DNA from: Xanthomonas sp. 3793 | GTDB taxonomy: Bacteria; Pseudomonadota; Gammaproteobacteria; Xanthomonadales; Xanthomonadaceae | Direction: 5' to 3' | Assembly: GCF_024806835.1 (NCBI RefSeq) | Contig: NZ_JANTYU010000004.1 | Location: forward strand, 558,001 to 622,000 | Length of the DNA: 64,000 bases | Shown here: positions 1 through 64,000 of the stretch, one piece after another | How positions within the stretch are numbered: the first letter of the stretch is position 1 | How the letters are laid out: every line of letters starts with the position of its first letter | Notes under the pieces: model-generated | What the model was told of the DNA's origin: nothing | Database searches by the model: none | What the model saw: only the letters and a program-made list of their open reading frames with translations | Made by a program: the position numbers and the translations under genes

Positions 1-915
1 GCACAGCAGCAACACGCCAGCGCCGCGTTGGCCACCCAGCACCAGGATGCGCTGGCCGCGGCAACCGCCAGCTTCGACACGCATGCCGCAGGCCTGGTCG
101 ACACCCTGCAGCAATCGCATGCCGAGCTGCAGGCCGCACTGGAAGCGCGCGATGCACAGCGTCTTGCCCTGTGGAGCGAGCGCTTTGCCGCGATGAGCGC
201 CACCTTGGCCGCGCAATGGGAACAGACCGGCGAACGCGTCACCCGGCAACAACAGGCCATCTGCGACACCCTGGCCACGACGGCCGGCGAACTGTCCACC
301 CAGGCGCAGGCGCAGACCAGCGCCACGATTGCCGAGATCTCGCGCCTGATGCAGATCGCCTCCGAAGCTCCCAAGGCCGCGGCCGATGTGGTGGCCGAGC
401 TGCGCCAGAACCTTTCCGAAAGCATGGTGCGCGACACCGCCATGCTGGAAGAACGCAGCCGCCTGCTGGCCACGCTGGATACCTTGCTCAACGCGGTCAA
501 TCACGCCTCCACCGAACAACGCCAAGCCGTCGACGCACTGGTCACCACCTCGGCGGACCTGCTGCAACGTGTGGGCAGCCAGCTCACCGAACAGATCGGC
601 AGCGAAACCGGCAAGCTCGGCGCGGTGGCCGCGCACGTCAGCGGCAGCGCGGTGGAAGTGGCCAGCCTGGGCGAAGCCTTCGGCATGGCGGTGCAGATGT
701 TCAGCACCTCCACCGGCGAGCTCAACGAACGCCTGCAACACGTGGCCACCGCGCTGGATGCGTCGCTGGCACGCAGCGACGACCAGCTGGCGTATTACGT
801 GGCGCAGGCGCGTGAGGTGGTCGACCTCAGCATGCTGTCGCAGAAGCAGATCATCGAAGAACTGCGTCAGCTCGATGGCCAGCGTCGCGATGCTGGCGCA
901 GCGGAGCCGGCATGA
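1..915 (+). CDS. DUF802-like coiled-coil protein (5' end outside window)
   Basis: The frame is open from the first base, so only the C-terminal ~304 residues are seen. They are Ala/Gln/Glu/Leu-rich with almost no Gly or Pro and read as long coiled coil, with repeated TLAAQ- and ELRQ-type heptads. I recognise the gene from its position: it overlaps by 4 bp an OmpA/MotB-type gene that in turn overlaps a DUF2894 gene, a fixed order in Xanthomonas where the first gene carries DUF802. A MotA/ZorA-like membrane part may lie upstream of the window (inference). An envelope scaffold or motor-stator role fits the partner, but no function is shown here. Confidence 0.7.
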   Translation, partial: AQQQHASAALATQHQDALAAATASFDTHAAGLVDTLQQSHAELQAALEARDAQRLALWSERFAAMSATLAAQWEQTGERVTRQQQAICDTLATTAGELSTQAQAQTSATIAEISRLMQIASEAPKAAADVVAELRQNLSESMVRDTAMLEERSRLLATLDTLLNAVNHASTEQRQAVDALVTTSADLLQRVGSQLTEQIGSETGKLGAVAAHVSGSAVEVASLGEAFGMAVQMFSTSTGELNERLQHVATALDASLARSDDQLAYYVAQAREVVDLSMLSQKQIIEELRQLDGQRRDAGAAEPA

Positions 916-1577
916 GCGACGAGATCGAAAGCGACGGCGAATCGGGCACGCCGATCTGGGCCGCATTCGGCGACCTGATGTCAGTGCTGCTGGGCGCATT
1001 CGTGCTGATCCTGGTCGGGGTGATCGGCGTGCAGCTGCAGCTGTCCAGCCGTCTGGATCAGGAGGTCAAACAACGCCAAGCAGAGGCGCAGCGCCGCAAG
1101 ACGCTGGAACAGGCGCTGGCCGCACCGCTGGCCGCCGGCCGCGTGACGTTGGTCGATGGCCGCATCGGCATTCGCGGCAACGTGCTGTTTGCATTCAATT
1201 CCGATGAGCTGCAGCCGGAAGGACGCGAGGTGTTGAAGTCGCTCGCTGCGCCTTTGGCGCAGTACCTGAGCGCACGCGAGGAACTGCTGATGGTCAGCGG
1301 GTTTACCGACGACCGCCCGGTGCTGGGCGGCAACCGCCGTTATGCCGACAACTGGGAGCTGTCCGCGCAGCGCGCGCTCACCGTGACCCGCGCGCTGATC
1401 GCCGAGGGCGTGCCGGCCGCATCGGTGTTCGCTGCGGCGTTCGGCTCGCAGCAACCGGTGGATTCCAACGCTGACGAGGCGCGCCGCGCCAAGAATCGCC
1501 GGGTGGAAATCGCACCGATCGCACGCCCGTCCGGCGCGCAGCGCACGGCCCCCGCGCAGGCCGCCGCCACACGATGA
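912..1577 (+). CDS. OmpA/MotB-family envelope protein
   Basis: This 221-residue protein has a short acidic N-terminus, one transmembrane helix (about residues 15-42) and a C-terminal OmpA-like peptidoglycan-binding domain (about 90-205). The helix begins WAAFGDLMSVLL, the arrangement in which MotB-type stators place their proton-binding Asp (D21 here). The OmpA domain shows NVLFAFNSDELQPEG, GFTDDRP and the late ANRRVEI-like motif (KNRRVEI). The start codon overlaps the end of the DUF802-like gene and the stop overlaps the DUF2894 gene, so the three are translationally coupled. It probably anchors an inner-membrane complex to the cell wall; ion conduction is inferred from D21 only. Confidence 0.85.
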   Translation: MSDEIESDGESGTPIWAAFGDLMSVLLGAFVLILVGVIGVQLQLSSRLDQEVKQRQAEAQRRKTLEQALAAPLAAGRVTLVDGRIGIRGNVLFAFNSDELQPEGREVLKSLAAPLAQYLSAREELLMVSGFTDDRPVLGGNRRYADNWELSAQRALTVTRALIAEGVPAASVFAAAFGSQQPVDSNADEARRAKNRRVEIAPIARPSGAQRTAPAQAAATR

Positions 1578-2230
1578 GCACCCCGGCTTCCGCACGCGCG
1601 CGCCTGGAACGTTGGCGCAGCCAGGGCGCCGACCGGCTGGACCCGGTGCGCTTCCATCTGATGCAGACGCTGGCGACGCGTGCCGAAACGCAGGCCGACG
1701 CGGTACGTGCGGTGCTGGAAGAAAAGCTTGCCGGCCTGGTCGATGCGTATGCGGCCACCATCAAGGAAACTGCGCGTGGTACGCGTGCCGGCGTCGCATC
1801 GCCCGCAGTGCAGCGCAGCCCGCTCGGCGCCCTGACCGATCAGCTGGCAGGCCACGCCGCGCTGATGGAAGTGGACAGCAGAAAGACCGCGGCCGCCGAT
1901 ACGCAGCTGTTTCCGGAGCTGCCGGCGCTTGACGATTTTCGTCGTACCTGGACCACCGTACGCACCGCCAGCCAGGTGCGTCAGTCGCTGCAGGACGCGC
2001 CCAAGGATGCCGGGCCACTCAATTCCAGCGTGCTGGTGCATCGCTGCATCTCCTTGATGCGCGAGCGCTCGCCCGGCTATCTGCAGCACTTCCTCGGCTA
2101 TGTCGATGCGTTGTCGTGGCTGGAGCAGATGCAGCACGGCGGCGTACTGGCCGACGAAACGGCCGCACCGCTGGCCGCTGGCAAGAAGCGCAGCCGTAGC
2201 GGCACATCGAAGCGGCGTGGCACTGGGTGA
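1574..2230 (+). CDS. DUF2894 family protein
   Basis: The 218-residue product starts with ATG overlapping the OmpA stop. It has no signal peptide or membrane segment and is probably cytoplasmic and helical. The C-terminus is basic (KKRSRSGTSKRRG). The N-terminal half carries an Arg-rich stretch (ARLERWRSQGADRLDPVRF) typical of DUF2894 proteins, which occur next to OmpA/MotB-like genes. The function is unknown; the coupling suggests an accessory or cytoplasmic partner of the envelope complex encoded upstream. Confidence 0.75.
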   Translation: MSTPASARARLERWRSQGADRLDPVRFHLMQTLATRAETQADAVRAVLEEKLAGLVDAYAATIKETARGTRAGVASPAVQRSPLGALTDQLAGHAALMEVDSRKTAAADTQLFPELPALDDFRRTWTTVRTASQVRQSLQDAPKDAGPLNSSVLVHRCISLMRERSPGYLQHFLGYVDALSWLEQMQHGGVLADETAAPLAAGKKRSRSGTSKRRGTG

Positions 2231-2575
2231 TTGCGGGCGCGCGTAGCAGTCGGTGCAGGCGATACTTGCGACCGCAGCGCGTCATGCGATGCATATGACT
2301 CAGCGCCAGAAGCTGTTGCTCGATGCGCTGACCCTTCGACGTGTATGGCTGATGGAGACGCCGGCCGATCGAAAGACCGGAACCAACCGCATCGTTACGC
2401 AACGCACAACGCACGCACACATCGCAGCGACCTCACAGAGCGGCTGAACATGGTGCGCCGTCCTCGGCTCGGTGTGGGCGGTGCGTTCGGAACCAGAGCG
2501 TACCAGTGAGGCACGCCGCGCCGAGCAGCGGCTGCACCCGCCCGATGGTGAGTGCAGTCGTTTCGTCAGCCGCGC
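2231..2575. other. gene-free gap between convergent transcription units
   Basis: This 345-bp stretch separates the DUF2894 gene from the convergent ABC operon. Its short open frames have poor codon bias and no recognisable domain. I see no clear terminator hairpin or repeat. Confidence 0.5.
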
Positions 2576-3853
2576 TTAGCTGCGCTGCGGCACCGGCGTT
2601 GCGGCAGCATCGAAACGTGGCGCACGCTGGAAGTCGTCGCCTGTAAACGGCCGGTCGCGGAACAGGTACCCATAGTAGAACGCACGCAATGCCTGGTGAT
2701 AGGCGCGAATGCGATCCTGATAGGCCAGCTGCGCCTGCAGGTCGGTGCGTGCCAGGCGCGTGAGCGCGGCCTGCACTGCCACCGGCGGCAACACACTGGC
2801 CACGCGCCAGGCGAACCTTTCCCGGCGCAGCAAACCCTGGCGATAGGCCGCCACCTGCGGGGCGACCTGCTGATCACCGTTTTCATGGAAGGCGAAATAC
2901 CACTTGTAGTGAAACGCATCGGTCAGCGCAGGCGAATCTGCCCAGTGCGGATTGCTCGCGTAGAACCGCTGCATGGTGGCCTGGCGCGGAATATCCCAGG
3001 CGTGGTTCACCGCCTCGCGTTGCAGCCGGGCGATCTCGGCGCCCTGATTGACCGGCACGGCCTGATTGATCGCCACATGTGCCAGGGCCGGCGCCACCAG
3101 TGCCAGCACCACCCAACAGGTGGCCAACGCGGTGGCATGCGCGGCAGGTCGCCAATGGAGGCGGCCCACCGCCACTGCCAGCAGCACCCAGAACAGCAGA
3201 TACAGGCCCGTCAGCGCCAGCACCGCCAGTTGCTGCAGCAACGGTACCGCGTTGAACGTTGCGGCCAGCGCGAACGGCACGCTCAGACAGGCCAGCACCG
3301 CAACCGCGCGCACCACCACGCGCCGCACCAGCAATGCGGTGCCGGCACCTGGTAGCGCGGCCAGCATGCGCGCACGTCCGGCCTCGCGCTCGCCGGAGCG
3401 CAGGTCGAACAGCAACGCGATCACGAACAGCGGCAGCAGGAACACCAGCACGAAGGCGTAGTCGAAGCGTCCGGCCAGCGCCAGCTCGGGGTTATAGCTG
3501 TCGCCATCGTAGATTTGCGCCTCCAGGCCCAGCGCGCGTATCCGCAGGATGTAGGGCGCCACATCGCGCATCCCCACTGCGGCAAAGGCCAGTGACGACG
3601 GCGCATCCCAGGTCGGGTGGAAACTGTAGTACGCCGCGCTGCCGGCATCGTTGGAGCGCGCGACATAGGCTTGCACGGCCGCACTGTCTTCCTGCTGCAG
3701 CGGGGCGATGCGCGCGATGTTGGCGCGTTGCGCGTCGATGACGTGCTGCCCCGAGACCAGGCTGCACACCGTCAACAGGGTGAGCAGCAGCAACCCCGCC
3801 ACGGCCGCGCGTGCGCGTAGCAACAACAGCAGTTCGTATTTCCACAGCACCAT
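2576..3853 (-). CDS. ABC-2 type permease, DUF3526-like (second permease)
   Basis: The 425-residue membrane protein begins MVLWKYELLLLLRARAAV and has an N-terminal helix, a large periplasmic loop (about residues 40-140), and a cluster of helices from about 150 to 270. It ends in a soluble tail with a tyrosine-rich FYYGYLF segment. This layout matches ABC-2 permeases of the DUF3526 group found with NosF-like ATPases. The start was chosen because its ATG overlaps by one base the TGA of the upstream permease; the frame runs open further upstream, but only as a shadow of that gene. It is the last gene of the operon; the substrate is unknown. Confidence 0.8.
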   Translation of the reverse strand: MVLWKYELLLLLRARAAVAGLLLLTLLTVCSLVSGQHVIDAQRANIARIAPLQQEDSAAVQAYVARSNDAGSAAYYSFHPTWDAPSSLAFAAVGMRDVAPYILRIRALGLEAQIYDGDSYNPELALAGRFDYAFVLVFLLPLFVIALLFDLRSGEREAGRARMLAALPGAGTALLVRRVVVRAVAVLACLSVPFALAATFNAVPLLQQLAVLALTGLYLLFWVLLAVAVGRLHWRPAAHATALATCWVVLALVAPALAHVAINQAVPVNQGAEIARLQREAVNHAWDIPRQATMQRFYASNPHWADSPALTDAFHYKWYFAFHENGDQQVAPQVAAYRQGLLRRERFAWRVASVLPPVAVQAALTRLARTDLQAQLAYQDRIRAYHQALRAFYYGYLFRDRPFTGDDFQRAPRFDAAATPVPQRS

Positions 3854-5289
3854 CAGCGTGCCACTCCCACGCGCCGCCCGGCGGCCAGCAACATGCACCA
3901 GGCGGCCAACATCCACGCCGCAATCAGACCCAGCGGCACAGCTGCCGCGCGTACGACCTCGGCATTGGACGCCGGAGTAAAGGTAAACGCCGGGATGCGC
4001 TGCCAATGCGCCGCAGAGATGCGCTTGCGCTGGTCGGCACCGGCATCCTGCGCGGTGTCGTCGGCCATGCTTACCGCATCGGCCTGCAACTGGTTGAGCC
4101 GTTGCACCAGCATGTACCGGTACCGCTCTGCCTGCGCCAGGAAGCGTTCGTGCGCGCGCAGGTCGGTTTCTGCCAAGCTCATCGACACCTCGCGCAATGC
4201 CACGGTCGGGCTCAGCGCGGCAAACATGCGCACCAGCAGATTCTGGCGCTGCTGGATGCGTGCATCGCGCGCCGCATAGCGCTCGAACAGGCTGGCAGTG
4301 AGCCGCTCGCCTTCCAGCGCCAGCAGCCCCTTGTAATTGACCGGCAGGTCTTCCACGCGTTGCACGCGGTAACGCGCCAGCACCTGTTGCTTGAACTGCG
4401 CAAAGTGCGGGTCGTCCGGATTGTGGCTGTCGCCTAGCGTGCGCAGATCGCGCTGGATGGCCACGTCGGTCTCCAGCCGCGTGGGCAGCCGGTACGCCGC
4501 ACTGGCCACATCCGGCGCCACGCGCGGCACCAGCAGGGCCAGCCACACCCATAACGCCAGCGACACCAGCAACGCATCGCGGCCGCGCCGGCACAGCATC
4601 GACACCACCAGCACCAGGCCACACCACACCAGCAGATAGATGCCATACGCCAGCACCAGCGACGCCACCCGCACTGCCTGGCCCGGCAACAGCGCGATCG
4701 GTATCAGGCCGACCAAGGCCGGTAACAGACACGCGCCGGCCACGGCGGCCAGCGCGAGATATTTGCCGCCGAGCAGTTGCCGGCGCGTGGCGCCCTGCAG
4801 CAGCAATACGCGCAGCGTGCCGGTCTCCTGTTCGCGGGCAACGGCGCCATAGCCCAGAAACACCAGCATCAGCGGTGCCAGCACCTGCAGCACGAAGGCC
4901 GGTGTCAGTTGACCGAAACGCACCAGCAGCGAGCTCTGACGGACATCGCCAAAATTGGCGGTGTTCTGACGATGGCCTTCCAGAAACATGCTGTTGCCGG
5001 TGAAGGCATCCACACCCGAATCGAATGCAGCCAGGGCCGGCAACGGGCGATAGATGAAATGCCCGTAATGCACCACCCGATGCGGATGACGGTCCGGCTG
5101 CGCATCGAACGCCTGCTGCGCAGCCTGTTGCTGGCGCGCACGGAACGCGGTGACCTCACGCTGGTGATGCGCGGCGGTCAACGCCGCCGCCAGGGTCAGC
5201 AGCATCAGCAACACCACGCCGATGGCGGCGGAGCGATTGCGTGCCATGAAGCGCAGTTCCTCGCGCGCGACCAGCCACACAGCACTCAT
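3853..5289 (-). CDS. ABC-2 type permease (first permease)
   Basis: The 478-residue protein starts MSAVWLVAREELRFMARNR, with one N-terminal helix, a long periplasmic domain, then five or so helices between about residues 165 and 290 and a last helix near the C-terminus. The motif AREQETGTLRVLLLQGATRR sits at the start of the helix bundle and is typical of ABC-2 exporters. It lies 10 bp downstream of the ATPase gene and overlaps the second permease by one base. A frame extension of 21 residues upstream would run into the ATPase gene, so the internal ATG is preferred. Confidence 0.82.
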   Translation of the reverse strand: MSAVWLVAREELRFMARNRSAAIGVVLLMLLTLAAALTAAHHQREVTAFRARQQQAAQQAFDAQPDRHPHRVVHYGHFIYRPLPALAAFDSGVDAFTGNSMFLEGHRQNTANFGDVRQSSLLVRFGQLTPAFVLQVLAPLMLVFLGYGAVAREQETGTLRVLLLQGATRRQLLGGKYLALAAVAGACLLPALVGLIPIALLPGQAVRVASLVLAYGIYLLVWCGLVLVVSMLCRRGRDALLVSLALWVWLALLVPRVAPDVASAAYRLPTRLETDVAIQRDLRTLGDSHNPDDPHFAQFKQQVLARYRVQRVEDLPVNYKGLLALEGERLTASLFERYAARDARIQQRQNLLVRMFAALSPTVALREVSMSLAETDLRAHERFLAQAERYRYMLVQRLNQLQADAVSMADDTAQDAGADQRKRISAAHWQRIPAFTFTPASNAEVVRAAAVPLGLIAAWMLAAWCMLLAAGRRVGVAR

Positions 5290-5299
5290 GCATGCACGC

Positions 5300-6040
5300 T
5301 CATGCAGCGCGCTCGGGCGGTCGGGCAAAGCGCGCGTGCAGGCTGCGCACATCGAAGCCGCCGTCGCCGGCGCCGATGTCTTCGACGATGCGCCCGTCTT
5401 CGAGAAATCCGATCCGGTCGGCCACGTCCACGGCGCCCAGCAGATCGTGGGTGACCATCAGCACCGCGCCGCCGCGCTCGCGCACGCCGTTGACCAACTG
5501 GTTGAAGTCGGCAATGGCGCGCGGGTCGAGTCCGGAGGTGGGCTCATCCAGCAGCAGCACCGGCACCTGGCGCAGCGTCGCCACGGCAATGGCCACCTTC
5601 TGGCGCATCCCCTTGGAAAAGCCGGCAAGGCGCTGGCTCCATGCCTCGCGCTGCAACCCTGCGGCTGCGAAGGCGTGGCCGATATCGGCCTGGCTGCAGC
5701 GCTGCCCGGCCAGCGTAAGCAGGTAGTCGGCATTTTCCAGCGCGCTCAGATGCTCGTAGAGCGCGACGTTTTCCGGCAAATATGCCAATCGTGCGCGTGC
5801 CCTGCCGGGCGCGGCGACCGGGTCGATGCCGTCGACCCGCACGCTGCCTGAAGTGGGTTTGACGAAGCCCAGCAGCGCCGACAGCGTGGAGGATTTGCCC
5901 GCGCCGTTGCCACCGAGCAGCGCGTACACGCTGCCGGGCGCGATGTGCAGGCTCAACCCCTTCAACACGGCGCGGCCGTGGTAGGCCACATGCAGGTCGG
6001 AAATTGCGATCGCGCAAGGCGTGGGAACGCTGCTGGACAT
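5300..6040 (-). CDS. ABC transporter ATP-binding protein
   Basis: The 246-residue ATPase has a Walker A GGNGAGKSS (about 44-52), Q-loop region, a degenerate signature (RLAGFSKGMRQK) and Walker B VLLLDEPTSGLDP, then the H-loop TH. It belongs to the NosF/YhaQ-type exporter ATPases paired with ABC-2 permeases. The first gene of a three-gene minus-strand operon, it would energise the two permeases downstream. The ATG at 6040 gives the usual family length; upstream codons in frame are not coding-like. A palindrome lies about 25 bp upstream of the start. Confidence 0.88.
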   Translation of the reverse strand: MSSSVPTPCAIAISDLHVAYHGRAVLKGLSLHIAPGSVYALLGGNGAGKSSTLSALLGFVKPTSGSVRVDGIDPVAAPGRARARLAYLPENVALYEHLSALENADYLLTLAGQRCSQADIGHAFAAAGLQREAWSQRLAGFSKGMRQKVAIAVATLRQVPVLLLDEPTSGLDPRAIADFNQLVNGVRERGGAVLMVTHDLLGAVDVADRIGFLEDGRIVEDIGAGDGGFDVRSLHARFARPPERAA

Positions 6041-6062
6041 GAAGGCGCAGATGATGACCAAT

Positions 6063-6075
6063 TGATACGTTATCA
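6063..6075. promoter_or_regulatory. operator-like dyad upstream of ABC operon
   Basis: TGATA-CGT-TATCA is a perfect 5-bp dyad with a 3-bp centre, starting 23 bp upstream of the ATPase start codon inside a locally AT-rich stretch. The position suits a repressor site or overlaps the promoter. No regulator gene is adjacent, so the binding protein is unknown. Confidence 0.35.
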
Positions 6076-6153
6076 CATTGCTCAAACAGCCTGGATCCGG
6101 TGAGCCAGACAGCGGCGCACAAGGCGCAGTGGCAATGCGCGTACTGGCTTGCG

Positions 6154-6666
6154 TCAGGCCTTTTTCGGCGACACCCACATCGAGATGCGTGCGCGTAGCA
6201 CCAGCGTGCCCGCGACGTCGCTGACCAGCACGTCCACCTGGTACTCACCGGCCTGGTCGAAGCTGGGGTTTGCCACCAGTGGCTGCGCAACCGCGACCAC
6301 CGAGCGCTCGGCCTTTTTCAGATACTCGACCTGCATGCCGCGCGGAATCCAGCGATGGGTGGCCGGAACCGTCACTTCCGTCATCGTGCCGCCGGCCAGC
6401 TCGGCCAGGTTGCACATGGCGATCGCATGCACGGTGCCGATGTGGTTCAGAACGCGCCTGCGCTTGCGCAAGGCGACTTCGCAAAATCCCGGCCGCAGGG
6501 CAACGAACTGCGGCGCGATCGTTCCGAAGTACGGTGCCTTCAGGCACAGCAGCCGCGAAAACAGCCACTTGCCACCGGGCTTGTCCTGGAGACGGTCCCA
6601 GATGTCGATCGTCCGCCGCTTGCCGGCCATGCGCTGTTGTCCGCTGAGTTCTGGAAGCATGACCAT
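6154..6666 (-). CDS. DUF4442 family (hotdog-fold) protein
   Basis: The product is about 170 residues and soluble. It matches the DUF4442 group of hotdog-fold proteins, related to thioesterases: the segment LNHIGTVHAIAMCNLAELAGG carries the conserved N-H-x(n)-N-x2-E pattern of that fold, and the C-terminal strand is ARISMWVS. It ends about 110 bp before the ABC operon and may be transcribed with it. The ATG at 6666 is a choice; 6660 is also possible. The substrate is unknown. Confidence 0.72.
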   Translation of the reverse strand: MVMLPELSGQQRMAGKRRTIDIWDRLQDKPGGKWLFSRLLCLKAPYFGTIAPQFVALRPGFCEVALRKRRRVLNHIGTVHAIAMCNLAELAGGTMTEVTVPATHRWIPRGMQVEYLKKAERSVVAVAQPLVANPSFDQAGEYQVDVLVSDVAGTLVLRARISMWVSPKKA

Positions 6667-6936
6667 ACCACCAGGTATGGACGGCACCCAACGACTGTCT
6701 CCCGGCAAGGTGCTACGCCGTGCCGACCGAAGCACCCTCGTGCAAATGTTATTCTATTACGCATCCACTTCCGCACTTGTGGCGACCCTGCGGGCCGATG
6801 TTCCGCTCACGCCGCCCCTGCGCACCGGTGCTCAGCGCCTCCGTCGCATCCGTGACCCATCCGCGCCCGGTGCGCTGGCGCTGTACTCCGGTATCGGCCC
6901 AGACCACTGCCCCCATTCGAGATCCTCACGCCCCAC

Positions 6937-8793
6937 ATGACTTCCGTTACGCGCCACGTTCTCCCGCACGACACGCTGCATGCGTTCCACCGATACGCTC
7001 CCGACAACGCCAACGCCTGCAGCACATCGCGCAGCGCCCGACGCGCTGCCACCACCTTGCTGGCCGCAACGCTGTTGAGCGCCACACCGCTCGGCGCGCA
7101 GCCCATCGACACCGCCGCGCTGCTGCCGCCGGTACGCGCATGGCACGGCGCGAGCGAGGCAGCGATCGCCGCGCCGGGCGACCCGTGGCGCACGCCGGTG
7201 GAACGCAGCGATTTTGCCAGCACGCCCAGCTATGCGCAGACACGCGCATGGCTGGAGCGCCTGGTCGCCGCCTCGCCGGTGTTGTCGCTGGAAGTGTTCG
7301 GCACGACCGGCGAAGGACGCGAATTGCTGCTGGTCCGTGCGCACAAGGGCAGGCCCGGCAAGCCGGTGGTGTTGGCGCAGGCAGGCATCCACGGCGGCGA
7401 GATCGACGGCAAGGATGCCGGGCTGATGCTGTTGCGGGATATCGCACAGCATGGCAAGGACCATCTGCTCGACGAGGTGGATTTTGTCTTCGTGCCGATC
7501 CTCAACATCGACGGGCACGAACAACGCGGCCCACTGATCGGCGCGGCATTGCGCGGCCCGCAGCAGATGGGCTGGAACAGCACGACGCGCGGCATCAACC
7601 TCAATCGCGATTACCTCGCTCTGGAAGCGCCGGAAACCCGCGCGATGGTGGCGCTGCTGCACGCGCTCGATCCGGCGCTGTATCTGGATCTGCATGTCAG
7701 CGACGGGCTGGATCATCAATACGACATCACCTTTACCTACGCCGGTTGGGGCACCTATGCGCGCTCGCGCGCCACCGCCGACTGGTTGCAGCAGCGTTTT
7801 ACGCCGGTCGTCAGCGACGCACTGCGCAAGCAGGGCCACTCCCCTGCGATCTATCCCAGCCTGATCGACAAGGACGACCCGCGCTCCGGGCTACGCTACG
7901 CGCCGGAAGGCCCGCGCTACTCCACCGGCTACGGCGACTTTGCCGGTATCCCCACCGTGCTGGTGGAAAATCACCATCTGAAGTCGTACCGGCAGCGTGT
8001 GCTCGGCGATTACGTGCTGCTGGAAGCAGCGCTGCAGTTGGTCGGCCGCGATGCGCACACCATCGACGCAGCCAAGCGGGCAGATCGCGCGGCACGGCCG
8101 CATTCGCTGATGGTGGCGTGGGAACGCCTGCCGCAGCCGATCGCGCAGGTGCCGTTCAAGGGCGTGACCTACACCCGTGCGCTGTCGCCGGTGTCCGGTC
8201 GCCAGGAGCTGCGCTGGGAAGGCCGCGACGAAACCTGGACGATGCCGGTGATCGGATACCGGCAAACGCAGGCGGTGCAGTATCCGCTGGCATGGTGGAT
8301 TCCACCGGGCAACGACGACGTGGTGGACCTGCTCAAGGCGCATGGCATCGCTTACGAACGTCTGTCGCAGCCGCGCACGCGTCTGGTGCAGCAGATCCGC
8401 ATCGTCACCGACGCCGGCACGCAGCAGCCGCATGCCTACCGCGTGGAAGAAACCTTCCCGGCCGGGAGCATCCGCGTGCCGGCAGATCAACCGATGCGCA
8501 TGCTGGCGGCCGCATTGCTCGAACCGCGCAGCAGCGACTCGCTGCTCGCCAGCGGACGCTTCCGCACTGCCGGCAGTCCCGACAGCGGCTTATACGGCAC
8601 CGAGCTGGTGACCTTCACCGAAGGCCTGCTGCAACACGATGCCGCACTGCGTGCCGAGTTCGGACGCAAGCTCGCCAGCGATGACGCCTTCCGCGCCGAC
8701 GGCGACGCCCGCCTGCAATGGATCTACGCGCGCTCGCCGTTCGCGGCGATCAGCGGCTGGCGCTATCCGGTCCGGCGCGAACCGGCAGAGTGA
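6937..8793 (+). CDS. secreted M14-family zinc metallopeptidase
   Basis: The 618-residue protein has an RR-containing hydrophobic leader (about residues 34-55), then a peptidase M14 (carboxypeptidase A-like) domain. Zinc ligands are visible as GIHGGE (H152, E155) and DLHVSDG (H253). NLNRDY (221-226) is the substrate-binding Asn-Arg motif, and E344 in VLVENHH is the likely catalytic glutamate. The C-terminal ~200 residues form an extra domain. It is probably exported and cleaves peptides in the periplasm or outside. The first ATG puts the leader unusually far from the N-terminus, so an internal start is possible. Confidence 0.83.
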   Translation: MTSVTRHVLPHDTLHAFHRYAPDNANACSTSRSARRAATTLLAATLLSATPLGAQPIDTAALLPPVRAWHGASEAAIAAPGDPWRTPVERSDFASTPSYAQTRAWLERLVAASPVLSLEVFGTTGEGRELLLVRAHKGRPGKPVVLAQAGIHGGEIDGKDAGLMLLRDIAQHGKDHLLDEVDFVFVPILNIDGHEQRGPLIGAALRGPQQMGWNSTTRGINLNRDYLALEAPETRAMVALLHALDPALYLDLHVSDGLDHQYDITFTYAGWGTYARSRATADWLQQRFTPVVSDALRKQGHSPAIYPSLIDKDDPRSGLRYAPEGPRYSTGYGDFAGIPTVLVENHHLKSYRQRVLGDYVLLEAALQLVGRDAHTIDAAKRADRAARPHSLMVAWERLPQPIAQVPFKGVTYTRALSPVSGRQELRWEGRDETWTMPVIGYRQTQAVQYPLAWWIPPGNDDVVDLLKAHGIAYERLSQPRTRLVQQIRIVTDAGTQQPHAYRVEETFPAGSIRVPADQPMRMLAAALLEPRSSDSLLASGRFRTAGSPDSGLYGTELVTFTEGLLQHDAALRAEFGRKLASDDAFRADGDARLQWIYARSPFAAISGWRYPVRREPAE

Positions 8794-8857
8794 GGCGATG
8801 GGATCGGCCGTGCACTGAACGCGTCGCGGCGCGCGCGTCGAACCCAGCGCGCGCCGG

Positions 8858-9784
8858 TCAACGCGGCGTCGGGCGCACCACATGCACATGCGCGGCCATC
8901 AGCTCGATCACCCAATCGATGAAGACGCGCAGTTTGGCGCTGACATGGCGATTGGGCGCAAACACGATCGACAAGGGTATCGGCTCCAGCTGCCAGTCTT
9001 CGAACACCGGTACCAGCTCGCCGCTGGCCACGTGCGCGGCAGCCATGTACACCGGCAGCCACAACACGCCCATGCCGGCCAGCCCCGCGGCAAGATAGGC
9101 ATTGCCGTCGTCGGCGGCGACCACATGTCGGCCGTGCACGGTCACCGCGTCGGCGCCACGCCGCATCGCGTAGGGCACCGTGGTGGTGGTGCCCCAACGC
9201 ATGAAACCGACGCAGCGGTGCCGGGTATTTTCCAGCTCCGACGGGTGCGAAGGCGTGCCGAGCCGTTGCAGGTAGCTCGGCGCCGCATACACACCGGTCT
9301 TCAGGTCGCCCACCCGGCGCGCGATCAACGCTTGGTCGGCGATGGTGCCGCCGCGCACCACGCAATCCACGTTTTCGCCGATCAGATCCACGCGCCGGTC
9401 GCTGACGCCCATATCCAGCTGGATATCCGGATACCGCGCATGAAACGCCGGCACCGCCGGCATCAGGATCAAGCGCGCAAACGGGCTGGGCACATCCACA
9501 CGCAAGCGTCCGCGCGGCAACGACGCTGCAGCCGACAGGCTGGTTTCGGCATCGTCCATGTCCGCCAGCAGGCGCACCACGCGTTCGTAATAGGCAGCGC
9601 CGTCGGCGGTCACGTGCACCCGGCGGGTGGTGCGGTTGAGCAGCCTCACCCGTAGCCGGGCTTCGAGTTGCTGCACCAGTTGCGTCACGCTGGCGCGGCT
9701 CATCTGCAGCGTGTCGGCCGCCCTGGTGAAGCTGCCGGTCTCAACCACACGCGCAAATGCCTGCATCGCATCGAACCGGTCCAT
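8858..9784 (-). CDS. LysR-family transcriptional regulator
   Basis: The 308-residue protein has the N-terminal winged helix-turn-helix of LysR regulators (SFTRAADTLQMSRASVTQLV, residues 17-36) followed by a periplasmic-binding-like effector domain (about 90-295) with RLRVDVPSPFARL. It is divergent from the RidA gene with a 124-bp shared intergenic region that contains a TTTG-N7-CAAA dyad. The classical expectation is autoregulation and control of the divergent neighbour; the effector is unknown. Confidence 0.9.
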   Translation of the reverse strand: MDRFDAMQAFARVVETGSFTRAADTLQMSRASVTQLVQQLEARLRVRLLNRTTRRVHVTADGAAYYERVVRLLADMDDAETSLSAAASLPRGRLRVDVPSPFARLILMPAVPAFHARYPDIQLDMGVSDRRVDLIGENVDCVVRGGTIADQALIARRVGDLKTGVYAAPSYLQRLGTPSHPSELENTRHRCVGFMRWGTTTTVPYAMRRGADAVTVHGRHVVAADDGNAYLAAGLAGMGVLWLPVYMAAAHVASGELVPVFEDWQLEPIPLSIVFAPNRHVSAKLRVFIDWVIELMAAHVHVVRPTPR

Positions 9785-9806
9785 CGCCCCTCCTGCACCA
9801 AGATTG

Positions 9807-9821
9807 TTTGGATTCTACAAA
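9807..9821. promoter_or_regulatory. LysR-type dyad in shared promoter region
   Basis: TTTG-GATTCTA-CAAA is a 15-bp dyad centred about 30 bp upstream of the LysR start codon and 95 bp upstream of the RidA start. Its shape (T-N11-A core within an imperfect palindrome) is what LysR regulators bind. Assignment to this regulator rests on position only. Confidence 0.45.
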
Positions 9822-9908
9822 TAGTGTTGGTCGCGCCTGCGGATTTATCGCGCACGGCCGGGCGCTTAGGGTGGACGTCCGTTCTGTCGCACTTCGAAGG
9901 AGAGTCCC

Positions 9909-10310
9909 ATGGCCACACGTGATGTCGTTTTCCCGCCGGCCCGCCATGCGCTGTACGAACGCCATCGTTATTCACCGGCCGTGCGTGCCGATGGCTTGAT
10001 GTTTGTCGCCGGCCAGGTCGGCAGCCGCGACGACGGCTCGCCCGAGCCGGAACTGGACGCGGAGATCGCCCGTGCCTTCGCCAACCTCGATGCCGTCCTC
10101 AGCGCCGCTGGCTGCACCTCGCAGGACGTGGTCGATGTCACCTTGTTCATGGTCAACCCCGAAGTCGTGTTCGAGGCTGCGTGGGAGCGGTGGGCCGGCT
10201 ACTGGGGCCCGGCGCCCTACCCCGCCGTCACCGCCGTCGGCGTGACCTGGCTGGCCGGCTTCCGCTTCGAGATCAAGGTGGTGGTCAAACTGCCCTGCGC
10301 CGATCGGTGA
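9909..10310 (+). CDS. RidA family protein
   Basis: The 133-residue protein has the RidA/YjgF fold signature: GLMFVAGQVG near residue 30, the central FANLDAVLSAAGCTSQDVVDVTLFMV, and PYPAVTAVGVTWLAGF near the end. RidA proteins deaminate reactive enamine/imine intermediates or have related hydrolase roles. The C-terminal catalytic Arg of canonical RidA is replaced in context (GFRFEIKVV), so this may be a RidA subfamily without classical imine deaminase activity. A ribosome-binding site (GAAGGAGAG) lies just upstream of the ATG. It is divergent from the LysR gene. Confidence 0.85.
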   Translation: MATRDVVFPPARHALYERHRYSPAVRADGLMFVAGQVGSRDDGSPEPELDAEIARAFANLDAVLSAAGCTSQDVVDVTLFMVNPEVVFEAAWERWAGYWGPAPYPAVTAVGVTWLAGFRFEIKVVVKLPCADR

Positions 10311-10822
10311 GCTCGCCATCGGGGGGCCCCGTGCGCGCAGGGTCCGCAGCCATCGCGCTCGATCGCCGGCCCCGGTAACGCTAGCGAAAACGTCTTAGTA
10401 CCGTTGGTCGCTTCGCCGGACCGAATCGCCACGTCCGGCTTGCCTGGACGTGGCGATGTTGCTGGCTGCCTCCAGCCCCGTGACGCGGAGGCAGCGCTCT
10501 TGTACTGCATCGCAAGCGCAATCTGGTTGTTTTGCATGCGCTTATTGCAGCGTACGGCCATCGGCCAAACCATCGGACACGACTGTCCGATGCAATCCGG
10601 AAGTGATGCCGGCACGAGTCCGTGAACCGGCACGATAGCGCCCATCTATCGTTCATTTACATATTTTCCTGGCAACTTAACCGTTTCACCGGTTTGTAAA
10701 AATCTCGCTAAAGCGGGGACACAGGCGGCCGCTACCGGGGATCAGCGCAACGAGACGCGCATCACCGTTCTGCCCGCTGCGCCCTTGGCGCTGCGTCCAT
10801 CCTCTTTTTAGTCGAGACCGCA
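10311..10822. other. intergenic region between RidA and porin operon
   Basis: This 512-bp gap contains a perfect 12-bp hairpin (10425-10457), a less GC-rich stretch just before the porin (about 10650-10715) that probably carries the porin promoter, and a small dyad AACCG-N6-CGGTT at 10679-10694 within it. Short open frames here lack coding signal. Confidence 0.45.
10425..10457. repeat. perfect 12-bp stem-loop
   Basis: ATCGCCACGTCC (10425-10436) and its exact inverse (10446-10457) flank a 9-base loop. No T-run follows on either strand, so it is not a classical intrinsic terminator. It may be a dispersed intergenic repeat or a structured 3' end of the RidA transcript. Confidence 0.6.
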
Positions 10823-11992
10823 ATGAAATTGACCGTCAAACTGCTCAGCGGCGCCATCGCCCTGGCCTCGTCGACCTGCGCCTACGCGCAGGAGGATTCG
10901 ATGTTCACCTTCAGCGGCTTCGGCACGCTGGGCGTGGTCCACTCGACCGAAGACCAAGCCGATTTCACCCCCGACATCCAGACCGTGGAAGGTGCAGGCG
11001 CAAGCCACTCCACCTCGGCGCGTCCGGATTCGCGCATCGCCGGCCAGGTCAATGCCAAGTTCACCGACGCCTTTACCGGCGTGTTGCAGGTGACCAGCGA
11101 ATACGCCGAGCGCGCCGACTACGCGCCCAAGGTGACCCTGGCGCATGTGAAGTACCAGTTCGGCCCGCAGTTCTCTGCCCGCCTGGGCCGCATCACCGCA
11201 CCGCTGTACATGCTCTCCGAGTACCAGCGCGTGGGTTATGCCACCCCGTGGGTGCGCCCGCCGTACGAGGTCTACAACTACCTGTTGCCGATGGACGGCA
11301 TCGAAGGCGTGTACACCATCAATGCCGGCGAAAGCGTGGTCAGCGTGCAGGGTTTCTACGGCCGCATCGACTCCAAGAAAGCCGACGTCAATGCGATGCG
11401 CGGCCTGGCATTGGGTCTGGAATCGGGCGCATCGACATTCCGCGCGGCCTACATCGTCGGCACCAGCACCTTCGATACCCCGTCGCTGGACCGCCTGTTC
11501 ACCGCCTACCAGCGCATCAATCCGGCACTGGCCAATCGCCTGACCACCTATGACGTGGACGGCAGCTTCGCCAGCGTCGGCTACGCCTACGATCCGGGCA
11601 ACTGGTTCCTGCGCACCGAAGTGATCCAGGCCGATTACTCGCCCTCGCTCAACGGCAAGACCACCTCCGGTTACCTCAGCGTCGGCGGCCGGTTCGGCAC
11701 CCTGACCCCGTCGGTCACCTACGGCAGCGTCGATCGCAAGGGCCCGACCATTGCGCGCGGCCAGGACCCGGTCGGCATCATGACGCGTGCGCTGGCGCAG
11801 GCCGAAAGCGGCCGTCACAGCTTCACCGCATCGCTGCGTTGGGACGCGCGCGAGAGCGTGGCGGTCAAGTTGCAGGCCAGCCATATCGACAACAACGCCG
11901 GTTCGTTCGGGTCGTTGAACAACATCCAGCCGGGCTTCCGTCCGGGCGGCAGCTACAACCTGCTGTCGGCGTCCGTCGACTTCGTGTTCTAA
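10823..11992 (+). CDS. outer-membrane porin
   Basis: The 389-residue protein has a signal peptide (MKLTVKLLSGAIALASS, cleaved after AYA, about residue 22), alternating amphipathic strands, Tyr/Gly-rich turns and a terminal SVDFVF with the C-terminal Phe needed for BAM insertion. It looks like a monotopic or trimeric beta-barrel of about 16 strands. It is the first gene of an apparent operon with a PstS-like small protein (10 bp downstream) and a chemoreceptor, which hints at uptake and sensing of an anion or small solute. The substrate is not evident. Confidence 0.85.
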   Translation: MKLTVKLLSGAIALASSTCAYAQEDSMFTFSGFGTLGVVHSTEDQADFTPDIQTVEGAGASHSTSARPDSRIAGQVNAKFTDAFTGVLQVTSEYAERADYAPKVTLAHVKYQFGPQFSARLGRITAPLYMLSEYQRVGYATPWVRPPYEVYNYLLPMDGIEGVYTINAGESVVSVQGFYGRIDSKKADVNAMRGLALGLESGASTFRAAYIVGTSTFDTPSLDRLFTAYQRINPALANRLTTYDVDGSFASVGYAYDPGNWFLRTEVIQADYSPSLNGKTTSGYLSVGGRFGTLTPSVTYGSVDRKGPTIARGQDPVGIMTRALAQAESGRHSFTASLRWDARESVAVKLQASHIDNNAGSFGSLNNIQPGFRPGGSYNLLSASVDFVF

Positions 11993-12002
11993 GAGAGCCC
12001 CC

Positions 12003-12431
12003 ATGAAACTTTCCAAATGTTCCGCAGCTTGCCTGCTTGCGCTGCTGTCGTCGCTTGCGTTCTCGGCCAATGCCGATGTGGTGGTGGTGATGTCTGCCAA
12101 GGGCGGCCCCGACAGCCTGAGCGCGGCGCAGGTGTCGCAGATCTTTCTGGCCAAGTCCAACAGCCTGCCCGGCGGCGGTGCAGCCGTGCCGATCGATCAG
12201 GAAGAAGGCGTTGCAGTGCGCGATGAGTTCTACAAGAAGGTCGCCTCGCGCGACTCGGCGCAGCTGAAGTCGTACTGGTCGCAGTTGATGTTCACCGGCA
12301 AGGCGCAGCGTCCGAAGCGTGTGAGCGGCGACGATGCAGTCAAGAAAGCCGTGACCGCCACGCCGGGCGCGATCGGTTACATCAGTGCCGCCGCCGTGGA
12401 TGCCAGCGTCAAGGTCGTCCTGAAGCCGTGA
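12003..12431 (+). CDS. small periplasmic PstS-like substrate-binding protein
   Basis: The 142-residue protein has a signal peptide (about 1-24, cleaved near SANA) and a PBP-like domain with [37 protein letters not shown] and [11 protein letters not shown]. These are the motifs of short phosphate ABC-type binding proteins that lack a dedicated ABC transporter. RBS GAGAGCCCCC precedes the ATG. It is sandwiched between the porin and the chemoreceptor, so it may deliver a bound anion to the receptor (inference). Confidence 0.83.
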
Positions 12432-14560
12432 TCCGCCCCCTGCTCGAGAGCCACATCATGCGCCGCATTCTGTCGTTACCGTTGTTCTGGAAAATCCTGA
12501 TGCCGGCAGCGGTGGCAATCATTTGCCTATCGGGCTATGTGGCTTTCAGCACGCTGGTGTTTCATCGCAACAACGATCGCCTGGAAGCGGTGCGCGACGT
12601 GCATTTTCCGATGCTCGACGCGATGACCCGTAATGTGGCCGCGCTGGACAAGCTCATCAATGGGCTCAACGGCGCGGCCGCCGCAGGCGATGCCGACATG
12701 TTGGCGGCCACCAAACCGGTGGCCGACGACATCCACACCTCCTACGTGAAATTGCAGAAGGCCGACCCGGCCAATGCGAAGGAGCTGGCGCAGCTGGGCA
12801 AGCAGTTCGACGATTACTACCGCCTGGCCCATGGCGTGGCGGCAGCCTTCGTGGAGCAGCGCGAACCCGATGCGCAACAGATGAGCGCCATGGCACCGGC
12901 GCTGGAGACCTATCGCACCACGCTGACCGCGATGCAGAAGCGCGCCGACGCGCGTTTCCGCGGCACCGTGCAGGAAGCGGTGGACAGCTCGGTCGCCGCC
13001 AGCATCGGTGGCCTGGTGTTGGGCCTGGTCGGTGCGGTGGTGTGCATCGGGTTCGGCTGGATCGTGGCACGCGCCATCACCCAGCCGCTCAATCGCGCCG
13101 TGGGCATCGCACATGCGGTGTCGTCGGGCAAACTGGACAATGCCATCTCGATCGACCGCAACGACGAGGTCGGCCAGTTGCTGCAGGCAATGGACAGCAT
13201 GCAGCGTCAGCTGCGTCGGGTGATCCAGGCGCAGACCGAGATGGGCGACAAGCACGAGGCCGGCATCGTCAGCCACCGCATCGCCGAGCAGGAGTTCCCG
13301 GGCGAGTTCGGCACCATGGTGCGTGCCAGCAACACGCTGGTGTCCAGCCATATCGCGGTGACCATGCAGATCGTGGCCTTGACCGAGCGCTACGCCGCCG
13401 GCGATCTGTCGCAGCAGCTGGCGCCCTTGCCGGGCGAAAAAGTGGTGATCAGCCAGTCGATCAACGATGTGCGCGCCAGCCTGTTGTCGGTCAATGGCGA
13501 GATCAAGCGCCTGGCCGCAGCCGCAGCGGCGGGCGACTTCAGCGCGCGTGGCGACGAAACCGGGTACGAGCACGACTTCCGCCAGATCGTGGTCGACCTC
13601 AATCAGCTGATGAGCACCGCCGACAAGAACCTGGGCGAGTTGTCGCAGTTGCTGCGCGCCATTGCCGGCGGCGACCTGACCACACGCATGCACGGACACG
13701 CGGCAGGCGTGTTCGCCCGCATGCGCGAGGATGCCAACACCACGGTGGACCGTCTGACCGACATCGTCGGGCGCATCCAGTACTCGTCGGCGGAGATCGA
13801 TACCGCTGCCGGCGAAATCGCCGCCGGCAATCAGGATCTGTCGCGGCGTACCGAGCAGCAGGCAGCCAATCTGGAAGAAACCGCTGCATCGATGGAAGAA
13901 CTCACCTCCACCGTCAAGCAGAATGCCGAACACGCCCTGCAGGCCAACGCCCTGGCGCGCAGCGCCGCCGATGTGGCGTCCAAGGGCGGCGAGGTGGTCA
14001 GCCAGGTGGTCGGCACCATGAGCGGCATCGAAGCCTCCTCCAGGAAGATCGCCGAGATCATCAGCGTCATCGACGGCATTGCGTTCCAGACCAATATCCT
14101 TGCATTGAATGCGGCGGTGGAAGCAGCGCGTGCCGGCGAGCAGGGCCGCGGCTTCGCCGTGGTGGCCTCGGAGGTGCGCACGCTGGCGCAGCGCTCGTCC
14201 GGTGCGGCCAAGGAGATCAAGGAATTGATCGATGCCTCGGTAGGCAAGGTTGCCGAAGGCTCGGTGCTGGTGCACAAGGCCGGCACCACCATGACCGAGA
14301 TCGTGGCCAGCGTGAACCGGGTCACCGACATCATGGGCCAGATCACCGCCGCCTCCACCGAGCAGTCGGCCGGCATCGAGCAGGTCAACCAGACGGTCAT
14401 CCAGATGGACGAAACCACCCAGCAAAACGCCGCGTTGGTGGAAGAAGCCATGGCCGCAGCGCGTGCGATGGAAAAGCAGTCCAGCACCCTGACCCAGCTG
14501 GTGTCGCTGTTCCAGCTGGAGCCTGCAAGCGTGCCGCAGCTGGACAGAGACGTCGCATAG
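12428..14560 (+). CDS. methyl-accepting chemotaxis protein
   Basis: This receptor has up to 710 residues. TM1 (about residues 20-42), a helical-bundle periplasmic sensor, TM2 (about 190-215) and a HAMP domain precede a long linker and the signalling hairpin, whose tip contains [20 protein letters not shown] and [12 protein letters not shown]. There is no NWETF-type tail, so methylation enzymes would not dock there. The start is either a GTG overlapping the previous stop or the ATG at 12458 ([13 protein letters not shown]), which gives a more usual N-terminus. A strong terminator follows. The operon context suggests taxis toward a solute bound by the upstream periplasmic protein. Confidence 0.9.
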
Positions 14561-14590
14561 TCGAGCGATCGGCTCATCGCCAACCACTTG

Positions 14591-14627
14591 CCCCCCTTCC
14601 GCACGGACTGCGGATGGGGGGTTTTTT
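14591..14627 (+). terminator. intrinsic terminator after chemoreceptor operon
   Basis: CCCCCCTTCCGCA pairs with TGCGGATGGGGGG (one mismatch, 6-base loop) and runs straight into TTTTTT. It lies 30 bp past the chemoreceptor stop and should end the porin-PBP-chemoreceptor transcript. Confidence 0.9.
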
Positions 14628-15129
14628 GTATCCGCTGTCGGCGAGCGCAGCGGACATCGAGCAGCGATGTGCGGGCGTGACGCGCGAGACTGGCATCGAC
14701 GGACATTCCCAAGCCGCTCCCGGTCGCAGGCCCACCCTGCAGGCGGATGCTGGCGTCCCCGGCCACCAACGATGGTGATTTCCGGCAGCAGCGACTCCCA
14801 CGCTGCCGATACCGCCGCGCACGCTCGCAACAGGCGTGAGCTGCAGCCGCATTCGCGCGCGCCAGGCATAACCTCGCGCTTATCGCGCAGTGGCCGCACA
14901 CAGTGAATCTGCGGAACGCAGCACATTTTTATCGAAAAAAATGGTGCGACCTCACATTACTCACGCATACGTCACCAACACGCAACATTTGCGTGCGATA
15001 GCTGTTGCGCTCGCTACACACCGAGCCAACTGTCCCCCTTCCAGCGCGCGTTCCGCTGAGCGTCGGTCTGCTTATCCGCAGCCGGCGGTGGCGTCGTGCG
15101 TCCGATTGATTTCCAGGAGATTCACTCCC
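14628..15129. other. intergenic region upstream of the secreted nuclease
   Basis: About 500 bp without a supported gene. The stretch 14920-14945 is A/T-rich with an A-run and could be part of a promoter or UP element. The nuclease frame is open upstream to 14890, but its codons there are not coding-like and the signal peptide fixes the start at 15130. Confidence 0.45.
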
Positions 15130-15867
15130 ATGCGCTTCCGGACCTTGTTCGTCGTTCTGCTTCTTGCCGCTGTCAGTGCCACTGCCAATGCCCAGGTCGT
15201 CACCCTCAACAAGGGCGGCTACACGCTGCGCTACGACTGCACCAACCACACCGCGCTGCGCTACGAGTACGTACTGCAGGCCGACACCGGATCGGCTGCG
15301 CGCCCCTCCAGCTTCAACCTGGACACCGAGCTGCCCAGCGGCTGCGGCGGCCAGACCTCCACCGCCTCGTATGCCAGCGTGCGCAGCGGCTACGACCGCG
15401 GCCACCTGGTGACCTCCAACCACATGGATTACAACGCGACCTATATCCGTCGCGCCAACCTGATGTCCAACATCGTGCCGCAGGTCTCCAGCTTCAACCA
15501 GGGCATCTGGGTGCGCGCAGAAAACGTGGCCGAGTGCTATCGCGATATCGCCAGCGTGCAGGTGTATGGCGGCGTGATCTACAGCGACACCAGCAACGAC
15601 TATTTCCTGAGCAGCCACGGCATTCGCACGCCCGACTTCTTCTGGAAGACCATCATCACCGCCAACCCGGGCGGCGGCACCCGCGCCATCAGCTGGCTGA
15701 TTCCCAACAGCGCCAACCTGGGTTCGCTGGACAGCTACATCGTCAGCATCGACGAGCTTGAAGACCTGTACGGCGCCAGCACCATCGGCATCACCGCACC
15801 GGCCGCCGTCAAGGCGATGCTGCCCGCCACCACCTGGCCGCAGCCGAGCAACTGCGACCTGGGCTGA
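15130..15867 (+). CDS. secreted DNA/RNA non-specific endonuclease
   Basis: The 245-residue protein starts MRFRTLFVVLLLAAVSATANA, a clear signal peptide cleaved near residue 21, with RBS CAGGAG 12 bp upstream. The mature domain has the beta-beta-alpha-metal nuclease core: DRGHLVTSNHMD (H92 is the general base) and the downstream NIVPQVSSFNQGIW that supplies the metal-binding Asn. Four or more cysteines suggest disulfides in an exported protein. It probably degrades nucleic acid in the periplasm or medium for nutrient use or to block DNA uptake. Confidence 0.88.
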   Translation: MRFRTLFVVLLLAAVSATANAQVVTLNKGGYTLRYDCTNHTALRYEYVLQADTGSAARPSSFNLDTELPSGCGGQTSTASYASVRSGYDRGHLVTSNHMDYNATYIRRANLMSNIVPQVSSFNQGIWVRAENVAECYRDIASVQVYGGVIYSDTSNDYFLSSHGIRTPDFFWKTIITANPGGGTRAISWLIPNSANLGSLDSYIVSIDELEDLYGASTIGITAPAAVKAMLPATTWPQPSNCDLG

Positions 15868-15887
15868 GTCGCCTAGGCAGACAGCAA

Positions 15888-15918
15888 CGGCCCAGCCCGG
15901 CAGCGTCGCGCTGGGCCG
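15888..15918 (+). terminator. candidate stem-loop terminator after nuclease gene
   Basis: CGGCCCAGC and GCTGGGCCG form a 9-bp stem 20 bp past the nuclease stop. The T-run is absent, so termination here would need another factor or be weak. Confidence 0.45.
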
Positions 15919-16077
15919 ATGCAACTGGTTGCGGTCATCCGTCCGGGCGCTTGCATGCCCATGGGCTCTTGAGAAGCCCGCCACGCGGGATGTGCGCACT
16001 ACCCTGCGGCGCCGCATCGCGGCGGTTTCGCCGCATCTGGTGTTGATCGTTCTCTGCAGCATGCTGCTGCACGCACG

Positions 16078-16413
16078 CTAATGCGCAGCGTCCAGACCAG
16101 CAAACCAGTCGGCATATGGCGTGTTCTTGACCAGATGCCGATTGAGATCGTCGGCACCGTCGGTCCACCACACCGGGCCGCGTTCTCCCAACGCGATCTT
16201 TGCTGCATCGACCTTGGCGCGTGCGCTCGCCAGCTGCCGCGCATCGTCGAGGCGCTTGGCCGCCTTGACCGCACGGCGTGCATCCATCAGCTCGCCGACC
16301 AGGGCCAGGCGGACCTCTGCACTCAGATGCGGATTGGACGTGCGCCACAGCCGGCCACGTACGATGAGGTAGCGCCCATCGGGCGTGGTAAGCGGCGCGT
16401 TGGCGGTGCTCAC
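16078..16413 (-). CDS. conserved hypothetical protein
   Basis: The 111-residue product from a GTG start reads MSTANAPLTTPDGRYLIVRG at the N-terminus, an RGRLWR-type beta-strand start followed by long charged helices (ELMDARRAVKAAKRLDDARQLASARAKVDAAK) and a C-terminal GPVWWTDGADDLNRH. I recognise the type as a widespread small protein of gamma-proteobacteria with no known function. It lies downstream of the DUF1653 gene on the same strand (47 bp). The frame is open further upstream, but GTG 16413 fits the conserved N-terminus. Confidence 0.68.
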   Translation of the reverse strand: MSTANAPLTTPDGRYLIVRGRLWRTSNPHLSAEVRLALVGELMDARRAVKAAKRLDDARQLASARAKVDAAKIALGERGPVWWTDGADDLNRHLVKNTPYADWFAGLDAAH

Positions 16414-16460
16414 GGCCGTCTTACCGGACAACTGAAAGCGGATGCGACGGCACGCGCCGA

Positions 16461-16691
16461 TCACGCCACAGGCGCGAAGCGCGGCCGCATCACGCCATCC
16501 ACGTCCACCTGTTCCATGAACATCGCCAAAGGCCGCACCCACAGGCCGATCTCGCTGTCCAGCGGCCGATACAGCACCAGCGGCTCCAGGGTTTCGCTGT
16601 TGCGCACGACGCCCAGCACCTCGTAACGGCCGCCCTTGAAGTGGCAATACTCGCCCAGCGCAATGGTCGGTAATGGTGGCAGCGTATCCAT
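16461..16691 (-). CDS. DUF1653 domain protein
   Basis: The 76-residue product is almost entirely a DUF1653 domain: LGEYCHFKGGRYEVLGVVRN, then LEPLVLYRPLDSEIGLWVRP and the FMEQVDVDG end. These small beta-barrel proteins are common in Xanthomonas and of unknown function. The ATG at 16691 is used; a TTG three codons upstream is less likely. The RBS is weak. Confidence 0.82.
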   Translation of the reverse strand: MDTLPPLPTIALGEYCHFKGGRYEVLGVVRNSETLEPLVLYRPLDSEIGLWVRPLAMFMEQVDVDGVMRPRFAPVA

Positions 16692-16981
16692 GGCATTCAA
16701 CGGTATTGGTGGCTGTGCAGTTTAGGATGGGCGCTGCCTGCGGACGAGCCGGGCGCACGCATGGATGTGCCGTATCTGCGCTCCCGCACCTTGTAGAACA
16801 ACGCCGTGCCACACGGGAGACGGCAGACGCAAGACAGACGGGCATGCCGACCAATCGCCGCGGCTGGATGATCGGCGCGATATCCCGCCACGGCAGCATG
16901 CCCCCAGCGCGGCGCGGCATTGCGCTTGCTCACGCATCGCGCTGCGCGTGCTCACGATGCCGTGCGGCTGGCCCGCCCGGG

Positions 16982-17146
16982 CTACTCGTCTTCGTCGATG
17001 TCGCCTTCGATGCTGTCGTCGTCATCGATCTCGCTGTCCTGCGCCGGGCCATCCTGCAGCAGGTCCTCGTTCTTGCCGGGGGCCTTGACCCCGTTGGGCG
17101 GGCGGGAGTCGTCGATCCGCTCGTTGCCGTTTTCCTGGGTGCGCAT
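16982..17146 (-). CDS. small acidic protein (54 aa)
   Basis: A short frame starts with ATG at 17146, preceded by CAGGAGACGAGC (a good Shine-Dalgarno). The product begins MRTQENGNERIDDSRPPNGV and ends in a strongly acidic tail rich in Asp/Glu (DSEIDDDDSIEGDIDEDE). Third positions are GC-biased. It has no signal peptide or domain; a disordered, perhaps DNA-mimic or partner-binding protein is conceivable but unsupported. Confidence 0.55.
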   Translation of the reverse strand: MRTQENGNERIDDSRPPNGVKAPGKNEDLLQDGPAQDSEIDDDDSIEGDIDEDE

Positions 17147-17454
17147 GCTCGTCTCCTGCGGCAGAAGGCCGCCTTGTCACCCTCCTCCCGGTGCCGTGAT
17201 ATGAATGTGTGGCTTGGCGCATGGCGGCGTGCAGCGTCATCACCGCACGGACACGCTGAAGCTGCGGTTGGTTGCGGATGTCTGGCGGGAGACACGGCCA
17301 AAGGAACCCCGCCGGGTGGCGATGGCGACCCGCGTATTTGGCGGCGACTTGCCAGGCTGGGTCGTCAGGTAACTGAGTCAGCCTGCTGCATAGCGGCCTT
17401 GCATCCGAACGCTGTCTGCCGCCGTAAGTACGCCAAGCCCATCGAGAAACGCCT
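17147..17454. other. gap without recognised feature
   Basis: About 308 bp between the small acidic gene and the next small + strand gene. I see no repeat, terminator or coding signal in it. Confidence 0.4.
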
Positions 17455-17679
17455 ATGCCGAGCCTGCTCTGCGATCTGGAAGACCTGCTCGTCGCCTGGA
17501 AGGCGGAAGCGCACACCTTCGACGCCTGCAACATGCCGGCGTCCGCGCTTGCCGTGCGCGATTGCCACCGGCGGCTCACCGCCCTGGTGGGCGCGCATGC
17601 GCCTGCACCAAGCGCATCAAGCACCGCCGCGACCCGCAACGAGAACGCCGGCTCGGGCGCTGCCGTTGAGAGCGGCTAG
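17455..17679 (+). CDS. small hypothetical protein (74 aa)
   Basis: The product starts MPSLLCDLEDLLVAWKAEAH and continues with a helical, Leu/Ala-rich N-terminal half containing two cysteines, ending in a low-complexity Ala/Ser/Pro tail. Codon bias is consistent with the host. An overlapping antisense frame exists but has weaker bias. No known domain; function unknown. Confidence 0.45.
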   Translation: MPSLLCDLEDLLVAWKAEAHTFDACNMPASALAVRDCHRRLTALVGAHAPAPSASSTAATRNENAGSGAAVESG

Positions 17680-18302
17680 CAGAACATAGCGAACGGTCGC
17701 CTGCGATGAGCGTCGTTTTTGTGTCAGCCGCATCTTGGTGGATGCGGTCAGCCGTCCAGGTCAAACGCTGAGTGGGTCGAGGGCGCGGTGCCCTCACCGC
17801 TCGCGGGACACGCCGTGAACCCACCCCCGGGAGCGATTGGCGCACCCATGCCGCCATCGCTCCTGCAAGCGGCGAGGACAACACAACGGACAGTTTGCGG
17901 ACTGTTTTTCGAAGCATGCACACCGACCATCTCGACTGGTCCTTGCCCGCCCACCGTCGCGGGACCTTACGCGGCATGGATGCCGCGTAAGAGCTTACAA
18001 GGACGTACTTGCAGCGTGTCCCGCGACGGTGGGCGGGCAAGGACCCTGCAGCCAAGCCGCAGATCAAGCACCCAGCAGCCCTGTAGCCCTATAGCCCTGC
18101 AACCAAGCCCCAGACCAGCCGCCCCGCAGTAGATCGGCATGAAGGAGTTTGTCAGACGCTCCTCGTCGCACACGCGTCGTCGCACTTGTGTAGCGGCGAA
18201 ATCGCTGCTCCGCGCATGCCGCATGGCCGGCGCAACCGTGTATCGCTCCACGGTTGCGCGCACGCCGGCAACCTGCGACACACCGCGTCCGGATAGACGG
18301 CC
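17680..18302. other. repeat-bearing intergenic region
   Basis: About 620 bp between a small gene and the end of the CLC gene. Its main content is the nested inverted repeat at 17938-18045, followed by a low-complexity stretch of AGCCCTGTAGCCCTATAGCCC type near 18075-18110. No credible gene is present. Confidence 0.55.
17938..18045. repeat. nested inverted repeat (dispersed Xanthomonas-type element)
   Basis: A perfect 28-bp inverted pair (17938-17965 and 18018-18045, beginning GGTCCTTGCCCGCC) encloses a second perfect 12-bp hairpin (CTTACGCGGCAT 17966-17977, inverse 17980-17991, 2-base loop). The whole unit would fold into a cruciform or a long double hairpin RNA. It resembles dispersed intergenic repeats of Xanthomonas genomes; that resemblance is from memory, whereas the symmetry is seen directly. 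Confidence 0.75.
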
Positions 18303-20102
18303 TCAGTCGTCGCCGCTGGCCCGCTCGCCCATCAGTTCGCGCTCGCGCTTTTCCAGCTCTTCGGCGTAGCGCTTGCGCACGAACCCTTCGGACAACACGC
18401 CCAGTACCCGGCGGCCGGTATCGATCACCGCCAGCTCGTCGGCCTGCGTCGCATCGAACACCTTCATGATCGCCACGATGTCGGTGTCTGCCAGCAATGC
18501 CGCGTCGCGATGTCTGGCGTAGTCGCTCACCGGCGCATCCGGCTGCACGTTGTCGGCATACAGCACTGCCAGCGGCACCACACCGGCATAGTAACCGGCC
18601 GCATCCTCCAGCACCACGCGCTGGGTCGACCCTAGCGGGAAACGGCGCCGGAACTCGCCCACGCTGATGTCCTGCGCGGTGTGGTTGGCATCCTTGCGCA
18701 TCATCTTGCCGGCCGACAGATTGCGCACCCAGCCCACATCGCGTGCGCTGCGGATGTTTTCGCCACGCAGATGCAGCCGCCAGGTCGAGAACGAATAGCC
18801 GAACACCTGCCGCACCACGGTATTGGCCACCAACACTGCCACCATCACCGCGCTGGCCAGTACAAAGTCGTGCGTGCCCTCCAGGATCAGCATCGCCATG
18901 GTCATCGGTGCGCCCACGATCGCGGCCGCCAGTGCGGCCATACCCACCAGCGATGCACTGGTGGCATCCACCACCGCCGCACCCAGCAAAAGGTTCACGC
19001 ATACGGCGAACAGGCTGCCGACCAACGAGCCCATGAACAGGGACGCGAAGAACAGCCCGCCCCGGAAGCCGAAACCCAGCGAAATGCCCGAGGCAATGCA
19101 CTTGAGCACCAACAGGGTGGCCAGCACCTGCACGGTGGTGCTGCTGGTCATATCCAGGTGCAGGGCACCATGGCCGGACGACAGCACCTGCGGCGAATAC
19201 ATCGCCAACGGAATCAGCAGCAACCCGCCGATGACCGGGCGGCCCCATAGCGGTAGATTGATGCGCCCCACGCCGCGTTCGATGCCGGCCACCAGGCGCA
19301 TCACGGCGATGCCGATCAACGCACACACCAGCCCCAGCGCGACGTAGATCGCGTAGTCGCGTGGCTGCAACTGGTAGGCCACCGCCGCCGGCAACGAGTA
19401 CGGCGCTGCGCCAAGCGCGCTGGCCATGAACGCGCCGGCCAAGGCCGCAGCCGCCACCGGCGCCAACGCCGACGGCGTGTAGGCGCCGATCACGATCTCG
19501 AACGCGTAGAACGCACCCGCCAGCGGTGCACCGAAGGCGCCGGCGATGGCGCCCGCCGCACCGGCGCCGACCAGCGTGCGCATGTCCGCACGGCGCACCC
19601 GCAGGATGCGACCGAGCTGCGAGCCGGCACCGGACCCCATCTGCGTATACGTCGCCTCCAACCCGACCGATGCGCCGAAGCCGTTGGACAGCAAGGTCTG
19701 CACCGCAACGATCAGGTTGTCGCGCATCGACATGCGCCCGCCGTGCAACGCATTGGCTTCCACCGCGTCCACCAGGGGCCGCTTGCGCCGTCGCGCCATC
19801 AACGCCACCAGACCCACCAGCAGCCCACCCAGCGGCAGCACCAGCAATTGCGTGGGAGTGATCGAGGTTGCCGTGCTGAGCCGCGCATCCGGCCCCAACC
19901 GGTACAGCCAGGCCTGCAACCCGTGCGCGATGCCGGCCTGCAACACCATCAATGCGGCGGCGACCAACCCGACCAGCGCAGCCAGACCGATAAACCACAG
20001 GTCGTTGGCACGCAACTGCCGACGCAACCAGTCGACGGGGCGACGCAGCTGCGCGGCAGTGGACGGCTGCGCAGCAAGGACATGGTGAGACGGTGGCTGC
20101 AT
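18303..20102 (-). CDS. CLC-family chloride channel/transporter with CBS region
   Basis: The protein is about 599 residues with ten or more transmembrane segments, from LWFIGLAALVGLVAAALMVLQAGIAHG onward. CLC hallmarks are divergent: SVGLEATYTQMGSG occupies the place of GREGP and GFRGGLFFASLFMGS that of GxFxP. The C-terminal ~130 residues form a CBS-like cytoplasmic pair (DTDIVAIMKVFDATQADELAVIDTGRRVLGV) ending in a charged helix. It probably moves Cl- or another anion across the inner membrane. The start is uncertain: ATG 20102 is used, 20168 is possible. Confidence 0.82.
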   Translation of the reverse strand: MQPPSHHVLAAQPSTAAQLRRPVDWLRRQLRANDLWFIGLAALVGLVAAALMVLQAGIAHGLQAWLYRLGPDARLSTATSITPTQLLVLPLGGLLVGLVALMARRRKRPLVDAVEANALHGGRMSMRDNLIVAVQTLLSNGFGASVGLEATYTQMGSGAGSQLGRILRVRRADMRTLVGAGAAGAIAGAFGAPLAGAFYAFEIVIGAYTPSALAPVAAAALAGAFMASALGAAPYSLPAAVAYQLQPRDYAIYVALGLVCALIGIAVMRLVAGIERGVGRINLPLWGRPVIGGLLLIPLAMYSPQVLSSGHGALHLDMTSSTTVQVLATLLVLKCIASGISLGFGFRGGLFFASLFMGSLVGSLFAVCVNLLLGAAVVDATSASLVGMAALAAAIVGAPMTMAMLILEGTHDFVLASAVMVAVLVANTVVRQVFGYSFSTWRLHLRGENIRSARDVGWVRNLSAGKMMRKDANHTAQDISVGEFRRRFPLGSTQRVVLEDAAGYYAGVVPLAVLYADNVQPDAPVSDYARHRDAALLADTDIVAIMKVFDATQADELAVIDTGRRVLGVLSEGFVRKRYAEELEKRERELMGERASGDD

Positions 20103-20341
20103 GGCGCTAAGCGGGACTGGATCAGCACGCCGGAAGTGGCGACGTCGGCTGTGGAAGCTAGTGTGCATCAGCTCTGCTGACCTGATCCAATCCGCCAGCG
20201 ACAGCGCCGCCGTCTGCGGCGCCCTGGATGCGTGACGGCCCTGCGCCGCACGCTGGGTTGCTAGAGTCGGCGCTGGCAGCGCGTGGCGACGATCCATGCC
20301 GACGCCCTGCAGCAGTGTTCGCCAGACAACAAGGGGCCTCG

Positions 20342-20890
20342 ATGTTCAAGCTGCTGCTGGTCGTGATGGTGATCGAAGGCGTTCTGTCGATCAGCTGGAA
20401 CCGCCTGTACTTCGGATGGGGACTGCCGGTGTTCCGGCGCCGGATTCCGGCAAGCCGTCAGGCACTGGACTGTTTTTCACTGGCGCAGGTGGAACATGCG
20501 CTCGAGCAGTCGCGCTGGCCGGAGCTGAGATTCCATCCGTTATCCGGGCACGTCTACGCGTTTCGCGAGACGTTTCTGGTGATCGTCGGCCCGGTGTACC
20601 CACCGATCATGCGCGGGCGCATCGCGGTCGACCGCAGACAGCGCGAAATCACGATCACCGGCGACTGCAGCTGGACCGTGGTGTATGCGACGGTTGGAAT
20701 CCTGGTTCCCGCAGCCATCGTCATGCCGGGCGTGACACTGATGTTCGCGGCCCTGCTCGGGGTGGCGTATCTGCTCCAACGCAGACGTTTCATCGATGTC
20801 GAAACCGCCGTACGGACGCTGCTGCAGAACACCACCACTGCGCTCATCCCACGCGCACCCGACGCATCCAGGCGCGCATCGCGGCAATGA
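20342..20890 (+). CDS. hypothetical membrane protein (182 aa)
   Basis: The product starts MFKLLLVVMVIEGVLSISW, a membrane segment or uncleaved anchor, and has a second hydrophobic segment pair around residues 120-150 (VVYATVGILVPAAIVMPGVTL). A basic tail follows. An AAGGGG RBS lies 7 bp before the ATG. No family is recognised; it is probably an inner-membrane protein. It is transcribed divergently from the CLC gene. Confidence 0.65.
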   Translation: MFKLLLVVMVIEGVLSISWNRLYFGWGLPVFRRRIPASRQALDCFSLAQVEHALEQSRWPELRFHPLSGHVYAFRETFLVIVGPVYPPIMRGRIAVDRRQREITITGDCSWTVVYATVGILVPAAIVMPGVTLMFAALLGVAYLLQRRRFIDVETAVRTLLQNTTTALIPRAPDASRRASRQ

Positions 20891-20920
20891 CAGCTGCCGC
20901 GCGCAGCGTCTTGCCGTGCA

Positions 20921-21697
20921 TCACTCCACCGGGCACAGCGGCGTTTCGTCGGGCCGTAGCGTGAGCACACGCACGCCGCTGCGGGTCACCGCCACCGTGT
21001 GCTCGAACTGCGCCGACAACTTGCCATCGCGGGTGTATACCGGCCACTGATCAGGCTGCGAACGGATCGCCGCACGGCCCTGATTGATCATCGGTTCGAT
21101 GGTGAACACCATGCCTTCCTGCAGCGCCAGGCCGGTGCCGGCATGGCCGTAGTGCAGGATCTGCGGATCTTCATGCATCTCACGGCCGATCCCGTGGCCG
21201 CAGTACTCCTTGACCACACTGTAGCCGTGGTCGCGCGCATGCCGCGCAATCGCATGCCCGATATCGCCCAGCCGCGCACCCGGCCGTACTGCGGCAATGC
21301 CTTTCCACATTGCCTGATACGCGGTCTGCACCAGCCGTCGCGCCGGGTAGGTCACCTCGCCCACCAGATACGTCGTGCTGGAGTCGGCGATAAAGCCATT
21401 CTTTTCCAGCGTGATATCCAGATTGACGATCTGCCCGCTGCGCAACACATCGTCCGCCGACGGCACACCGTGGCAGACCACATCGTCGATCGAGGCATTG
21501 AGCACGAATTCGAACCCGTATTGCCCCTTGCTTGCAGGCCGTGCGGCGAGCTCATCGACAATCATGCGTTCGACAAAGGCATTGAGCTCCAGCGTGCCGC
21601 GCCCTTCCAGCGGCAGCCGATCCAGCGCATGGAACACCTGCGCAAGAAGCTGCCCGGAGACCGCCATCAATGCGATCTCATCCGGGTGCTTGATCAT
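20921..21697 (-). CDS. map: type I methionine aminopeptidase
   Basis: The 258-residue enzyme removes the N-terminal Met from nascent proteins using two metal ions. Metal and catalytic motifs are all visible: DDVVCHGVPS (His), LDITLEKNGFIADSS (first Asp pair region), GHGIGREMHEDPQI (His) and MVFTIEPMIN (Glu), with a final Glu in QFEHT. The ATG overlaps the TGA of the ParD-like gene by 4 bp, which fixes the start and couples the two. A separate housekeeping map gene normally sits near rpsB elsewhere in the chromosome, so this is probably a second copy (inference). Confidence 0.93.
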   Translation of the reverse strand: MIKHPDEIALMAVSGQLLAQVFHALDRLPLEGRGTLELNAFVERMIVDELAARPASKGQYGFEFVLNASIDDVVCHGVPSADDVLRSGQIVNLDITLEKNGFIADSSTTYLVGEVTYPARRLVQTAYQAMWKGIAAVRPGARLGDIGHAIARHARDHGYSVVKEYCGHGIGREMHEDPQILHYGHAGTGLALQEGMVFTIEPMINQGRAAIRSQPDQWPVYTRDGKLSAQFEHTVAVTRSGVRVLTLRPDETPLCPVE

Positions 21698-21921
21698 GCG
21701 CGCCCTGGTTTTGCGGTGTGCGGTTTCAAGGCTTGTGGCCTCACCCCCGCCGCTCGCAGCTCCTGCGCCACGATGTCCTGGAATGAGCAGTCCGGATGCA
21801 TCTCGCACAACATGCCCACCTTGATCCAGAAGTTGGCCTGCGCATTGATCGACCGGCTGGTGACGGTACAGGCGCGCCGCAGTTGATCGTGCAGGTCGTC
21901 ATCGATATTGACGATGCCCAT
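21694..21921 (-). CDS. ParD-like antitoxin-type protein
   Basis: The 75-residue protein begins MGIVNIDDDLHDQLRRACTV, the ribbon-helix-helix opening of ParD-like DNA-binding antitoxins, followed by helices (SINAQANFWIKVGMLCEMHP) and a basic tail. In place of a ParE toxin, the coupled downstream gene is a methionine aminopeptidase (ATGA overlap). The promoter has an AT-rich palindrome that a ribbon-helix-helix protein could bind. Function is inferred as autorepressor; whether the pair is a toxin-antitoxin module is not known. Confidence 0.78.
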   Translation of the reverse strand: MGIVNIDDDLHDQLRRACTVTSRSINAQANFWIKVGMLCEMHPDCSFQDIVAQELRAAGVRPQALKPHTAKPGRA

Positions 21922-21942
21922 GGTGGCTCCTGGTGTGTTGTG

Positions 21943-21974
21943 GAATATACACATCGTATACGAACCGTATATTC
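21943..21974. promoter_or_regulatory. palindromic operator upstream of ParD-like gene
   Basis: GAATATAC (21943-21950) and GTATATTC (21967-21974) form a perfect 8-bp dyad, with a second palindrome CGTATACG (21955-21962) inside it. The site starts 22 bp upstream of the ParD-like ATG in an AT-rich island within a GC-rich genome, so it probably overlaps the promoter and serves autoregulation. Confidence 0.65.
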
Positions 21975-22175
21975 GACGACAAGCAGCCGGTAGCACACGC
22001 AGGCGGTGCAGCTTGCTGGCGCCGCTCCGGCCACCCACTGCCCGCTGTCAGATTGGTCGATGTGCGCACTGCTGGCTGTTTCAGGCTTGCAGCCGTCGGT
22101 GCCTCAATCGTTGCAACCGCGCCAGCCATCGCCCGCACCTGCGCACGGCGCCCTGGCGCGACGCACAACGTCGAC

Positions 22176-22574
22176 TCAGGACTTGGCGAGCGGGCAGCCA
22201 GCCGCAATCTCCCGCATGCTCATTGCAACGCCATCCTTGGGTTGCGTCACCGCGACGGTTTCCACTGGCACCGACTCGCCCCATTCGCGCAAGGCATCGA
22301 AGACGCCGCGCAGCCCTTCACCCAGTGGCGTGAGTTCATAGACCACGCGCGGCGGCGTCTGCGCATACGCGGTGCGCACCACCAGACCGGAGGCCTCAAA
22401 CTGCCGCAGGCGGCTGGTCAACGTATGGGCGCTGATGCCCTGCAATGCCTGCCGAAGTTCGCTGAACCGGCGCGGCCCCGCAAGCAGCTCGCGCACGATC
22501 AGCGACGCCCATGGGCCCTCCAGCAGCTGGAAAAAACGCGCGACACCACAACACGGAGCGTTTGACGTTTCCAT
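22176..22574 (-). CDS. HxlR-family transcriptional regulator
   Basis: The 132-residue protein is a single winged helix of the HxlR type: GPWASLIVRELLAGPRRFSEL, then the recognition region GISAHTLTSRLRQFEASGLV and the wing RVVYELTPLGEGL. The N-terminal CC pair (residues 8-9) could be redox-sensing, as in some HxlR members, but that is a guess. No obvious divergent target is adjacent. Confidence 0.9.
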   Translation of the reverse strand: METSNAPCCGVARFFQLLEGPWASLIVRELLAGPRRFSELRQALQGISAHTLTSRLRQFEASGLVVRTAYAQTPPRVVYELTPLGEGLRGVFDALREWGESVPVETVAVTQPKDGVAMSMREIAAGCPLAKS

Positions 22575-22801
22575 TGGCTAGCTGATCCTGGCAGTGAACG
22601 GCCGGTGGCCGCATCGAAGGTGGTGGTGCTGGCGCATTGATTTTCCACTGAGGCGATTTGGAGAAACCGACAACACGACTGTGCTCACCGCCAGGTGGGC
22701 GCGGCCGGTGCCCGGTGCGGCATGTACCACGCGTACACGCCAGTTCCGCCACGCCGTCCACAGCCACCGGACGACTGCGCGCGACGCTTTGTTAGCCGCT
22801 C

Positions 22802-23347
22802 TCAGTGCATATGCCGGTCATGCGATTGCGCATCGGGCGCCGATGCGCCCATCGGACGAACGTCGAAATGCACCTCGACGCGCGGCGCATGCTCGAACAC
22901 CAGCGTGGCCACCACCGGCTTGCCTTGTTCGAATGGCGCAGCCGGCGCGATGAACATCAAATGCGTCCCGCCTGTCCCCAGCACCACGTCCTTGCCCGGC
23001 GGCAGGACCAGCCCCTGCTCGAGATGGCGCATCTTCATGACGCCAGCATCCATCGTCATCTCATGGATTTCGACCTGTGCGCTGGCCGGCGATTCCACCG
23101 CCACCAGACGATCCGGCGTTGCCGCCTGGTTGCGCAAGGTGAGGTAGCCGCCCGCCACCGGCGCGCCCGGCGGCGTTGCGCGCGACCACGCCCCGCTCGC
23201 CACCACCACAGGAGCAGCCGCCGGCGCCACGGTCGAAACAGAGGCCGCGGCCGTCGGCGCCGGGTTGGCCTCGGGCGCAGCCGTGCGCTCACAAGCCACC
23301 ATCGACAAGGCAGACAACGCACTCACCAGCAGCAGATGCAATTTCAT
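22802..23347 (-). CDS. periplasmic copper chaperone PCu(A)C
   Basis: The 181-residue protein has a lipoprotein-like leader (MKLHLLLVSALSALSMVAC, lipobox-like SMVAC) and an Ala/Pro linker. The DUF461/PCu(A)C domain has copper ligands in the pattern H-x-M (EIHEMTMD), M-K-M and H-L-M (GGTHLMF). It would pass Cu(I) to the CuA site of cytochrome oxidase, commonly together with a SCO protein, which is encoded 99 bp upstream on the same strand. RBS GGAGAACGAA precedes the ATG. Confidence 0.9.
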   Translation of the reverse strand: MKLHLLLVSALSALSMVACERTAAPEANPAPTAAASVSTVAPAAAPVVVASGAWSRATPPGAPVAGGYLTLRNQAATPDRLVAVESPASAQVEIHEMTMDAGVMKMRHLEQGLVLPPGKDVVLGTGGTHLMFIAPAAPFEQGKPVVATLVFEHAPRVEVHFDVRPMGASAPDAQSHDRHMH

Positions 23348-23446
23348 TTCGTTCTCCTTGGGTCGAGCCGTGCGGGCGCCACGGCGCCGTGCATAGCGGT
23401 CATCGACGTTGATCATCGGGAAGCCGGCAGCGCGCTCTGAGGTCAG

Positions 23447-24049
23447 TCAGAGCACCTGCCGGATATCGTGCACAACCGAGTCCACCGTCTGCTCGTGGGC
23501 CAGGCCCACGCGCAGCTGTCCATCGCGATCGAAGAGAAAACTGCGCGTGGAGTGATCGATGGTGTACGTCGGCCCCATCGGCACTTTCGCATAGCTCACT
23601 TTCAAATTGCCCGCCGCCACCCGGATTTCGCCTTCGCTACCGGTCAAGCCGATAAAGTCCGGATCGAACGCCTTCACGTAGGTCCTGAGCACGTTGGGTG
23701 TATCGCGTTGCGGGTCCAGCGTGGCGAACGCGAACTGCACCTTGGCGGCATCCGCACCCAGCTTGCGCTTGACCTGCGCCGCACGCGCCAGCGTCGTCGG
23801 GCACACATCCGGGCAATGGGTGAAACCGAAGAACAGCACCAGGGCCTTGCCACGGAAACTGCGTAACGGCCGCGGCGCGCCTTCGGTGTCGTAGAGGTAA
23901 AAATCCATTCCGCGCGCCATCGGGCTGAGGTCTGCGCCATCGGGAGCGAACCCGCTGCCCCGTTGCCCACAGCCCGCCAGCACGCAGACCAGGCACCCCA
24001 GCATCACCTGCGACAGTCCTCGCTTCCACACCGATCGCAGCGTTTGCAT
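23447..24049 (-). CDS. SCO1/SenC family copper protein
   Basis: The 200-residue protein has an N-terminal lipoprotein-type leader (VMLGCLVCVLAGCGQRG). Its thioredoxin-like SCO domain shows the copper-binding FTHCPDVCP motif and the distal His in YTIDHSTRSF. SCO proteins assemble the CuA centre of cytochrome c oxidase or act as periplasmic thiol reductases. GGGAG lies 5 bp before the ATG at 24049; an ATG at 24061 is the alternative. It forms a copper-delivery pair with the PCu(A)C gene. Confidence 0.9.
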   Translation of the reverse strand: MQTLRSVWKRGLSQVMLGCLVCVLAGCGQRGSGFAPDGADLSPMARGMDFYLYDTEGAPRPLRSFRGKALVLFFGFTHCPDVCPTTLARAAQVKRKLGADAAKVQFAFATLDPQRDTPNVLRTYVKAFDPDFIGLTGSEGEIRVAAGNLKVSYAKVPMGPTYTIDHSTRSFLFDRDGQLRVGLAHEQTVDSVVHDIRQVL

Positions 24050-24093
24050 GCGGACTCCCATCCTTCCGCGCGGAGTGGCATTGCGCATGCCGT

Positions 24094-24309
24094 TCACCGC
24101 TGATCCTGCAGTTGTACGCCAACTGCCTGATCGCAGCTGTCCAGGTTCGATGCATCTTCGCTCGAAACGGCTCGACACCGGTATTGCGGTTCGCCCGCCG
24201 CAAGCCTGCGCATCTGCGCGGGGGTCATCAGCGCCAGTGTCGGCACCAGCGTCACAAGGGCAAGGCAAGGCGTCGCCGCCGCGCGGGGCGGCAAGGCTAA
24301 GTACGTCAT
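24094..24309 (-). CDS. possible small secreted protein (71 aa)
   Basis: A frame on the same strand as its neighbours starts MTYLALPPRAAATPCLALVTL, resembling a signal or anchor segment, and continues with a short charged tail with cysteines. GGAG sits about 9 bp before the ATG. It lies between DUF2946 and SCO genes, where a copper-related small protein would fit, but there is no recognisable domain and it may be spurious. Confidence 0.3.
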   Translation of the reverse strand: MTYLALPPRAAATPCLALVTLVPTLALMTPAQMRRLAAGEPQYRCRAVSSEDASNLDSCDQAVGVQLQDQR

Positions 24310-24371
24310 CTACACGCTCCAGAACATCTAACGTCACACCCGCTGACGGATGCGGCTCCACACACGATGTT

Positions 24372-24800
24372 TCAGGCCAATCGCGGTGGACCGCGTGGCG
24401 CGTGTGCCCACCAGCGTGCCGCGATGGGAGACGCAACGGCAAGGCGCTCGACCGCAAGCCGGCTCCGACTCAGCGCCCAGAGCAGGCAGACCATCAGCAG
24501 CCAGGGCAGCAGCCGCGCGGCGAGCAGGCAGTAATCGCAGGCGAACCCATGGCCACCGTCGGCATGGCGCAGGTCCTGCCTGTCGCCCAGCCATCGCTCG
24601 GCTGTCGCGGCCTGCACGTCTGCCGAGCGCTGCGCCGCGTGTGCCTTGCCACCCACGGCATCGAGCGCCTCGCCAGCTTGCAAGGTCTGGCTATGACAGA
24701 GCGGCCCGTCCAGAACGCTGGCGGCGTTCTCGAGCGTACGGCTTACCAACGGCGCGATCAGCAACAGCAGCAGCGCCAGGCAAGCGAGGCGCTGCATCAT
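24372..24800 (-). CDS. DUF2946 family protein
   Basis: The 142-residue protein starts with a leader (MMQRLACLALLLLLIAPLVS). It has a central FACDYCLLAARLLPWL segment whose CxxC-type cysteines with the preceding HADGGHG are the signature of DUF2946, a family found in copper-homeostasis and TonB-receptor clusters. A transmembrane helix follows (LLPWLLMVCLLWALS). It heads the copper-related genes on this strand. The exact role is unknown. Confidence 0.75.
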   Translation of the reverse strand: MMQRLACLALLLLLIAPLVSRTLENAASVLDGPLCHSQTLQAGEALDAVGGKAHAAQRSADVQAATAERWLGDRQDLRHADGGHGFACDYCLLAARLLPWLLMVCLLWALSRSRLAVERLAVASPIAARWWAHAPRGPPRLA

Positions 24801-25004
24801 GCTGAACAAGGGCGAGGAAGGTAAGCGCACCGGCAAAGTGTAATGAAAAAACGCCACGCCACCTGCGACGCTTCGTCGCAGCCGGACACCCGGGTTCGCG
24901 CGGTGATGCGCTGGATGTGGTGCGCACCGCATCCGGGCCCGGCGCAACCCGCGCAGCAATCGGCCTGCACCATCGGTACCTGTCGCCAGATGCGCGCCGC
25001 TGGC

Positions 25005-25550
25005 TCACTGACCCTGCAGGTACTCCCGCGTGGATCGCACCGCCGCATAGCCAAACTCAAACGCGGCCATCATTGCCGCGTGCACGTGGGCCGCCGGCAC
25101 CTTGGTGCCATCGAAGTGCAGATCCATCGTGGCGCAGGCATCGTGCAGCACCGTCACCGTATAGCCCAGGTCGGCGGCAGCGCGCACGCAGGCATCCACG
25201 CACATGTGGCTCATCGCACCGACAATCACCACGTCCGTCACGCCGTGCTGCTGCAGCTGCTGCGCAAGCGGCGTCTCGCGAAAGGCGTTGACGTGCCGCT
25301 TGACGATGACCGCTTCGCCGTCCTGTGGCGCAACCGCATCATGGAGCTGCGCGCCTTGCGAACCGGCCACCAGGAACGGGGCATCCGCAGCCGCCTCGTG
25401 ACGCACATGCAGTACCGCAACGCCCGTGTCGCGCGCATTGGCGATCACCGCCAATGCATTCGCTGCGGCGGCCTCGATGCCGCTCAGCGGCAGCTTGCCG
25501 CCGGGGAAATAGTCGTTCTGCAGATCGATGACGATGACCGCCTTGCGCAT
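25005..25550 (-). CDS. cysteine hydrolase (isochorismatase family)
   Basis: The 181-residue enzyme has the isochorismatase-like fold with the Asp-Lys-Cys triad: VIDLQNDYFPGG (D), IVKRHVNAF (K) and GAMSHMCVDACVR (C). Such proteins hydrolyse amides such as nicotinamide or related small molecules; the substrate cannot be read from the sequence. RBS GAGAAGCACC supports ATG 25550 over a start eight codons upstream. It follows a GlxA-type regulator on the same strand (149 bp apart), so it may be its target. Confidence 0.87.
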   Translation of the reverse strand: MRKAVIVIDLQNDYFPGGKLPLSGIEAAAANALAVIANARDTGVAVLHVRHEAAADAPFLVAGSQGAQLHDAVAPQDGEAVIVKRHVNAFRETPLAQQLQQHGVTDVVIVGAMSHMCVDACVRAAADLGYTVTVLHDACATMDLHFDGTKVPAAHVHAAMMAAFEFGYAAVRSTREYLQGQ

Positions 25551-25699
25551 GGTGCTTCTCGTGTTGAATGCCATGCATCAGCATGCGCCGGCACTGTCGT
25601 CACGACGAGTGGCGCCGCCGACATCACCGGTCCTGCAGCGACATTTCACCACCGCTAGGCGTGTTGGCCGCGCCCCGGAGAAGAAGATGACCGGCAAGT

Positions 25700-26692
25700 T
25701 CAGCTCCCCACGGCACGGCTTGCACCCGCAAAGCGCTGCCGATAGTCGCTGGGCGACAGCCCAAGAATGCGCTTGAATACTTTGCGAAATGCCGCCGCCT
25801 CCTGGTAGCCGACCTCCCAGGCAATCGCGTCGATGGTCATGGCATCGGCTTCCAGCAACGCACGCGCCCGGCCGACACGAAGCCGCTGGCCGTACTCGGT
25901 GCTGGTCATGCCGGTGGCCTTCTGGAAGCGACGCAAAAAGGTGCGCGTTTCCAACCCCGCCAGTGCCGCCAGACTGCTCAGCGCCACCTCCTGCGCACCG
26001 GTCTCCTGCAGCCAGTGCTGTACCCGCAGGATGGCCGCATCGCCATGCGTCAATCGCGGCGAAAACACGCTGTAGTAGCGCTGCTGCCGGCCCGGCGGGT
26101 CGACCAGCAGCACCCGCGCGGTTTCCAGCATGATCGCCGGCCCCAGCAGGCGGTCCACCAGCCGCAGGCCCAGATCGGTCCACGACATCACGCCACCGGC
26201 GGACATGACATCGCCCTCGTCGATCAGCATCTGGTCCGAGTCCACCTGGATCGCCGGAAAGCGCTGCTGCAGCGCCGCTGCATGCAGCCAGTGGGTGGTC
26301 ATGCGACGTCCGTCCATGATGCCGGTGCCGGCCAGCAGAAACGCCCCCGCGCATACCGAGCACAGCATCGCGCCCTGCGCATGCTGCACGCGTAGCCAAT
26401 CGATCAGGCTGGCGTTGCGCTCGTGGGCCGGCGCATCGCCCAGGCTGGGCGGCAGGATCAACGCACACAGGCGCGCACCGGCATGCGTATCGCTCTCGAA
26501 CACACGCGACGGCACGGCGGTGGGCGTTGCCTGCCGCCAATGCGTGACCCGGATCGCCGCGCCCTCCGCTGCACCGCTGGCGTCCGCGAGCCTGTTGGCC
26601 ACCGCAAACAGATCGGTCAGGCCAAGCACGGCCGCCTGCTGCGCATCGGCATACAGCACCACGCCCACCTCGATCCCCTGCCTGGCCGTCAT
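25700..26692 (-). CDS. GlxA-type AraC-family regulator with DJ-1/PfpI domain
   Basis: The 330-residue protein joins an N-terminal DJ-1/PfpI amidotransferase-like domain (about 1-190, nucleophile elbow CSVCAGAFLLAGTG) to a C-terminal AraC double helix-turn-helix (about 220-320, AIAWEVGYQEAAAFRKVFKR). GGAGAACGAG precedes ATG 26692. It is divergent from the NmrA-like gene with about 120 bp between and upstream of the cysteine hydrolase, so it may control either. Confidence 0.88.
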   Translation of the reverse strand: MTARQGIEVGVVLYADAQQAAVLGLTDLFAVANRLADASGAAEGAAIRVTHWRQATPTAVPSRVFESDTHAGARLCALILPPSLGDAPAHERNASLIDWLRVQHAQGAMLCSVCAGAFLLAGTGIMDGRRMTTHWLHAAALQQRFPAIQVDSDQMLIDEGDVMSAGGVMSWTDLGLRLVDRLLGPAIMLETARVLLVDPPGRQQRYYSVFSPRLTHGDAAILRVQHWLQETGAQEVALSSLAALAGLETRTFLRRFQKATGMTSTEYGQRLRVGRARALLEADAMTIDAIAWEVGYQEAAAFRKVFKRILGLSPSDYRQRFAGASRAVGS

Positions 26693-26811
26693 CTCGTTCT
26701 CCACGCCGATCTGCATTCAGCGCCATGCCATTAGTGCAGTTGAAGTAACCGAAGCACGCCGCCCATGCTCCTGCGCCTCAGCTTCCCCCTTACCTCCACA
26801 GGAGTATGCCA

Positions 26812-27699
26812 ATGACTTACATCATCCATGGTGCCACCGGCGCACAAGGCGCCCCGCTGCTCAACGTGCTGTTGCAGGCCGGCAAGCACGCCGTGGCCGC
26901 AGTCCGCAACGCCGATGGAGCCACCGGCCCCTCGGTGCAGATCGATAATGGCTCGGTCCAGTCGTTGATCGACGCCTATCGCGGCGCGCATGGCGTCTTC
27001 GTGCACCTGCCTCAGGCGCCCGAAGACCTGCGCGTGGCCTACGCCACCAACATCGTCCAGGCCATCGACGCCGCAAGGCCAGCGCGCGTGCTGATTTCCA
27101 CCAGCGGCAGCATCGTCGACGACCCGGGCAACCCGCTGCAGGCAGCGCCCGATTCGGCCATCGCCTTGCTGATCGATGGCGTGCAGCGCAGTGGCGTTTC
27201 CAGCGCCGTCATCGCCCCACGCCTGTATCTGGAAAACCTGCTGTTGCCCATGGTCATCGGCGGCGTGCACGGCGATGGCGTCCTCGGTTACCCGGTCCGG
27301 GAAGATTTCCCGGTGTCCTGGAGCTCGCACCTGGACATCGCCGACGTCGCTGCGCAGCTGTTCGATCGACCGGCCATCACCGGCGTGGTCGGCGTCGGCC
27401 AGTTACCGGCCCTGCTGGGCGCAGACCTCGCCGCTGCAATGACCAACCACTTCAAGCGCGATGTCCAGTTTCAGCGCGTGCAACCCGAAGCCTTCGGCAA
27501 GCAACTGCAACCCTTGCTCGGCCCCGCCGCCATGGCCGTCGCCGGGTTCTACCAGGCCCTTTGGCAAACCCCTGCCAATACCATCAACTTCGCCACCAGC
27601 GCCCAGCAATTACTGGGCAGCACACCGCGCAGCGTTGAGCAGTGGCTGAAGGATCTGGCCATCAGTGGATCCGGCGCTGCGGCGCCAGTCCTTGGGTGA
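26812..27699 (+). CDS. NmrA-like NAD(P)-binding protein
   Basis: The 295-residue protein opens with the Rossmann motif YIIHGATGAQGAPLL, binds NAD(P) and belongs to the NmrA/atypical short-chain dehydrogenase group, which often senses redox state or reduces small substrates. The typical catalytic YxxxK pair is not evident. AGGAG 7 bp before ATG 26812 makes this start better than the ATG six bases upstream. Confidence 0.82.
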   Translation: MTYIIHGATGAQGAPLLNVLLQAGKHAVAAVRNADGATGPSVQIDNGSVQSLIDAYRGAHGVFVHLPQAPEDLRVAYATNIVQAIDAARPARVLISTSGSIVDDPGNPLQAAPDSAIALLIDGVQRSGVSSAVIAPRLYLENLLLPMVIGGVHGDGVLGYPVREDFPVSWSSHLDIADVAAQLFDRPAITGVVGVGQLPALLGADLAAAMTNHFKRDVQFQRVQPEAFGKQLQPLLGPAAMAVAGFYQALWQTPANTINFATSAQQLLGSTPRSVEQWLKDLAISGSGAAAPVLG

Positions 27700-28202
27700 T
27701 CTCCCGCTCATCGGTCGCAACGTAACTGACCTCATCCCTATGACGTGGATCCGCCAGAACCAGAACCTTCGGCACACTCAGGCCCAAGGAGGCCCGTCGA
27801 CGCTGGCGTCCCAGTTTGCGCGCCACCAGGCCACCCGAACGTTCGAGTCCGCCAAACCGGATCGTCAGGTCGGTGCCTTCCTGGGCCGGGTCGATCAGAT
27901 GGTCGTTGAAGGAGAGCGTGTGGTGGAGGTCGGGATGCGCTGCGCCGATACCAAGCAGGATCGGCAACATGACCTGGCGGCCGAACGATGACGGCATGTC
28001 GTTATCGCCCTGCACTAACGCGTGCACAACTAGTGGGCAATGGGCGAAAACGCTGGGTGGCTCATGACCCTGGCAACGACGACCGCCATGGCCATGCACT
28101 GACGGCGGCAACATCGCCAACACGCAGCCAACCTCCCGGCGGTTTCCCGGCAACCTCAAGTCGAAGACCTACAGATCGCTGAGCCGGTTGTAGAGCATCA
28201 CG
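27700..28202. other. decayed region between NmrA-like and TetR genes
   Basis: About 500 bp that hold only a degenerate LysR remnant on the minus strand (see next entry). Confidence 0.5.
27740..28030 (-). pseudogene. degenerate LysR regulator fragment
   Basis: The minus-strand frame reads FGRQVMLPILLGIGAAHPDL, then HTLSFNDHLIDPAQEGTDL, TIRFGGLERSGGLVARKLG and LGLSVPKVLVLADPR. This is the core of a LysR effector domain (family pattern: xxxFGRxxxLPxLxxFxxxxPDLxLxLSFxD...DLAIRxG...LVARxL). The N-terminal DNA-binding half is missing and the end is disrupted. It may once have regulated the NmrA-like gene, as LysR and NmrA/SDR genes are often neighbours. Confidence 0.6.
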
Positions 28203-28850
28203 CTATCCAGGCGCGTGGTTCTTGCCACCATGCGCAGCGATGAACAACGCGACAGCCGACCTGCAATAGGACTCGATTTCCTTGCTGTCCTCCGCTCTCG
28301 GCGCATCGAAGCGCGCGATGATCAGCAGGTCAGCTCCTTTGAAAAGCGCCGCAAACAAGCGCGCGGACCCGTGAGGATCGGGCACGTCCAGCATTGCCCG
28401 CTCATGCAGCTGACGTAACAACGCCTCGATTTGGGCAATGACATAGGCGGGGCCGCCTTCGTAGTGAAGCCTGCTCAAGGATGTCTGGTTTGTCTTGTCG
28501 GCCATGACCATGGCTTCGACGCTGCGGACATCCGGGCTCAACAGGGTGCGCAGCAGCGATGATCCAACGGCCATCAGCTGATCTTCAACGGAGCCGTCGA
28601 GGCTTTCAGAGAACATCTGCGGGGCAAATTGATGGCAGCGGTCCGCGATGGCCGCGCTGAACAGCGCCTCCTTGCTCTCGAAGTGCCGGTAGATGCTGAG
28701 CTTGGAGATCTTCGCCCGCTGGGCGACCTTGTCCAATGTGGTCGCCTGGAAGCCCAGTTCCACAAAAAGCGCATAGGCCGCGTCGACGATCGTTTGACCA
28801 AGCGCCGCATTGGTTGGCCGGCCGCGCCGGCTTCGGCTGTTTTGGGCCAC
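28203..28850 (-). CDS. TetR-family transcriptional repressor
   Basis: The 215-residue protein has a TetR helix-turn-helix at the N-terminus (TTLDKVAQRAKISKLSIYRHF, about 37-57) and an alpha-helical ligand domain. The start is a GTG, with the operator immediately upstream. It is divergent from an FAD oxidoreductase gene and very likely represses both through the shared palindrome. Inducer unknown. Confidence 0.9.
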   Translation of the reverse strand: MAQNSRSRRGRPTNAALGQTIVDAAYALFVELGFQATTLDKVAQRAKISKLSIYRHFESKEALFSAAIADRCHQFAPQMFSESLDGSVEDQLMAVGSSLLRTLLSPDVRSVEAMVMADKTNQTSLSRLHYEGGPAYVIAQIEALLRQLHERAMLDVPDPHGSARLFAALFKGADLLIIARFDAPRAEDSKEIESYCRSAVALFIAAHGGKNHAPG

Positions 28851-28869
28851 TGTAATTTGAGTCCTTGAC

Positions 28870-28897
28870 AGTATCCTAATTCTGTATTTAGGATACT
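28870..28897. promoter_or_regulatory. TetR-type operator over divergent promoters
   Basis: AGTATCCTAA (28870-28879) and TTAGGATACT (28888-28897) make a perfect 10-bp dyad with an 8-base centre. A TTGACA hexamer (28865-28870) abuts the left arm on the + strand, so bound repressor would block the promoter of the oxidoreductase. The site lies 20 bp upstream of the TetR start codon. Confidence 0.8.
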
Positions 28898-28994
28898 AAC
28901 CAGTACCCAAAAGCGCAAGCCGCGGACTCAACAGGTCCTTGCCGCGGCGCCTCGCCACGCACGTGCCTCTCTCCTTCAACTCGGTACCTATCCT

Positions 28995-29888
28995 ATGGAT
29001 GACGTCATCATCATCGGCGGCAGCTTTGCAGGTCTTGCCGCCGCCCTGCAGCTTGGCCGTGCTCGCCGCAAGGTTACTGTCCTGGACACCGGCCGGCCGC
29101 GTAACCGCTTTGCCGGACATTCGCATGGCGTGCTCGGCCACGATCACAAGCCACCGCTGGACATCCTGGCCGAGGCGCGGCAGCAACTGACGCGCTATCC
29201 GACCATCAGGCTGATCAATGCGCGGGCCGAGCGTGTGTCAGGTGCAATCGACGACTTCTGCGTTGTCACTGACGATCACGAACGCCTGAAGGCACGTCGC
29301 CTGATCCTGAGCTATGGCGTTGTCGACCAGATGCCGGCGGTGCCGGGCTATGCAGAAAACTGGGGGACATCCATCGTGCCCTGCCCTTATTGCGATGGCT
29401 TCGAAGTCGCCTCGCAGCACTGGGGCCTGGTCTGGTCCGGCCCGCAGTCGATGAACCAGGTCCGGTTGTTCCGCGATTGGACTGACAGGCTGACGGTCTT
29501 TGCCGATGGCCATGCCATTGCACCCGATCTACGCGCCGATCTGGCAAGCCGCAACGTGCCCGTAGCCGATGGCCGGATGACCGGGATTGCCCGTCACGGG
29601 GACCACGGTGCCACCATCAGCCTCGATGACGGCTCCGACGTTGCGGTCGACATCCTGTTTGCGCATCCGCGCACCACGCCATCGGCAAGCCTGCATGAAT
29701 CGCTGGGCCTGGCCACGGTCAACACGCCAACCGGCATCGCCCTCAAGGTCGACGAGCGCCGCGAAACCAGCATGCCCGGCATCTACGCCGCAGGCGACCT
29801 CGCCAACCCCGGAATAGCCTCGGTCACCACCGCATCATGGCAAGGCGCGACGGCGGCTATCTCCGCCCAGCAATCGATGCTCGTTTAA
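28995..29888 (+). CDS. NAD(P)/FAD-dependent oxidoreductase (thioredoxin-reductase-like)
   Basis: The 297-residue flavoprotein starts with the FAD motif DVIIIGGSFAGLAAALQLGR, carries a redox pair CPYC (PCPYCDGFEVA, about 133-136) and the C-terminal FAD motif GIYAAGDLANP. It is shorter than TrxR, and its second nucleotide motif is altered (WSGPQSMNQ), so its electron donor is uncertain. Divergent TetR control suggests a detoxification or stress role. Confidence 0.88.
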   Translation: MDDVIIIGGSFAGLAAALQLGRARRKVTVLDTGRPRNRFAGHSHGVLGHDHKPPLDILAEARQQLTRYPTIRLINARAERVSGAIDDFCVVTDDHERLKARRLILSYGVVDQMPAVPGYAENWGTSIVPCPYCDGFEVASQHWGLVWSGPQSMNQVRLFRDWTDRLTVFADGHAIAPDLRADLASRNVPVADGRMTGIARHGDHGATISLDDGSDVAVDILFAHPRTTPSASLHESLGLATVNTPTGIALKVDERRETSMPGIYAAGDLANPGIASVTTASWQGATAAISAQQSMLV

Positions 29889-30002
29889 GCCACGTCGACT
29901 AACTTCGAGCACATCACGACACGCAGTGCCGGAGATTCTCGAAATTAGCGCAGCCGACTCCCGCGCTTCCCGTTGACAGGCGCCAAGAGCCGGAGCGAGT
30001 AT

Positions 30003-30093
30003 GCGTGCGTCGCCGCATATTCGGCGACCGGGATTGGCGTCCCGGAACCTGAGGCGCACAAGCGCCCATCGATCGATGCATGGCGCTTTTTTT
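30003..30093 (+). ncRNA. candidate structured leader RNA ending at a terminator
   Basis: Downstream of a TTGACA hexamer (29973-29978) and a GAGTAT hexamer, the sequence can fold into GTCGCCG/CGGCGAC (30009-30028), then CCGGG/CCCGG with loop ATTGGCGT (30028-30045), then a terminator hairpin with a T-run. This gives a compact RNA of about 90 nt. The fold and terminator are seen; that it is a stable RNA is inferred. Confidence 0.4.
30061..30093 (+). terminator. leader terminator
   Basis: AGCGCC (30061-30066) pairs with GGCGCT (30082-30087) and is followed by TTTTTT. It would stop transcription before the small genes at 30255, unless transcripts read through, so it may act as an attenuator. Confidence 0.6.
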
Positions 30094-30254
30094 ATCGCCC
30101 GCATCGTCGCGGGCGCATGCCGGCCAGCTTTATGGCGGGCGGTGCGCGGGGGTCGCAAGGCCCACCGGTCCTCAGGCCGGCACGCCAACCGCGTACCGTC
30201 CGTCACCCGGATTGGCGTCGGGGTGACGGATTTCCAAAACCTGAGGAAATCCAT

Positions 30255-30473
30255 ATGTCATACGACACCCAAGAAACACCCGCGTCTGTTCCGAGTCAGA
30301 TTGCCCGGCATGTCGGCCTGATCACCAACACCTTCGAATGCAGCCATGCCGCATGGCTGAGCCTGACGGCGCGCCTCGCAAGTGCAGACAAGGCCATCCA
30401 CGCCCTCACGTTTGCAGACTGCGAAGCAGCGCTCGCTGCAGTCGACGCCTTGCATGCGCAGGTGCGGCGATGA
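30255..30473 (+). CDS. small island protein (72 aa)
   Basis: The product starts MSYDTQETPASVPSQIARHV and is helical with a cysteine pair region (FECSHAAWLSLTARLASADK). GAGGAAAT 8 bp upstream is a strong RBS lying just after a stem-loop (30200-30229). The stop overlaps the next ATG (ATGA). Genes of this kind follow Ash-like leaders in P4-type islands; function unknown. Confidence 0.6.
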   Translation: MSYDTQETPASVPSQIARHVGLITNTFECSHAAWLSLTARLASADKAIHALTFADCEAALAAVDALHAQVRR

Positions 30474-30748
30474 GCACGCGCAAACAGTTCCGCGTCTGCA
30501 CAGGCGTCACCCTCGGCTTCGAGATCATGCAGGGCTATGTGCTGGCCATGCTGCATTCCGATGCACAGCCCAACCTTCCGCCGATCCTGATCGCATGCGA
30601 AGCCACTGACTTTGATGGCGTATTGCCGGGCGGCGGTACGCAGAGCATCGTGCTGGGCCGGCTGCATGTCTGCATGCATGAGGATCCGGCCGTTGATGTC
30701 CTCACTTGGCTGAGCAAGCAAGCGCACCGTAACGGAGCGCAACGATGA
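30470..30748 (+). CDS. small island protein (92 aa)
   Basis: The product starts MSTRKQFRVCTGVTLGFEIM and ends LTWLSKQAHRNGAQR. It is probably cytoplasmic with mixed alpha/beta content, two Cys and several His. It is translationally coupled to the 72-residue gene by an ATGA overlap. No family recognised. Confidence 0.58.
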   Translation: MSTRKQFRVCTGVTLGFEIMQGYVLAMLHSDAQPNLPPILIACEATDFDGVLPGGGTQSIVLGRLHVCMHEDPAVDVLTWLSKQAHRNGAQR

Positions 30749-30822
30749 TCACGGCGCATGCAATCGCTTATTCAGAAAACGTGGACTGCGCGATCAGCGA
30801 AGGAGAAGACGTTTCCCGATAG
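30745..30822 (+). CDS. possible 25-residue coupled ORF
   Basis: ATG overlaps the previous stop (ATGA) and the frame reads MITAHAIAYSENVDCAISEG before a stop at 30820. The coupling suggests translation, but the peptide is too short to judge. Confidence 0.2.
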   Translation: MITAHAIAYSENVDCAISEGEDVSR

Positions 30823-30842
30823 TTTGCCGAATCAATAAAAAG

Positions 30843-30868
30843 GGCACTTGGGCGCGCGTCCAAGTGCC
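30843..30868 (-). terminator. 9-bp hairpin with T-run on the minus strand
   Basis: GGCACTTGG and CCAAGTGCC flank an 8-base loop. Read on the minus strand it is followed by CTTTTTATT, a typical intrinsic terminator. No minus-strand gene ends here now, so it may be a relic or may act on antisense transcripts; it could still give a structured 3' end to the small-gene transcript. Confidence 0.5.
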
Positions 30869-31035
30869 TGCGTTCCATGGGTGGCCCACTAGCAATCGCA
30901 CTGACTGAGTAAATTATTGAATTAAAAAGGCTTTAGCAAAGCCCGGAGATGGCCTTAATGCCAATGCCCCTTTCGCTGCCAATACTTGCCCTACACTCCA
31001 TGCCCGTTAACCTTGTGACAGGCAAGAGGGGCGAT

Positions 31036-31881
31036 ATGGCACGGGGCACAGACTGGTTTCATGAAGAAGTGGAGGCCTGCGTCGCCGACTACTTGCACAT
31101 GCTGACTCTCGAACTGAACGGCCAGCGCTACAGCAAGACCGCCCACGCACGCGCGTTGGCCGAGCGGCTTGACGGGCGCAACCGACCCGCCATCGAGTTC
31201 AAGCACTGCAACATCAGCGCCGTCCTGCTCGCGCTCGGCTACCCGTACATTGATGGCTACAAGCCGCGTGGCAACTACCAGGCCCTGTTGTTCGACGTGG
31301 TGGGAGGTCAGGCTCAGTCGGACGATGCCCTGCAGGCTGCCGCCCAATCCGCCGTGCTGCGGCCGGCCGTCATGATCGCCCCAGACGATACTGATGCCGT
31401 GTGGGTTCCGGCACCGGCAACGGCGCGGGTACGAGAGATACCACCCAGCTACCTGCCTCTGTTTTCACCGGCCCAATGCGACTACCTCGCGCAAGAAGCG
31501 CGGAACCGCTCGCTCGGTCGCGCTGGCGAGTTGTTTGTGATGGAACTGGAAAACCGGCGCCTTCATGCAACCGGCCAGAAGCGGCTGGCCAATCGAGTTG
31601 AACACGTGGCCGCTTCTCAGGGCGACGGCCTGGGCTACGACGTGCTCTCCTACGAGACCGATGGCCGTGAGCGACTCATCGAGGTCAAGACCACCGCGTT
31701 CGGCATTCTGACTCCATTCCACGTCAGCCGCAACGAACTGGCGCGCTCTGAAGCTGATGCCAGCCAGTACCACCTCTATCGTCTCTTCGACTTCCGCGCA
31801 CGGCCCCGTCTTTTCGAACTGCCCGGCGCTATCGCATCCCATTGTCGTCTCGATGCGGTTACGTATCTAGCACACATCTAG
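31036..31881 (+). CDS. DUF3883 (PD-(D/E)xK-like) protein
   Basis: The 281-residue protein has an N-terminal helical domain with DWFHEEVEACVADYLHML and a C-terminal DUF3883 domain. The latter shows GRAGELFVMELE (E165), GYDVLSYE (D202) and LIEVKTT (E216, K218), a plausible PD-(D/E)xK nuclease core. DUF3883 proteins are common in restriction and phage-defence loci. The start is the ATG behind AGAGGGG; upstream in-frame codons are not supported. It stands alone, 570 bp before the large NTPase gene on the same strand, and may be an independent defence gene. Confidence 0.7.
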   Translation: MARGTDWFHEEVEACVADYLHMLTLELNGQRYSKTAHARALAERLDGRNRPAIEFKHCNISAVLLALGYPYIDGYKPRGNYQALLFDVVGGQAQSDDALQAAAQSAVLRPAVMIAPDDTDAVWVPAPATARVREIPPSYLPLFSPAQCDYLAQEARNRSLGRAGELFVMELENRRLHATGQKRLANRVEHVAASQGDGLGYDVLSYETDGRERLIEVKTTAFGILTPFHVSRNELARSEADASQYHLYRLFDFRARPRLFELPGAIASHCRLDAVTYLAHI

Positions 31882-32454
31882 GAGCGAGTCAGCCATGAGT
31901 GACTGCTCTCAGCCAACAGCTGACATTCGGCTATCACCAAGGCGACCTACGGGAAAAGGCAAAAACTGGGCTGGAACCACACTGGCTGCTTCTGAGCCGC
32001 AAATCGTGCTGAATGGACATTCGTTTAGGCTGGCCCTTTCAAGGCCGATCATTCTCGAGGACATAGCATAGGCAGCACCACCGGCGGCGCCGATGCCGAC
32101 GTCACCGTAAATTGGCTCAAGAAGTTCTTCGGCGACGTGGAAAGGCAAACGCTTTTTCTTCAAGAACGGACTGGATAACGCGGCGCTAAAGCATCTCGAG
32201 ACGATTCAGGTGCTCCGCACCTAGAAGAAATCGCGCAGATGGCGACCCAACAGCCTCTCCGCCGGATCGCGCGAGTTCGCGCTCGTGCCGTGGCCACCGG
32301 CGCTGGAGCGCCAGCTCAGCAAGCCAGTCGCAGGCATCATGCTTGGCGATGGAACAACTGGCAGTTCGTCGCGGCCGTGGCGGACCAACTATCGCTTGAC
32401 CGCTCCTTGTTCTCCCGCATGCTCTCCTATACTTGATGAGAGGGGGGAAGAACG
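31882..32454. other. decayed stretch before the NTPase gene
   Basis: About 570 bp with interrupted short frames. One piece (32070-32170) has coding-like bias but hits stops in every frame. Near 32325-32370 a frame reads GIMLGDGTTGSSSRP, weakly reminiscent of Tn3-family transposases. A TATACT hexamer (32428-32433) may be the -10 of the NTPase promoter. Confidence 0.4.
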
Positions 32455-35400
32455 ATGTTCGAAATTACTGCCGCACAAGTCGCCGACCTCAATGACGCCG
32501 ATCTGCGGACACTCGTCGCTCGTCTCGCTTTGGCAGAATTGCGGGCCCAGGGTTGCCCCAGTTCGTCGGTGACCGCTGGCGGCAATCAGGATGCGGCCGA
32601 TGGCGGGCTTGATGTCCGGGTCGAGTGCCCGTCCACCCTGCTGATGCCGGATTTCGTGCCGAGCCAGCACACAGGGTTTCAGGTAAAGAAGCCCGACATG
32701 CCGGCGAGCGCAATTCGCAATGAGATGCGTCCTGGCGGCGTACTACGGCCGGTCATCGCCGAACTCGCCGCTCGCTCGGGCGCCTACATCATCGTCAGCG
32801 CGCAAGGGTCGGTCGCAGACAGGCCGCTGAGCGATCGTCGCGATGCGATCCGGGCGCAGCTAGACGATCTGCCTGAGGCCGGGCAGTTGCATAGCGACTT
32901 CTACGATCGCGACCGGCTGGCTACATGGGTCAATCACTATCCCGGGATTGCCGCCTGGGTCCGCATGCGGCTCGGCATCGGTATGTCGGGCTGGAGCAGC
33001 ATCGGCGATTGGTGCGGCGTCGGCGTGAGCGAGGAGACGCCCTATCTCTTCAATGACAAGGCTTGCCTAACTGATGAGCGAACGAGCGACCGCGAGCAAC
33101 TCACCATCGGCGAGGGTATCGCCCGGCTTCGCGTCTCTCTGACCAAAGCTCGCCAATGTATCCGGTTGATCGGCTTGTCCGGTCTCGGAAAGACTCGTCT
33201 CGTGCAGGCACTGTTCGAGGATGGTGTCGGCGAGGCGCCGCTGGACCCGGGGCTTGCCGTTTATACCGACTATTCGGTCGAGACTGACCCGATCGCCCGG
33301 GACATGGCGCGCCAGCTAGTCATCACACGGCAACGTGCGATCCTGATCGTCGATAACTGCAATCCGGCGACGCACAGCGAACTTGCCCGCATCTGTTCGG
33401 AAGCGGGGAGCCAGGTCAGCCTCCTCACGGTCGAATATGATGTTCGCGACGATGAGCCCGAGCGTACCGAGGTCTTTCGCCTGCAATCAGCATCGCCCGA
33501 AATGGTGGAACTGTGGCTGGAAAAGACCTTCCCCAATGTGACGCAGGTGGACAGGCGCACGATATCGGAGTTCAGCGACGGCAATTTCCGCGTGGCGCGC
33601 GCCCTCGCAGAAACCCTCGGGAAAGGCGAGACCCTGGGAAAGCTCAAGAGCCGTGACCTCTTCGAGCGGATTTTTCACCAGCGCAACGAGCCCGACCGGG
33701 ATCTCCTTTCCGCCGCCGAAGACCTTGCGCTGCTCTATTCGATCGATGGCGAAGACACGTCGGAAAGCGGCGAACTTGCGCGGGTTGCTGCTATTCGCGG
33801 CGCTTCCGTGGCGACGATATATGCGGCGCTGAACACGCTTCGTCAGCGCGGGATCGCGCAGCTGCGCGGACGGTGGCGCGCGATCCTGCCGCACGCGATC
33901 GCCAACCCGCTCGCCGGGTTCGCCCTCGAACGCATGCCCCCGGCCGATTTTGATCGCTTCTGCGCGTCGCTCACGGCGCGGATGCAGAAGTCCCTTTCGC
34001 GCCGCCTCGGCTATCTGCACGACAGCGCCGAGGCACGGGCCGCGGTCGAGCGCTGGCTCGGTGCCGACGGTCTTCTTGGCGATCTCAGGGCGTTGGGCGA
34101 AGACGGCCTCCAGATCATCACGAATATCGCTCCGGTCGCGCCCGATGCCGTGCTCGCAAAGATCGAGCGAGACGTGGCCGGGCCGCGCGGCGCCGAGATA
34201 CTCGATCCGCAGTCGAGCGACCGATGGCAGTGGATACGGTTGATCAAGCTCCTCGCTTACGATCCACCGCTATTCGACCGCGCGGCGACATTGCTTGCCC
34301 GGTTCCTTTCCGCCGAACCGCCCAATCACAACAACAACTCGGCATCCGACATGTTCGCCGAGCTGTTTCACCTGCACCTGTCCGGCACCAAGGCTTTGCC
34401 GGACCAGCGGCGATCGCTTGTGCGCCGGTTCGCGCAATCTGGTGATCCGGCTTTGATGCGCTGCGCCGGCGTCGCCCTCGATGCGCTGCTGAAGGCGCAC
34501 CATTTCAGTTCATCCAGCGACTTCGACTTCGGCGCCCGGTCACGCGACTATGGCTGGCACCCGCCGACCTATGGCGACATCTGGGCCTGGTACAACGGCG
34601 CGGTCGACTTGGCGGTCGAGCTTTCGCCAATCATCGAAAACGCCCGGGACCACCTTGCCCATAGCGTAAGGGAGCTGTGGCATTCCGGCGCCTGTCACGA
34701 TGCGCTCGAACGGGCAGCGAACCACTTCTCTTCCGAGCGGCCCTGGATCGAGGGGTGGATCGGCTTCCGCACAGCGCTGCGTTTCGAGGGCCACGCTATG
34801 CCTGATGAGGTGCGCGCGCGCCTCACCGCGCTCATCGACCGCCTGAAACCCACCGATCTTCTCCATCAGGCCCGTGCGGTGGTGCTGGGGCGTAGCAGTT
34901 TCGGTTGGGATGTCGCTGACGGTGATGCCGACGACGGCGATGTCATGAAGCCTTATGAGCGCGCCTCCCAGCTCGCGAAAGAGATCGGAACCGCGCTCGC
35001 GCACGACCCGGAGACGCGCGCTACCTTCATTGCCGAACTGCTCGTCGAACAACATCCGCAGCGCGCTTACGAGTGCGGCATCGGCCTGTCGGATGGCGCC
35101 GCCGATCTTGATGCGATGTGGCGGGAACTGCTGGGCCTCTTCTCTGCCGCCGATGTGGACAGCCGGAATGCGACGGTGCTGGGCGGGTTCATCCATGGCG
35201 CAAACGCCAGGGATTCGGCCTTCGCCGATGCCGCGCTGGAGGATGTGATCGAGAATCCCGATCTCGCCGCGAGCTTGCCCTATCTTCAGGCGCGTGTTGC
35301 TATCGATACCCAGGGCATTGCGCGGCTTCGGCGTGCGATTGAACGTGGCGTCCTGTCGGCGCGGACTTTTCACAGCATCGCCAATGGCAGTGTCGGCGAG

Positions 35401-36231
35401 TCTCCACCCGACGCGCTTGGGCCGCTACTCACCGACATCGCCAGTCTCGCCGACGGCGTGGAGATCGCGCTCGATATCCTTCACATGCACTTCTACCGCG
35501 ATCGGGAGGAGGGCCGACAACGCGCTCCATCCTTGATTGCCGTCGGCCGTGAGCTGCTGCTGCGCGCCGACTTCGGGAAGAAGCAGTCGCTTCGCGGTTT
35601 CGGGCTGCATACCGTCATTCGGGTCTGCTGCGCCGGACCTGATGGTGCGGCGACGCTGCGCGAGATCTGCGCGCGGGTCCGGGTCGGGCTTGAGACCGTC
35701 TATCTCTCGTCCTACGATCTTGGTTATGTCTTGAAGGCGCTCTTCGAAACGCATCCCCTCATCGCTCTCGACGAATTCCTGCTTCCTGAGCTCCGGCCCA
35801 GGAATCGGGGACTGTTTGAGGGGGACTTCGGGTCTGGCACGCCGGTGGAAGATGTCGGCGCCGAGACCCTTGCTCAGTGGGCGAATATCGATCCGGATCG
35901 GCGCTATCCGCTGCTTGGCAAAAGCATCTCTATGTTCAAGCGGCGGCAGGGCGAAGAGGAGAATGGTGTCTCCACGCTTTTCCTGGAAATATTGGGCCAC
36001 GCGCGAGACAAGCGGGCGTTTCTCGGTGATATCTGGTCGCGGCTGCATCCGCGCGGCTGGAGTGGCTCGCTCGCCGATATCCTGGTTCGGCGTCGCGCAG
36101 CTATCACAACACTGGGTGACAATGTCGGAGGCGAGGTTCGGCAATGGGTCACCGACATGCTGCCCGAACTGGAACGCTGGATCGAACATGAGAGCAAGCG
36201 CGATCGGGAAGGCGAGCAGAGTTTCGAATAG
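32455..36231 (+). CDS. nuclease-STAND NTPase, Avs-like antiphage sensor candidate
   Basis: The 1258-residue protein has three parts. Residues 1-175 look like a PD-(D/E)xK (Mrr/Cap4-like) nuclease: AADGGLDVRVE (D53) and FQVKK (Q76, K78). Residues about 220-480 form an NTPase with Walker A LIGLSGLGKT (239-248) and Walker B AILIVDN (D300), then a winged-helix-like segment. Residues 500-1258 are alpha-helical, like the repeat sensors of STAND proteins. Effector-NTPase-sensor is the layout of Avs defence proteins, which recognise phage proteins and then cut DNA. GGGGGAAG precedes the ATG. Codons favour CTC/GTC more than neighbours, suggesting transfer. The phage target is unknown. Confidence 0.75.
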   Translation: MFEITAAQVADLNDADLRTLVARLALAELRAQGCPSSSVTAGGNQDAADGGLDVRVECPSTLLMPDFVPSQHTGFQVKKPDMPASAIRNEMRPGGVLRPVIAELAARSGAYIIVSAQGSVADRPLSDRRDAIRAQLDDLPEAGQLHSDFYDRDRLATWVNHYPGIAAWVRMRLGIGMSGWSSIGDWCGVGVSEETPYLFNDKACLTDERTSDREQLTIGEGIARLRVSLTKARQCIRLIGLSGLGKTRLVQALFEDGVGEAPLDPGLAVYTDYSVETDPIARDMARQLVITRQRAILIVDNCNPATHSELARICSEAGSQVSLLTVEYDVRDDEPERTEVFRLQSASPEMVELWLEKTFPNVTQVDRRTISEFSDGNFRVARALAETLGKGETLGKLKSRDLFERIFHQRNEPDRDLLSAAEDLALLYSIDGEDTSESGELARVAAIRGASVATIYAALNTLRQRGIAQLRGRWRAILPHAIANPLAGFALERMPPADFDRFCASLTARMQKSLSRRLGYLHDSAEARAAVERWLGADGLLGDLRALGEDGLQIITNIAPVAPDAVLAKIERDVAGPRGAEILDPQSSDRWQWIRLIKLLAYDPPLFDRAATLLARFLSAEPPNHNNNSASDMFAELFHLHLSGTKALPDQRRSLVRRFAQSGDPALMRCAGVALDALLKAHHFSSSSDFDFGARSRDYGWHPPTYGDIWAWYNGAVDLAVELSPIIENARDHLAHSVRELWHSGACHDALERAANHFSSERPWIEGWIGFRTALRFEGHAMPDEVRARLTALIDRLKPTDLLHQARAVVLGRSSFGWDVADGDADDGDVMKPYERASQLAKEIGTALAHDPETRATFIAELLVEQHPQRAYECGIGLSDGAADLDAMWRELLGLFSAADVDSRNATVLGGFIHGANARDSAFADAALEDVIENPDLAASLPYLQARVAIDTQGIARLRRAIERGVLSARTFHSIANGSVGESPPDALGPLLTDIASLADGVEIALDILHMHFYRDREEGRQRAPSLIAVGRELLLRADFGKKQSLRGFGLHTVIRVCCAGPDGAATLREICARVRVGLETVYLSSYDLGYVLKALFETHPLIALDEFLLPELRPRNRGLFEGDFGSGTPVEDVGAETLAQWANIDPDRRYPLLGKSISMFKRRQGEEENGVSTLFLEILGHARDKRAFLGDIWSRLHPRGWSGSLADILVRRRAAITTLGDNVGGEVRQWVTDMLPELERWIEHESKRDREGEQSFE

Positions 36232-36595
36232 CTGCTGATCCGTGCATCCTCAGCGGGGCTCTGACGCCGATCGCGGCTCTCGCGGAGTCTTAGGCCGGAC
36301 CCGCCACCCTTTGCATTTCTGCCCGACGGCTTCGCGCTGGGCGAATGGCTGGTTTTGGCACACCGCTGCCGAACGGCTGCTTAGGGTCGGAAGCCGCCTG
36401 CGAGGTATTAGTGCGCTATCCGATACAGCTTGCGTGCCACCAAGATGGGATTAGGGATGAAGTCGCTAGGCAAGTTGCGAAAATTCTGAAGAAAGTCAGC
36501 GCCCCATCGCCGAATCTCGAAGAGCGCCGCATTGCCGTCGAGCGGTAATCCCACCCCCGATTACCGTACCATTCGAAAGTAGAGAATTCGACCTT
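36232..36595. other. gap between NTPase gene and IS fragment
   Basis: No supported gene. The sequence up to the transposase fragment has no recognisable IS end or direct repeat. Confidence 0.4.
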
Positions 36596-36909
36596 CTACG
36601 GCACCTGGCAATTCGCTTGGGACCCGCAATTTCGGGCGAATTCTTCAGGGGTTTTCCATGCCAGTGCACTGTGGGGTCGCTCCTCGTTATAGAAGCGCTG
36701 CCACGCTTCGATTTTGCTCCGCGCATCGGCCAGTGACAAGAACCAGTGCTCATTCAGGCACTCCTGCCGCAGGCGCCCGTTGAAGCTTTCCACCAGCGCG
36801 TTGTCGGTCGGTGTCCCTCTGCGGTAGAAGTCCAGCTCCACGCCGTTTTCATACGCCCAGCGGTCCATCACCTTGCCGGAAAACTCGCTGCCGTTATCCA
36901 CCTTGATCG
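36596..36909 (-). pseudogene. IS3-family transposase (OrfB) C-terminal fragment
   Basis: The minus-strand frame from about 36907 encodes IKVDNGSEFSGKVMDRWAYE and later DNALVESFNGRLRQECLNEH and RPHSALAWKTPEEFAR. This is the end of the DDE catalytic domain of IS407-group IS3 transposases with the second Asp (VDNGSEF) and the Glu (VESFNGR). The N-terminal part, OrfA and one IS end are missing. At 36909-36912 the sequence switches to a umuC-like frame on the other strand, so the element was truncated by deletion or recombination. Confidence 0.85.
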
Positions 36910-36911
36910 CC

Positions 36912-37079
36912 GAGAAGCTGATGGACGCCTTGGACGCTATCAACCGACGCTTCGGCCGGATTAAGGCCGGCCTGGGTGCAAGCGGGTGGCAGAACTCTCC
37001 AGCGTGGGCTTCGCGGCAAGAGCTCTTGTCGGGACGCTTCACTACCTCCCTGGCAGATCTTCCGCGCGCCACGTGCTGA
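36912..37079 (+). pseudogene. umuC-like (DUF4113) C-terminal fragment
   Basis: The + frame reads EKLMDALDAINRRFGRIKAG, later SPAWASRQELLSGRFTTSL and ADLPRAT before a stop. This matches the DUF4113 tail of Y-family DNA polymerase V subunit UmuC (family pattern: LMxxLDxINxRFGR...W.MR...LSPRYTTxWxELP). Only the last ~55 residues remain, abutting an IS3 fragment, so the gene is broken. Plasmids and islands often carry umuDC genes. Confidence 0.75.
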
Positions 37080-37721
37080 CGGCGCGCCAGCAGGCCTGAC
37101 TCAGCAGCTCGGCCTGGTTCCAAACTTATGCGGCACCTGCAGGCATTGCCAATCACGCGAGATGGGCGATAAGTGAGCGCGTGCTTAAGCGTAGGCGCAA
37201 GGCGGTAGCTGAAGCCCCTTACAGGCCCCTAATGGGAAATTTTTGGGATGATCACCGGAACAAGGTAATTTAGGTAATCCGCGCCAAGAAACACCACAAC
37301 CTTCATATTTATCAACAGCTTATTTAACAATATTAAAAGTAATTAAAGGGTAATTGGGAGGCAATGGGATTACCTTTTGGGGAGGTAATCAAGATCCTAA
37401 GAAATACTCCTAAATTTCAATCACATAACTTTTCTTCGGGAGGCTGATCACCCTAAATCACCCCAAAAGGCAATCTTGAATTTCCCAGTTGCATCAATCA
37501 ATTAGACCCTGTTTGAGGTCACTGATTACCGATTACCCGGTTCCGATGGCCTTTTACCGAAATGCGCCGGGAGGTCTAGCCACGGAACGCGGCCGCGCTC
37601 CCCCGCAAAGCCCCCAGGGCGCGCAGGGATCCGCAGGGAAGAGAGCCCCCCTTGAACCGCGCGGATCGGCAGCAGCAGCGCGGCCTACTGCCACCCTGCA
37701 GGGGTGCAGCGAAAACCATAC
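37080..37721. other. AT-rich gene-free region with GGTAAT motifs, then GC-rich stretch
   Basis: From about 37200 to 37535 base composition drops sharply toward AT and GGTAAT motifs recur (see repeat entry). From 37555 the sequence is GC-rich again with no convincing gene. Confidence 0.5.
37264..37537. repeat. cluster of GGTAAT motifs in AT-rich DNA
   Basis: GGTAAT occurs at 37264, 37273, 37349 and 37384 on the + strand and as ATTACC at 37369, 37525 and 37532, with a variant AGTAAT at 37339. Seven exact copies in 275 bp of AT-rich DNA resemble protein-binding arrays at origins or promoters of mobile elements. Irregular spacing argues against classical iterons. Confidence 0.5.
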
Positions 37722-37979
37722 ATGAAGACCGGAGGCGTGGCGGGGCGACGATTGCGCGCACCAGGGCCAACGCTGTCCGTAGGCGTTGGGGGTTTTCCTA
37801 CTGCGTCGGTCGCCGAAGACGGGCAACATAAGAGGCTGAATTCCCGTTCCAACAGGGCCTGCAGCATGCCCAACTTCTCCGCCTCCATTACTGGCGGTCA
37901 AGCACGAGGTGGGCATCTGACCGGGAGCAGCGAAGCGACCCACTTGTGGGCACCTGTTCGACGCATGATGGATTGTTGA
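37722..37979 (+). CDS. doubtful small ORF
   Basis: The frame reads MKTGGVAGRRLRAPGPTLSV and on to WAPVRRMMDC. It lacks a clear RBS and overlaps an open frame on the other strand. Similar short frames recur in Xanthomonas islands (from memory), which may reflect a repeated leader rather than a protein. Confidence 0.2.
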   Translation: MKTGGVAGRRLRAPGPTLSVGVGGFPTASVAEDGQHKRLNSRSNRACSMPNFSASITGGQARGGHLTGSSEATHLWAPVRRMMDC

Positions 37980-37991
37980 GAGAAAGCACCT

Positions 37992-38648
37992 ATGAACGAA
38001 GCAAAAGAAGCCCGCGCAACACTCCACAACGCACCTCAGAAAGGTGCTTTCTACATCCTCAGATCCGATATGGGGGGGGGCGGTCGCGGGCATGGCGTGG
38101 AGTTCGAGAACGAAGATGCAGTGCCATTCCCCATTGCCTACAGCCCGCCAGGCGAGGACGGGGGGCTAGCTGCATTGAAGGAGACCCCGCGCCTGCGCTA
38201 CGACAGCCGCATTGGCGATATGCCTGATGACCTTGATAGTGGATTCAAGCGCTACTGGCTGGTCTCAGAGCCACTGAAGCAGATCTTAGAAGCTGCGGAC
38301 CCAGAGGGCTTTGCTTTTGCGCTATGCGACTTCCGATTGGAAGATGGTACGCCCGGAGCACCGCACTATCTTTGTGAGGTAGTACGAATTATCGACGCCA
38401 TCGACGAGGAAGCATCCACTGTTAAGGTGCTGACCGGGTATCCAAATGGAAAGTATTACAGTCTTACAGGGGGCGCCGAGTTGGCATTTAGGAAAGACGT
38501 GGTTGGGGCTGCGCATGTCTTCAGAACACCGCATACGGCAGATACCTTTTGCGATCGCTTCTTGCGCGACACCCTGATTTCCCAGGGATTCGGCAAATCA
38601 CCCAAGAAGCGTGGCGTTCGACTAATCGACGCAGCAAATTACGGATAA
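37992..38648 (+). CDS. Imm11 (DUF1629) family immunity protein
   Basis: The 218-residue cytosolic protein matches the Imm11/DUF1629 family: FALCDFRLEDGTPGAPHYLC, then EVVRIIDAIDEEAS, GKYYSLTGGAELAFRKDVVG and AHVFRTPHTADTFCDRFLRD. Members protect against polymorphic toxins, often AHH-type nucleases, and an AHH-type gene starts 33 bp downstream. It probably neutralises that nuclease in the producer cell. The N-terminal ~70 residues include a Gly-rich loop (SDMGGGGRG). Confidence 0.85.
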   Translation: MNEAKEARATLHNAPQKGAFYILRSDMGGGGRGHGVEFENEDAVPFPIAYSPPGEDGGLAALKETPRLRYDSRIGDMPDDLDSGFKRYWLVSEPLKQILEAADPEGFAFALCDFRLEDGTPGAPHYLCEVVRIIDAIDEEASTVKVLTGYPNGKYYSLTGGAELAFRKDVVGAAHVFRTPHTADTFCDRFLRDTLISQGFGKSPKKRGVRLIDAANYG

Positions 38649-38681
38649 AAATTTCTCCGCATGGATTTGGAGTAAAGACAG

Positions 38682-41600
38682 ATGCCGGCCAGCAACGTCA
38701 TCCTTGAAAGTCATCATGTCATTGAAAACACCATCTTTCGTAAGCATGACTTGCTCAAAAAGTTGGCCGATCATGGTTTGATCGACAAGGATGTATCGAC
38801 CAATCGTCTCTATCTTCCTGTAGAAGGCAAGCTGGCTGACGAAATCGAAACCTCTCCCCACCGAGGACGCACCCGAAGCTCTTATACGGATGCAGTTATG
38901 GATTATCTTAACGATCTCGGTGACTCCTCCGATGGTCATGCCGCCATGTCCAACGACGCTGCCGCATTGAAGCGCGTCGCTGCCCAAGTCCACGACCTGC
39001 AAGACACTCTCAAAGTCGCACTGATCAATGGCGACATGTTCGCAACCACCCCGGATCACTTGACCAAGGCCGAGACCAACGCGCAAAACCACAGCACTAT
39101 TTCCGAATACGAGCAATACCGCACCGCCCACGCCGACCAGCTGAAGACGCTGCGCTCCATGAGCAATGTCGAATCCGAATGGGCCGCGATCACGCACTCC
39201 GAACATCGGATCACACAGGTGATCGACGCCGCACGCACGACCGGCAAAAATCTGGTCGCGGTCCCGGATGAACGCGATGCCGTTATCCGCGAGATCGCCG
39301 GCCGAGAAGAATTGCGCATGGCGATTGCGCACGCCGAAGATGCTGGCCGAATAAGGCTATCCGAGTCCAACGCGGCCTTGGCACATCAGGTGTTGGATGA
39401 CACGCCGACAACCATCGGCGGTGCTGCGCGCAGCATTCGCCAAGGCGCAGCCGCCACGTCGCATGCGCCGTATACACCAGTCTCGCAACGCGGCTTCGCC
39501 ACCGCAGAGCTACTGGCCGGCGATCTATCTGCCGGACAGGCGCTACGCACCGCCGGCCTGCTAGCCACCGCCGCCGACACGGTGATGACAGGCCAACGCG
39601 CCACGCAGTTCCTCGGCCAGGACAACCCGCTCGCTGCGCAGTCGGAGCTTGCGCACTTTGCCGGCCGCAACGTCGGCGGCTGGGCCGGCGGTACCGCAGC
39701 TGCCTACGCGCTGGGTAGCTCGGGCGCCGGGCCGATGGTGCTGATCGCAGCCGATGCGTATTTCTTGAGTACCGCTGGCGAGAAGGCCGCCGCGTTGCTC
39801 GACAACCGCGCCATCTACACCCAGACCGATCGCGAGGGCACGCAGTGGTCGTTCAACGGCACCGCCTGGGCACGCGAGGGCAAGGCCGACACCACCAACG
39901 ACGGGGTAGACAACCCCACCTCCACCCCCATCGTCGCCAGCTACGAGAAGGCACGCGAGCTCAATTACCAGGCCACCAACGCCGCTGCAGCGCTCGCCCT
40001 CAAGGATGCGCCCGCTCCGCAGGATCCGTATCGCCAGCCGGCCAATGCCACTGACCGCCCCAGCCTGAGCAGCGCCGACTGGCGACGCGATGCAGCGGAC
40101 GGTCAGTGGCATCGGCTGGTCAAGGCCGAGATCTCTGGCGCCAATGATCGCGGCAGCTACGTGCAGGAAACCGCCCTGCCGCACCGCAAAGCCGAACTGG
40201 ACGCGCAGGCGCAGGACACCATTGCCCGCAACATCGCCAACAGTCCCGCCGCGATCGCTGCGCGCTACGAACTGGCGCACCACCGCAGCGGCTGGGCGGC
40301 CGATGGCCTGCCGATGTCGCCAGCGGTGCAGCAGGCGCTGCCCGACCCAGATGCCTTGACCGCCTCAAACGGCCAGCGCTACTACCGCGACATCGAAGGC
40401 CAGTGGACCAGCAACGTTGCACCGCCCGATGGCAATCGCGTGCTGGAACTGGACACCATGCGCGCGATGTTGCAACCAGCGCTTGCCGAGCAGGCACAGG
40501 CGATTGCCACCATCCAGCAATCGCCGCAGGACATACAGGGCGAGCAGACACTCTACCGCTATCGCATTGTCGGCACCGAGTTGCAGCCGCAATGGCGCGA
40601 AGCAATCGAGCTGGCGACCCAGCGCACCCGCGAGGCAGAGGGACTTGCGGGCGACGGCGCGATGCAGTTGCAACGCGGCGCCGGTGGCACCTTCGGCGCC
40701 GATAGCCCGATTGCGCATCTGCAACGCGGCCCCGATGGCGTAGAGCGTATTGCAGTAGTCACCAGCACCGAGGACATCCGCCAGGCACTGAAGGAGATAC
40801 AGGCGCGGCAGAACCAAGCCTTGCCGATACAGCAGCTGGCCTCTGCGCATCGCTCATCGGACGGATCCGCAGATGCGGACACGTCGTCTTCCGCCCCCTC
40901 CAACCAGCATGCGCTCGACGTGCAGGCGCGGGGCCAGGCAGCCAGCGCCGGGCAGGAGCGTGAGGAGCGGCAGCAGGAGGACCGGCAAGCGCAAGACCAG
41001 CAGCTGGCGCAGGCACGCGCGCACACGCTGCAGGAGCAAACCTCGCACGAAGACCGAGCACAGGACGCTCAGGCACTGCAGGCGCATGCATTGCAGGAGC
41101 TTCGCCAGCAAGAATCGCAACAGCTGGAGCAACAAGAACGCCAGGTACAGGACGCTCAGCAACGCCAACAAGCCCAGCAGCAGGAGCACGACACCCAACA
41201 GCGCGAACAAGTCCAGCAGCAGGCCCAGCAGACGCGCCAGCGCGAGCAGGAAACACGCCAAGCCCAGGATGCCCAGCAGAGCCAGCAGGAACGCCTGCAG
41301 GCGCAGAAGGTGCAACATCCCGAGCAACAGCCGCTGCACGCCCAAGCGGCTCCACAACGCGAGCAGGAGCCGGCACAGGAAGCAGTCTCGCGCGAGCCGT
41401 CGTCGCTCCATGCGCAAGACACATCGCCGCGCCAGCCCGAGCAGCGGTCAAACCCGGATGACGTCGCCCAACGGCCCCAGGAGCAGTTGGTAGAGCCTGA
41501 GCAAGCACAGGCATCCGACGTAGCGCAGCAGCGGCCGCAAAGCCAACAAGCGCAAGGAGAGCGCCCGCAGGAAGCCCAGCAGCAGACAGCGCAGAGCGCG

Positions 41601-42650
41601 GCGATCGCGCAGACAGCACCGGCAGATCAGCAGCAGGTTTCGGACCTGCACAGCGGCCAACGGTCGATTAGGGCGCAAGGCTCGGATGCGCACCAAGATG
41701 CACCGACGCAGCAGCCCGAGCAGCCGGCGGAAGCGTACCTGGCCCAGGCAGCGACCGCGCCTTCTGCGCCATCGCTCGCCACCCCGGTGGCCGCAGAACA
41801 GCGCGACGATCAACAGGCGCGCACGCCAAAGGCTCAAACACCGGAAGCAGCAGATCCCCCTGCAGCGTTGCCAGGGTCCGCCCACCTCGCGCAAGCGACA
41901 GGGCCATCACTGGACCTACCGACCGCTGGCCGCTCCGCCGGTGCACCCGAGGGCGCGGCCGATGCGCGCGAGCCGCTTTCCGCCTCCTTGGCAGATGAGC
42001 ACAACCGTCCTGCCGCTGTGCCCGTCGATCCGAACTCCTGGGAGGAAATAGAGCGCTCCATGCGTGAGCTGCGCATCCAGCTCGAACAGGATCTCGAAAC
42101 AGAAAACCGCGTCGCAGAGGCGCGGCAGGCGCGCGTGGACCGTGGCGATCGGCCGTTTACAGAGTTGGAATTGCGTGATGGGTACGATCCGGATGGCCCC
42201 TCTGGACTGAGACCACCACGCGCCCCGCCGGCAGACACCGCGCCACAACCTCTTGCCGCTGGCGAGCAGGAAGATCGGCCGCAGCCCCAGCGTAAAAACA
42301 TCACCGGCGATCCGGATGTGGACGAGTTGCTGTACGCCATCGACTGCAAGAACGAACTGGCGATCGAACAGGCCTTGAAACGGGTCGCCAACAGTCCCTA
42401 CAGCCAGGCCCTTGCCAAACAAGGGCATGAATTTCTGGATGCCCAGGCGATGCAGGAAGCGCAGGAACAGGCGAGTACGCGCCAGGCACTGAACATGGAC
42501 GTCTCGACAGAGATGCAGACCAGCCGTGGCCCGGTGATGGTGATGACACTGCCGCAGTTCGCCAACGGACCGGCGATGCAAGGTCCGCAGGGTGACGGTG
42601 GTGGTGGCGGAGATGGCGGCGGTGGAGGCGGCGGTGGTGGTGGTGGATAG
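38682..42650 (+). CDS. giant AHH-type nuclease toxin, Gln-rich, poly-Gly C-terminus
   Basis: The 1322-residue protein begins MPASNVILESHHVIENTIFR. H11-H12, NRLYLP (41-46) and PHRGRTRSSYTDAV (H60) reproduce the AHH branch of HNH/Endo VII nucleases, here unusually at the N-terminus. Residues about 270-360 hold a Gly/Ala-rich hydrophobic segment (GRNVGGWAGGTAAAYALG) that may insert in membranes. Residues about 730-1080 are Gln-rich coiled-coil-like, and the end is poly-Gly. I do not see a clear XVIPCD, VgrG, PAAR or RHS domain, so the export route (T4SS or T6SS) is open. The upstream Imm11 gene is its likely immunity partner. Confidence 0.68.
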   Translation: MPASNVILESHHVIENTIFRKHDLLKKLADHGLIDKDVSTNRLYLPVEGKLADEIETSPHRGRTRSSYTDAVMDYLNDLGDSSDGHAAMSNDAAALKRVAAQVHDLQDTLKVALINGDMFATTPDHLTKAETNAQNHSTISEYEQYRTAHADQLKTLRSMSNVESEWAAITHSEHRITQVIDAARTTGKNLVAVPDERDAVIREIAGREELRMAIAHAEDAGRIRLSESNAALAHQVLDDTPTTIGGAARSIRQGAAATSHAPYTPVSQRGFATAELLAGDLSAGQALRTAGLLATAADTVMTGQRATQFLGQDNPLAAQSELAHFAGRNVGGWAGGTAAAYALGSSGAGPMVLIAADAYFLSTAGEKAAALLDNRAIYTQTDREGTQWSFNGTAWAREGKADTTNDGVDNPTSTPIVASYEKARELNYQATNAAAALALKDAPAPQDPYRQPANATDRPSLSSADWRRDAADGQWHRLVKAEISGANDRGSYVQETALPHRKAELDAQAQDTIARNIANSPAAIAARYELAHHRSGWAADGLPMSPAVQQALPDPDALTASNGQRYYRDIEGQWTSNVAPPDGNRVLELDTMRAMLQPALAEQAQAIATIQQSPQDIQGEQTLYRYRIVGTELQPQWREAIELATQRTREAEGLAGDGAMQLQRGAGGTFGADSPIAHLQRGPDGVERIAVVTSTEDIRQALKEIQARQNQALPIQQLASAHRSSDGSADADTSSSAPSNQHALDVQARGQAASAGQEREERQQEDRQAQDQQLAQARAHTLQEQTSHEDRAQDAQALQAHALQELRQQESQQLEQQERQVQDAQQRQQAQQQEHDTQQREQVQQQAQQTRQREQETRQAQDAQQSQQERLQAQKVQHPEQQPLHAQAAPQREQEPAQEAVSREPSSLHAQDTSPRQPEQRSNPDDVAQRPQEQLVEPEQAQASDVAQQRPQSQQAQGERPQEAQQQTAQSAAIAQTAPADQQQVSDLHSGQRSIRAQGSDAHQDAPTQQPEQPAEAYLAQAATAPSAPSLATPVAAEQRDDQQARTPKAQTPEAADPPAALPGSAHLAQATGPSLDLPTAGRSAGAPEGAADAREPLSASLADEHNRPAAVPVDPNSWEEIERSMRELRIQLEQDLETENRVAEARQARVDRGDRPFTELELRDGYDPDGPSGLRPPRAPPADTAPQPLAAGEQEDRPQPQRKNITGDPDVDELLYAIDCKNELAIEQALKRVANSPYSQALAKQGHEFLDAQAMQEAQEQASTRQALNMDVSTEMQTSRGPVMVMTLPQFANGPAMQGPQGDGGGGGDGGGGGGGGGGG

Positions 42651-42690
42651 CCGGAACACGTGTAGCAAGTTGAATCATCGAGAGAACACT

Positions 42691-43326
42691 ATGGACATGC
42701 AGAACACCTCCGCACTACCCGATGCCAACGGGTCGGAACGCACCCTAAAAGAATCGATCCAGGCCCTGGCGGCGATGATCGGGACGCTGCAGCGGCGCGA
42801 GCACGCCTTGGACGATCTGCTCCGGGAGCAGCTGCAGCTTCTGCAGAGCGCCGTCAACAGTGCCGATCAGCGCGTCAATCGCGTGGTGGAAAGCGCACTT
42901 CCCCGGCTAACGCAATTGAGCAATCAGGCGCTGACGCAAACGTTGGAACCGGCGGCCGAGCGATTCAACAAGAGAATGGCAACTGCGGAGCAGACGGTCC
43001 AGCAGGCAACCCAGCGTTACGCGCACGCACAGCACGCCCTGGAAAACACGACAACGCGGCGCATGTGGATCGCATCGATTGCCCTGCTGGTGGCGGGTGT
43101 CATCAGCGTCGTCGTCGCTGGCTATGCGCTCTACAGCACAAGAGCGGCTGTCGCGGAAGCCGCCCAACTCAGGGCAGAAATTACCTTCTTGGATCGTGTT
43201 GCTCGTGCCAATCTCGTTGCCTGTGGTAAGGACAGGCTATGTGCCGAGATTGACAAGAAAGCAGCGCGCTACGGTGATCGCGGGCAGTATCGCCTCATAA
43301 ACTTGCGCAATGACACGACTCGCTGA
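42691..43326 (+). CDS. coiled-coil protein with C-terminal membrane segment
   Basis: The 211-residue product starts MDMQNTSALPDANGSERTLK. A long heptad-rich region (about 20-135) leads to a transmembrane helix (MWIASIALLVAGVISVVVAG) and a ~45-residue tail with a Cys pair (LVACGKDRLCAEID). RBS GAGAGAA precedes the ATG. It follows the toxin gene closely and may be an accessory, secretion adaptor or second immunity factor; no family is recognised. Confidence 0.62.
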   Translation: MDMQNTSALPDANGSERTLKESIQALAAMIGTLQRREHALDDLLREQLQLLQSAVNSADQRVNRVVESALPRLTQLSNQALTQTLEPAAERFNKRMATAEQTVQQATQRYAHAQHALENTTTRRMWIASIALLVAGVISVVVAGYALYSTRAAVAEAAQLRAEITFLDRVARANLVACGKDRLCAEIDKKAARYGDRGQYRLINLRNDTTR

Positions 43327-43397
43327 TCATGGCTAGGCTTACCATGCAATTATCCTGACGCCAAACTGCAATCCCCTTCAATGGACATAGCAATTCT

Positions 43398-44024
43398 ATG
43401 AGCGAACCTCTGAGCGAGCCTTTGATACTTGGCGTGATTGCTGCGATTGCGGCGTTGTTGGGCTCACTTGTTGGGGCAAGCATTCCCACCACACTTTCCT
43501 GGTGGATTCATTACCAACAGCGAGAATCTGACATTGGCTATCTAGCTGTGACAGTTGGAGCCATCCTCGATCGTTACATCAGCGGCTGTATTGATGTCAT
43601 GTATGACGATGGCATGCCGGACGCCGATGGCGAAACAGTACCAAGGGTTTCCTCACCCAGGTTGGAACTCTCTGCGCTAAACGTGAACTGGCGCTCTATC
43701 CCGGTCACTTTGCTAGATCGCATCTTTGCGATCCCAAATGCTCAACTATTGGCCCAAGATCGACTAGCCTGGGAGGCTGAATTCAGCGACTACCCAATTC
43801 TTGTGCGACAGATCGAGTACGGAAAGCTAGCGGAGAAGACTTTAAACGTAGTCAATGCACTGCGAAAGCATGCATTACTGCCAACCAGTCCGGAAGGCCG
43901 GCTCGATTACTCGGGAATGATCGAACAACACTTACCCAAGCTGGTCAAGAGACAACAAGAAATCGAGCAACAGCAGTGGACTCCGATCTTCCAACAGGAT
44001 GAAGCCGCCCCAGAGGACGGCTAA
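43398..44024 (+). CDS. hypothetical membrane-anchored protein (208 aa)
   Basis: The protein has one N-terminal transmembrane helix (ILGVIAAIAALLGSLVGASI) and a soluble domain rich in helices (EKTLNVVNALRKHALLPTSP), ending in QQQ-rich and acidic residues. It is the last gene of the toxin-linked set. Codon bias is weaker than core genes. Function unknown; a membrane-associated immunity or sensor protein is possible. Confidence 0.58.
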   Translation: MSEPLSEPLILGVIAAIAALLGSLVGASIPTTLSWWIHYQQRESDIGYLAVTVGAILDRYISGCIDVMYDDGMPDADGETVPRVSSPRLELSALNVNWRSIPVTLLDRIFAIPNAQLLAQDRLAWEAEFSDYPILVRQIEYGKLAEKTLNVVNALRKHALLPTSPEGRLDYSGMIEQHLPKLVKRQQEIEQQQWTPIFQQDEAAPEDG

Positions 44025-44050
44025 CAGCATTAATTCCTTTTTTGCACCGA

Positions 44051-44374
44051 TTACAACTGACCAATCCGGCTCTTGGTGACCTCTGCATAGTGCTCAGTCT
44101 TCTCTACCCCGGTCCAGCAATAGCCTTCTAACTCCGCTGCTACCAACGTGGTGCCACTACCGGCGAACGGATCAAGCACGCGCCCACCTGACTCACAGAT
44201 CCGCACCAGCTGTCTCATCAACTCGGTCGGCTTACCGGTCAGGTGATGCTTGTCAGCCTTGCGCACCGACTCACGGATGACACCCGGCAGCAATGGTGCA
44301 CGGCGATCCAGCGGCATGTTGCCCTTGCTGCCCCACACGATGTATTCGGCCTGGTTCCGTAGCCCGAAGGGGTC
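44051..44374 (-). pseudogene. C-terminal fragment of a DNA methyltransferase
   Basis: The minus-strand frame reads FGLRNQAEYIVWGSKGNMPL, KADKHHLTGKPTELMRQLV and GGRVLDPFAGSGTTLVAAEL. This is the C-terminal half of a beta-class N4/N6-adenine DNA methyltransferase with the SAM-binding FAGSGTT motif. The catalytic (D/N)PPY half is missing, and upstream of about 44374 the frame is unrelated and runs into the tRNA gene. The remnant borders the island end. Confidence 0.75.
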
Positions 44375-44433
44375 AGGTTCACTTCTGAAACTACTAATCC
44401 TCAAACGTGCACAACATCCATCGTGGATGCGCG

Positions 44434-44509
44434 TGGTGGGCCCACCAGGATTCGAACCTGGAACCAAAGGATTATGAGTCCTCTGCTCTAACCGTTGAGC
44501 TATAGGCCC
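44434..44509 (-). tRNA. tRNA with CAU anticodon (Ile2 or Met), CCA encoded
   Basis: The 76-nt gene reads GGGCCTATAGCTCAACGG at its 5' end, has ACTCATAATC as anticodon loop (CAU) and ends TGGGCCCACCA. Acceptor pairing GGGCCTA/TGGGCCC is complete with one G-U. The T arm reads GGTTCCAGGTTCGAATCCT. CAU means either elongator Met or lysidine-modified Ile; the GC-rich anticodon stem favours neither decisively. The 3' end faces the island, the usual attachment point for tyrosine-integrase elements. Confidence 0.95.
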
Positions 44510-44623
44510 TGCTGCACAGCGCTCGCTAGTGCCGCATGCATGCATCGGGCCCATAGGAGTGGGGCAAGTTTACCTGTCTGTCAGCGAGCTTGTCTGCTGC
44601 ATGTCAGGCACACCAACCACGCC

Positions 44624-44872
44624 TCACGCATCGGCCGTCTGTCGTTGCCTGTCGATCAGCAGGCGGCCCGCACGGAAGCCCTGCGCGATGGCGTCCTGAT
44701 AGGTCTCCCAGGTCTGGTGCTGGTCGCTGATGCGCGGCAGCCGCGTGCTGCCGTTGTTGGCATAGACATCGACCCATAGCGTCCACCTGGCCGTCGGTGA
44801 CGCCTGCTCGGCGCGTACGCGGATCTCGTGATCGCGGTAGGTGGTGGTCTCGAAGCGGCTTTGCCTACTCAT
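44624..44872 (-). CDS. conserved hypothetical protein (82 aa)
   Basis: The product starts MSRQSRFETTTYRDHEIRVR and has alternating beta-strand/charged segments (WTLWVDVYANNGSTRLPR, then TYQDAIAQGFRAGRLLID). The pattern resembles small conserved Xanthomonas proteins of unknown function. The ATG at 44872 begins the conserved part; the frame extends further upstream without support. It lies on the core side of the tRNA. Confidence 0.6.
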   Translation of the reverse strand: MSRQSRFETTTYRDHEIRVRAEQASPTARWTLWVDVYANNGSTRLPRISDQHQTWETYQDAIAQGFRAGRLLIDRQRQTADA

Positions 44873-45062
44873 TGGACGGTCTCGTTTCCATTCGGGCACC
44901 AACGTAGAAGTGCCGGTTGGAACATCAGGTGAGATTGGAGGAAACATCCACTTAATAGTGCGGTGCGGTCCGGTTTCGTCGCCGCAACGTGAAGCTGCGT
45001 AGCCTGGCCTGCGCCATTCCCGGCAGCGCATGCGGCAAGCGTCGCCCTACCGGGCCCCACAA

Positions 45063-45094
45063 CGCAACAGCCCCGCATGTGCGGGGCTGTTGCG
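45063..45094. terminator. perfect 15-bp stem-loop after rpoD
   Basis: CGCAACAGCCCCGCA and its exact inverse flank a 2-base loop, about 30 bp beyond the rpoD stop. The T-run is weak, but the stem is long and GC-rich, so it should terminate rpoD transcription or protect its 3' end. Confidence 0.75.
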
Positions 45095-45122
45095 TGATCA
45101 GGTGAGCACGGCGACCGACAAA

Positions 45123-46997
<1,875 letters not shown>

Positions 46998-47105
46998 GAG
47001 TGCTCGCGCCACCGGCTTTGAGATTGGAAAGAGAACCTAGCATTATACCAGCGTGAAGCCCGGTCTGCCGGAATCAAGACGGGACCGCTGGTGGAACTGC
47101 GCTGG

Positions 47106-47546
47106 CTAGGGTCTGAGAAGGAAGGTCACCGGGCCATCGTTGACCAGGTCGACAACCATATGGGCACCGAAGCGCCCGGTTTCCACCCCGCCGCGATGTT
47201 TTTCGCGGCAGATCGCCACCAATTGATTGAACGCCCGTTCAGCCTCCTGCGGCGGCGCGGCGGTACTGAAGCCCGGCCGGTTGCCGGAGCTGGTGTCGGC
47301 CGCGAGCGTGAACTGGCTGACCAGCAGCAGACCGCCGCCGGTATCGGTGAGTGAGCGATTCATCTTGCCGGCGTCGTCGCCGAATACCCGGTAGCTGAGC
47401 AGGCGCTCGGCCAGGCGCCGGATCTGCGCATCGCTGTCGCCGGGCTCCACGCCGACCAGCGCCAGCAGCCCGGGACCGATCTGCCCGACGATCCGCTCAT
47501 CGACGGTGACCGAGGCCCGGGTGACGCGCTGGATCAGGGCGAGCAT
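47106..47546 (-). CDS. dtd: D-aminoacyl-tRNA deacylase
   Basis: The 146-residue enzyme hydrolyses D-aminoacyl-tRNAs. The start [21 protein letters not shown] and the two signature loops, [19 protein letters not shown] and the C-terminal [18 protein letters not shown], with the cross-subunit Gly-cis-Pro of the family, are all visible. It sits about 108 bp from rpoD on the same strand. Confidence 0.96.
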
Positions 47547-47646
47547 GCAGAGTCCTGGGTAGCAAAGTGTGCCGTGCAGCATGCCCAGCGCTGCCCGCAC
47601 TGTCACCTGCGGGTCTTCGCCGGCCACGCTGTTTAGAATTGCGCGA

Positions 47647-48561
47647 ATGACACCTGATCTTCGCGCTCGCCTGCTCTATGCCACCGCCGCCACCGTGGGC
47701 CGCCTGCCGTGGCCGCTGCTCAAACGCATGGCCGATGCGCTGGCCTGGAGCTGGCGCAAGCTCAACGCGCGCGAAGCCCGCGTGGCACGCCGCAACCTGG
47801 AACTGGCCTACCCGGAATTGCCGGCAGAGCAGCGCGCGCAGTTGCACGCACAGATCCTGCGCTCGACCGCGCGGCAGACGCTGGAAGTGCTGCGAACCTG
47901 GACCCGCCCGCCGGCCGAAAATCTGGCCCGCCTGCAGCGCAATGGCCAGGACCTCTACGACGCGGCGCTGGCCTCCGGGCGTGGCGTGATCGTGGCGGCG
48001 CCGCACTTCGGCAACTGGGAATTGCTCAACCAGTGGCTGTCCGAACGTGGCCCGATCGCCATCGTGTACCGGCCGCCCGAGTCCGAAGCGGTAGACGGGT
48101 TTCTGCAACTGGCGCGCGGCGGCGACAACGTGCGCCAGGTGCGTGCCGAAGGCCCGGCGGTGCGGCAGTTGTTCAAGGTGCTCAAGGACGGTGGCGCGGT
48201 CGGCATCCTGCCCGACCAGCAACCAAAGATGGGCGATGGCGTGTTTGCGCCGTTCTTCGGCATCCCGGCGTTGACCATGACCCTGGTCAACCGACTTGCC
48301 GAGCGCACCGGCGCGATCGTGCTGTACGGCTGGTGCGAGCGCGCCGGTGGCGACCTGCAGTTTGCCTTGCACGTGCAGCCGGCCGACCCAGCGGTGGCCG
48401 ACCCCGACCCGGTGCGCGCGGCCAGCGCACTCAACGCCGGCATCGAACAGATCGCCCGGCGCGACCCGGCGCAGTACCAGTGGACCTACAAGCGCTACAC
48501 GCTGCGCCCGCCGGGCAGCGGCGAGGCCAACCCGTACGCCACCGAGCGGCATCCGCACTGA
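47647..48561 (+). CDS. lipid A biosynthesis acyltransferase-like (LpxL/HtrB type)
   Basis: The 304-residue membrane-associated enzyme has the HX4D-type site in [20 protein letters not shown], a hydrophobic N-terminus and the later [17 protein letters not shown] typical of the LpxL/HtrB/MsbB family. It would add a secondary acyl chain to lipid A from acyl-ACP. The frame is open 26 codons upstream, but ATG 47647 ([11 protein letters not shown]) fits family starts. It is divergent from dtd. Confidence 0.9.
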
Positions 48562-48609
48562 TCGCCACACCGCGCAGGCCTGATCGCGCGCGGCAGCCAG
48601 GTCGGGGCA

Positions 48610-49131
48610 TCAATCGTCGTGCGGGTCTGCAGGCGTCGCCAGAATGCGTTGATAGAACGCCAGATCCAGCCAGCGACCGAACTTGAAGCCGGCCTCGCGC
48701 ACGGTGCCGGCATGGGTGAAGCCGAACTGTTCGTGCAGCGCGATGCTGGCCTGGTTGCTGGCGTCGATGCCACCGACCAGCACGTGCACGCCACGCTGCT
48801 CTGCCGCAGCGATCAGCGCCTGCAGCAATACCCGCCCCAGGCCTTTGCCGCGGTGGTCCTGATGCACATAGATCGAATGCTCGACGCTGTACTTGAACGC
48901 CGGCCAGGCGCGAAAGGTGCCGTAACTGGCAAAGCCCATCAGGGTGCCATCGGCATCTTCGACGCCGATCACCGGAAATCCGCCCGCGCGCTTGGTGGCA
49001 AACCAGCCGACCATGCTCTCCGGCTGACGCGGCCGGTAGTCGTACAACGCGGTCGAGTTGGCGATGGCCTCGTTGAAGATGTCCAGGATCGCGCTGGCGT
49101 GACGCGACTCATTGCAGTCGATAAGGCGCAT
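48610..49131 (-). CDS. GNAT-family N-acetyltransferase (phosphinothricin-type)
   Basis: The 173-residue enzyme has the GNAT acetyl-CoA motif DHRGKGLGRVLLQALI and the family start MRLIDCNESRHASAILDIFN, with YSVEHSIYV and the Asn-x-Ala-Ser-Ile (ASNQASIALHEQFGF) motif of the PAT/MddA group. Members acetylate phosphinothricin, methionine sulfone or related analogues. A long upstream extension in frame is not supported. Confidence 0.9.
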   Translation of the reverse strand: MRLIDCNESRHASAILDIFNEAIANSTALYDYRPRQPESMVGWFATKRAGGFPVIGVEDADGTLMGFASYGTFRAWPAFKYSVEHSIYVHQDHRGKGLGRVLLQALIAAAEQRGVHVLVGGIDASNQASIALHEQFGFTHAGTVREAGFKFGRWLDLAFYQRILATPADPHDD

Positions 49132-49372
49132 GGGGTCTGCTGAACGGAAAGATCGCCTGATTAGAAAGCATTGCCGGGCGCTGAACAACGCGGGCGGCGC
49201 ACAACCAATCGGCGCCTGTGCTGTCACTCAAACGCAGCCACTGGATGCAGCGTTCCACCCGCTGCAGGCAACCGGCCGTTGCCAAGCACGCGACAATGGC
49301 GGCATGCGGCCGGCACTGGCGCGGTGGCGGCCGCCTTGAAGCGGCCGTGGCAATCCCCATCTGGAGTCGTGC

Positions 49373-50506
49373 ATGAGCAGCCCCGTCCCCTCCCCCAGCG
49401 CACAGGCCTTCGGCGATCCGGCAGCCATCCGCTGTGAGCGCGCCGCCTCCGAGTTGCGTGCTGGCCGGCCGGTGCTGCTCACCGCCGCGGGCGGGCAGTC
49501 GCGCGCCGTGCTGGCGCTCGATAGCAGCACGGCGCAGTCGTATGCCGCGTTCGCGCGCGCGGCGCAGGGCCGCCACTATCTGTTCGTCACGCCCACGCGC
49601 GCGCAGGTGCTGGGGCTGACCGCGCCGCAGGGCGCACGCGTCGCGCTGGCCGACTACAGCTACGACCAGCTCGCCGCCCTGGCCTATCTGCGCGACACCC
49701 CGGTGCCGGCGCACTGGGCCGCTGGCGATGCGCTGGATGCCGGCGGCGTGGAGATTGCCCGGCTGGGGCTGCTGCTGCCGGCGCTGCTGGCGGTGGACCT
49801 GCGCGACGTGCACGACCATGCCGCCTTCGCGGGCTGCCAATCGCTGGCGCTGGACGACCTGGGCAGCGGTTGCGCCAAGTCGGCCGCAGCCGGCTACGAG
49901 CTGGTTACCCGCACGCCGGTGCCGCTGCGCGGCCTGGGCATGAGCGAATTCGTGGTGTTCCGTGGCGGCGTCGCGCAGCGCGACCAGGTGGCGATCGTGG
50001 TGGGACAGCCCGACCTGTCGGCCGCGGTGCCGGTGCGCGTGCACTCGTCCTGCCTGACCGGCGACCTGTTCGGCTCGCTCAAGTGCGACTGCGGCGACCA
50101 GCTGCGGCACGGCCTGGCCAAGTTGAAGGACCTGGGCGGCGGCGTGCTGCTGTATCTGGATCAGGAAGGCCGCGGCACCGGCATCGCCGCCAAGATGCGC
50201 GCCTACGGGTATCAACATGCGGGGCTGGATACCATCGATGCCGATGCGCAGCTGGGCTTCGGCCCGGACGAGCGCCGCTACGGCAGCGCGGTGGCGATGT
50301 TGCGCGGCTTGGGGATCGGTCGCATCCGGCTGCTGACCAACAACCCGGCCAAGGCCGAACGCTTGCGCGCCGCCGGGATCGCGGTGGAAGACCGCATCCC
50401 GGTCACCGGCGATATCACCCCCGAAAACGAGCAGTATCTGCGCACCAAGGCCGCGCGCGCCGGGCATGCGCTGGATGTGGATGCGCTGATTCTGGCTGCG
50501 CAGTAA
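49373..50506 (+). CDS. ribA: GTP cyclohydrolase II-type protein with N-terminal extension
   Basis: The 377-residue protein has a C-terminal GTP cyclohydrolase II domain (about 180-370): zinc motif SSCLTGDLFGSLKCDCGDQL, substrate loop QEGRGTGIAAKMRAYG and LLTNNPAKAERL. The first ~175 residues hold the place of a DHBP synthase (RibB) domain but lack its acidic catalytic motifs. It opens the GTP ring for riboflavin synthesis if active. A second, canonical ribBA is expected elsewhere in the genome (inference), so this may be a paralogue. Confidence 0.85.
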   Translation: MSSPVPSPSAQAFGDPAAIRCERAASELRAGRPVLLTAAGGQSRAVLALDSSTAQSYAAFARAAQGRHYLFVTPTRAQVLGLTAPQGARVALADYSYDQLAALAYLRDTPVPAHWAAGDALDAGGVEIARLGLLLPALLAVDLRDVHDHAAFAGCQSLALDDLGSGCAKSAAAGYELVTRTPVPLRGLGMSEFVVFRGGVAQRDQVAIVVGQPDLSAAVPVRVHSSCLTGDLFGSLKCDCGDQLRHGLAKLKDLGGGVLLYLDQEGRGTGIAAKMRAYGYQHAGLDTIDADAQLGFGPDERRYGSAVAMLRGLGIGRIRLLTNNPAKAERLRAAGIAVEDRIPVTGDITPENEQYLRTKAARAGHALDVDALILAAQ

Positions 50507-50863
50507 GCGCGGGCAGCGGGGCTGCCTGATCGACGGCGGCGGCACGCAGGCGCGCTGTGTGGCGTCGGCGCATCCGCTAACGATGCCTGGAGCTGACCAC
50601 TGCGGGGGGCTTCCCGGCCAAGGTTTGGTGTCGACGGCCATCGCTGCGCGCCATCGGCGTGGCCGTCGGTCCGGGTATTCCAATGCGTGGCGCAACCGCG
50701 CGCGGTGATGAAGACCGCCTTCGACCACACAACGTGTCCGCCCAGGCACTGCGGCGACAGCTGTCAGCCGTCCAATCCGGCTCCTCGCGACCCACGGCCA
50801 TGCCGGATGCGTCCTGACCGGGTGCCCGGCTATGCTTGCGCACCGCTTCTGCAGGCCCGCCTC
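50507..50863. other. gap upstream of PH-domain genes
   Basis: About 357 bp. A TATGCT hexamer (50831-50836) could be a -10 for the PH-domain operon. No further feature recognised. Confidence 0.4.
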
Positions 50864-51406
50864 GTGCACGACGCTCCACCGCCGCACCCCGACATCCTGG
50901 TCCGCGCCGCGTCTGCCCAGCCACTGCCCGTGGACCACGCGCACTGGCAGCAATTGCCTCGCCGGGGCGCCTACGTGGCGGCGGTCAACGGCGCACTTGG
51001 CGGTGGCTGTGCCGGCCTGATCGCGGCCGGCGTCACTGTCACCGTGCTGCACGCCTGGCACTACTGGCCGGCGGTGCTGGGGGTGACAGTGGCGATGGCG
51101 GTGCTGTGCGCATGGCTGGCAGTCAAACGGCACCGGCTCACGCTGTGGAAACTCGACCAGCACGGCCTGGCGCTGCAACGCGGGCACCTGTGGCAGAGCG
51201 ACACCCGCGTGCCGATCTCGCGTGTGCAGCACGTGGATCTGCGCCGCGGCCCGATCGAACGCGCCACGCACCTGACCACGCTGGTGGTGCACACCGCCGG
51301 TAGCCGTCTCAACGCGGTAGCGCTGTCCGGGCTGGACCAGGCCGATGCCGAGCATCTGCGCGACCGCCTGGCCCGCCAGCTCGATCACCACGACGACGCG
51401 CTGTGA
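50864..51406 (+). CDS. PH-domain (DUF304) membrane protein, YdbS-like
   Basis: The 180-residue protein starts at a GTG and has an N-terminal proline-rich stretch, two transmembrane helices (about 37-85) and a bacterial PH domain (GLALQRGHLWQSDTRVPISR). It pairs with the larger PH protein downstream, whose GTG start overlaps its stop; the two resemble YdbS/YdbT. The pair is inner-membrane; function unclear, possibly membrane-fluidity or export related. The GTG start is a choice among alternatives. Confidence 0.78.
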   Translation: MHDAPPPHPDILVRAASAQPLPVDHAHWQQLPRRGAYVAAVNGALGGGCAGLIAAGVTVTVLHAWHYWPAVLGVTVAMAVLCAWLAVKRHRLTLWKLDQHGLALQRGHLWQSDTRVPISRVQHVDLRRGPIERATHLTTLVVHTAGSRLNAVALSGLDQADAEHLRDRLARQLDHHDDAL

Positions 51407-52905
51407 GCGCCATCGAACACCCCGGCCACGACGAGCAGCGCCTGCACCCGCTGTCGTGGGTGTTCGTGCTGCTGCAGCAGATCCGCCAGTTCCTGATCCC
51501 GCTGGTCGCCCTGGCCGTGTTCGGCAGCCGCGACGGCAGCCGCGATTTCACCGACCACATCGCCACCGCAGCGGTGATCGCAGTGCTGGTCGCGATTTCG
51601 GTGCTGCGTTACTTCACCTACCGCTATCGGATCGGGCAAGACAGCGTGGCGATCCGCAGCGGCCTGCTGGAGCGCAGCCGGCGCGATATTCCGTTCGCGC
51701 GTATCCACAACGTGGTGGTGCATCAATCGCTGCTGCACCGGCTGGCCGGCGTGGCGGAAGTGCGGCTGGAGTCGGCCGGCGGGCACAAGCCCGAGGCGGA
51801 AATGCGCGTGCTGCGGCTGGACCAGGCCCTGGCGCTGGAAGATCTGATACGGCGCCGCGCCCACCACGTCGATGCGGCGGTGGTGCAGGACGACGACCGC
51901 ACCACCTTGCTGCGCCTGCCGCTGGGCGAAGTGATCCGGCTGGGCCTGATCTCCAACCGCGGCATGGTGGTGGTGGCTGCCAGTTTCGGCGTGATCTACC
52001 AGATGATTCCGCGCCGCGTGGCATCCAGCTTTATCGAGACCAATGGCGAGCTCGCCTACCGCTATGTCAGCCAGGTCCATCCGGGCGCGGCGGTGACCAC
52101 GATCCTGGTGGCGATCGCTGCCATGGCGGTGCTGCTGGCCATGCGTGCGCTGTCGGTGGCCCTGGCGGTGGCGCAATACCACGGCTTTCATCTCAGCGAA
52201 TCGGAGCGACGCCTCACCGTGGAGCGCGGTCTGCTGACGCGGATCCGCAGCAGCGTGGCGCTGCGGCGGATCCAGTCGTGGACGGTGTACGAAAGCCGCC
52301 TGCATCGCCTGTTCGGCCGCCGCCAGCTGCGCGTGGACACCGCCGTGGCCAGCGCCGGCGACAACCGCGACAGCGCGTTGAAGGAGCTGGCACCGATCGC
52401 CGAGCCGCAGCGCTGCGATGCCTTGCTGCAGCATCTGCTGCCCGGCATTGCCTGGCCGCCGGCGCAGTGGCAGGCGATCGCAACGCATTGCTGGTGGCGG
52501 CTGAGCCTGCCGACGCTGCTGATGTTGCTGCCGCTGGTTGCCGGGCTGGCGTGGCAGTTCGGCAGCCAGGCGGCGTGGTTGCTGCTGTGGCTGCCGTGGA
52601 GCGCCTTCAAGGCGCATCGCCAGGTGCAGCGCATGGGCTATGCAGTGGATGCGCGCTACGTGGCGGTGCGCGGCGGCTGGTGGAAGCGCTGGTGGCGACT
52701 GGCCGAACTGGACAAGCTGCAGGCGCTGCAGCTGCAACGCTCGCCGCTGGATCGCCTGACCGGCACCGCCACGCTGTGGCTGGACACCGCCGGTGCCAGC
52801 ACCACCGGCCCGGCGCTGCGCCTGCGCTTTGTGCCATTGGCGCAAGCGCAGGCGCTGCAGACGCAACTGGGCGCCGCACTGGCACGGCGCAAGCTGCGCT
52901 GGTGA
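51403..52905 (+). CDS. PH-domain (DUF304) membrane protein, YdbT-like
   Basis: The 500-residue protein has repeated DUF304/PH modules separated by paired helices: YRIGQDSVAIRSGLLERSRRD in the first, ESERRLTVERGLLTRIRSSV in the second and a third near AVDARYVAVRGGWWKRWWR. It starts with GTG overlapping the previous stop by 4 bp and is probably co-expressed with the smaller PH protein. Inner-membrane location; role unknown. Confidence 0.85.
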   Translation: MSAIEHPGHDEQRLHPLSWVFVLLQQIRQFLIPLVALAVFGSRDGSRDFTDHIATAAVIAVLVAISVLRYFTYRYRIGQDSVAIRSGLLERSRRDIPFARIHNVVVHQSLLHRLAGVAEVRLESAGGHKPEAEMRVLRLDQALALEDLIRRRAHHVDAAVVQDDDRTTLLRLPLGEVIRLGLISNRGMVVVAASFGVIYQMIPRRVASSFIETNGELAYRYVSQVHPGAAVTTILVAIAAMAVLLAMRALSVALAVAQYHGFHLSESERRLTVERGLLTRIRSSVALRRIQSWTVYESRLHRLFGRRQLRVDTAVASAGDNRDSALKELAPIAEPQRCDALLQHLLPGIAWPPAQWQAIATHCWWRLSLPTLLMLLPLVAGLAWQFGSQAAWLLLWLPWSAFKAHRQVQRMGYAVDARYVAVRGGWWKRWWRLAELDKLQALQLQRSPLDRLTGTATLWLDTAGASTTGPALRLRFVPLAQAQALQTQLGAALARRKLRW

Positions 52906-52973
52906 TCGGGAATCGGGATTGGGTGGACGTTGCTGTTGGCAGCGCTATCTCGTCAGCGATCGACCAGCAGCGA

Positions 52974-54029
52974 TCAATGCTGCGCCGGGCCCCAGTATCC
53001 AAGCTCGCGGCGGATCTGAAGGCCTCGCCACAATGCGCCCAGCGGCTTGCGTCGCAGCGTGCCGAGCTTGCCGGCAATGAACGCGTCGGTGGCGGCGATC
53101 ACCCGTTCGGACGAATGCCCGTCGCGATACGGGTGGATCGCATCGGCATAGGCGGCCAGTGCGTTGCGCAACGCGGCATCCGGCGCCAGCGCGCGCGCCA
53201 GCTGCTGCGGCAACTGCGCCGGCTGCTGAAAGTCGAGCATATGCGGCTGCGGCACGCGGTTGCGGAAGGTCACCACCGGTTTGTGCTGCACCACGAACTC
53301 GGAGACGATCGATGAGGTATCGGAGACCAGCACATCGGCCGCACGCTGCGCCGCCACGACCTCTTCGGGCTCGACAAACCGCGCATTGGCACCGGCCAGC
53401 GCGCGATAGCGGTCGAACAGCTCCGGCGCGCATTTGGGATGCAGGGTGAGCAGCCAGTAGTGCGCACCGCGGCCGATATCGGCAGCGATTTCCTCGTACA
53501 ACTCAGGTGCCGCGCTGAGCCGCTCGGTAAAGGTGGAACCGAACAGGATCACCGGCCGCCCGTTGGCGGGCGTACGCAGTGCGGCGCTGTGCCCGCCGTC
53601 ATCGCGGAACACCGGGTCGAGCTTGGGCCAGCCTGTTTCCACCACCGCAAAATGGCCATCGCGCGTCGCCAGCGCACGAAATGGCGCAGTGGTGGCCGGG
53701 CCTTGCGTGCAGTACAGATCGAACAAGCCGCGCACGCGGAAGTGGCCACGATTGTCCTCGCGCTTTTGCACGTTGAAGCCGTGGAAGAGCTGCACCTTGG
53801 CGCCGGAGACAAACGGCGGCACCCAGTTGGCCGCACTGAATACCGCGCGCGGACGCAGCGCCAGCGCCTCGCGCAACCCCACTTCGCGCACGTCCGGCAG
53901 CACCAGCCCGCGCGCGCCGCCCTCGTACCAGGCGGCAACGGTGTCGCCGCGGGCCTGTAATGCCTGCGCCAATGGCGCCAGAATAGGCAACGCGTAACGC
54001 TCCGTTGCGAACAGCAGGTAATCGGCCAT
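52974..54029 (-). CDS. CDP-glycerol glycerophosphotransferase-like protein
   Basis: The 351-residue protein resembles the GT-B-like CDP-glycerol/teichoic-acid transferase family: VQLFHGFNVQKREDNRGHF, ILFGSTFTERLSAAPELYEE, LLTLHPKCAPELFDRYR and the late VLVSDTSSIVSEFVVQHKPV with its catalytic-loop Asp-Ser-Ser pattern. It may transfer glycerol phosphate or another phospho-sugar during surface polysaccharide assembly. AGAGGA lies 6 bp before ATG 54029. Its start is only 3 bp from that of the divergent GT2 gene. Confidence 0.78.
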   Translation of the reverse strand: MADYLLFATERYALPILAPLAQALQARGDTVAAWYEGGARGLVLPDVREVGLREALALRPRAVFSAANWVPPFVSGAKVQLFHGFNVQKREDNRGHFRVRGLFDLYCTQGPATTAPFRALATRDGHFAVVETGWPKLDPVFRDDGGHSAALRTPANGRPVILFGSTFTERLSAAPELYEEIAADIGRGAHYWLLTLHPKCAPELFDRYRALAGANARFVEPEEVVAAQRAADVLVSDTSSIVSEFVVQHKPVVTFRNRVPQPHMLDFQQPAQLPQQLARALAPDAALRNALAAYADAIHPYRDGHSSERVIAATDAFIAGKLGTLRRKPLGALWRGLQIRRELGYWGPAQH

Positions 54030-54032
54030 CAC

Positions 54033-54863
54033 ATGTCCTCTTCGACCGCACCCGACGAACGGCCTCGCATCAGCGCCTGCATTATCGCGTTCAACGAGGC
54101 CGATCGCCTACGCGACTGCCTGACTTCGCTGGCGTTCTGCGATGAGATCGTGGTGGTGGACTCCGGTTCCACCGACGCCACTGCAGACATCGCCGGCGCG
54201 CACGGCGCGCGCGTGCTGCAACGCGCCTTCGACGGCTACCGCAGCCAGAAGGCGTATTGCGTGGCGCAGGCCAGCCACGACTGGGTGCTGTGCCTGGATG
54301 CGGACGAGCGCATCAGCGACGGCCTGCGTGCAGCGATCCTCGCCGCGCGCGATGCCGGCTTTGCCGACGCGGCCGGCTACCGTTTTGCGCGGCTCTCCGA
54401 GTATTTCGGCCGCTTCCTGCGCCACGGCAATGCGTACCCGGACCGTGTGCTGCGCCTGTTCGACCGACGCCGCGGCGGCTGGCGCGGCAAGCGCGAGATC
54501 CACGAGGCGGCCAGTGTCGATGGTGCTGTGGCCACCTTGCGCGGCGACCTGATCCACTACCCCTACCGATCGCTGATGCAGCAGCTGGCCAAGACCCAGC
54601 GCTACGCGCAGATGATGGCCGAGCACGACTACGCCCGCGGCAAGCGTGCGACCTGGAGCAAGCTGGTGTTGGCGCCGGCCTGGCGCTTCTGGCGCGGCTA
54701 TCTGCTGCGCGGCGGGTTTCGCGATGGCTGGCACGGGCTGATCTACGCCTATGTGCGCGCCAATTACGTGCGCCAGAAGACCATCATGCTGTGGCTGCTG
54801 CAGCGCAACCAGCCGGTGCAGGACCCGCCACGCGCCGTGGATGGACGCAGCGACCGGGCTTAG
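54033..54863 (+). CDS. family 2 glycosyltransferase (WaaE/KdtX-like)
   Basis: The 276-residue enzyme has the GT-A motifs ISACIIAFNEADRLRDCL, EIVVVDSGSTDAT and LCLDADERIS (metal-binding DAD), with basic C-terminal helices that suggest peripheral membrane attachment. It resembles WaaE/KdtX glucosyltransferases acting on the LPS inner core. Its start is divergent to the CDP-glycerol transferase-like gene, and no Shine-Dalgarno is evident before its ATG. Confidence 0.88.
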   Translation: MSSSTAPDERPRISACIIAFNEADRLRDCLTSLAFCDEIVVVDSGSTDATADIAGAHGARVLQRAFDGYRSQKAYCVAQASHDWVLCLDADERISDGLRAAILAARDAGFADAAGYRFARLSEYFGRFLRHGNAYPDRVLRLFDRRRGGWRGKREIHEAASVDGAVATLRGDLIHYPYRSLMQQLAKTQRYAQMMAEHDYARGKRATWSKLVLAPAWRFWRGYLLRGGFRDGWHGLIYAYVRANYVRQKTIMLWLLQRNQPVQDPPRAVDGRSDRA

Positions 54864-55035
54864 CCGGCACTACAACTGCGTCACTGTCAGGTGGGGCGAC
54901 CGGTGGTGCCAATTGGCATGCCCGTACTACACGTGCGGCACTTCGCATGGCGGCCAGCCGCTCGACCGCTTGCCAGGGGTATGGGCCGCTACCAGGCAAC
55001 CAGGCTCGCAATCCGCTAAGCGTCCAACCGACCGC

Positions 55036-56316
55036 TCATGACGGGTTGACGACCGCCTTCGGCATCGCCGGCTGCGCCTGGCGCGCTGCCAGACCCACCA
55101 GGACACCTACCAGCGCCGAATAGAAGCTCGCCGATACCTGGTGCGCGAACATCGACTGGGTCAACCCGCACAGGGCATAACTGATCACGATCATCACCCC
55201 GGCCGCCGCCGGCCCGCGGAACTGCACGTGCCCGCTACGCCGATGCAAGCGCACGAATACCCACAGCGGCACCCCATACACCGCAATCAGCAGCAACAGG
55301 CCCGGCACACCCTGGGTTGCGGCCCATTCGGCCAGATCGTTGTGCGCATGACCCAGATGGCAGCGGAGCAGCGCGTTATCCGCAGCACACACCGGCAGCT
55401 CATGCATCGCATCGTCGAAACGGCCCACGCCGACGCCGGTCAAAGGATGCGCAAGCACGGTATGCCAGGCCACATGCAGACGCTCGATACGGGCACCTGC
55501 GGACGAATCGCTGTCGCCGACTTCATAGCGCTGCAGATCGCTCTGCAACTCGCCCAGGCGCATTTGATCGGTCAACGCAGGCACGCTGGCGACCACGCCT
55601 ACCGCCAGCACCGCACCGCCGACGAACGTCAGCAGCCGCATGCGCGCGCTATGCCAGGGCGCGCCCCAGGCCAGCACGCCCACGGTGGCCAGCAACGCCA
55701 GCCACACCCCACGACTGCCGCTCAGCACGATCACCAGCAGCGTGGCGAGCGCCGCGCCCACCAGCCAGCGCACGCCGCCGGTTGGCCGGCAGAACGCCAC
55801 CACCACCAGCAACATCATTGCGATATCGGCGAAGACAATCGCGTTGGTAAAGCCTTCCGCACGGTCGGCACCCTTCATCACTTGCAGCAGTGCGATCAGC
55901 ATGGCCGCAAACACACCGGTCAATGCACCTCGCCACAGCCAAACCTGGCGCGGCTGCAACGCATAGGCCCATAGCGCCGCCCAGGGCAGCACCAGAAACC
56001 GCGAGCGGTTGCCCACATCGCGCAGGCCGTGCTCGAACAAGACGATCGACAGCAGCGACATCGCAATCACCGCCACCGTCAGCCAGCCCACCGCGCGCAA
56101 CGCGCCGCTGCGAGCCGCGATACCGGCACGCAGGCTACGCCAGCCGACCAGCGAGCCAAGCAACAGGCACACGCCGAACGGCAGCAACCCGCTGGGCATG
56201 CTCACCACCAGCGCGGTCAGCGTAAACACGCCCAGCTCGGCAATGCCCACGCCCGCGCGCGATGCGACGGGCACGGATTGCGGAAGCGATGCGGGCTGGG
56301 TGCGCAATGAATTCAT
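55036..56316 (-). CDS. O-antigen ligase family (Wzy_C) membrane protein
   Basis: The 426-residue protein has about 12 transmembrane segments and the large periplasmic loop with RIERLHVAWHTVLAHPLTGV and CHLGHAHNDLAEWAATQGVP, hallmarks of WaaL/Wzy_C proteins (conserved Arg and His). It would ligate or polymerise O-antigen on lipid A-core. ATG 56316 (MNSLRTQPASLP) was chosen; a GTG twelve codons upstream is the alternative. Confidence 0.87.
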   Translation of the reverse strand: MNSLRTQPASLPQSVPVASRAGVGIAELGVFTLTALVVSMPSGLLPFGVCLLLGSLVGWRSLRAGIAARSGALRAVGWLTVAVIAMSLLSIVLFEHGLRDVGNRSRFLVLPWAALWAYALQPRQVWLWRGALTGVFAAMLIALLQVMKGADRAEGFTNAIVFADIAMMLLVVVAFCRPTGGVRWLVGAALATLLVIVLSGSRGVWLALLATVGVLAWGAPWHSARMRLLTFVGGAVLAVGVVASVPALTDQMRLGELQSDLQRYEVGDSDSSAGARIERLHVAWHTVLAHPLTGVGVGRFDDAMHELPVCAADNALLRCHLGHAHNDLAEWAATQGVPGLLLLIAVYGVPLWVFVRLHRRSGHVQFRGPAAAGVMIVISYALCGLTQSMFAHQVSASFYSALVGVLVGLAARQAQPAMPKAVVNPS

Positions 56317-56468
56317 CGAAAGATCGGTGGCGAAAGGAGACAGGACAGGCACGGCGCGTCAGCGACGCGGGCCAAGCTAACGATGTCCCGCATGAATGCC
56401 TGCTAGACAACAGCCGGCCACTGCTTTGGGGTGATGCGGGCAGGACCTGAACTGCGCGCGTGAAGGGC

Positions 56469-58190
56469 TCATTCGACGTCCAGGTTGCCCTGCTCCTTTT
56501 CCTCGACCGCCTTCTCCGTGGAGCTGGCCACGCAGTCGCCCTGAACGGCATCGGCCGGCACCAGCCACCAGCGCCGCCGGTTGGCCACACCGACCAGCTG
56601 GCTGCGGCTGCGGTCCACGCAGCCCAGCAGCGCCGTCTCCTGCGCCAGCAGCCAACGCTGGCCAGGTTGCGCTGACTGCCAGGCCACGCCACGTCGCAAC
56701 TGTTCTTCCCATGGCACCTTGAAGCCGAAGGTCTGCGCCGGGCGGTCTGCCATCAGCAGGTTCTGCTCCTTCCAGGCCACCAGGCCGAGCTGGGCCTCCG
56801 GGCCGATACGGCGCCCGGCCTCGCGCATCACCGCGCCGGCCGAACTGGACTCGTTGAAGATCGGGTAGCAGACCAGCCCGAACGCCACCCACCACGCGCC
56901 CAGCAGAGACACCACCGCCAGCGCGGAGCGGTGCACGCGCAACAGCAGCAGGCTGGCCACGCCCCAGGTGCCTACCGCCAGCAGCAGCCAGCCCAGCGGG
57001 TCGGTGGCTTCGCTGCCGACGCCGCGGCTGTCCATGATCTTCTGCTCGAATCCCGGGTGGCCGATCAGCATCGCCGCCCCGCCTGCGACAAATGCAACGG
57101 TCAACAGCAGCGCAAAACCAAACAGCACCCGCTGCACCCCGGCCCGGCGCAGCAGGCCCGCAGCCAGCGGCGCCAGCGCCAGGCAGAACATCGGCAGCGC
57201 CGGCAGGATGTAGACATCGCGCTTGCCGTTGGGGATGGTGAAGAACACCAGTACCAGCAGCCACCACGCCAACGGCAGCAGATAGCGCGCATCGCGCCGG
57301 CGCAACCTCCGCCGCCACGCCGGAATCGCCCACGGCAACAGCAGGATGGTGGGCATCCACATCGTGGCCATGCTTTGCAGGTGGTACCAGACCGGCTGCG
57401 CGTGGTCCCAGGAACTGGCGTAGCGCTTGGCGGTCTGGCGCAGCAGGATGTCGTTGAGATACACGCGGTATTCGGGCTGGCCGGCGGTGAGCGCGGTGAT
57501 CATCATCGGCACGAACCACAACGCGATCGCGACGAAGAAGAACAGCGGCCCGAGCCAGAAGCGGCGGTCGCGCACATGCATGCGCACGCCCGGCCAGCCG
57601 CGTGCGGCGGCAATGCCGGCCGGGATCAGCATCAATAGCGCGATGATGCCCACGCCCTTGGTGATCACGCCCAGCCCTGCGGCAAACCATCCCAACGTCC
57701 ACCAGCGCCAGGCCGGGCCCATCAACAGATGCCGCAGCAGCCCGTAATTGGCCAGGGTGATCCAGAACACCACCAGCGGATCGATCTGCGCCTTCTTGGC
57801 CTGGAAGGTGAAGTGCAGGGTGAACAGCAGCATCCACGCGGCATACGCCCCCACCCGCGGCGTCCACAGCCGCCGGCCCAGGTCATAGACGCAGGCCAGC
57901 GTGCCCAGCGCCGCCAGCAGCGACGGCAGCAGGAACGCAACACGCCAGTTGCCCAGCAGCGTATAGAACAGCGCCTGCAGCCACATCAGCATCGGCGGCT
58001 TGTCCGAATACAGCTCGTTGCCGCGATGCGGGAACAACCAGTCCCCGCTCAGCACCATCTGCTTGGCGACCAGCGCAAAGCGCGGCTCGTCCGATGGCCA
58101 GGGGTCGCGCAGGCCCAGCCCGGCGCCGATCACCAGCACCGCAGTGATGGCCAGCAACCAAACATCCTTCGAGGCACGGGTCTTGAGCAT
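56469..58190 (-). CDS. GT39 (ArnT-like) glycosyltransferase
   Basis: The 573-residue membrane protein has an N-terminal TM helix, the Asp/Glu motif GLRDPWPSDEPRFALVAKQM on the first periplasmic loop, PHRGNELYSDKPPMLMWLQA and about 12 helices, then a periplasmic C-terminal domain. This is the GT-C layout of GT39/ArnT enzymes that transfer sugars from polyprenyl phosphate. A start at ATG 58190 (MLKTRASKDVWLLA) excludes a long in-frame extension across the neighbouring rsmB region. Confidence 0.85.
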   Translation of the reverse strand: MLKTRASKDVWLLAITAVLVIGAGLGLRDPWPSDEPRFALVAKQMVLSGDWLFPHRGNELYSDKPPMLMWLQALFYTLLGNWRVAFLLPSLLAALGTLACVYDLGRRLWTPRVGAYAAWMLLFTLHFTFQAKKAQIDPLVVFWITLANYGLLRHLLMGPAWRWWTLGWFAAGLGVITKGVGIIALLMLIPAGIAAARGWPGVRMHVRDRRFWLGPLFFFVAIALWFVPMMITALTAGQPEYRVYLNDILLRQTAKRYASSWDHAQPVWYHLQSMATMWMPTILLLPWAIPAWRRRLRRRDARYLLPLAWWLLVLVFFTIPNGKRDVYILPALPMFCLALAPLAAGLLRRAGVQRVLFGFALLLTVAFVAGGAAMLIGHPGFEQKIMDSRGVGSEATDPLGWLLLAVGTWGVASLLLLRVHRSALAVVSLLGAWWVAFGLVCYPIFNESSSAGAVMREAGRRIGPEAQLGLVAWKEQNLLMADRPAQTFGFKVPWEEQLRRGVAWQSAQPGQRWLLAQETALLGCVDRSRSQLVGVANRRRWWLVPADAVQGDCVASSTEKAVEEKEQGNLDVE

Positions 58191-58237
58191 GGCGGGTGGC
58201 AATGGGACGCGAGAGGGGCGCGCTGGACGCGGCGCGG

Positions 58238-59548
58238 TCAGGAGGCTTTTAGCAAAAGCGCGTAGAAGAAACCGTCGCAGTGCTGCTCGCCGGGAAAACG
58301 CTGCCGTCCCGGGCCCGCCGCATGGCCGAAGTGCGCACCCAGGGGCTGCGCCTGCGCACCGGGCGTGCGCTGCAGGAAGGCCTGGACCTGCGCCTGGTTC
58401 TCGCGCGCCAGCAGCGAGCAGGTGGTGTAGAGCAGCTGGCCGCCCGGACGCAACGTGCGCCAGCTCGCATCCAGCAGCCGCGCCTGCAGCGCACACAAGG
58501 CATCGATATCGTCGGCGCGGCGATGCAACAGCACATCCGGCTGACGCCGCACCACGCCGGTCGCCGAACATGGCGCATCCAGCAGCACTGCATCGAACGG
58601 CTGGTCGTCCCACCATGCCGCGGTGTCGGCGGCATCGGCCGCATGCAACGCGACCTGCGCCTCCGGCACGGTGCGCTGCAAGGTCTGCTGCACGCGCTCC
58701 AGGCGGCGTGCATCCACATCCAGCGCGGTGAGCTGCAAGCGGTGATGGCGCTCGAGCAGATGCGCCGCCTTGCCGCCGGGTGCAGCGCAGGCATCGAGCA
58801 CGCGTGCCGAGGGCGCCAGCGTCAGCGCATCGGCGACCTGCTGCGCGGAGCCATCCTGCACCGAGACATCGCCGTCGGCAAAGCCGGGCAACTGGCTGAC
58901 CGGCACCGCCCCCTGCAACCGAACGGCGTCGGGCAGCACCGTGTCGGTCTGTGCACCAATGCCCGCCTCTGCCAGCCGCGCCACGTAGGCGGCGGGATCG
59001 GTACGCCCGCGATGCACGCGCAGCCACATCGGGGCCATCTGCGCGCTTGCGACGAAGATCGCTTCGGCCTGCGCGCCCCAATCGGCACGCAGCTGCTTGC
59101 GCAACCACGACGGCCAACCCGCATCGTCGGACACCGCCGGAAAGCCCTCGCGCTGCGCACGCCGCAGGATCGCGTTGACCATGCCGGCCTGACGCGGCCG
59201 GCCCAACGCACGGCATGCCTCCACGGTGGCCGACAACGCCGCATGCGCGGGCAGTTGCAGCACGTCGAGCTGGGCGAAGCCGGCCATCAGCAGCGCTTTC
59301 AGTTCGGCATCGCGCGGCGGCAACGGGCGTTCCAGCCATTGCCGCAATGCCACCTCATAGGCCGGACGGCGGCGCAGCACCGCAAAGCAGATCGCCTCCA
59401 CCAGCGCGCGGTCGCGTGGATCGGCAACGCCGGGCAGCGCCGCGGCCAGCTCGGCCTTCAACGAACGCCCCTGGTCGAACACCGCCGTGAGTACGTTTGC
59501 TGCCACTAGCCGCGAGGCGACGCCGGCCGCCGTCGTGTCGGCGGCCAT
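58238..59548 (-). CDS. rsmB: 16S rRNA (cytosine(967)-C5)-methyltransferase
   Basis: The 436-residue enzyme has an N-terminal NusB-like helical domain (about 1-130) and a Rossmann methyltransferase domain with [17 protein letters not shown] for SAM and the catalytic DAPCSATGV (Cys-Ser). It methylates C967 of 16S rRNA. It overlaps fmt by one base (TGATG), as in many bacteria, so the two are co-translated. Confidence 0.95.
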
Positions 59549-60471
59549 CAGCGCAACGCCGGCAGGTCGCGGCGCGCGTTGAGGTAATCGGCGGCGGTGA
59601 TCGCCTTGCCGCCCTCACGCTGCAACACGCGCACGCGCAGCGCGCCCTGCCCGCAGGCGATGTCGATGCCCTGCTTGCTGGCGGCCAGCAAGGTACCCGG
59701 CGGCTGTTGATGGGCAAGGTCGAGCGCAACGGCGCCATGCAGACGCACCCGCTCGCCGGCCAGCGTGGCTTCGGCCACCGGCCACGGATTGAACGCACGC
59801 ACGCGACGCGCCAGCTCCTGCGCCGGCTGCGCCCAGTCCAGCCGCGCCTGTGCCTTGTCCAGCTTGTGCGCGTAGGTCACGCCCTCGGCCGGCTGCGGCT
59901 GCGCCACCGGGCGGATGCCGGCGCGCAGCAGCCCCAGGCCATCGGACAGCACCTGCGCACCCAGCGCGGCCAGGCGGTCATGCAGTTGGCCGCCGGTTTC
60001 CTGCTCGCCGATCTCGATGCGCTGGGACAGCAATACCGGGCCGGTGTCCAGCCCGGCTTCCATCTGCATCAGGCACACGCCGGTCTCGGCATCGCCGGCC
60101 TCGATCGCGCGCTGGATCGGGGCGGCGCCACGCCAGCGCGGCAGCAACGAGGCATGCACGTTCCAGCAGCCGTGGGTCGGCGCGGCCAGCACCGCCTTGG
60201 GCAGGATCAACCCGTAGGCCACCACCACCATCAGATCGGCATTGAGCCCGCGCAGCGTGGCCAGGGCCTCGGGCGAGCGCAGCGTCTGCGGCTGGTACAC
60301 GGGAATGCCGCGCGCGATCGCCTCCAGCTTCACCGGCGAGGGCGTCAGCCCGCGACCGCGGCCGGCTGGCCGGTCCGGCTGGGTGTAGACCGCCACCACT
60401 TCATGCCGCTGCGCAGCAGCGCGCAACGAGGCGACAGCGAAGTCGGGCGTACCGGCGAAGACAATTCTCAT
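59548..60471 (-). CDS. fmt: methionyl-tRNA formyltransferase
   Basis: The 307-residue enzyme formylates initiator Met-tRNA. It has [20 protein letters not shown], the [16 protein letters not shown] formyltetrahydrofolate loop and the C-terminal tRNA-binding barrel. Its stop overlaps the rsmB start by one base. The frame extends upstream, but the family start is at 60471. def follows after a 395-bp gap rather than directly, which is unusual for this gene pair. Confidence 0.97.
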
Positions 60472-60866
60472 AGGGCTGGGATTTGGGAGTAGGGATTGGG
60501 GATTCGCAACGGCGGATGTGCTGGCCGGGACGGTAACGGCGTGGAACCGATAGATGGGGTGGACAGTTGCGTGGGCAGCTTTGGCCACTGGCGCCGAAAG
60601 CGGCATTGCCCGGCATCGATAGGCGCGGTGAGAAGCGGGAGTTGCAAACAGCAATTGGATAACCGCGACGGGCAGCGGCTTATCCAATCCAAAATCCCGG
60701 GTCTCAAGGCTCTGCGCACGCGGACTGGGGCGATGGCGATTAGACGACTCACGCCAAGAAAAAGATCACACCAGGATCCGCGCCCGAAGATTTGAAACGG
60801 CAGACTCAAAGACCAGCAAGAACCCGCTTTCGCCAATCCCGAATCACAAATCCCCAATCCCCGCCC
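60472..60866. other. repeat-flanked gap between fmt and def
   Basis: A 13-bp inverted pair, GGGATTGGGGATT (60492-60504) and AATCCCCAATCCC (60849-60861), flanks about 345 bp with no gene. Partial copies of the same motif occur elsewhere (52907-52922, GGGAATCGGGATTGGG), suggesting a family of short dispersed elements. No promoter is obvious for fmt apart from this gap. Confidence 0.55.
60492..60861. repeat. flanking inverted repeat pair (13 bp)
   Basis: The perfect 13-bp inverted arms at 60492-60504 and 60849-60861 could mark a small mobile or decayed repeat element inserted between fmt and def. Confidence 0.45.
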
Positions 60867-61379
60867 TCAAGCCACATGCTTGCGCATCTTGGCCAGCTTC
60901 TTGCGCACCATTTCGCGCTTGAGCGGGGACAGGTAATCCACGAACAGCTTGCCGTCCAGGTGGTCCATCTCGTGCTGGATGCACACCGCCAGCAGGCCCT
61001 CGGTACTCAGTTCCTGCGGCTTTCCCTGGCGGTCCAGGTAGCGCACGGTGATCGCATCGGCGCGGCTGACATCGGCAAAGATGCCAGGCACCGACAGGCA
61101 GCCTTCCTGATACACCTGCTCGCCCTGCCTGGTGACGATTTCCGGGTTGATGAACACCTGCGGGGCGTTTTTTTCCTCGCTGACGTCGATCACCATGAAG
61201 CGCTTGTGCACGTCCACCTGACTGGCGGCCAGGCCAATGCCGGGCGCCTCGTACATGGTCTGAAACATGTCGTCCAGCAGCGTCTGGAACGCCGGGCTGG
61301 CGACGTCGGCCGCATCGACCGGCACGGCCTTGGTGCGCAGCCGCGGATCGGGAAATTCGAGAATAGGGAGCAAAGCCAT
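60867..61379 (-). CDS. def: peptide deformylase
   Basis: The 170-residue metalloenzyme removes N-formyl groups from new proteins. Its three motifs are present: [17 protein letters not shown] (Cys ligand) and [12 protein letters not shown] (HExxH-type HEMDH). The ATG at 61379 matches the family start [16 protein letters not shown]. It is the first of the def / fmt / rsmB set on this strand. Confidence 0.97.
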
Positions 61380-61510
61380 GGGGTTACCCGACTGGGAACA
61401 CCGGCGCGGCGCCGGCAAGACGGTGTCATTCTAGCGCAATGCTTGCGTGGCGCCCCGGTTTCTGGACTATAGTGCGCAGACCTGTTGGGGAATCAGGCAA
61501 GAAGGCACTC

Positions 61511-62647
61511 ATGTTGAACCGACTTCGTACGGTCGTCGCTGCGGCGATGCTGACCGTCGCGACCTACGCTGCCGCGCAAGCGGTGGGCGAGCATCCAGAC
61601 ACCTATGTGGTCCGCAAGGGGGACACCCTTTGGGACATTGCTGGGCGTTTCCTGCAAAAACCATGGCTGTGGCCGGAAATCTGGCAGGCCAATCCACAGA
61701 TCCAGAATCCGCACCTGATCTATCCGGGTGACGTGATCAGCCTGGCCTACCTGGACCGCGTCGGCAAAGGCACGATCCAGCCCGGCCCGCGTCAGGAAGC
61801 GCCGATCAATGCGATTCCGCTGGCCGATGTCGAGCCGTTCCTGAAGAACCTGCGCGTGGTCGACGACTTCGATCAGCTGCCCTACGTGGTTGGCCTGGAA
61901 GGCGGTCGCTCTCGCGCCACCACCGGGCAGGTCGCCTATGTGGTCGGCCTGGAGGATGCGCAGCCGGGCCAGCGCTTTGCAGTGGTGCGCCCGACCGTGA
62001 AGTTCAGCCTGCCCAAGCACAACGAAGACCTGGATATGGCGGGCAACATCACCGCCGGCTCCGGCAACATCTGGAAGAACTACATCGCGCCGAGCAAGCG
62101 CCGTGAGTTCCTGGGCTACGAGCTGGCGCAGGTCAACGTCGGCACCATCACCCGCAGCGCGGCAGGCGGCAACTCCAAGGCGGCGACCCTGCTGCTGCAG
62201 GACAGCGGCCGCGAAGTGCGCGCCGGCGACCGGATCGTGGCCGTGGAAGCGCAGCCGTACGATCTGCAGTTCATCCCGCATCCGCCATCCGAACAGGCGT
62301 TGCAGACCGAGCTGCGGGTGCTGGCCATTTCCGACGCCTTCATCGTTGGCGGTACCCGCGACGTGATTGCCATCTCAGGCGGCGCGCGTGAAGGCATCAA
62401 CAACGGCACGGTGTTCTCGATCTGGCGCAAGGGCCGCACCGTCAGCGACCGCGTCAAGCATTCGCGCTTCTCGCGCACCGATGACGATTTCAGTGGCCCG
62501 TCCGGCTCCACTGTCGGCCTGCCCGACGAATATGCCTCGCATGCGATGGTGTTCCGCACCTTCGACAAGGTCAGCTATGCGCTGGTGATGGAAAGCGTCA
62601 AGCCGACCGGCCTGGGCTACTTCGTCAAGCATCCTGACGCGCAGTAA
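61511..62647 (+). CDS. LysM-domain exported protein
   Basis: The 378-residue protein has a signal peptide (MLNRLRTVVAAAMLTVATYAA, cleaved near residue 22) and a LysM domain with TYVVRKGDTLWDIAGRFLQK and NPHLIYPGDVISL, which binds peptidoglycan. A long domain of unknown function follows. It is divergent from def and precedes dprA, a frequent order in Xanthomonas and relatives. A terminator lies just downstream. Confidence 0.9.
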   Translation: MLNRLRTVVAAAMLTVATYAAAQAVGEHPDTYVVRKGDTLWDIAGRFLQKPWLWPEIWQANPQIQNPHLIYPGDVISLAYLDRVGKGTIQPGPRQEAPINAIPLADVEPFLKNLRVVDDFDQLPYVVGLEGGRSRATTGQVAYVVGLEDAQPGQRFAVVRPTVKFSLPKHNEDLDMAGNITAGSGNIWKNYIAPSKRREFLGYELAQVNVGTITRSAAGGNSKAATLLLQDSGREVRAGDRIVAVEAQPYDLQFIPHPPSEQALQTELRVLAISDAFIVGGTRDVIAISGGAREGINNGTVFSIWRKGRTVSDRVKHSRFSRTDDDFSGPSGSTVGLPDEYASHAMVFRTFDKVSYALVMESVKPTGLGYFVKHPDAQ

Positions 62648-62670
62648 TCGGAAACTCCGATGGTCCAACG

Positions 62671-62700
62671 CGACGGCGCCTGAGGGCGCCGTCGTCGTTT
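62671..62700 (+). terminator. intrinsic terminator after LysM gene
   Basis: CGACGGCGCC (62671-62680) and GGCGCCGTCG (62685-62694) form a perfect 10-bp stem with a 4-base loop, followed by TCGTTT. It separates the LysM gene from dprA. Confidence 0.8.
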
Positions 62701-62718
62701 GCGGCCCAGGCTGTGCGC

Positions 62719-63855
62719 ATGGCCCCCACTTCTCCCGATCTGCGCGCATTGCTCGTATTGCTGCTGGCGGGCGGCCGCAGTCCGCCGCGTCGCGCACTGA
62801 TGAGCGCCTGCGCCACCGCGTCCGACATCCTGACTGCCGGGCCCGGCGCCTGGCGCGCAGCCGGCTGCGACGAGCTGCAATCGGAACGGCTGCAGTCGCC
62901 CGACCCGCAAACGCTGGATGCCGCGCTGCGCTGGTGCGAACAGCCCAACCACCATCTGATCGGCTGGCAAGACCCGGACTATCCGGCGCTGCTACGCCAC
63001 ATCGTCAACCCGCCGCTGGCGCTGTTCGTGGACGGCGACCCCAACGCGCTGTGGCATCCCGGCGTGGCGGTGGTCGGCAGCCGCTCCGCCACCGCCGGCG
63101 GACGCGATCACACCCGCGCCTTCGCATCGAGCCTGGCAGCTGCAGGGCTGGGCATCGTCAGCGGCATGGCCGCCGGCGTGGACGCGATCGCGCATGAAGC
63201 CGCACTTGCCCAGCCTGGCGGCATCACGGTGGCGGTGGTGGGCACCGGGGCCGACGTGGCCTACCCCGCGCATCACCGGGCATTACGCGATCGCATCGCC
63301 GCACGCGGCGCGGTAATCAGCGAATATCTGCCCGGCACCGGGCCGGTCGCTGCGCATTTCCCGGCCCGCAACCGGATCATTGCCGGGCTGGCGCTGGGTA
63401 CCCTGGTGGTCGAGGCAGCGATGCGTTCGGGCGCGCTGATCACCGCGCGCCTGGCGGCCGAGGCCGGGCGCGAGGTATTCGCCCTGCCCGGCTCGCTGCA
63501 CAACCCGCTCTCGCGCGGCTGCCACCACCTGATCCGCCAGGGCGCGACGCTGGCGCAGGAGCCGGCCCAGGTCACCGAAGGACTGCAACTGCTGTCGGGC
63601 GAATTGGCCACTGCCTTGCGCGAGCGCCTGGCCGCCCCCACTCAGGTGCCCAGGACGACGCGCACCACCACTTCCACGCGCCCGGACCCCGACTACCAGC
63701 GCTTGTGGCAGGCGCTGGGCCACGACCCAACCCCTATGGATTCCCTGGTCGAACGCACCGGATTGACGGCCGCCGCGCTGTCCTCCATGCTGCTCATCAT
63801 GGAACTGGAGGGAGACGTGGTCACCGAGCACGGTCGCTATACCCGCAATCCCTAG
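62719..63855 (+). CDS. dprA: DNA-processing protein DprA
   Basis: The 378-residue protein loads RecA on incoming single-stranded DNA during transformation. The Rossmann core shows [46 protein letters not shown] and the [12 protein letters not shown] loop; a C-terminal winged helix follows ([20 protein letters not shown]). An ATG at 62719 is used; a GTG two codons upstream is possible. Confidence 0.95.
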
Positions 63856-63898
63856 TTTCTTCACCTCCACAGCGTCGCGCGACGCAGGCCGAGGGGCA

Positions 63899-64000
63899 AT
63901 GAAAGAGAGCATTCTCGATGTACTGCTGTACCTGTTTGAACATTATTTCAGCGAAGACGCGGACCTGGTCCGTGACCGTGACTCGCTTCAGAATGGCCTG
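63899..64000 (+). CDS. smg: Smg (DUF494) family protein, 3' end outside window
   Basis: Only the first 34 residues are visible: [20 protein letters not shown] and [14 protein letters not shown]. This is the characteristic N-terminus of Smg/DUF494 proteins, which usually follow dprA. A GAGGGG Shine-Dalgarno lies just upstream. Function unclear. Confidence 0.88.

Follow-up and report, generated by a model that had tools for sequence, protein, structure and literature searches.

A stand-alone PD-Lambda-4_A gene in Xanthomonas as a likely NLR-like anti-phage receptor

The 64,000-nucleotide stretch of the Xanthomonas sp. 3793 genome analyzed here (the window) carries a gene that, by its sequence, is a stand-alone, newly found member of the PD-Lambda-4_A anti-phage family, with no B gene to accompany it. 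The family is already catalogued, and the gene represents no new kind. We think it likely that its product acts as a bacterial NLR-like receptor in which a phage would trigger a nuclease.

The open reading frame is uninterrupted through 1258 codons, from an ATG start to a TAG stop (Table 1). It is no chance reading frame, because the PADLOC model PD-Lambda-4_A (PDLC03991) matches residues 1–1258 of the product over model positions 3–1283, at 1204.7 bits, and the single gene of 1258 residues proposed in the original prediction is thereby confirmed. At E ≤ 1 the product matches PD-Lambda-4_A models only, and all 65 members of an alignment of its N half match PD-Lambda-4_A at E ≤ 0.01. The product resembles PD-Lambda-4, which a review table credits to Vassallo et al. 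(2022) and lists with a P-loop NTPase domain (PMC10952713), in its full-length match to A; it differs in that the Xanthomonas genome is without B, and in that the window protein is 30–34% identical to the A proteins of loci L081 and L110, the latter of which scores 2529.9 bits against PADLOC PD-Lambda-4_A. Vassallo et al. obtained 21 systems by phage selection in E. coli and validated systems by plating phages (PMC9519451); PD-lambda-4 is not named in the main text of that founding paper (figures and supplements apart), and it appears in a DefenseFinder listing (PMC13268207). Titles, the beginnings of abstracts and text passages yielded no paper that calls PD-Lambda-4 either STAND or NLR-like, leaving aside subscription papers, figures and supplements. 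Pfam did not identify the product, giving three sub-threshold matches, two of them to AAA, while NCBIfam offered no family at E ≤ 1 and a phmmer search of the PDB returned nothing at E ≤ 10. Profile searches of the PDB yielded weak matches only for the N half (16, including the NB-ARC proteins Roq1 and NRC1) and no convincing match for the C half. A scan for sigma-70 promoters upstream of the gene found none.

Table 1. Features of the window around the PD-Lambda-4_A gene (window coordinates).
Feature	Position	Strand	Basis
Variable segment of 13.5 kb holding the gene	30901..44358		Comparison with same-species genome G210
Candidate defence gene PDC-S36 (NOV_C domain), outside the system	30949..31881	+	PADLOC E 6.3e-108; PF13020 E 7.1e-20
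Shared stretch of ~4.5 kb, ~90-98% DNA identity, unrelated flanks elsewhere	31899..36398 (limits approximate)		blastn
PD-Lambda-4_A family gene, nuclease-STAND-solenoid (nuclease putative), 1258 aa	32455..36231	+	ORF, PADLOC PDLC03991, dN/dS
Residues 1-178, N-terminal effector, putative PD-(D/E)XK-type nuclease	32455..32988	+	D53, Q76, K78; also D49, G51, E90
Residues 179-560, STAND/NLR-type switch	32989..34134	+	Walker A 240-247, Walker B D300, GNxR 376-379
Residues 561-1258, helical solenoid, presumed sensor	34135..36228	+	AlphaFold2, Foldseek
Conserved C-terminal Phe-Glu tail (F1257, E1258)	36223..36228	+	Conservation count

System callers require both A and B. PADLOC holds two models for PD-Lambda-4, the second being PD-Lambda-4_B (PDLC03992). 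A profile search in which an E. coli control was positive found no B in the Xanthomonas sp. 3793 genome; with no B beside A, the gene is therefore not counted as a complete two-gene PD-Lambda-4 system. One might suppose that it is half of such a system, left as an inactive orphan by the loss of its partner, as the existence of a B model, the want of B in this genome and the B-like sequence that begins 46 bases past A in L081 and L110 would lead one to expect. We regard this as unlikely, for B is not a regular companion of A. Among 92 other A-bearing genomes and records (50 + 42, one of them a repeat, L093 and L117), B was recognizable in two, with one further marginal case at E 7e-4. Moreover, the two B-bearing loci have A proteins that are 94% identical (1201/1283) and that pair in a tree of the common switch, and neither has an intact B-like sequence, the one in L081 being partial and the one in L110 interrupted. 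Nor was a conserved partner gene of another kind found: the largest cluster of genes within 1.8 kb of A (ORFs of at least 80 codons) occurs at 5 of 118 loci. These loci hold 114 distinct best ORFs, the identical proteins being L002/L088, L003/L067, L004/L024 and L093/L117. Finally, near copies of the gene are maintained by purifying selection, as described below, in company with no B match in the genomes of L024, L025 and L026 or on the plasmid of L015.

The patchy distribution of the family speaks for the receptor reading. Three of 61 close genomes have a relative, as do 12 of the 397 genomes of the order, the gene's own genome being counted in both. They were also seen in 17 viral contigs and on 41 of 72,556 plasmids, 21 of the 41 being typed as conjugative, and in none of 50,697 phage records; in the scan of genome contigs for relatives, 80 of 99 are among the matches listed. 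In the same-species genome G210, collinearity with the window breaks off at 30901 and resumes at 44358, and 7.25 kb of different DNA fills the gap; the gene therefore lies within a 13.5-kb variable segment, beside the candidate defence gene PDC-S36 (Table 1). The different DNA in G210 encodes an Imm11/AHH-XVIPCD pair, a reading that leans on the general features of XVIPCD effectors, and a kinase-like gene near the PD-T4-6 models. The genus of the window is borne out by the presence of the Xanthomonas sRNA sX9.

By blastn, the stretch of about 4.5 kb that includes the gene is common to Stenotrophomonas rhizophila BIGb0145 (L024, 97% identical to the window gene), a Bordetella (L025) and a Dokdonella metagenome-assembled genome (L026), with unrelated flanks in each, and a copy on a Sphingobium plasmid (L015) shares positions 32394–36359 only, at 94% identity. 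Such near-identical copies across several genera show the recent transfer of a single defence gene. We considered whether the stretch might be a transposon or cassette and rejected this. Imperfect inverted repeats lie at its ends, and they were equalled in 0 of 500 shuffles for L025 and 2 of 500 for L026; however, in L024 and the window they are ordinary (82 and 146 of 500), and the left limit of L015 is shorter. Genome-wide, the end motif occurs no more often than its reversed control (10 and 11 occurrences versus 16 and 16). Over ten pairwise comparisons dN/dS was 0.12–0.32, and in the four that involve the window copy it was 0.13–0.29. This is purifying selection, and the gene is therefore maintained rather than decaying. 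The "decaying island" of the original prediction thus does not describe the gene itself, whose reading frame is intact.

The presence of relatives on 41 plasmid records, about half of them conjugative, might suit a weapon that one mobile element uses against its competitors, and the target could then be mobile DNA, such as plasmids, instead of phages. We doubt this strongly. Phage defence, too, is commonly carried on plasmids. In addition, the review table traces PD-lambda-4 to Vassallo et al. (2022) (PMC10952713), whose systems came out of a phage selection and were validated by phage plating (PMC9519451).

The central part of the protein carries a Walker A motif, GLSGLGKT (240–247), and a Walker B motif, ILIVDN (D300). 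The conservation count began from P0001 and 72 full-length proteins of L024–L120, without ORFs that were incomplete, started late or ran into a contig edge; filtering at 85% identity left 65. In all 65 sequences (the window protein and 64 homologues), D49, G51, D53, Q76, K78, E90, G240, G243, G245, K246 and D300 are identical. Foldseek and VIA-align place the switch with the NLR/Apaf-1-like STAND fold, complete with both Walker motifs, and judged by the predicted structure the product belongs to the STAND NTPase superfamily. A P-loop NTPase with a Walker B had been anticipated, with structure prediction and Foldseek as the check on its fold; both the invariant residues and the STAND fold were found. 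The AlphaFold2 model of residues 470–1258 has a mean pLDDT of 89.6, and its C-terminal part is almost wholly helical, with HEAT-like proteins, importin-13 and transportin-3, as the best Foldseek folds for the solenoid (E 1e-4 to 5e-4). A helical sensor of about 750 residues had been proposed; the helices stand, and the length is nearer to 700. At its very end the protein has a conserved tail, with F1257 in 62 and E1258 in 61 of the 65 sequences, although the final four residues are modelled at pLDDT below 50. With the NLR-type STAND proteins Apaf-1, NLRC4, NRC1 and 6mfv, the protein shares 12–14% sequence identity, and their effectors and sensors differ from those of the gene.

The N-terminal domain is best described as a putative nuclease of the PD-(D/E)XK type that may cut DNA. 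The original prediction had picked out D53 and Q76/K78, and these are the right residues: the signature D-x(22)-Q-x-K is invariant in the 65 sequences. Its reading as catalytic leans on the general features of PD-(D/E)XK nucleases. D53 adjoins a predicted strand (54–57), and Q76 and K78 lie within another (72–78), an order that fits a nuclease. A stricter pattern, D[GD]GxD...QxK, matches 96 of 107 N-termini; on inspection, ten of the 11 misses have both catalytic groups with one altered neighbour, and in the other, L008, the start was placed too far upstream. The Cap4 nuclease (PF14130) was uninformative as a reference set, since it was found in 0 of 151 genomes and its controls were silent too. 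Together with the STAND fold and the C-terminal solenoid, the invariant signature upholds the expected order of effector, NTPase and sensor.

The best evidence that residues 1–178 are an effector comes from relatives in which this part has been exchanged. Eleven of the 118 loci have a late-starting best ORF. Four of these (L072, L084, L090 and L099) have another N-terminus ahead of the common switch, and the remaining seven (L054, L078, L083, L086, L094, L098 and L112) are contig ends, frame breaks or undecided. Homology to the window protein begins at residue 263 in L072, from Photobacterium kishitanii, and at residue 252 in L090, from Shewanella nanhaiensis; in both, the preceding sequence is that of an alpha/beta-hydrolase (L072 matches PF05057 and L090 matches PF07819, each above its cut-off) with a GHSxG motif (GHSLG or GHSMG). 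The same N-termini match the PADLOC model DUF626_VIII (PDLC02918, E 3e-23 and 6e-22), which we take to be the effector of type VIII retrons and which is absent from the window gene. In L084, from Vibrio rumoiensis, a 92% identical hydrolase lies in a different frame and overlaps the start of the A-like ORF. In L099, from Psychrobacter, residues 7–167 are the Avs4 N-terminal domain by PADLOC model PDLC02169 (E 4.8e-61) and the switch matches PD-Lambda-4_A (E 9.3e-114); this ORF is 744 aa long, and the locus sequence examined did not contain the remainder of the sensor. FastTree was run on 486 columns of the common switch from 73 sequences. In the resulting tree, L072 and L090 form a pair (support 1.0), and L099 joins L091 and L092 (0.979), both of which retain the usual nuclease. 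All three exchanged proteins fall inside a clade of 22 (support 0.988), the other 19 members of which carry the nuclease, and domain exchange has therefore occurred within the family. Most simply, the sequences suggest that it happened twice. The natural Avs4 fusion in L099 further suggests that effectors may be swapped across STAND families.

In the most likely mechanism, the STAND module would hold a bound nucleotide at rest and keep the protein inactive. During infection the C-terminal solenoid would bind a phage component, and binding would lead to nucleotide exchange and oligomerization. The oligomer would then cluster the N-terminal nuclease domains, which would cut DNA and halt the phage; the cell itself would probably die.

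STAND proteins are built as effector, NTPase and sensor, and Avs1–4 are nucleases triggered by the terminase, portal or another phage protein (PMC12931631). The gene has in common with Avs1–Avs4 (AVAST) the order of an N-terminal nuclease (putative here), a central STAND switch and a C-terminal sensor (PMC12931631), and with Avs4 the domain that sits on a PD-Lambda-4_A switch in L099. However, no Avs model in PADLOC matches the product at E ≤ 1, whereas the Avs2 and Avs4 models detect other proteins in the same library, and by sequence it is neither Avs2 nor Avs4. For Avs1, Avs3 and Avs5, which PADLOC presumably covers, there was likewise no match at E ≤ 1, detection having been demonstrated for the Avs2 and Avs4 models only. 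When compared by hhalign with an Avs2-like alignment, the N half scored a probability of 5.9 (E 0.006) over 73 columns that surround Walker A, and the C half one of 0.2. This is a weak test, because the Avs4-type N-terminus of L099 reached only 17.0; the alignment comprised five proteins, none above the NCBI Avs2 cut-off (0 of 299 genomes). The gene's solenoid is HEAT-like, and no Avs structure is among the VIA-align matches listed. A distant Avs1, Avs3 or Avs5 member beyond the reach of the PADLOC models, which the identical domain order and the L099 fusion would allow, is thus very improbable, given these PADLOC results and, as a weak test, the hhalign values. The Avs/STAND defence of the original prediction holds for the STAND fold and, as the L099 fusion supports, for an Avs-like way of working, but Avs membership is not supported; the gene, which had been thought unplaceable in a named Avs subtype, indeed matches no Avs model and can be placed in PD-Lambda-4_A.

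It is possible, and we put this forward tentatively, that PD-Lambda-4_A is a separate, widespread and mostly single-gene NLR-like lineage, in which one switch and solenoid serve interchangeable killing domains and recognize a phage component distinct from those of Avs1–5, with B as a lineage-specific add-on. If so, the killing domains plugged into it would be its own nuclease, the Avs4 nuclease and an alpha/beta-hydrolase. The architecture of this bacterial protein resembles that of the receptors on which plants and animals rely for immunity, and to view protein A as a switch of the NLR-like kind whose effectors can be exchanged would make the unexplained PD-Lambda-4 system testable.

The PD-Lambda-4_A gene under study ends in Phe-Glu (window 36223-36228), and in an alignment of 65 sequences the Phe is kept in 62 and the Glu in 61. 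The tail that bears these two residues is disordered in the structure model, and a short binding motif is a possible reading of it. Two of the loci with relatives of the gene, L081 and L110, carry PD-Lambda-4_B-like sequence downstream of PD-Lambda-4_A (from position 10892 onward in each). As recorded, this sequence is partial in L081 and interrupted in L110, which may reflect decay or an assembly fault. Separately, a PD-Lambda-4_A switch was seen naturally fused to an Avs4 N-terminal domain in Psychrobacter sp. TAE2020 (L099:6491-8725), in a protein of 744 amino acids that is without most of the sensor.

The stretch of about 4.5 kb that the window shares with the Stenotrophomonas rhizophila (L024), Bordetella (L025) and Dokdonella (L026) loci spans approximately window 31899-36398. 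Imperfect inverted repeats were clear at both of its ends in L025 and L026; at the same ends in the window and in L024 they were not significant. The PDC-S36 gene lies immediately upstream of this stretch, and an IS3-type transposase fragment lies a short way to the right of the PD-Lambda-4_A gene.

Features surrounding the PD-Lambda-4_A gene
Feature	Window position	Strand	Match
C4 antisense RNA and isrK	30009-30210		63.2 bits (C4); 52.5 bits (isrK)
PDC-S36 candidate defence gene, NOV_C domain	30949-31881		PADLOC, E 6.3e-108
IS3-type transposase fragment	36596-37156	-	rve_3; NF033516
Imm11 immunity gene, then 1322-aa Gln-rich protein	37992-42650		Imm11: PF07791, E 1.2e-53
244-aa protein	42592-43326		ZorA-like (weak), E 2.1e-4
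PDC-S67 candidate defence gene	43398-44024		PADLOC, E 4e-36

Further along the variable segment, the Gln-rich protein gave a weak AHH nuclease match, slightly below the cut-off, and together with the Imm11 gene it resembles an effector pair of interbacterial type IV secretion. The same segment of G210, a genome of the same species, holds an Imm11/AHH-XVIPCD pair that is different from that of the window. The 244-aa protein is possibly a coiled coil, and the PDC-S67 gene sits at the right end of the segment, close to tRNA-Met. Directly left of the segment, in the conserved block, the C4 antisense RNA and isrK are suggestive of a P4-like immunity region.
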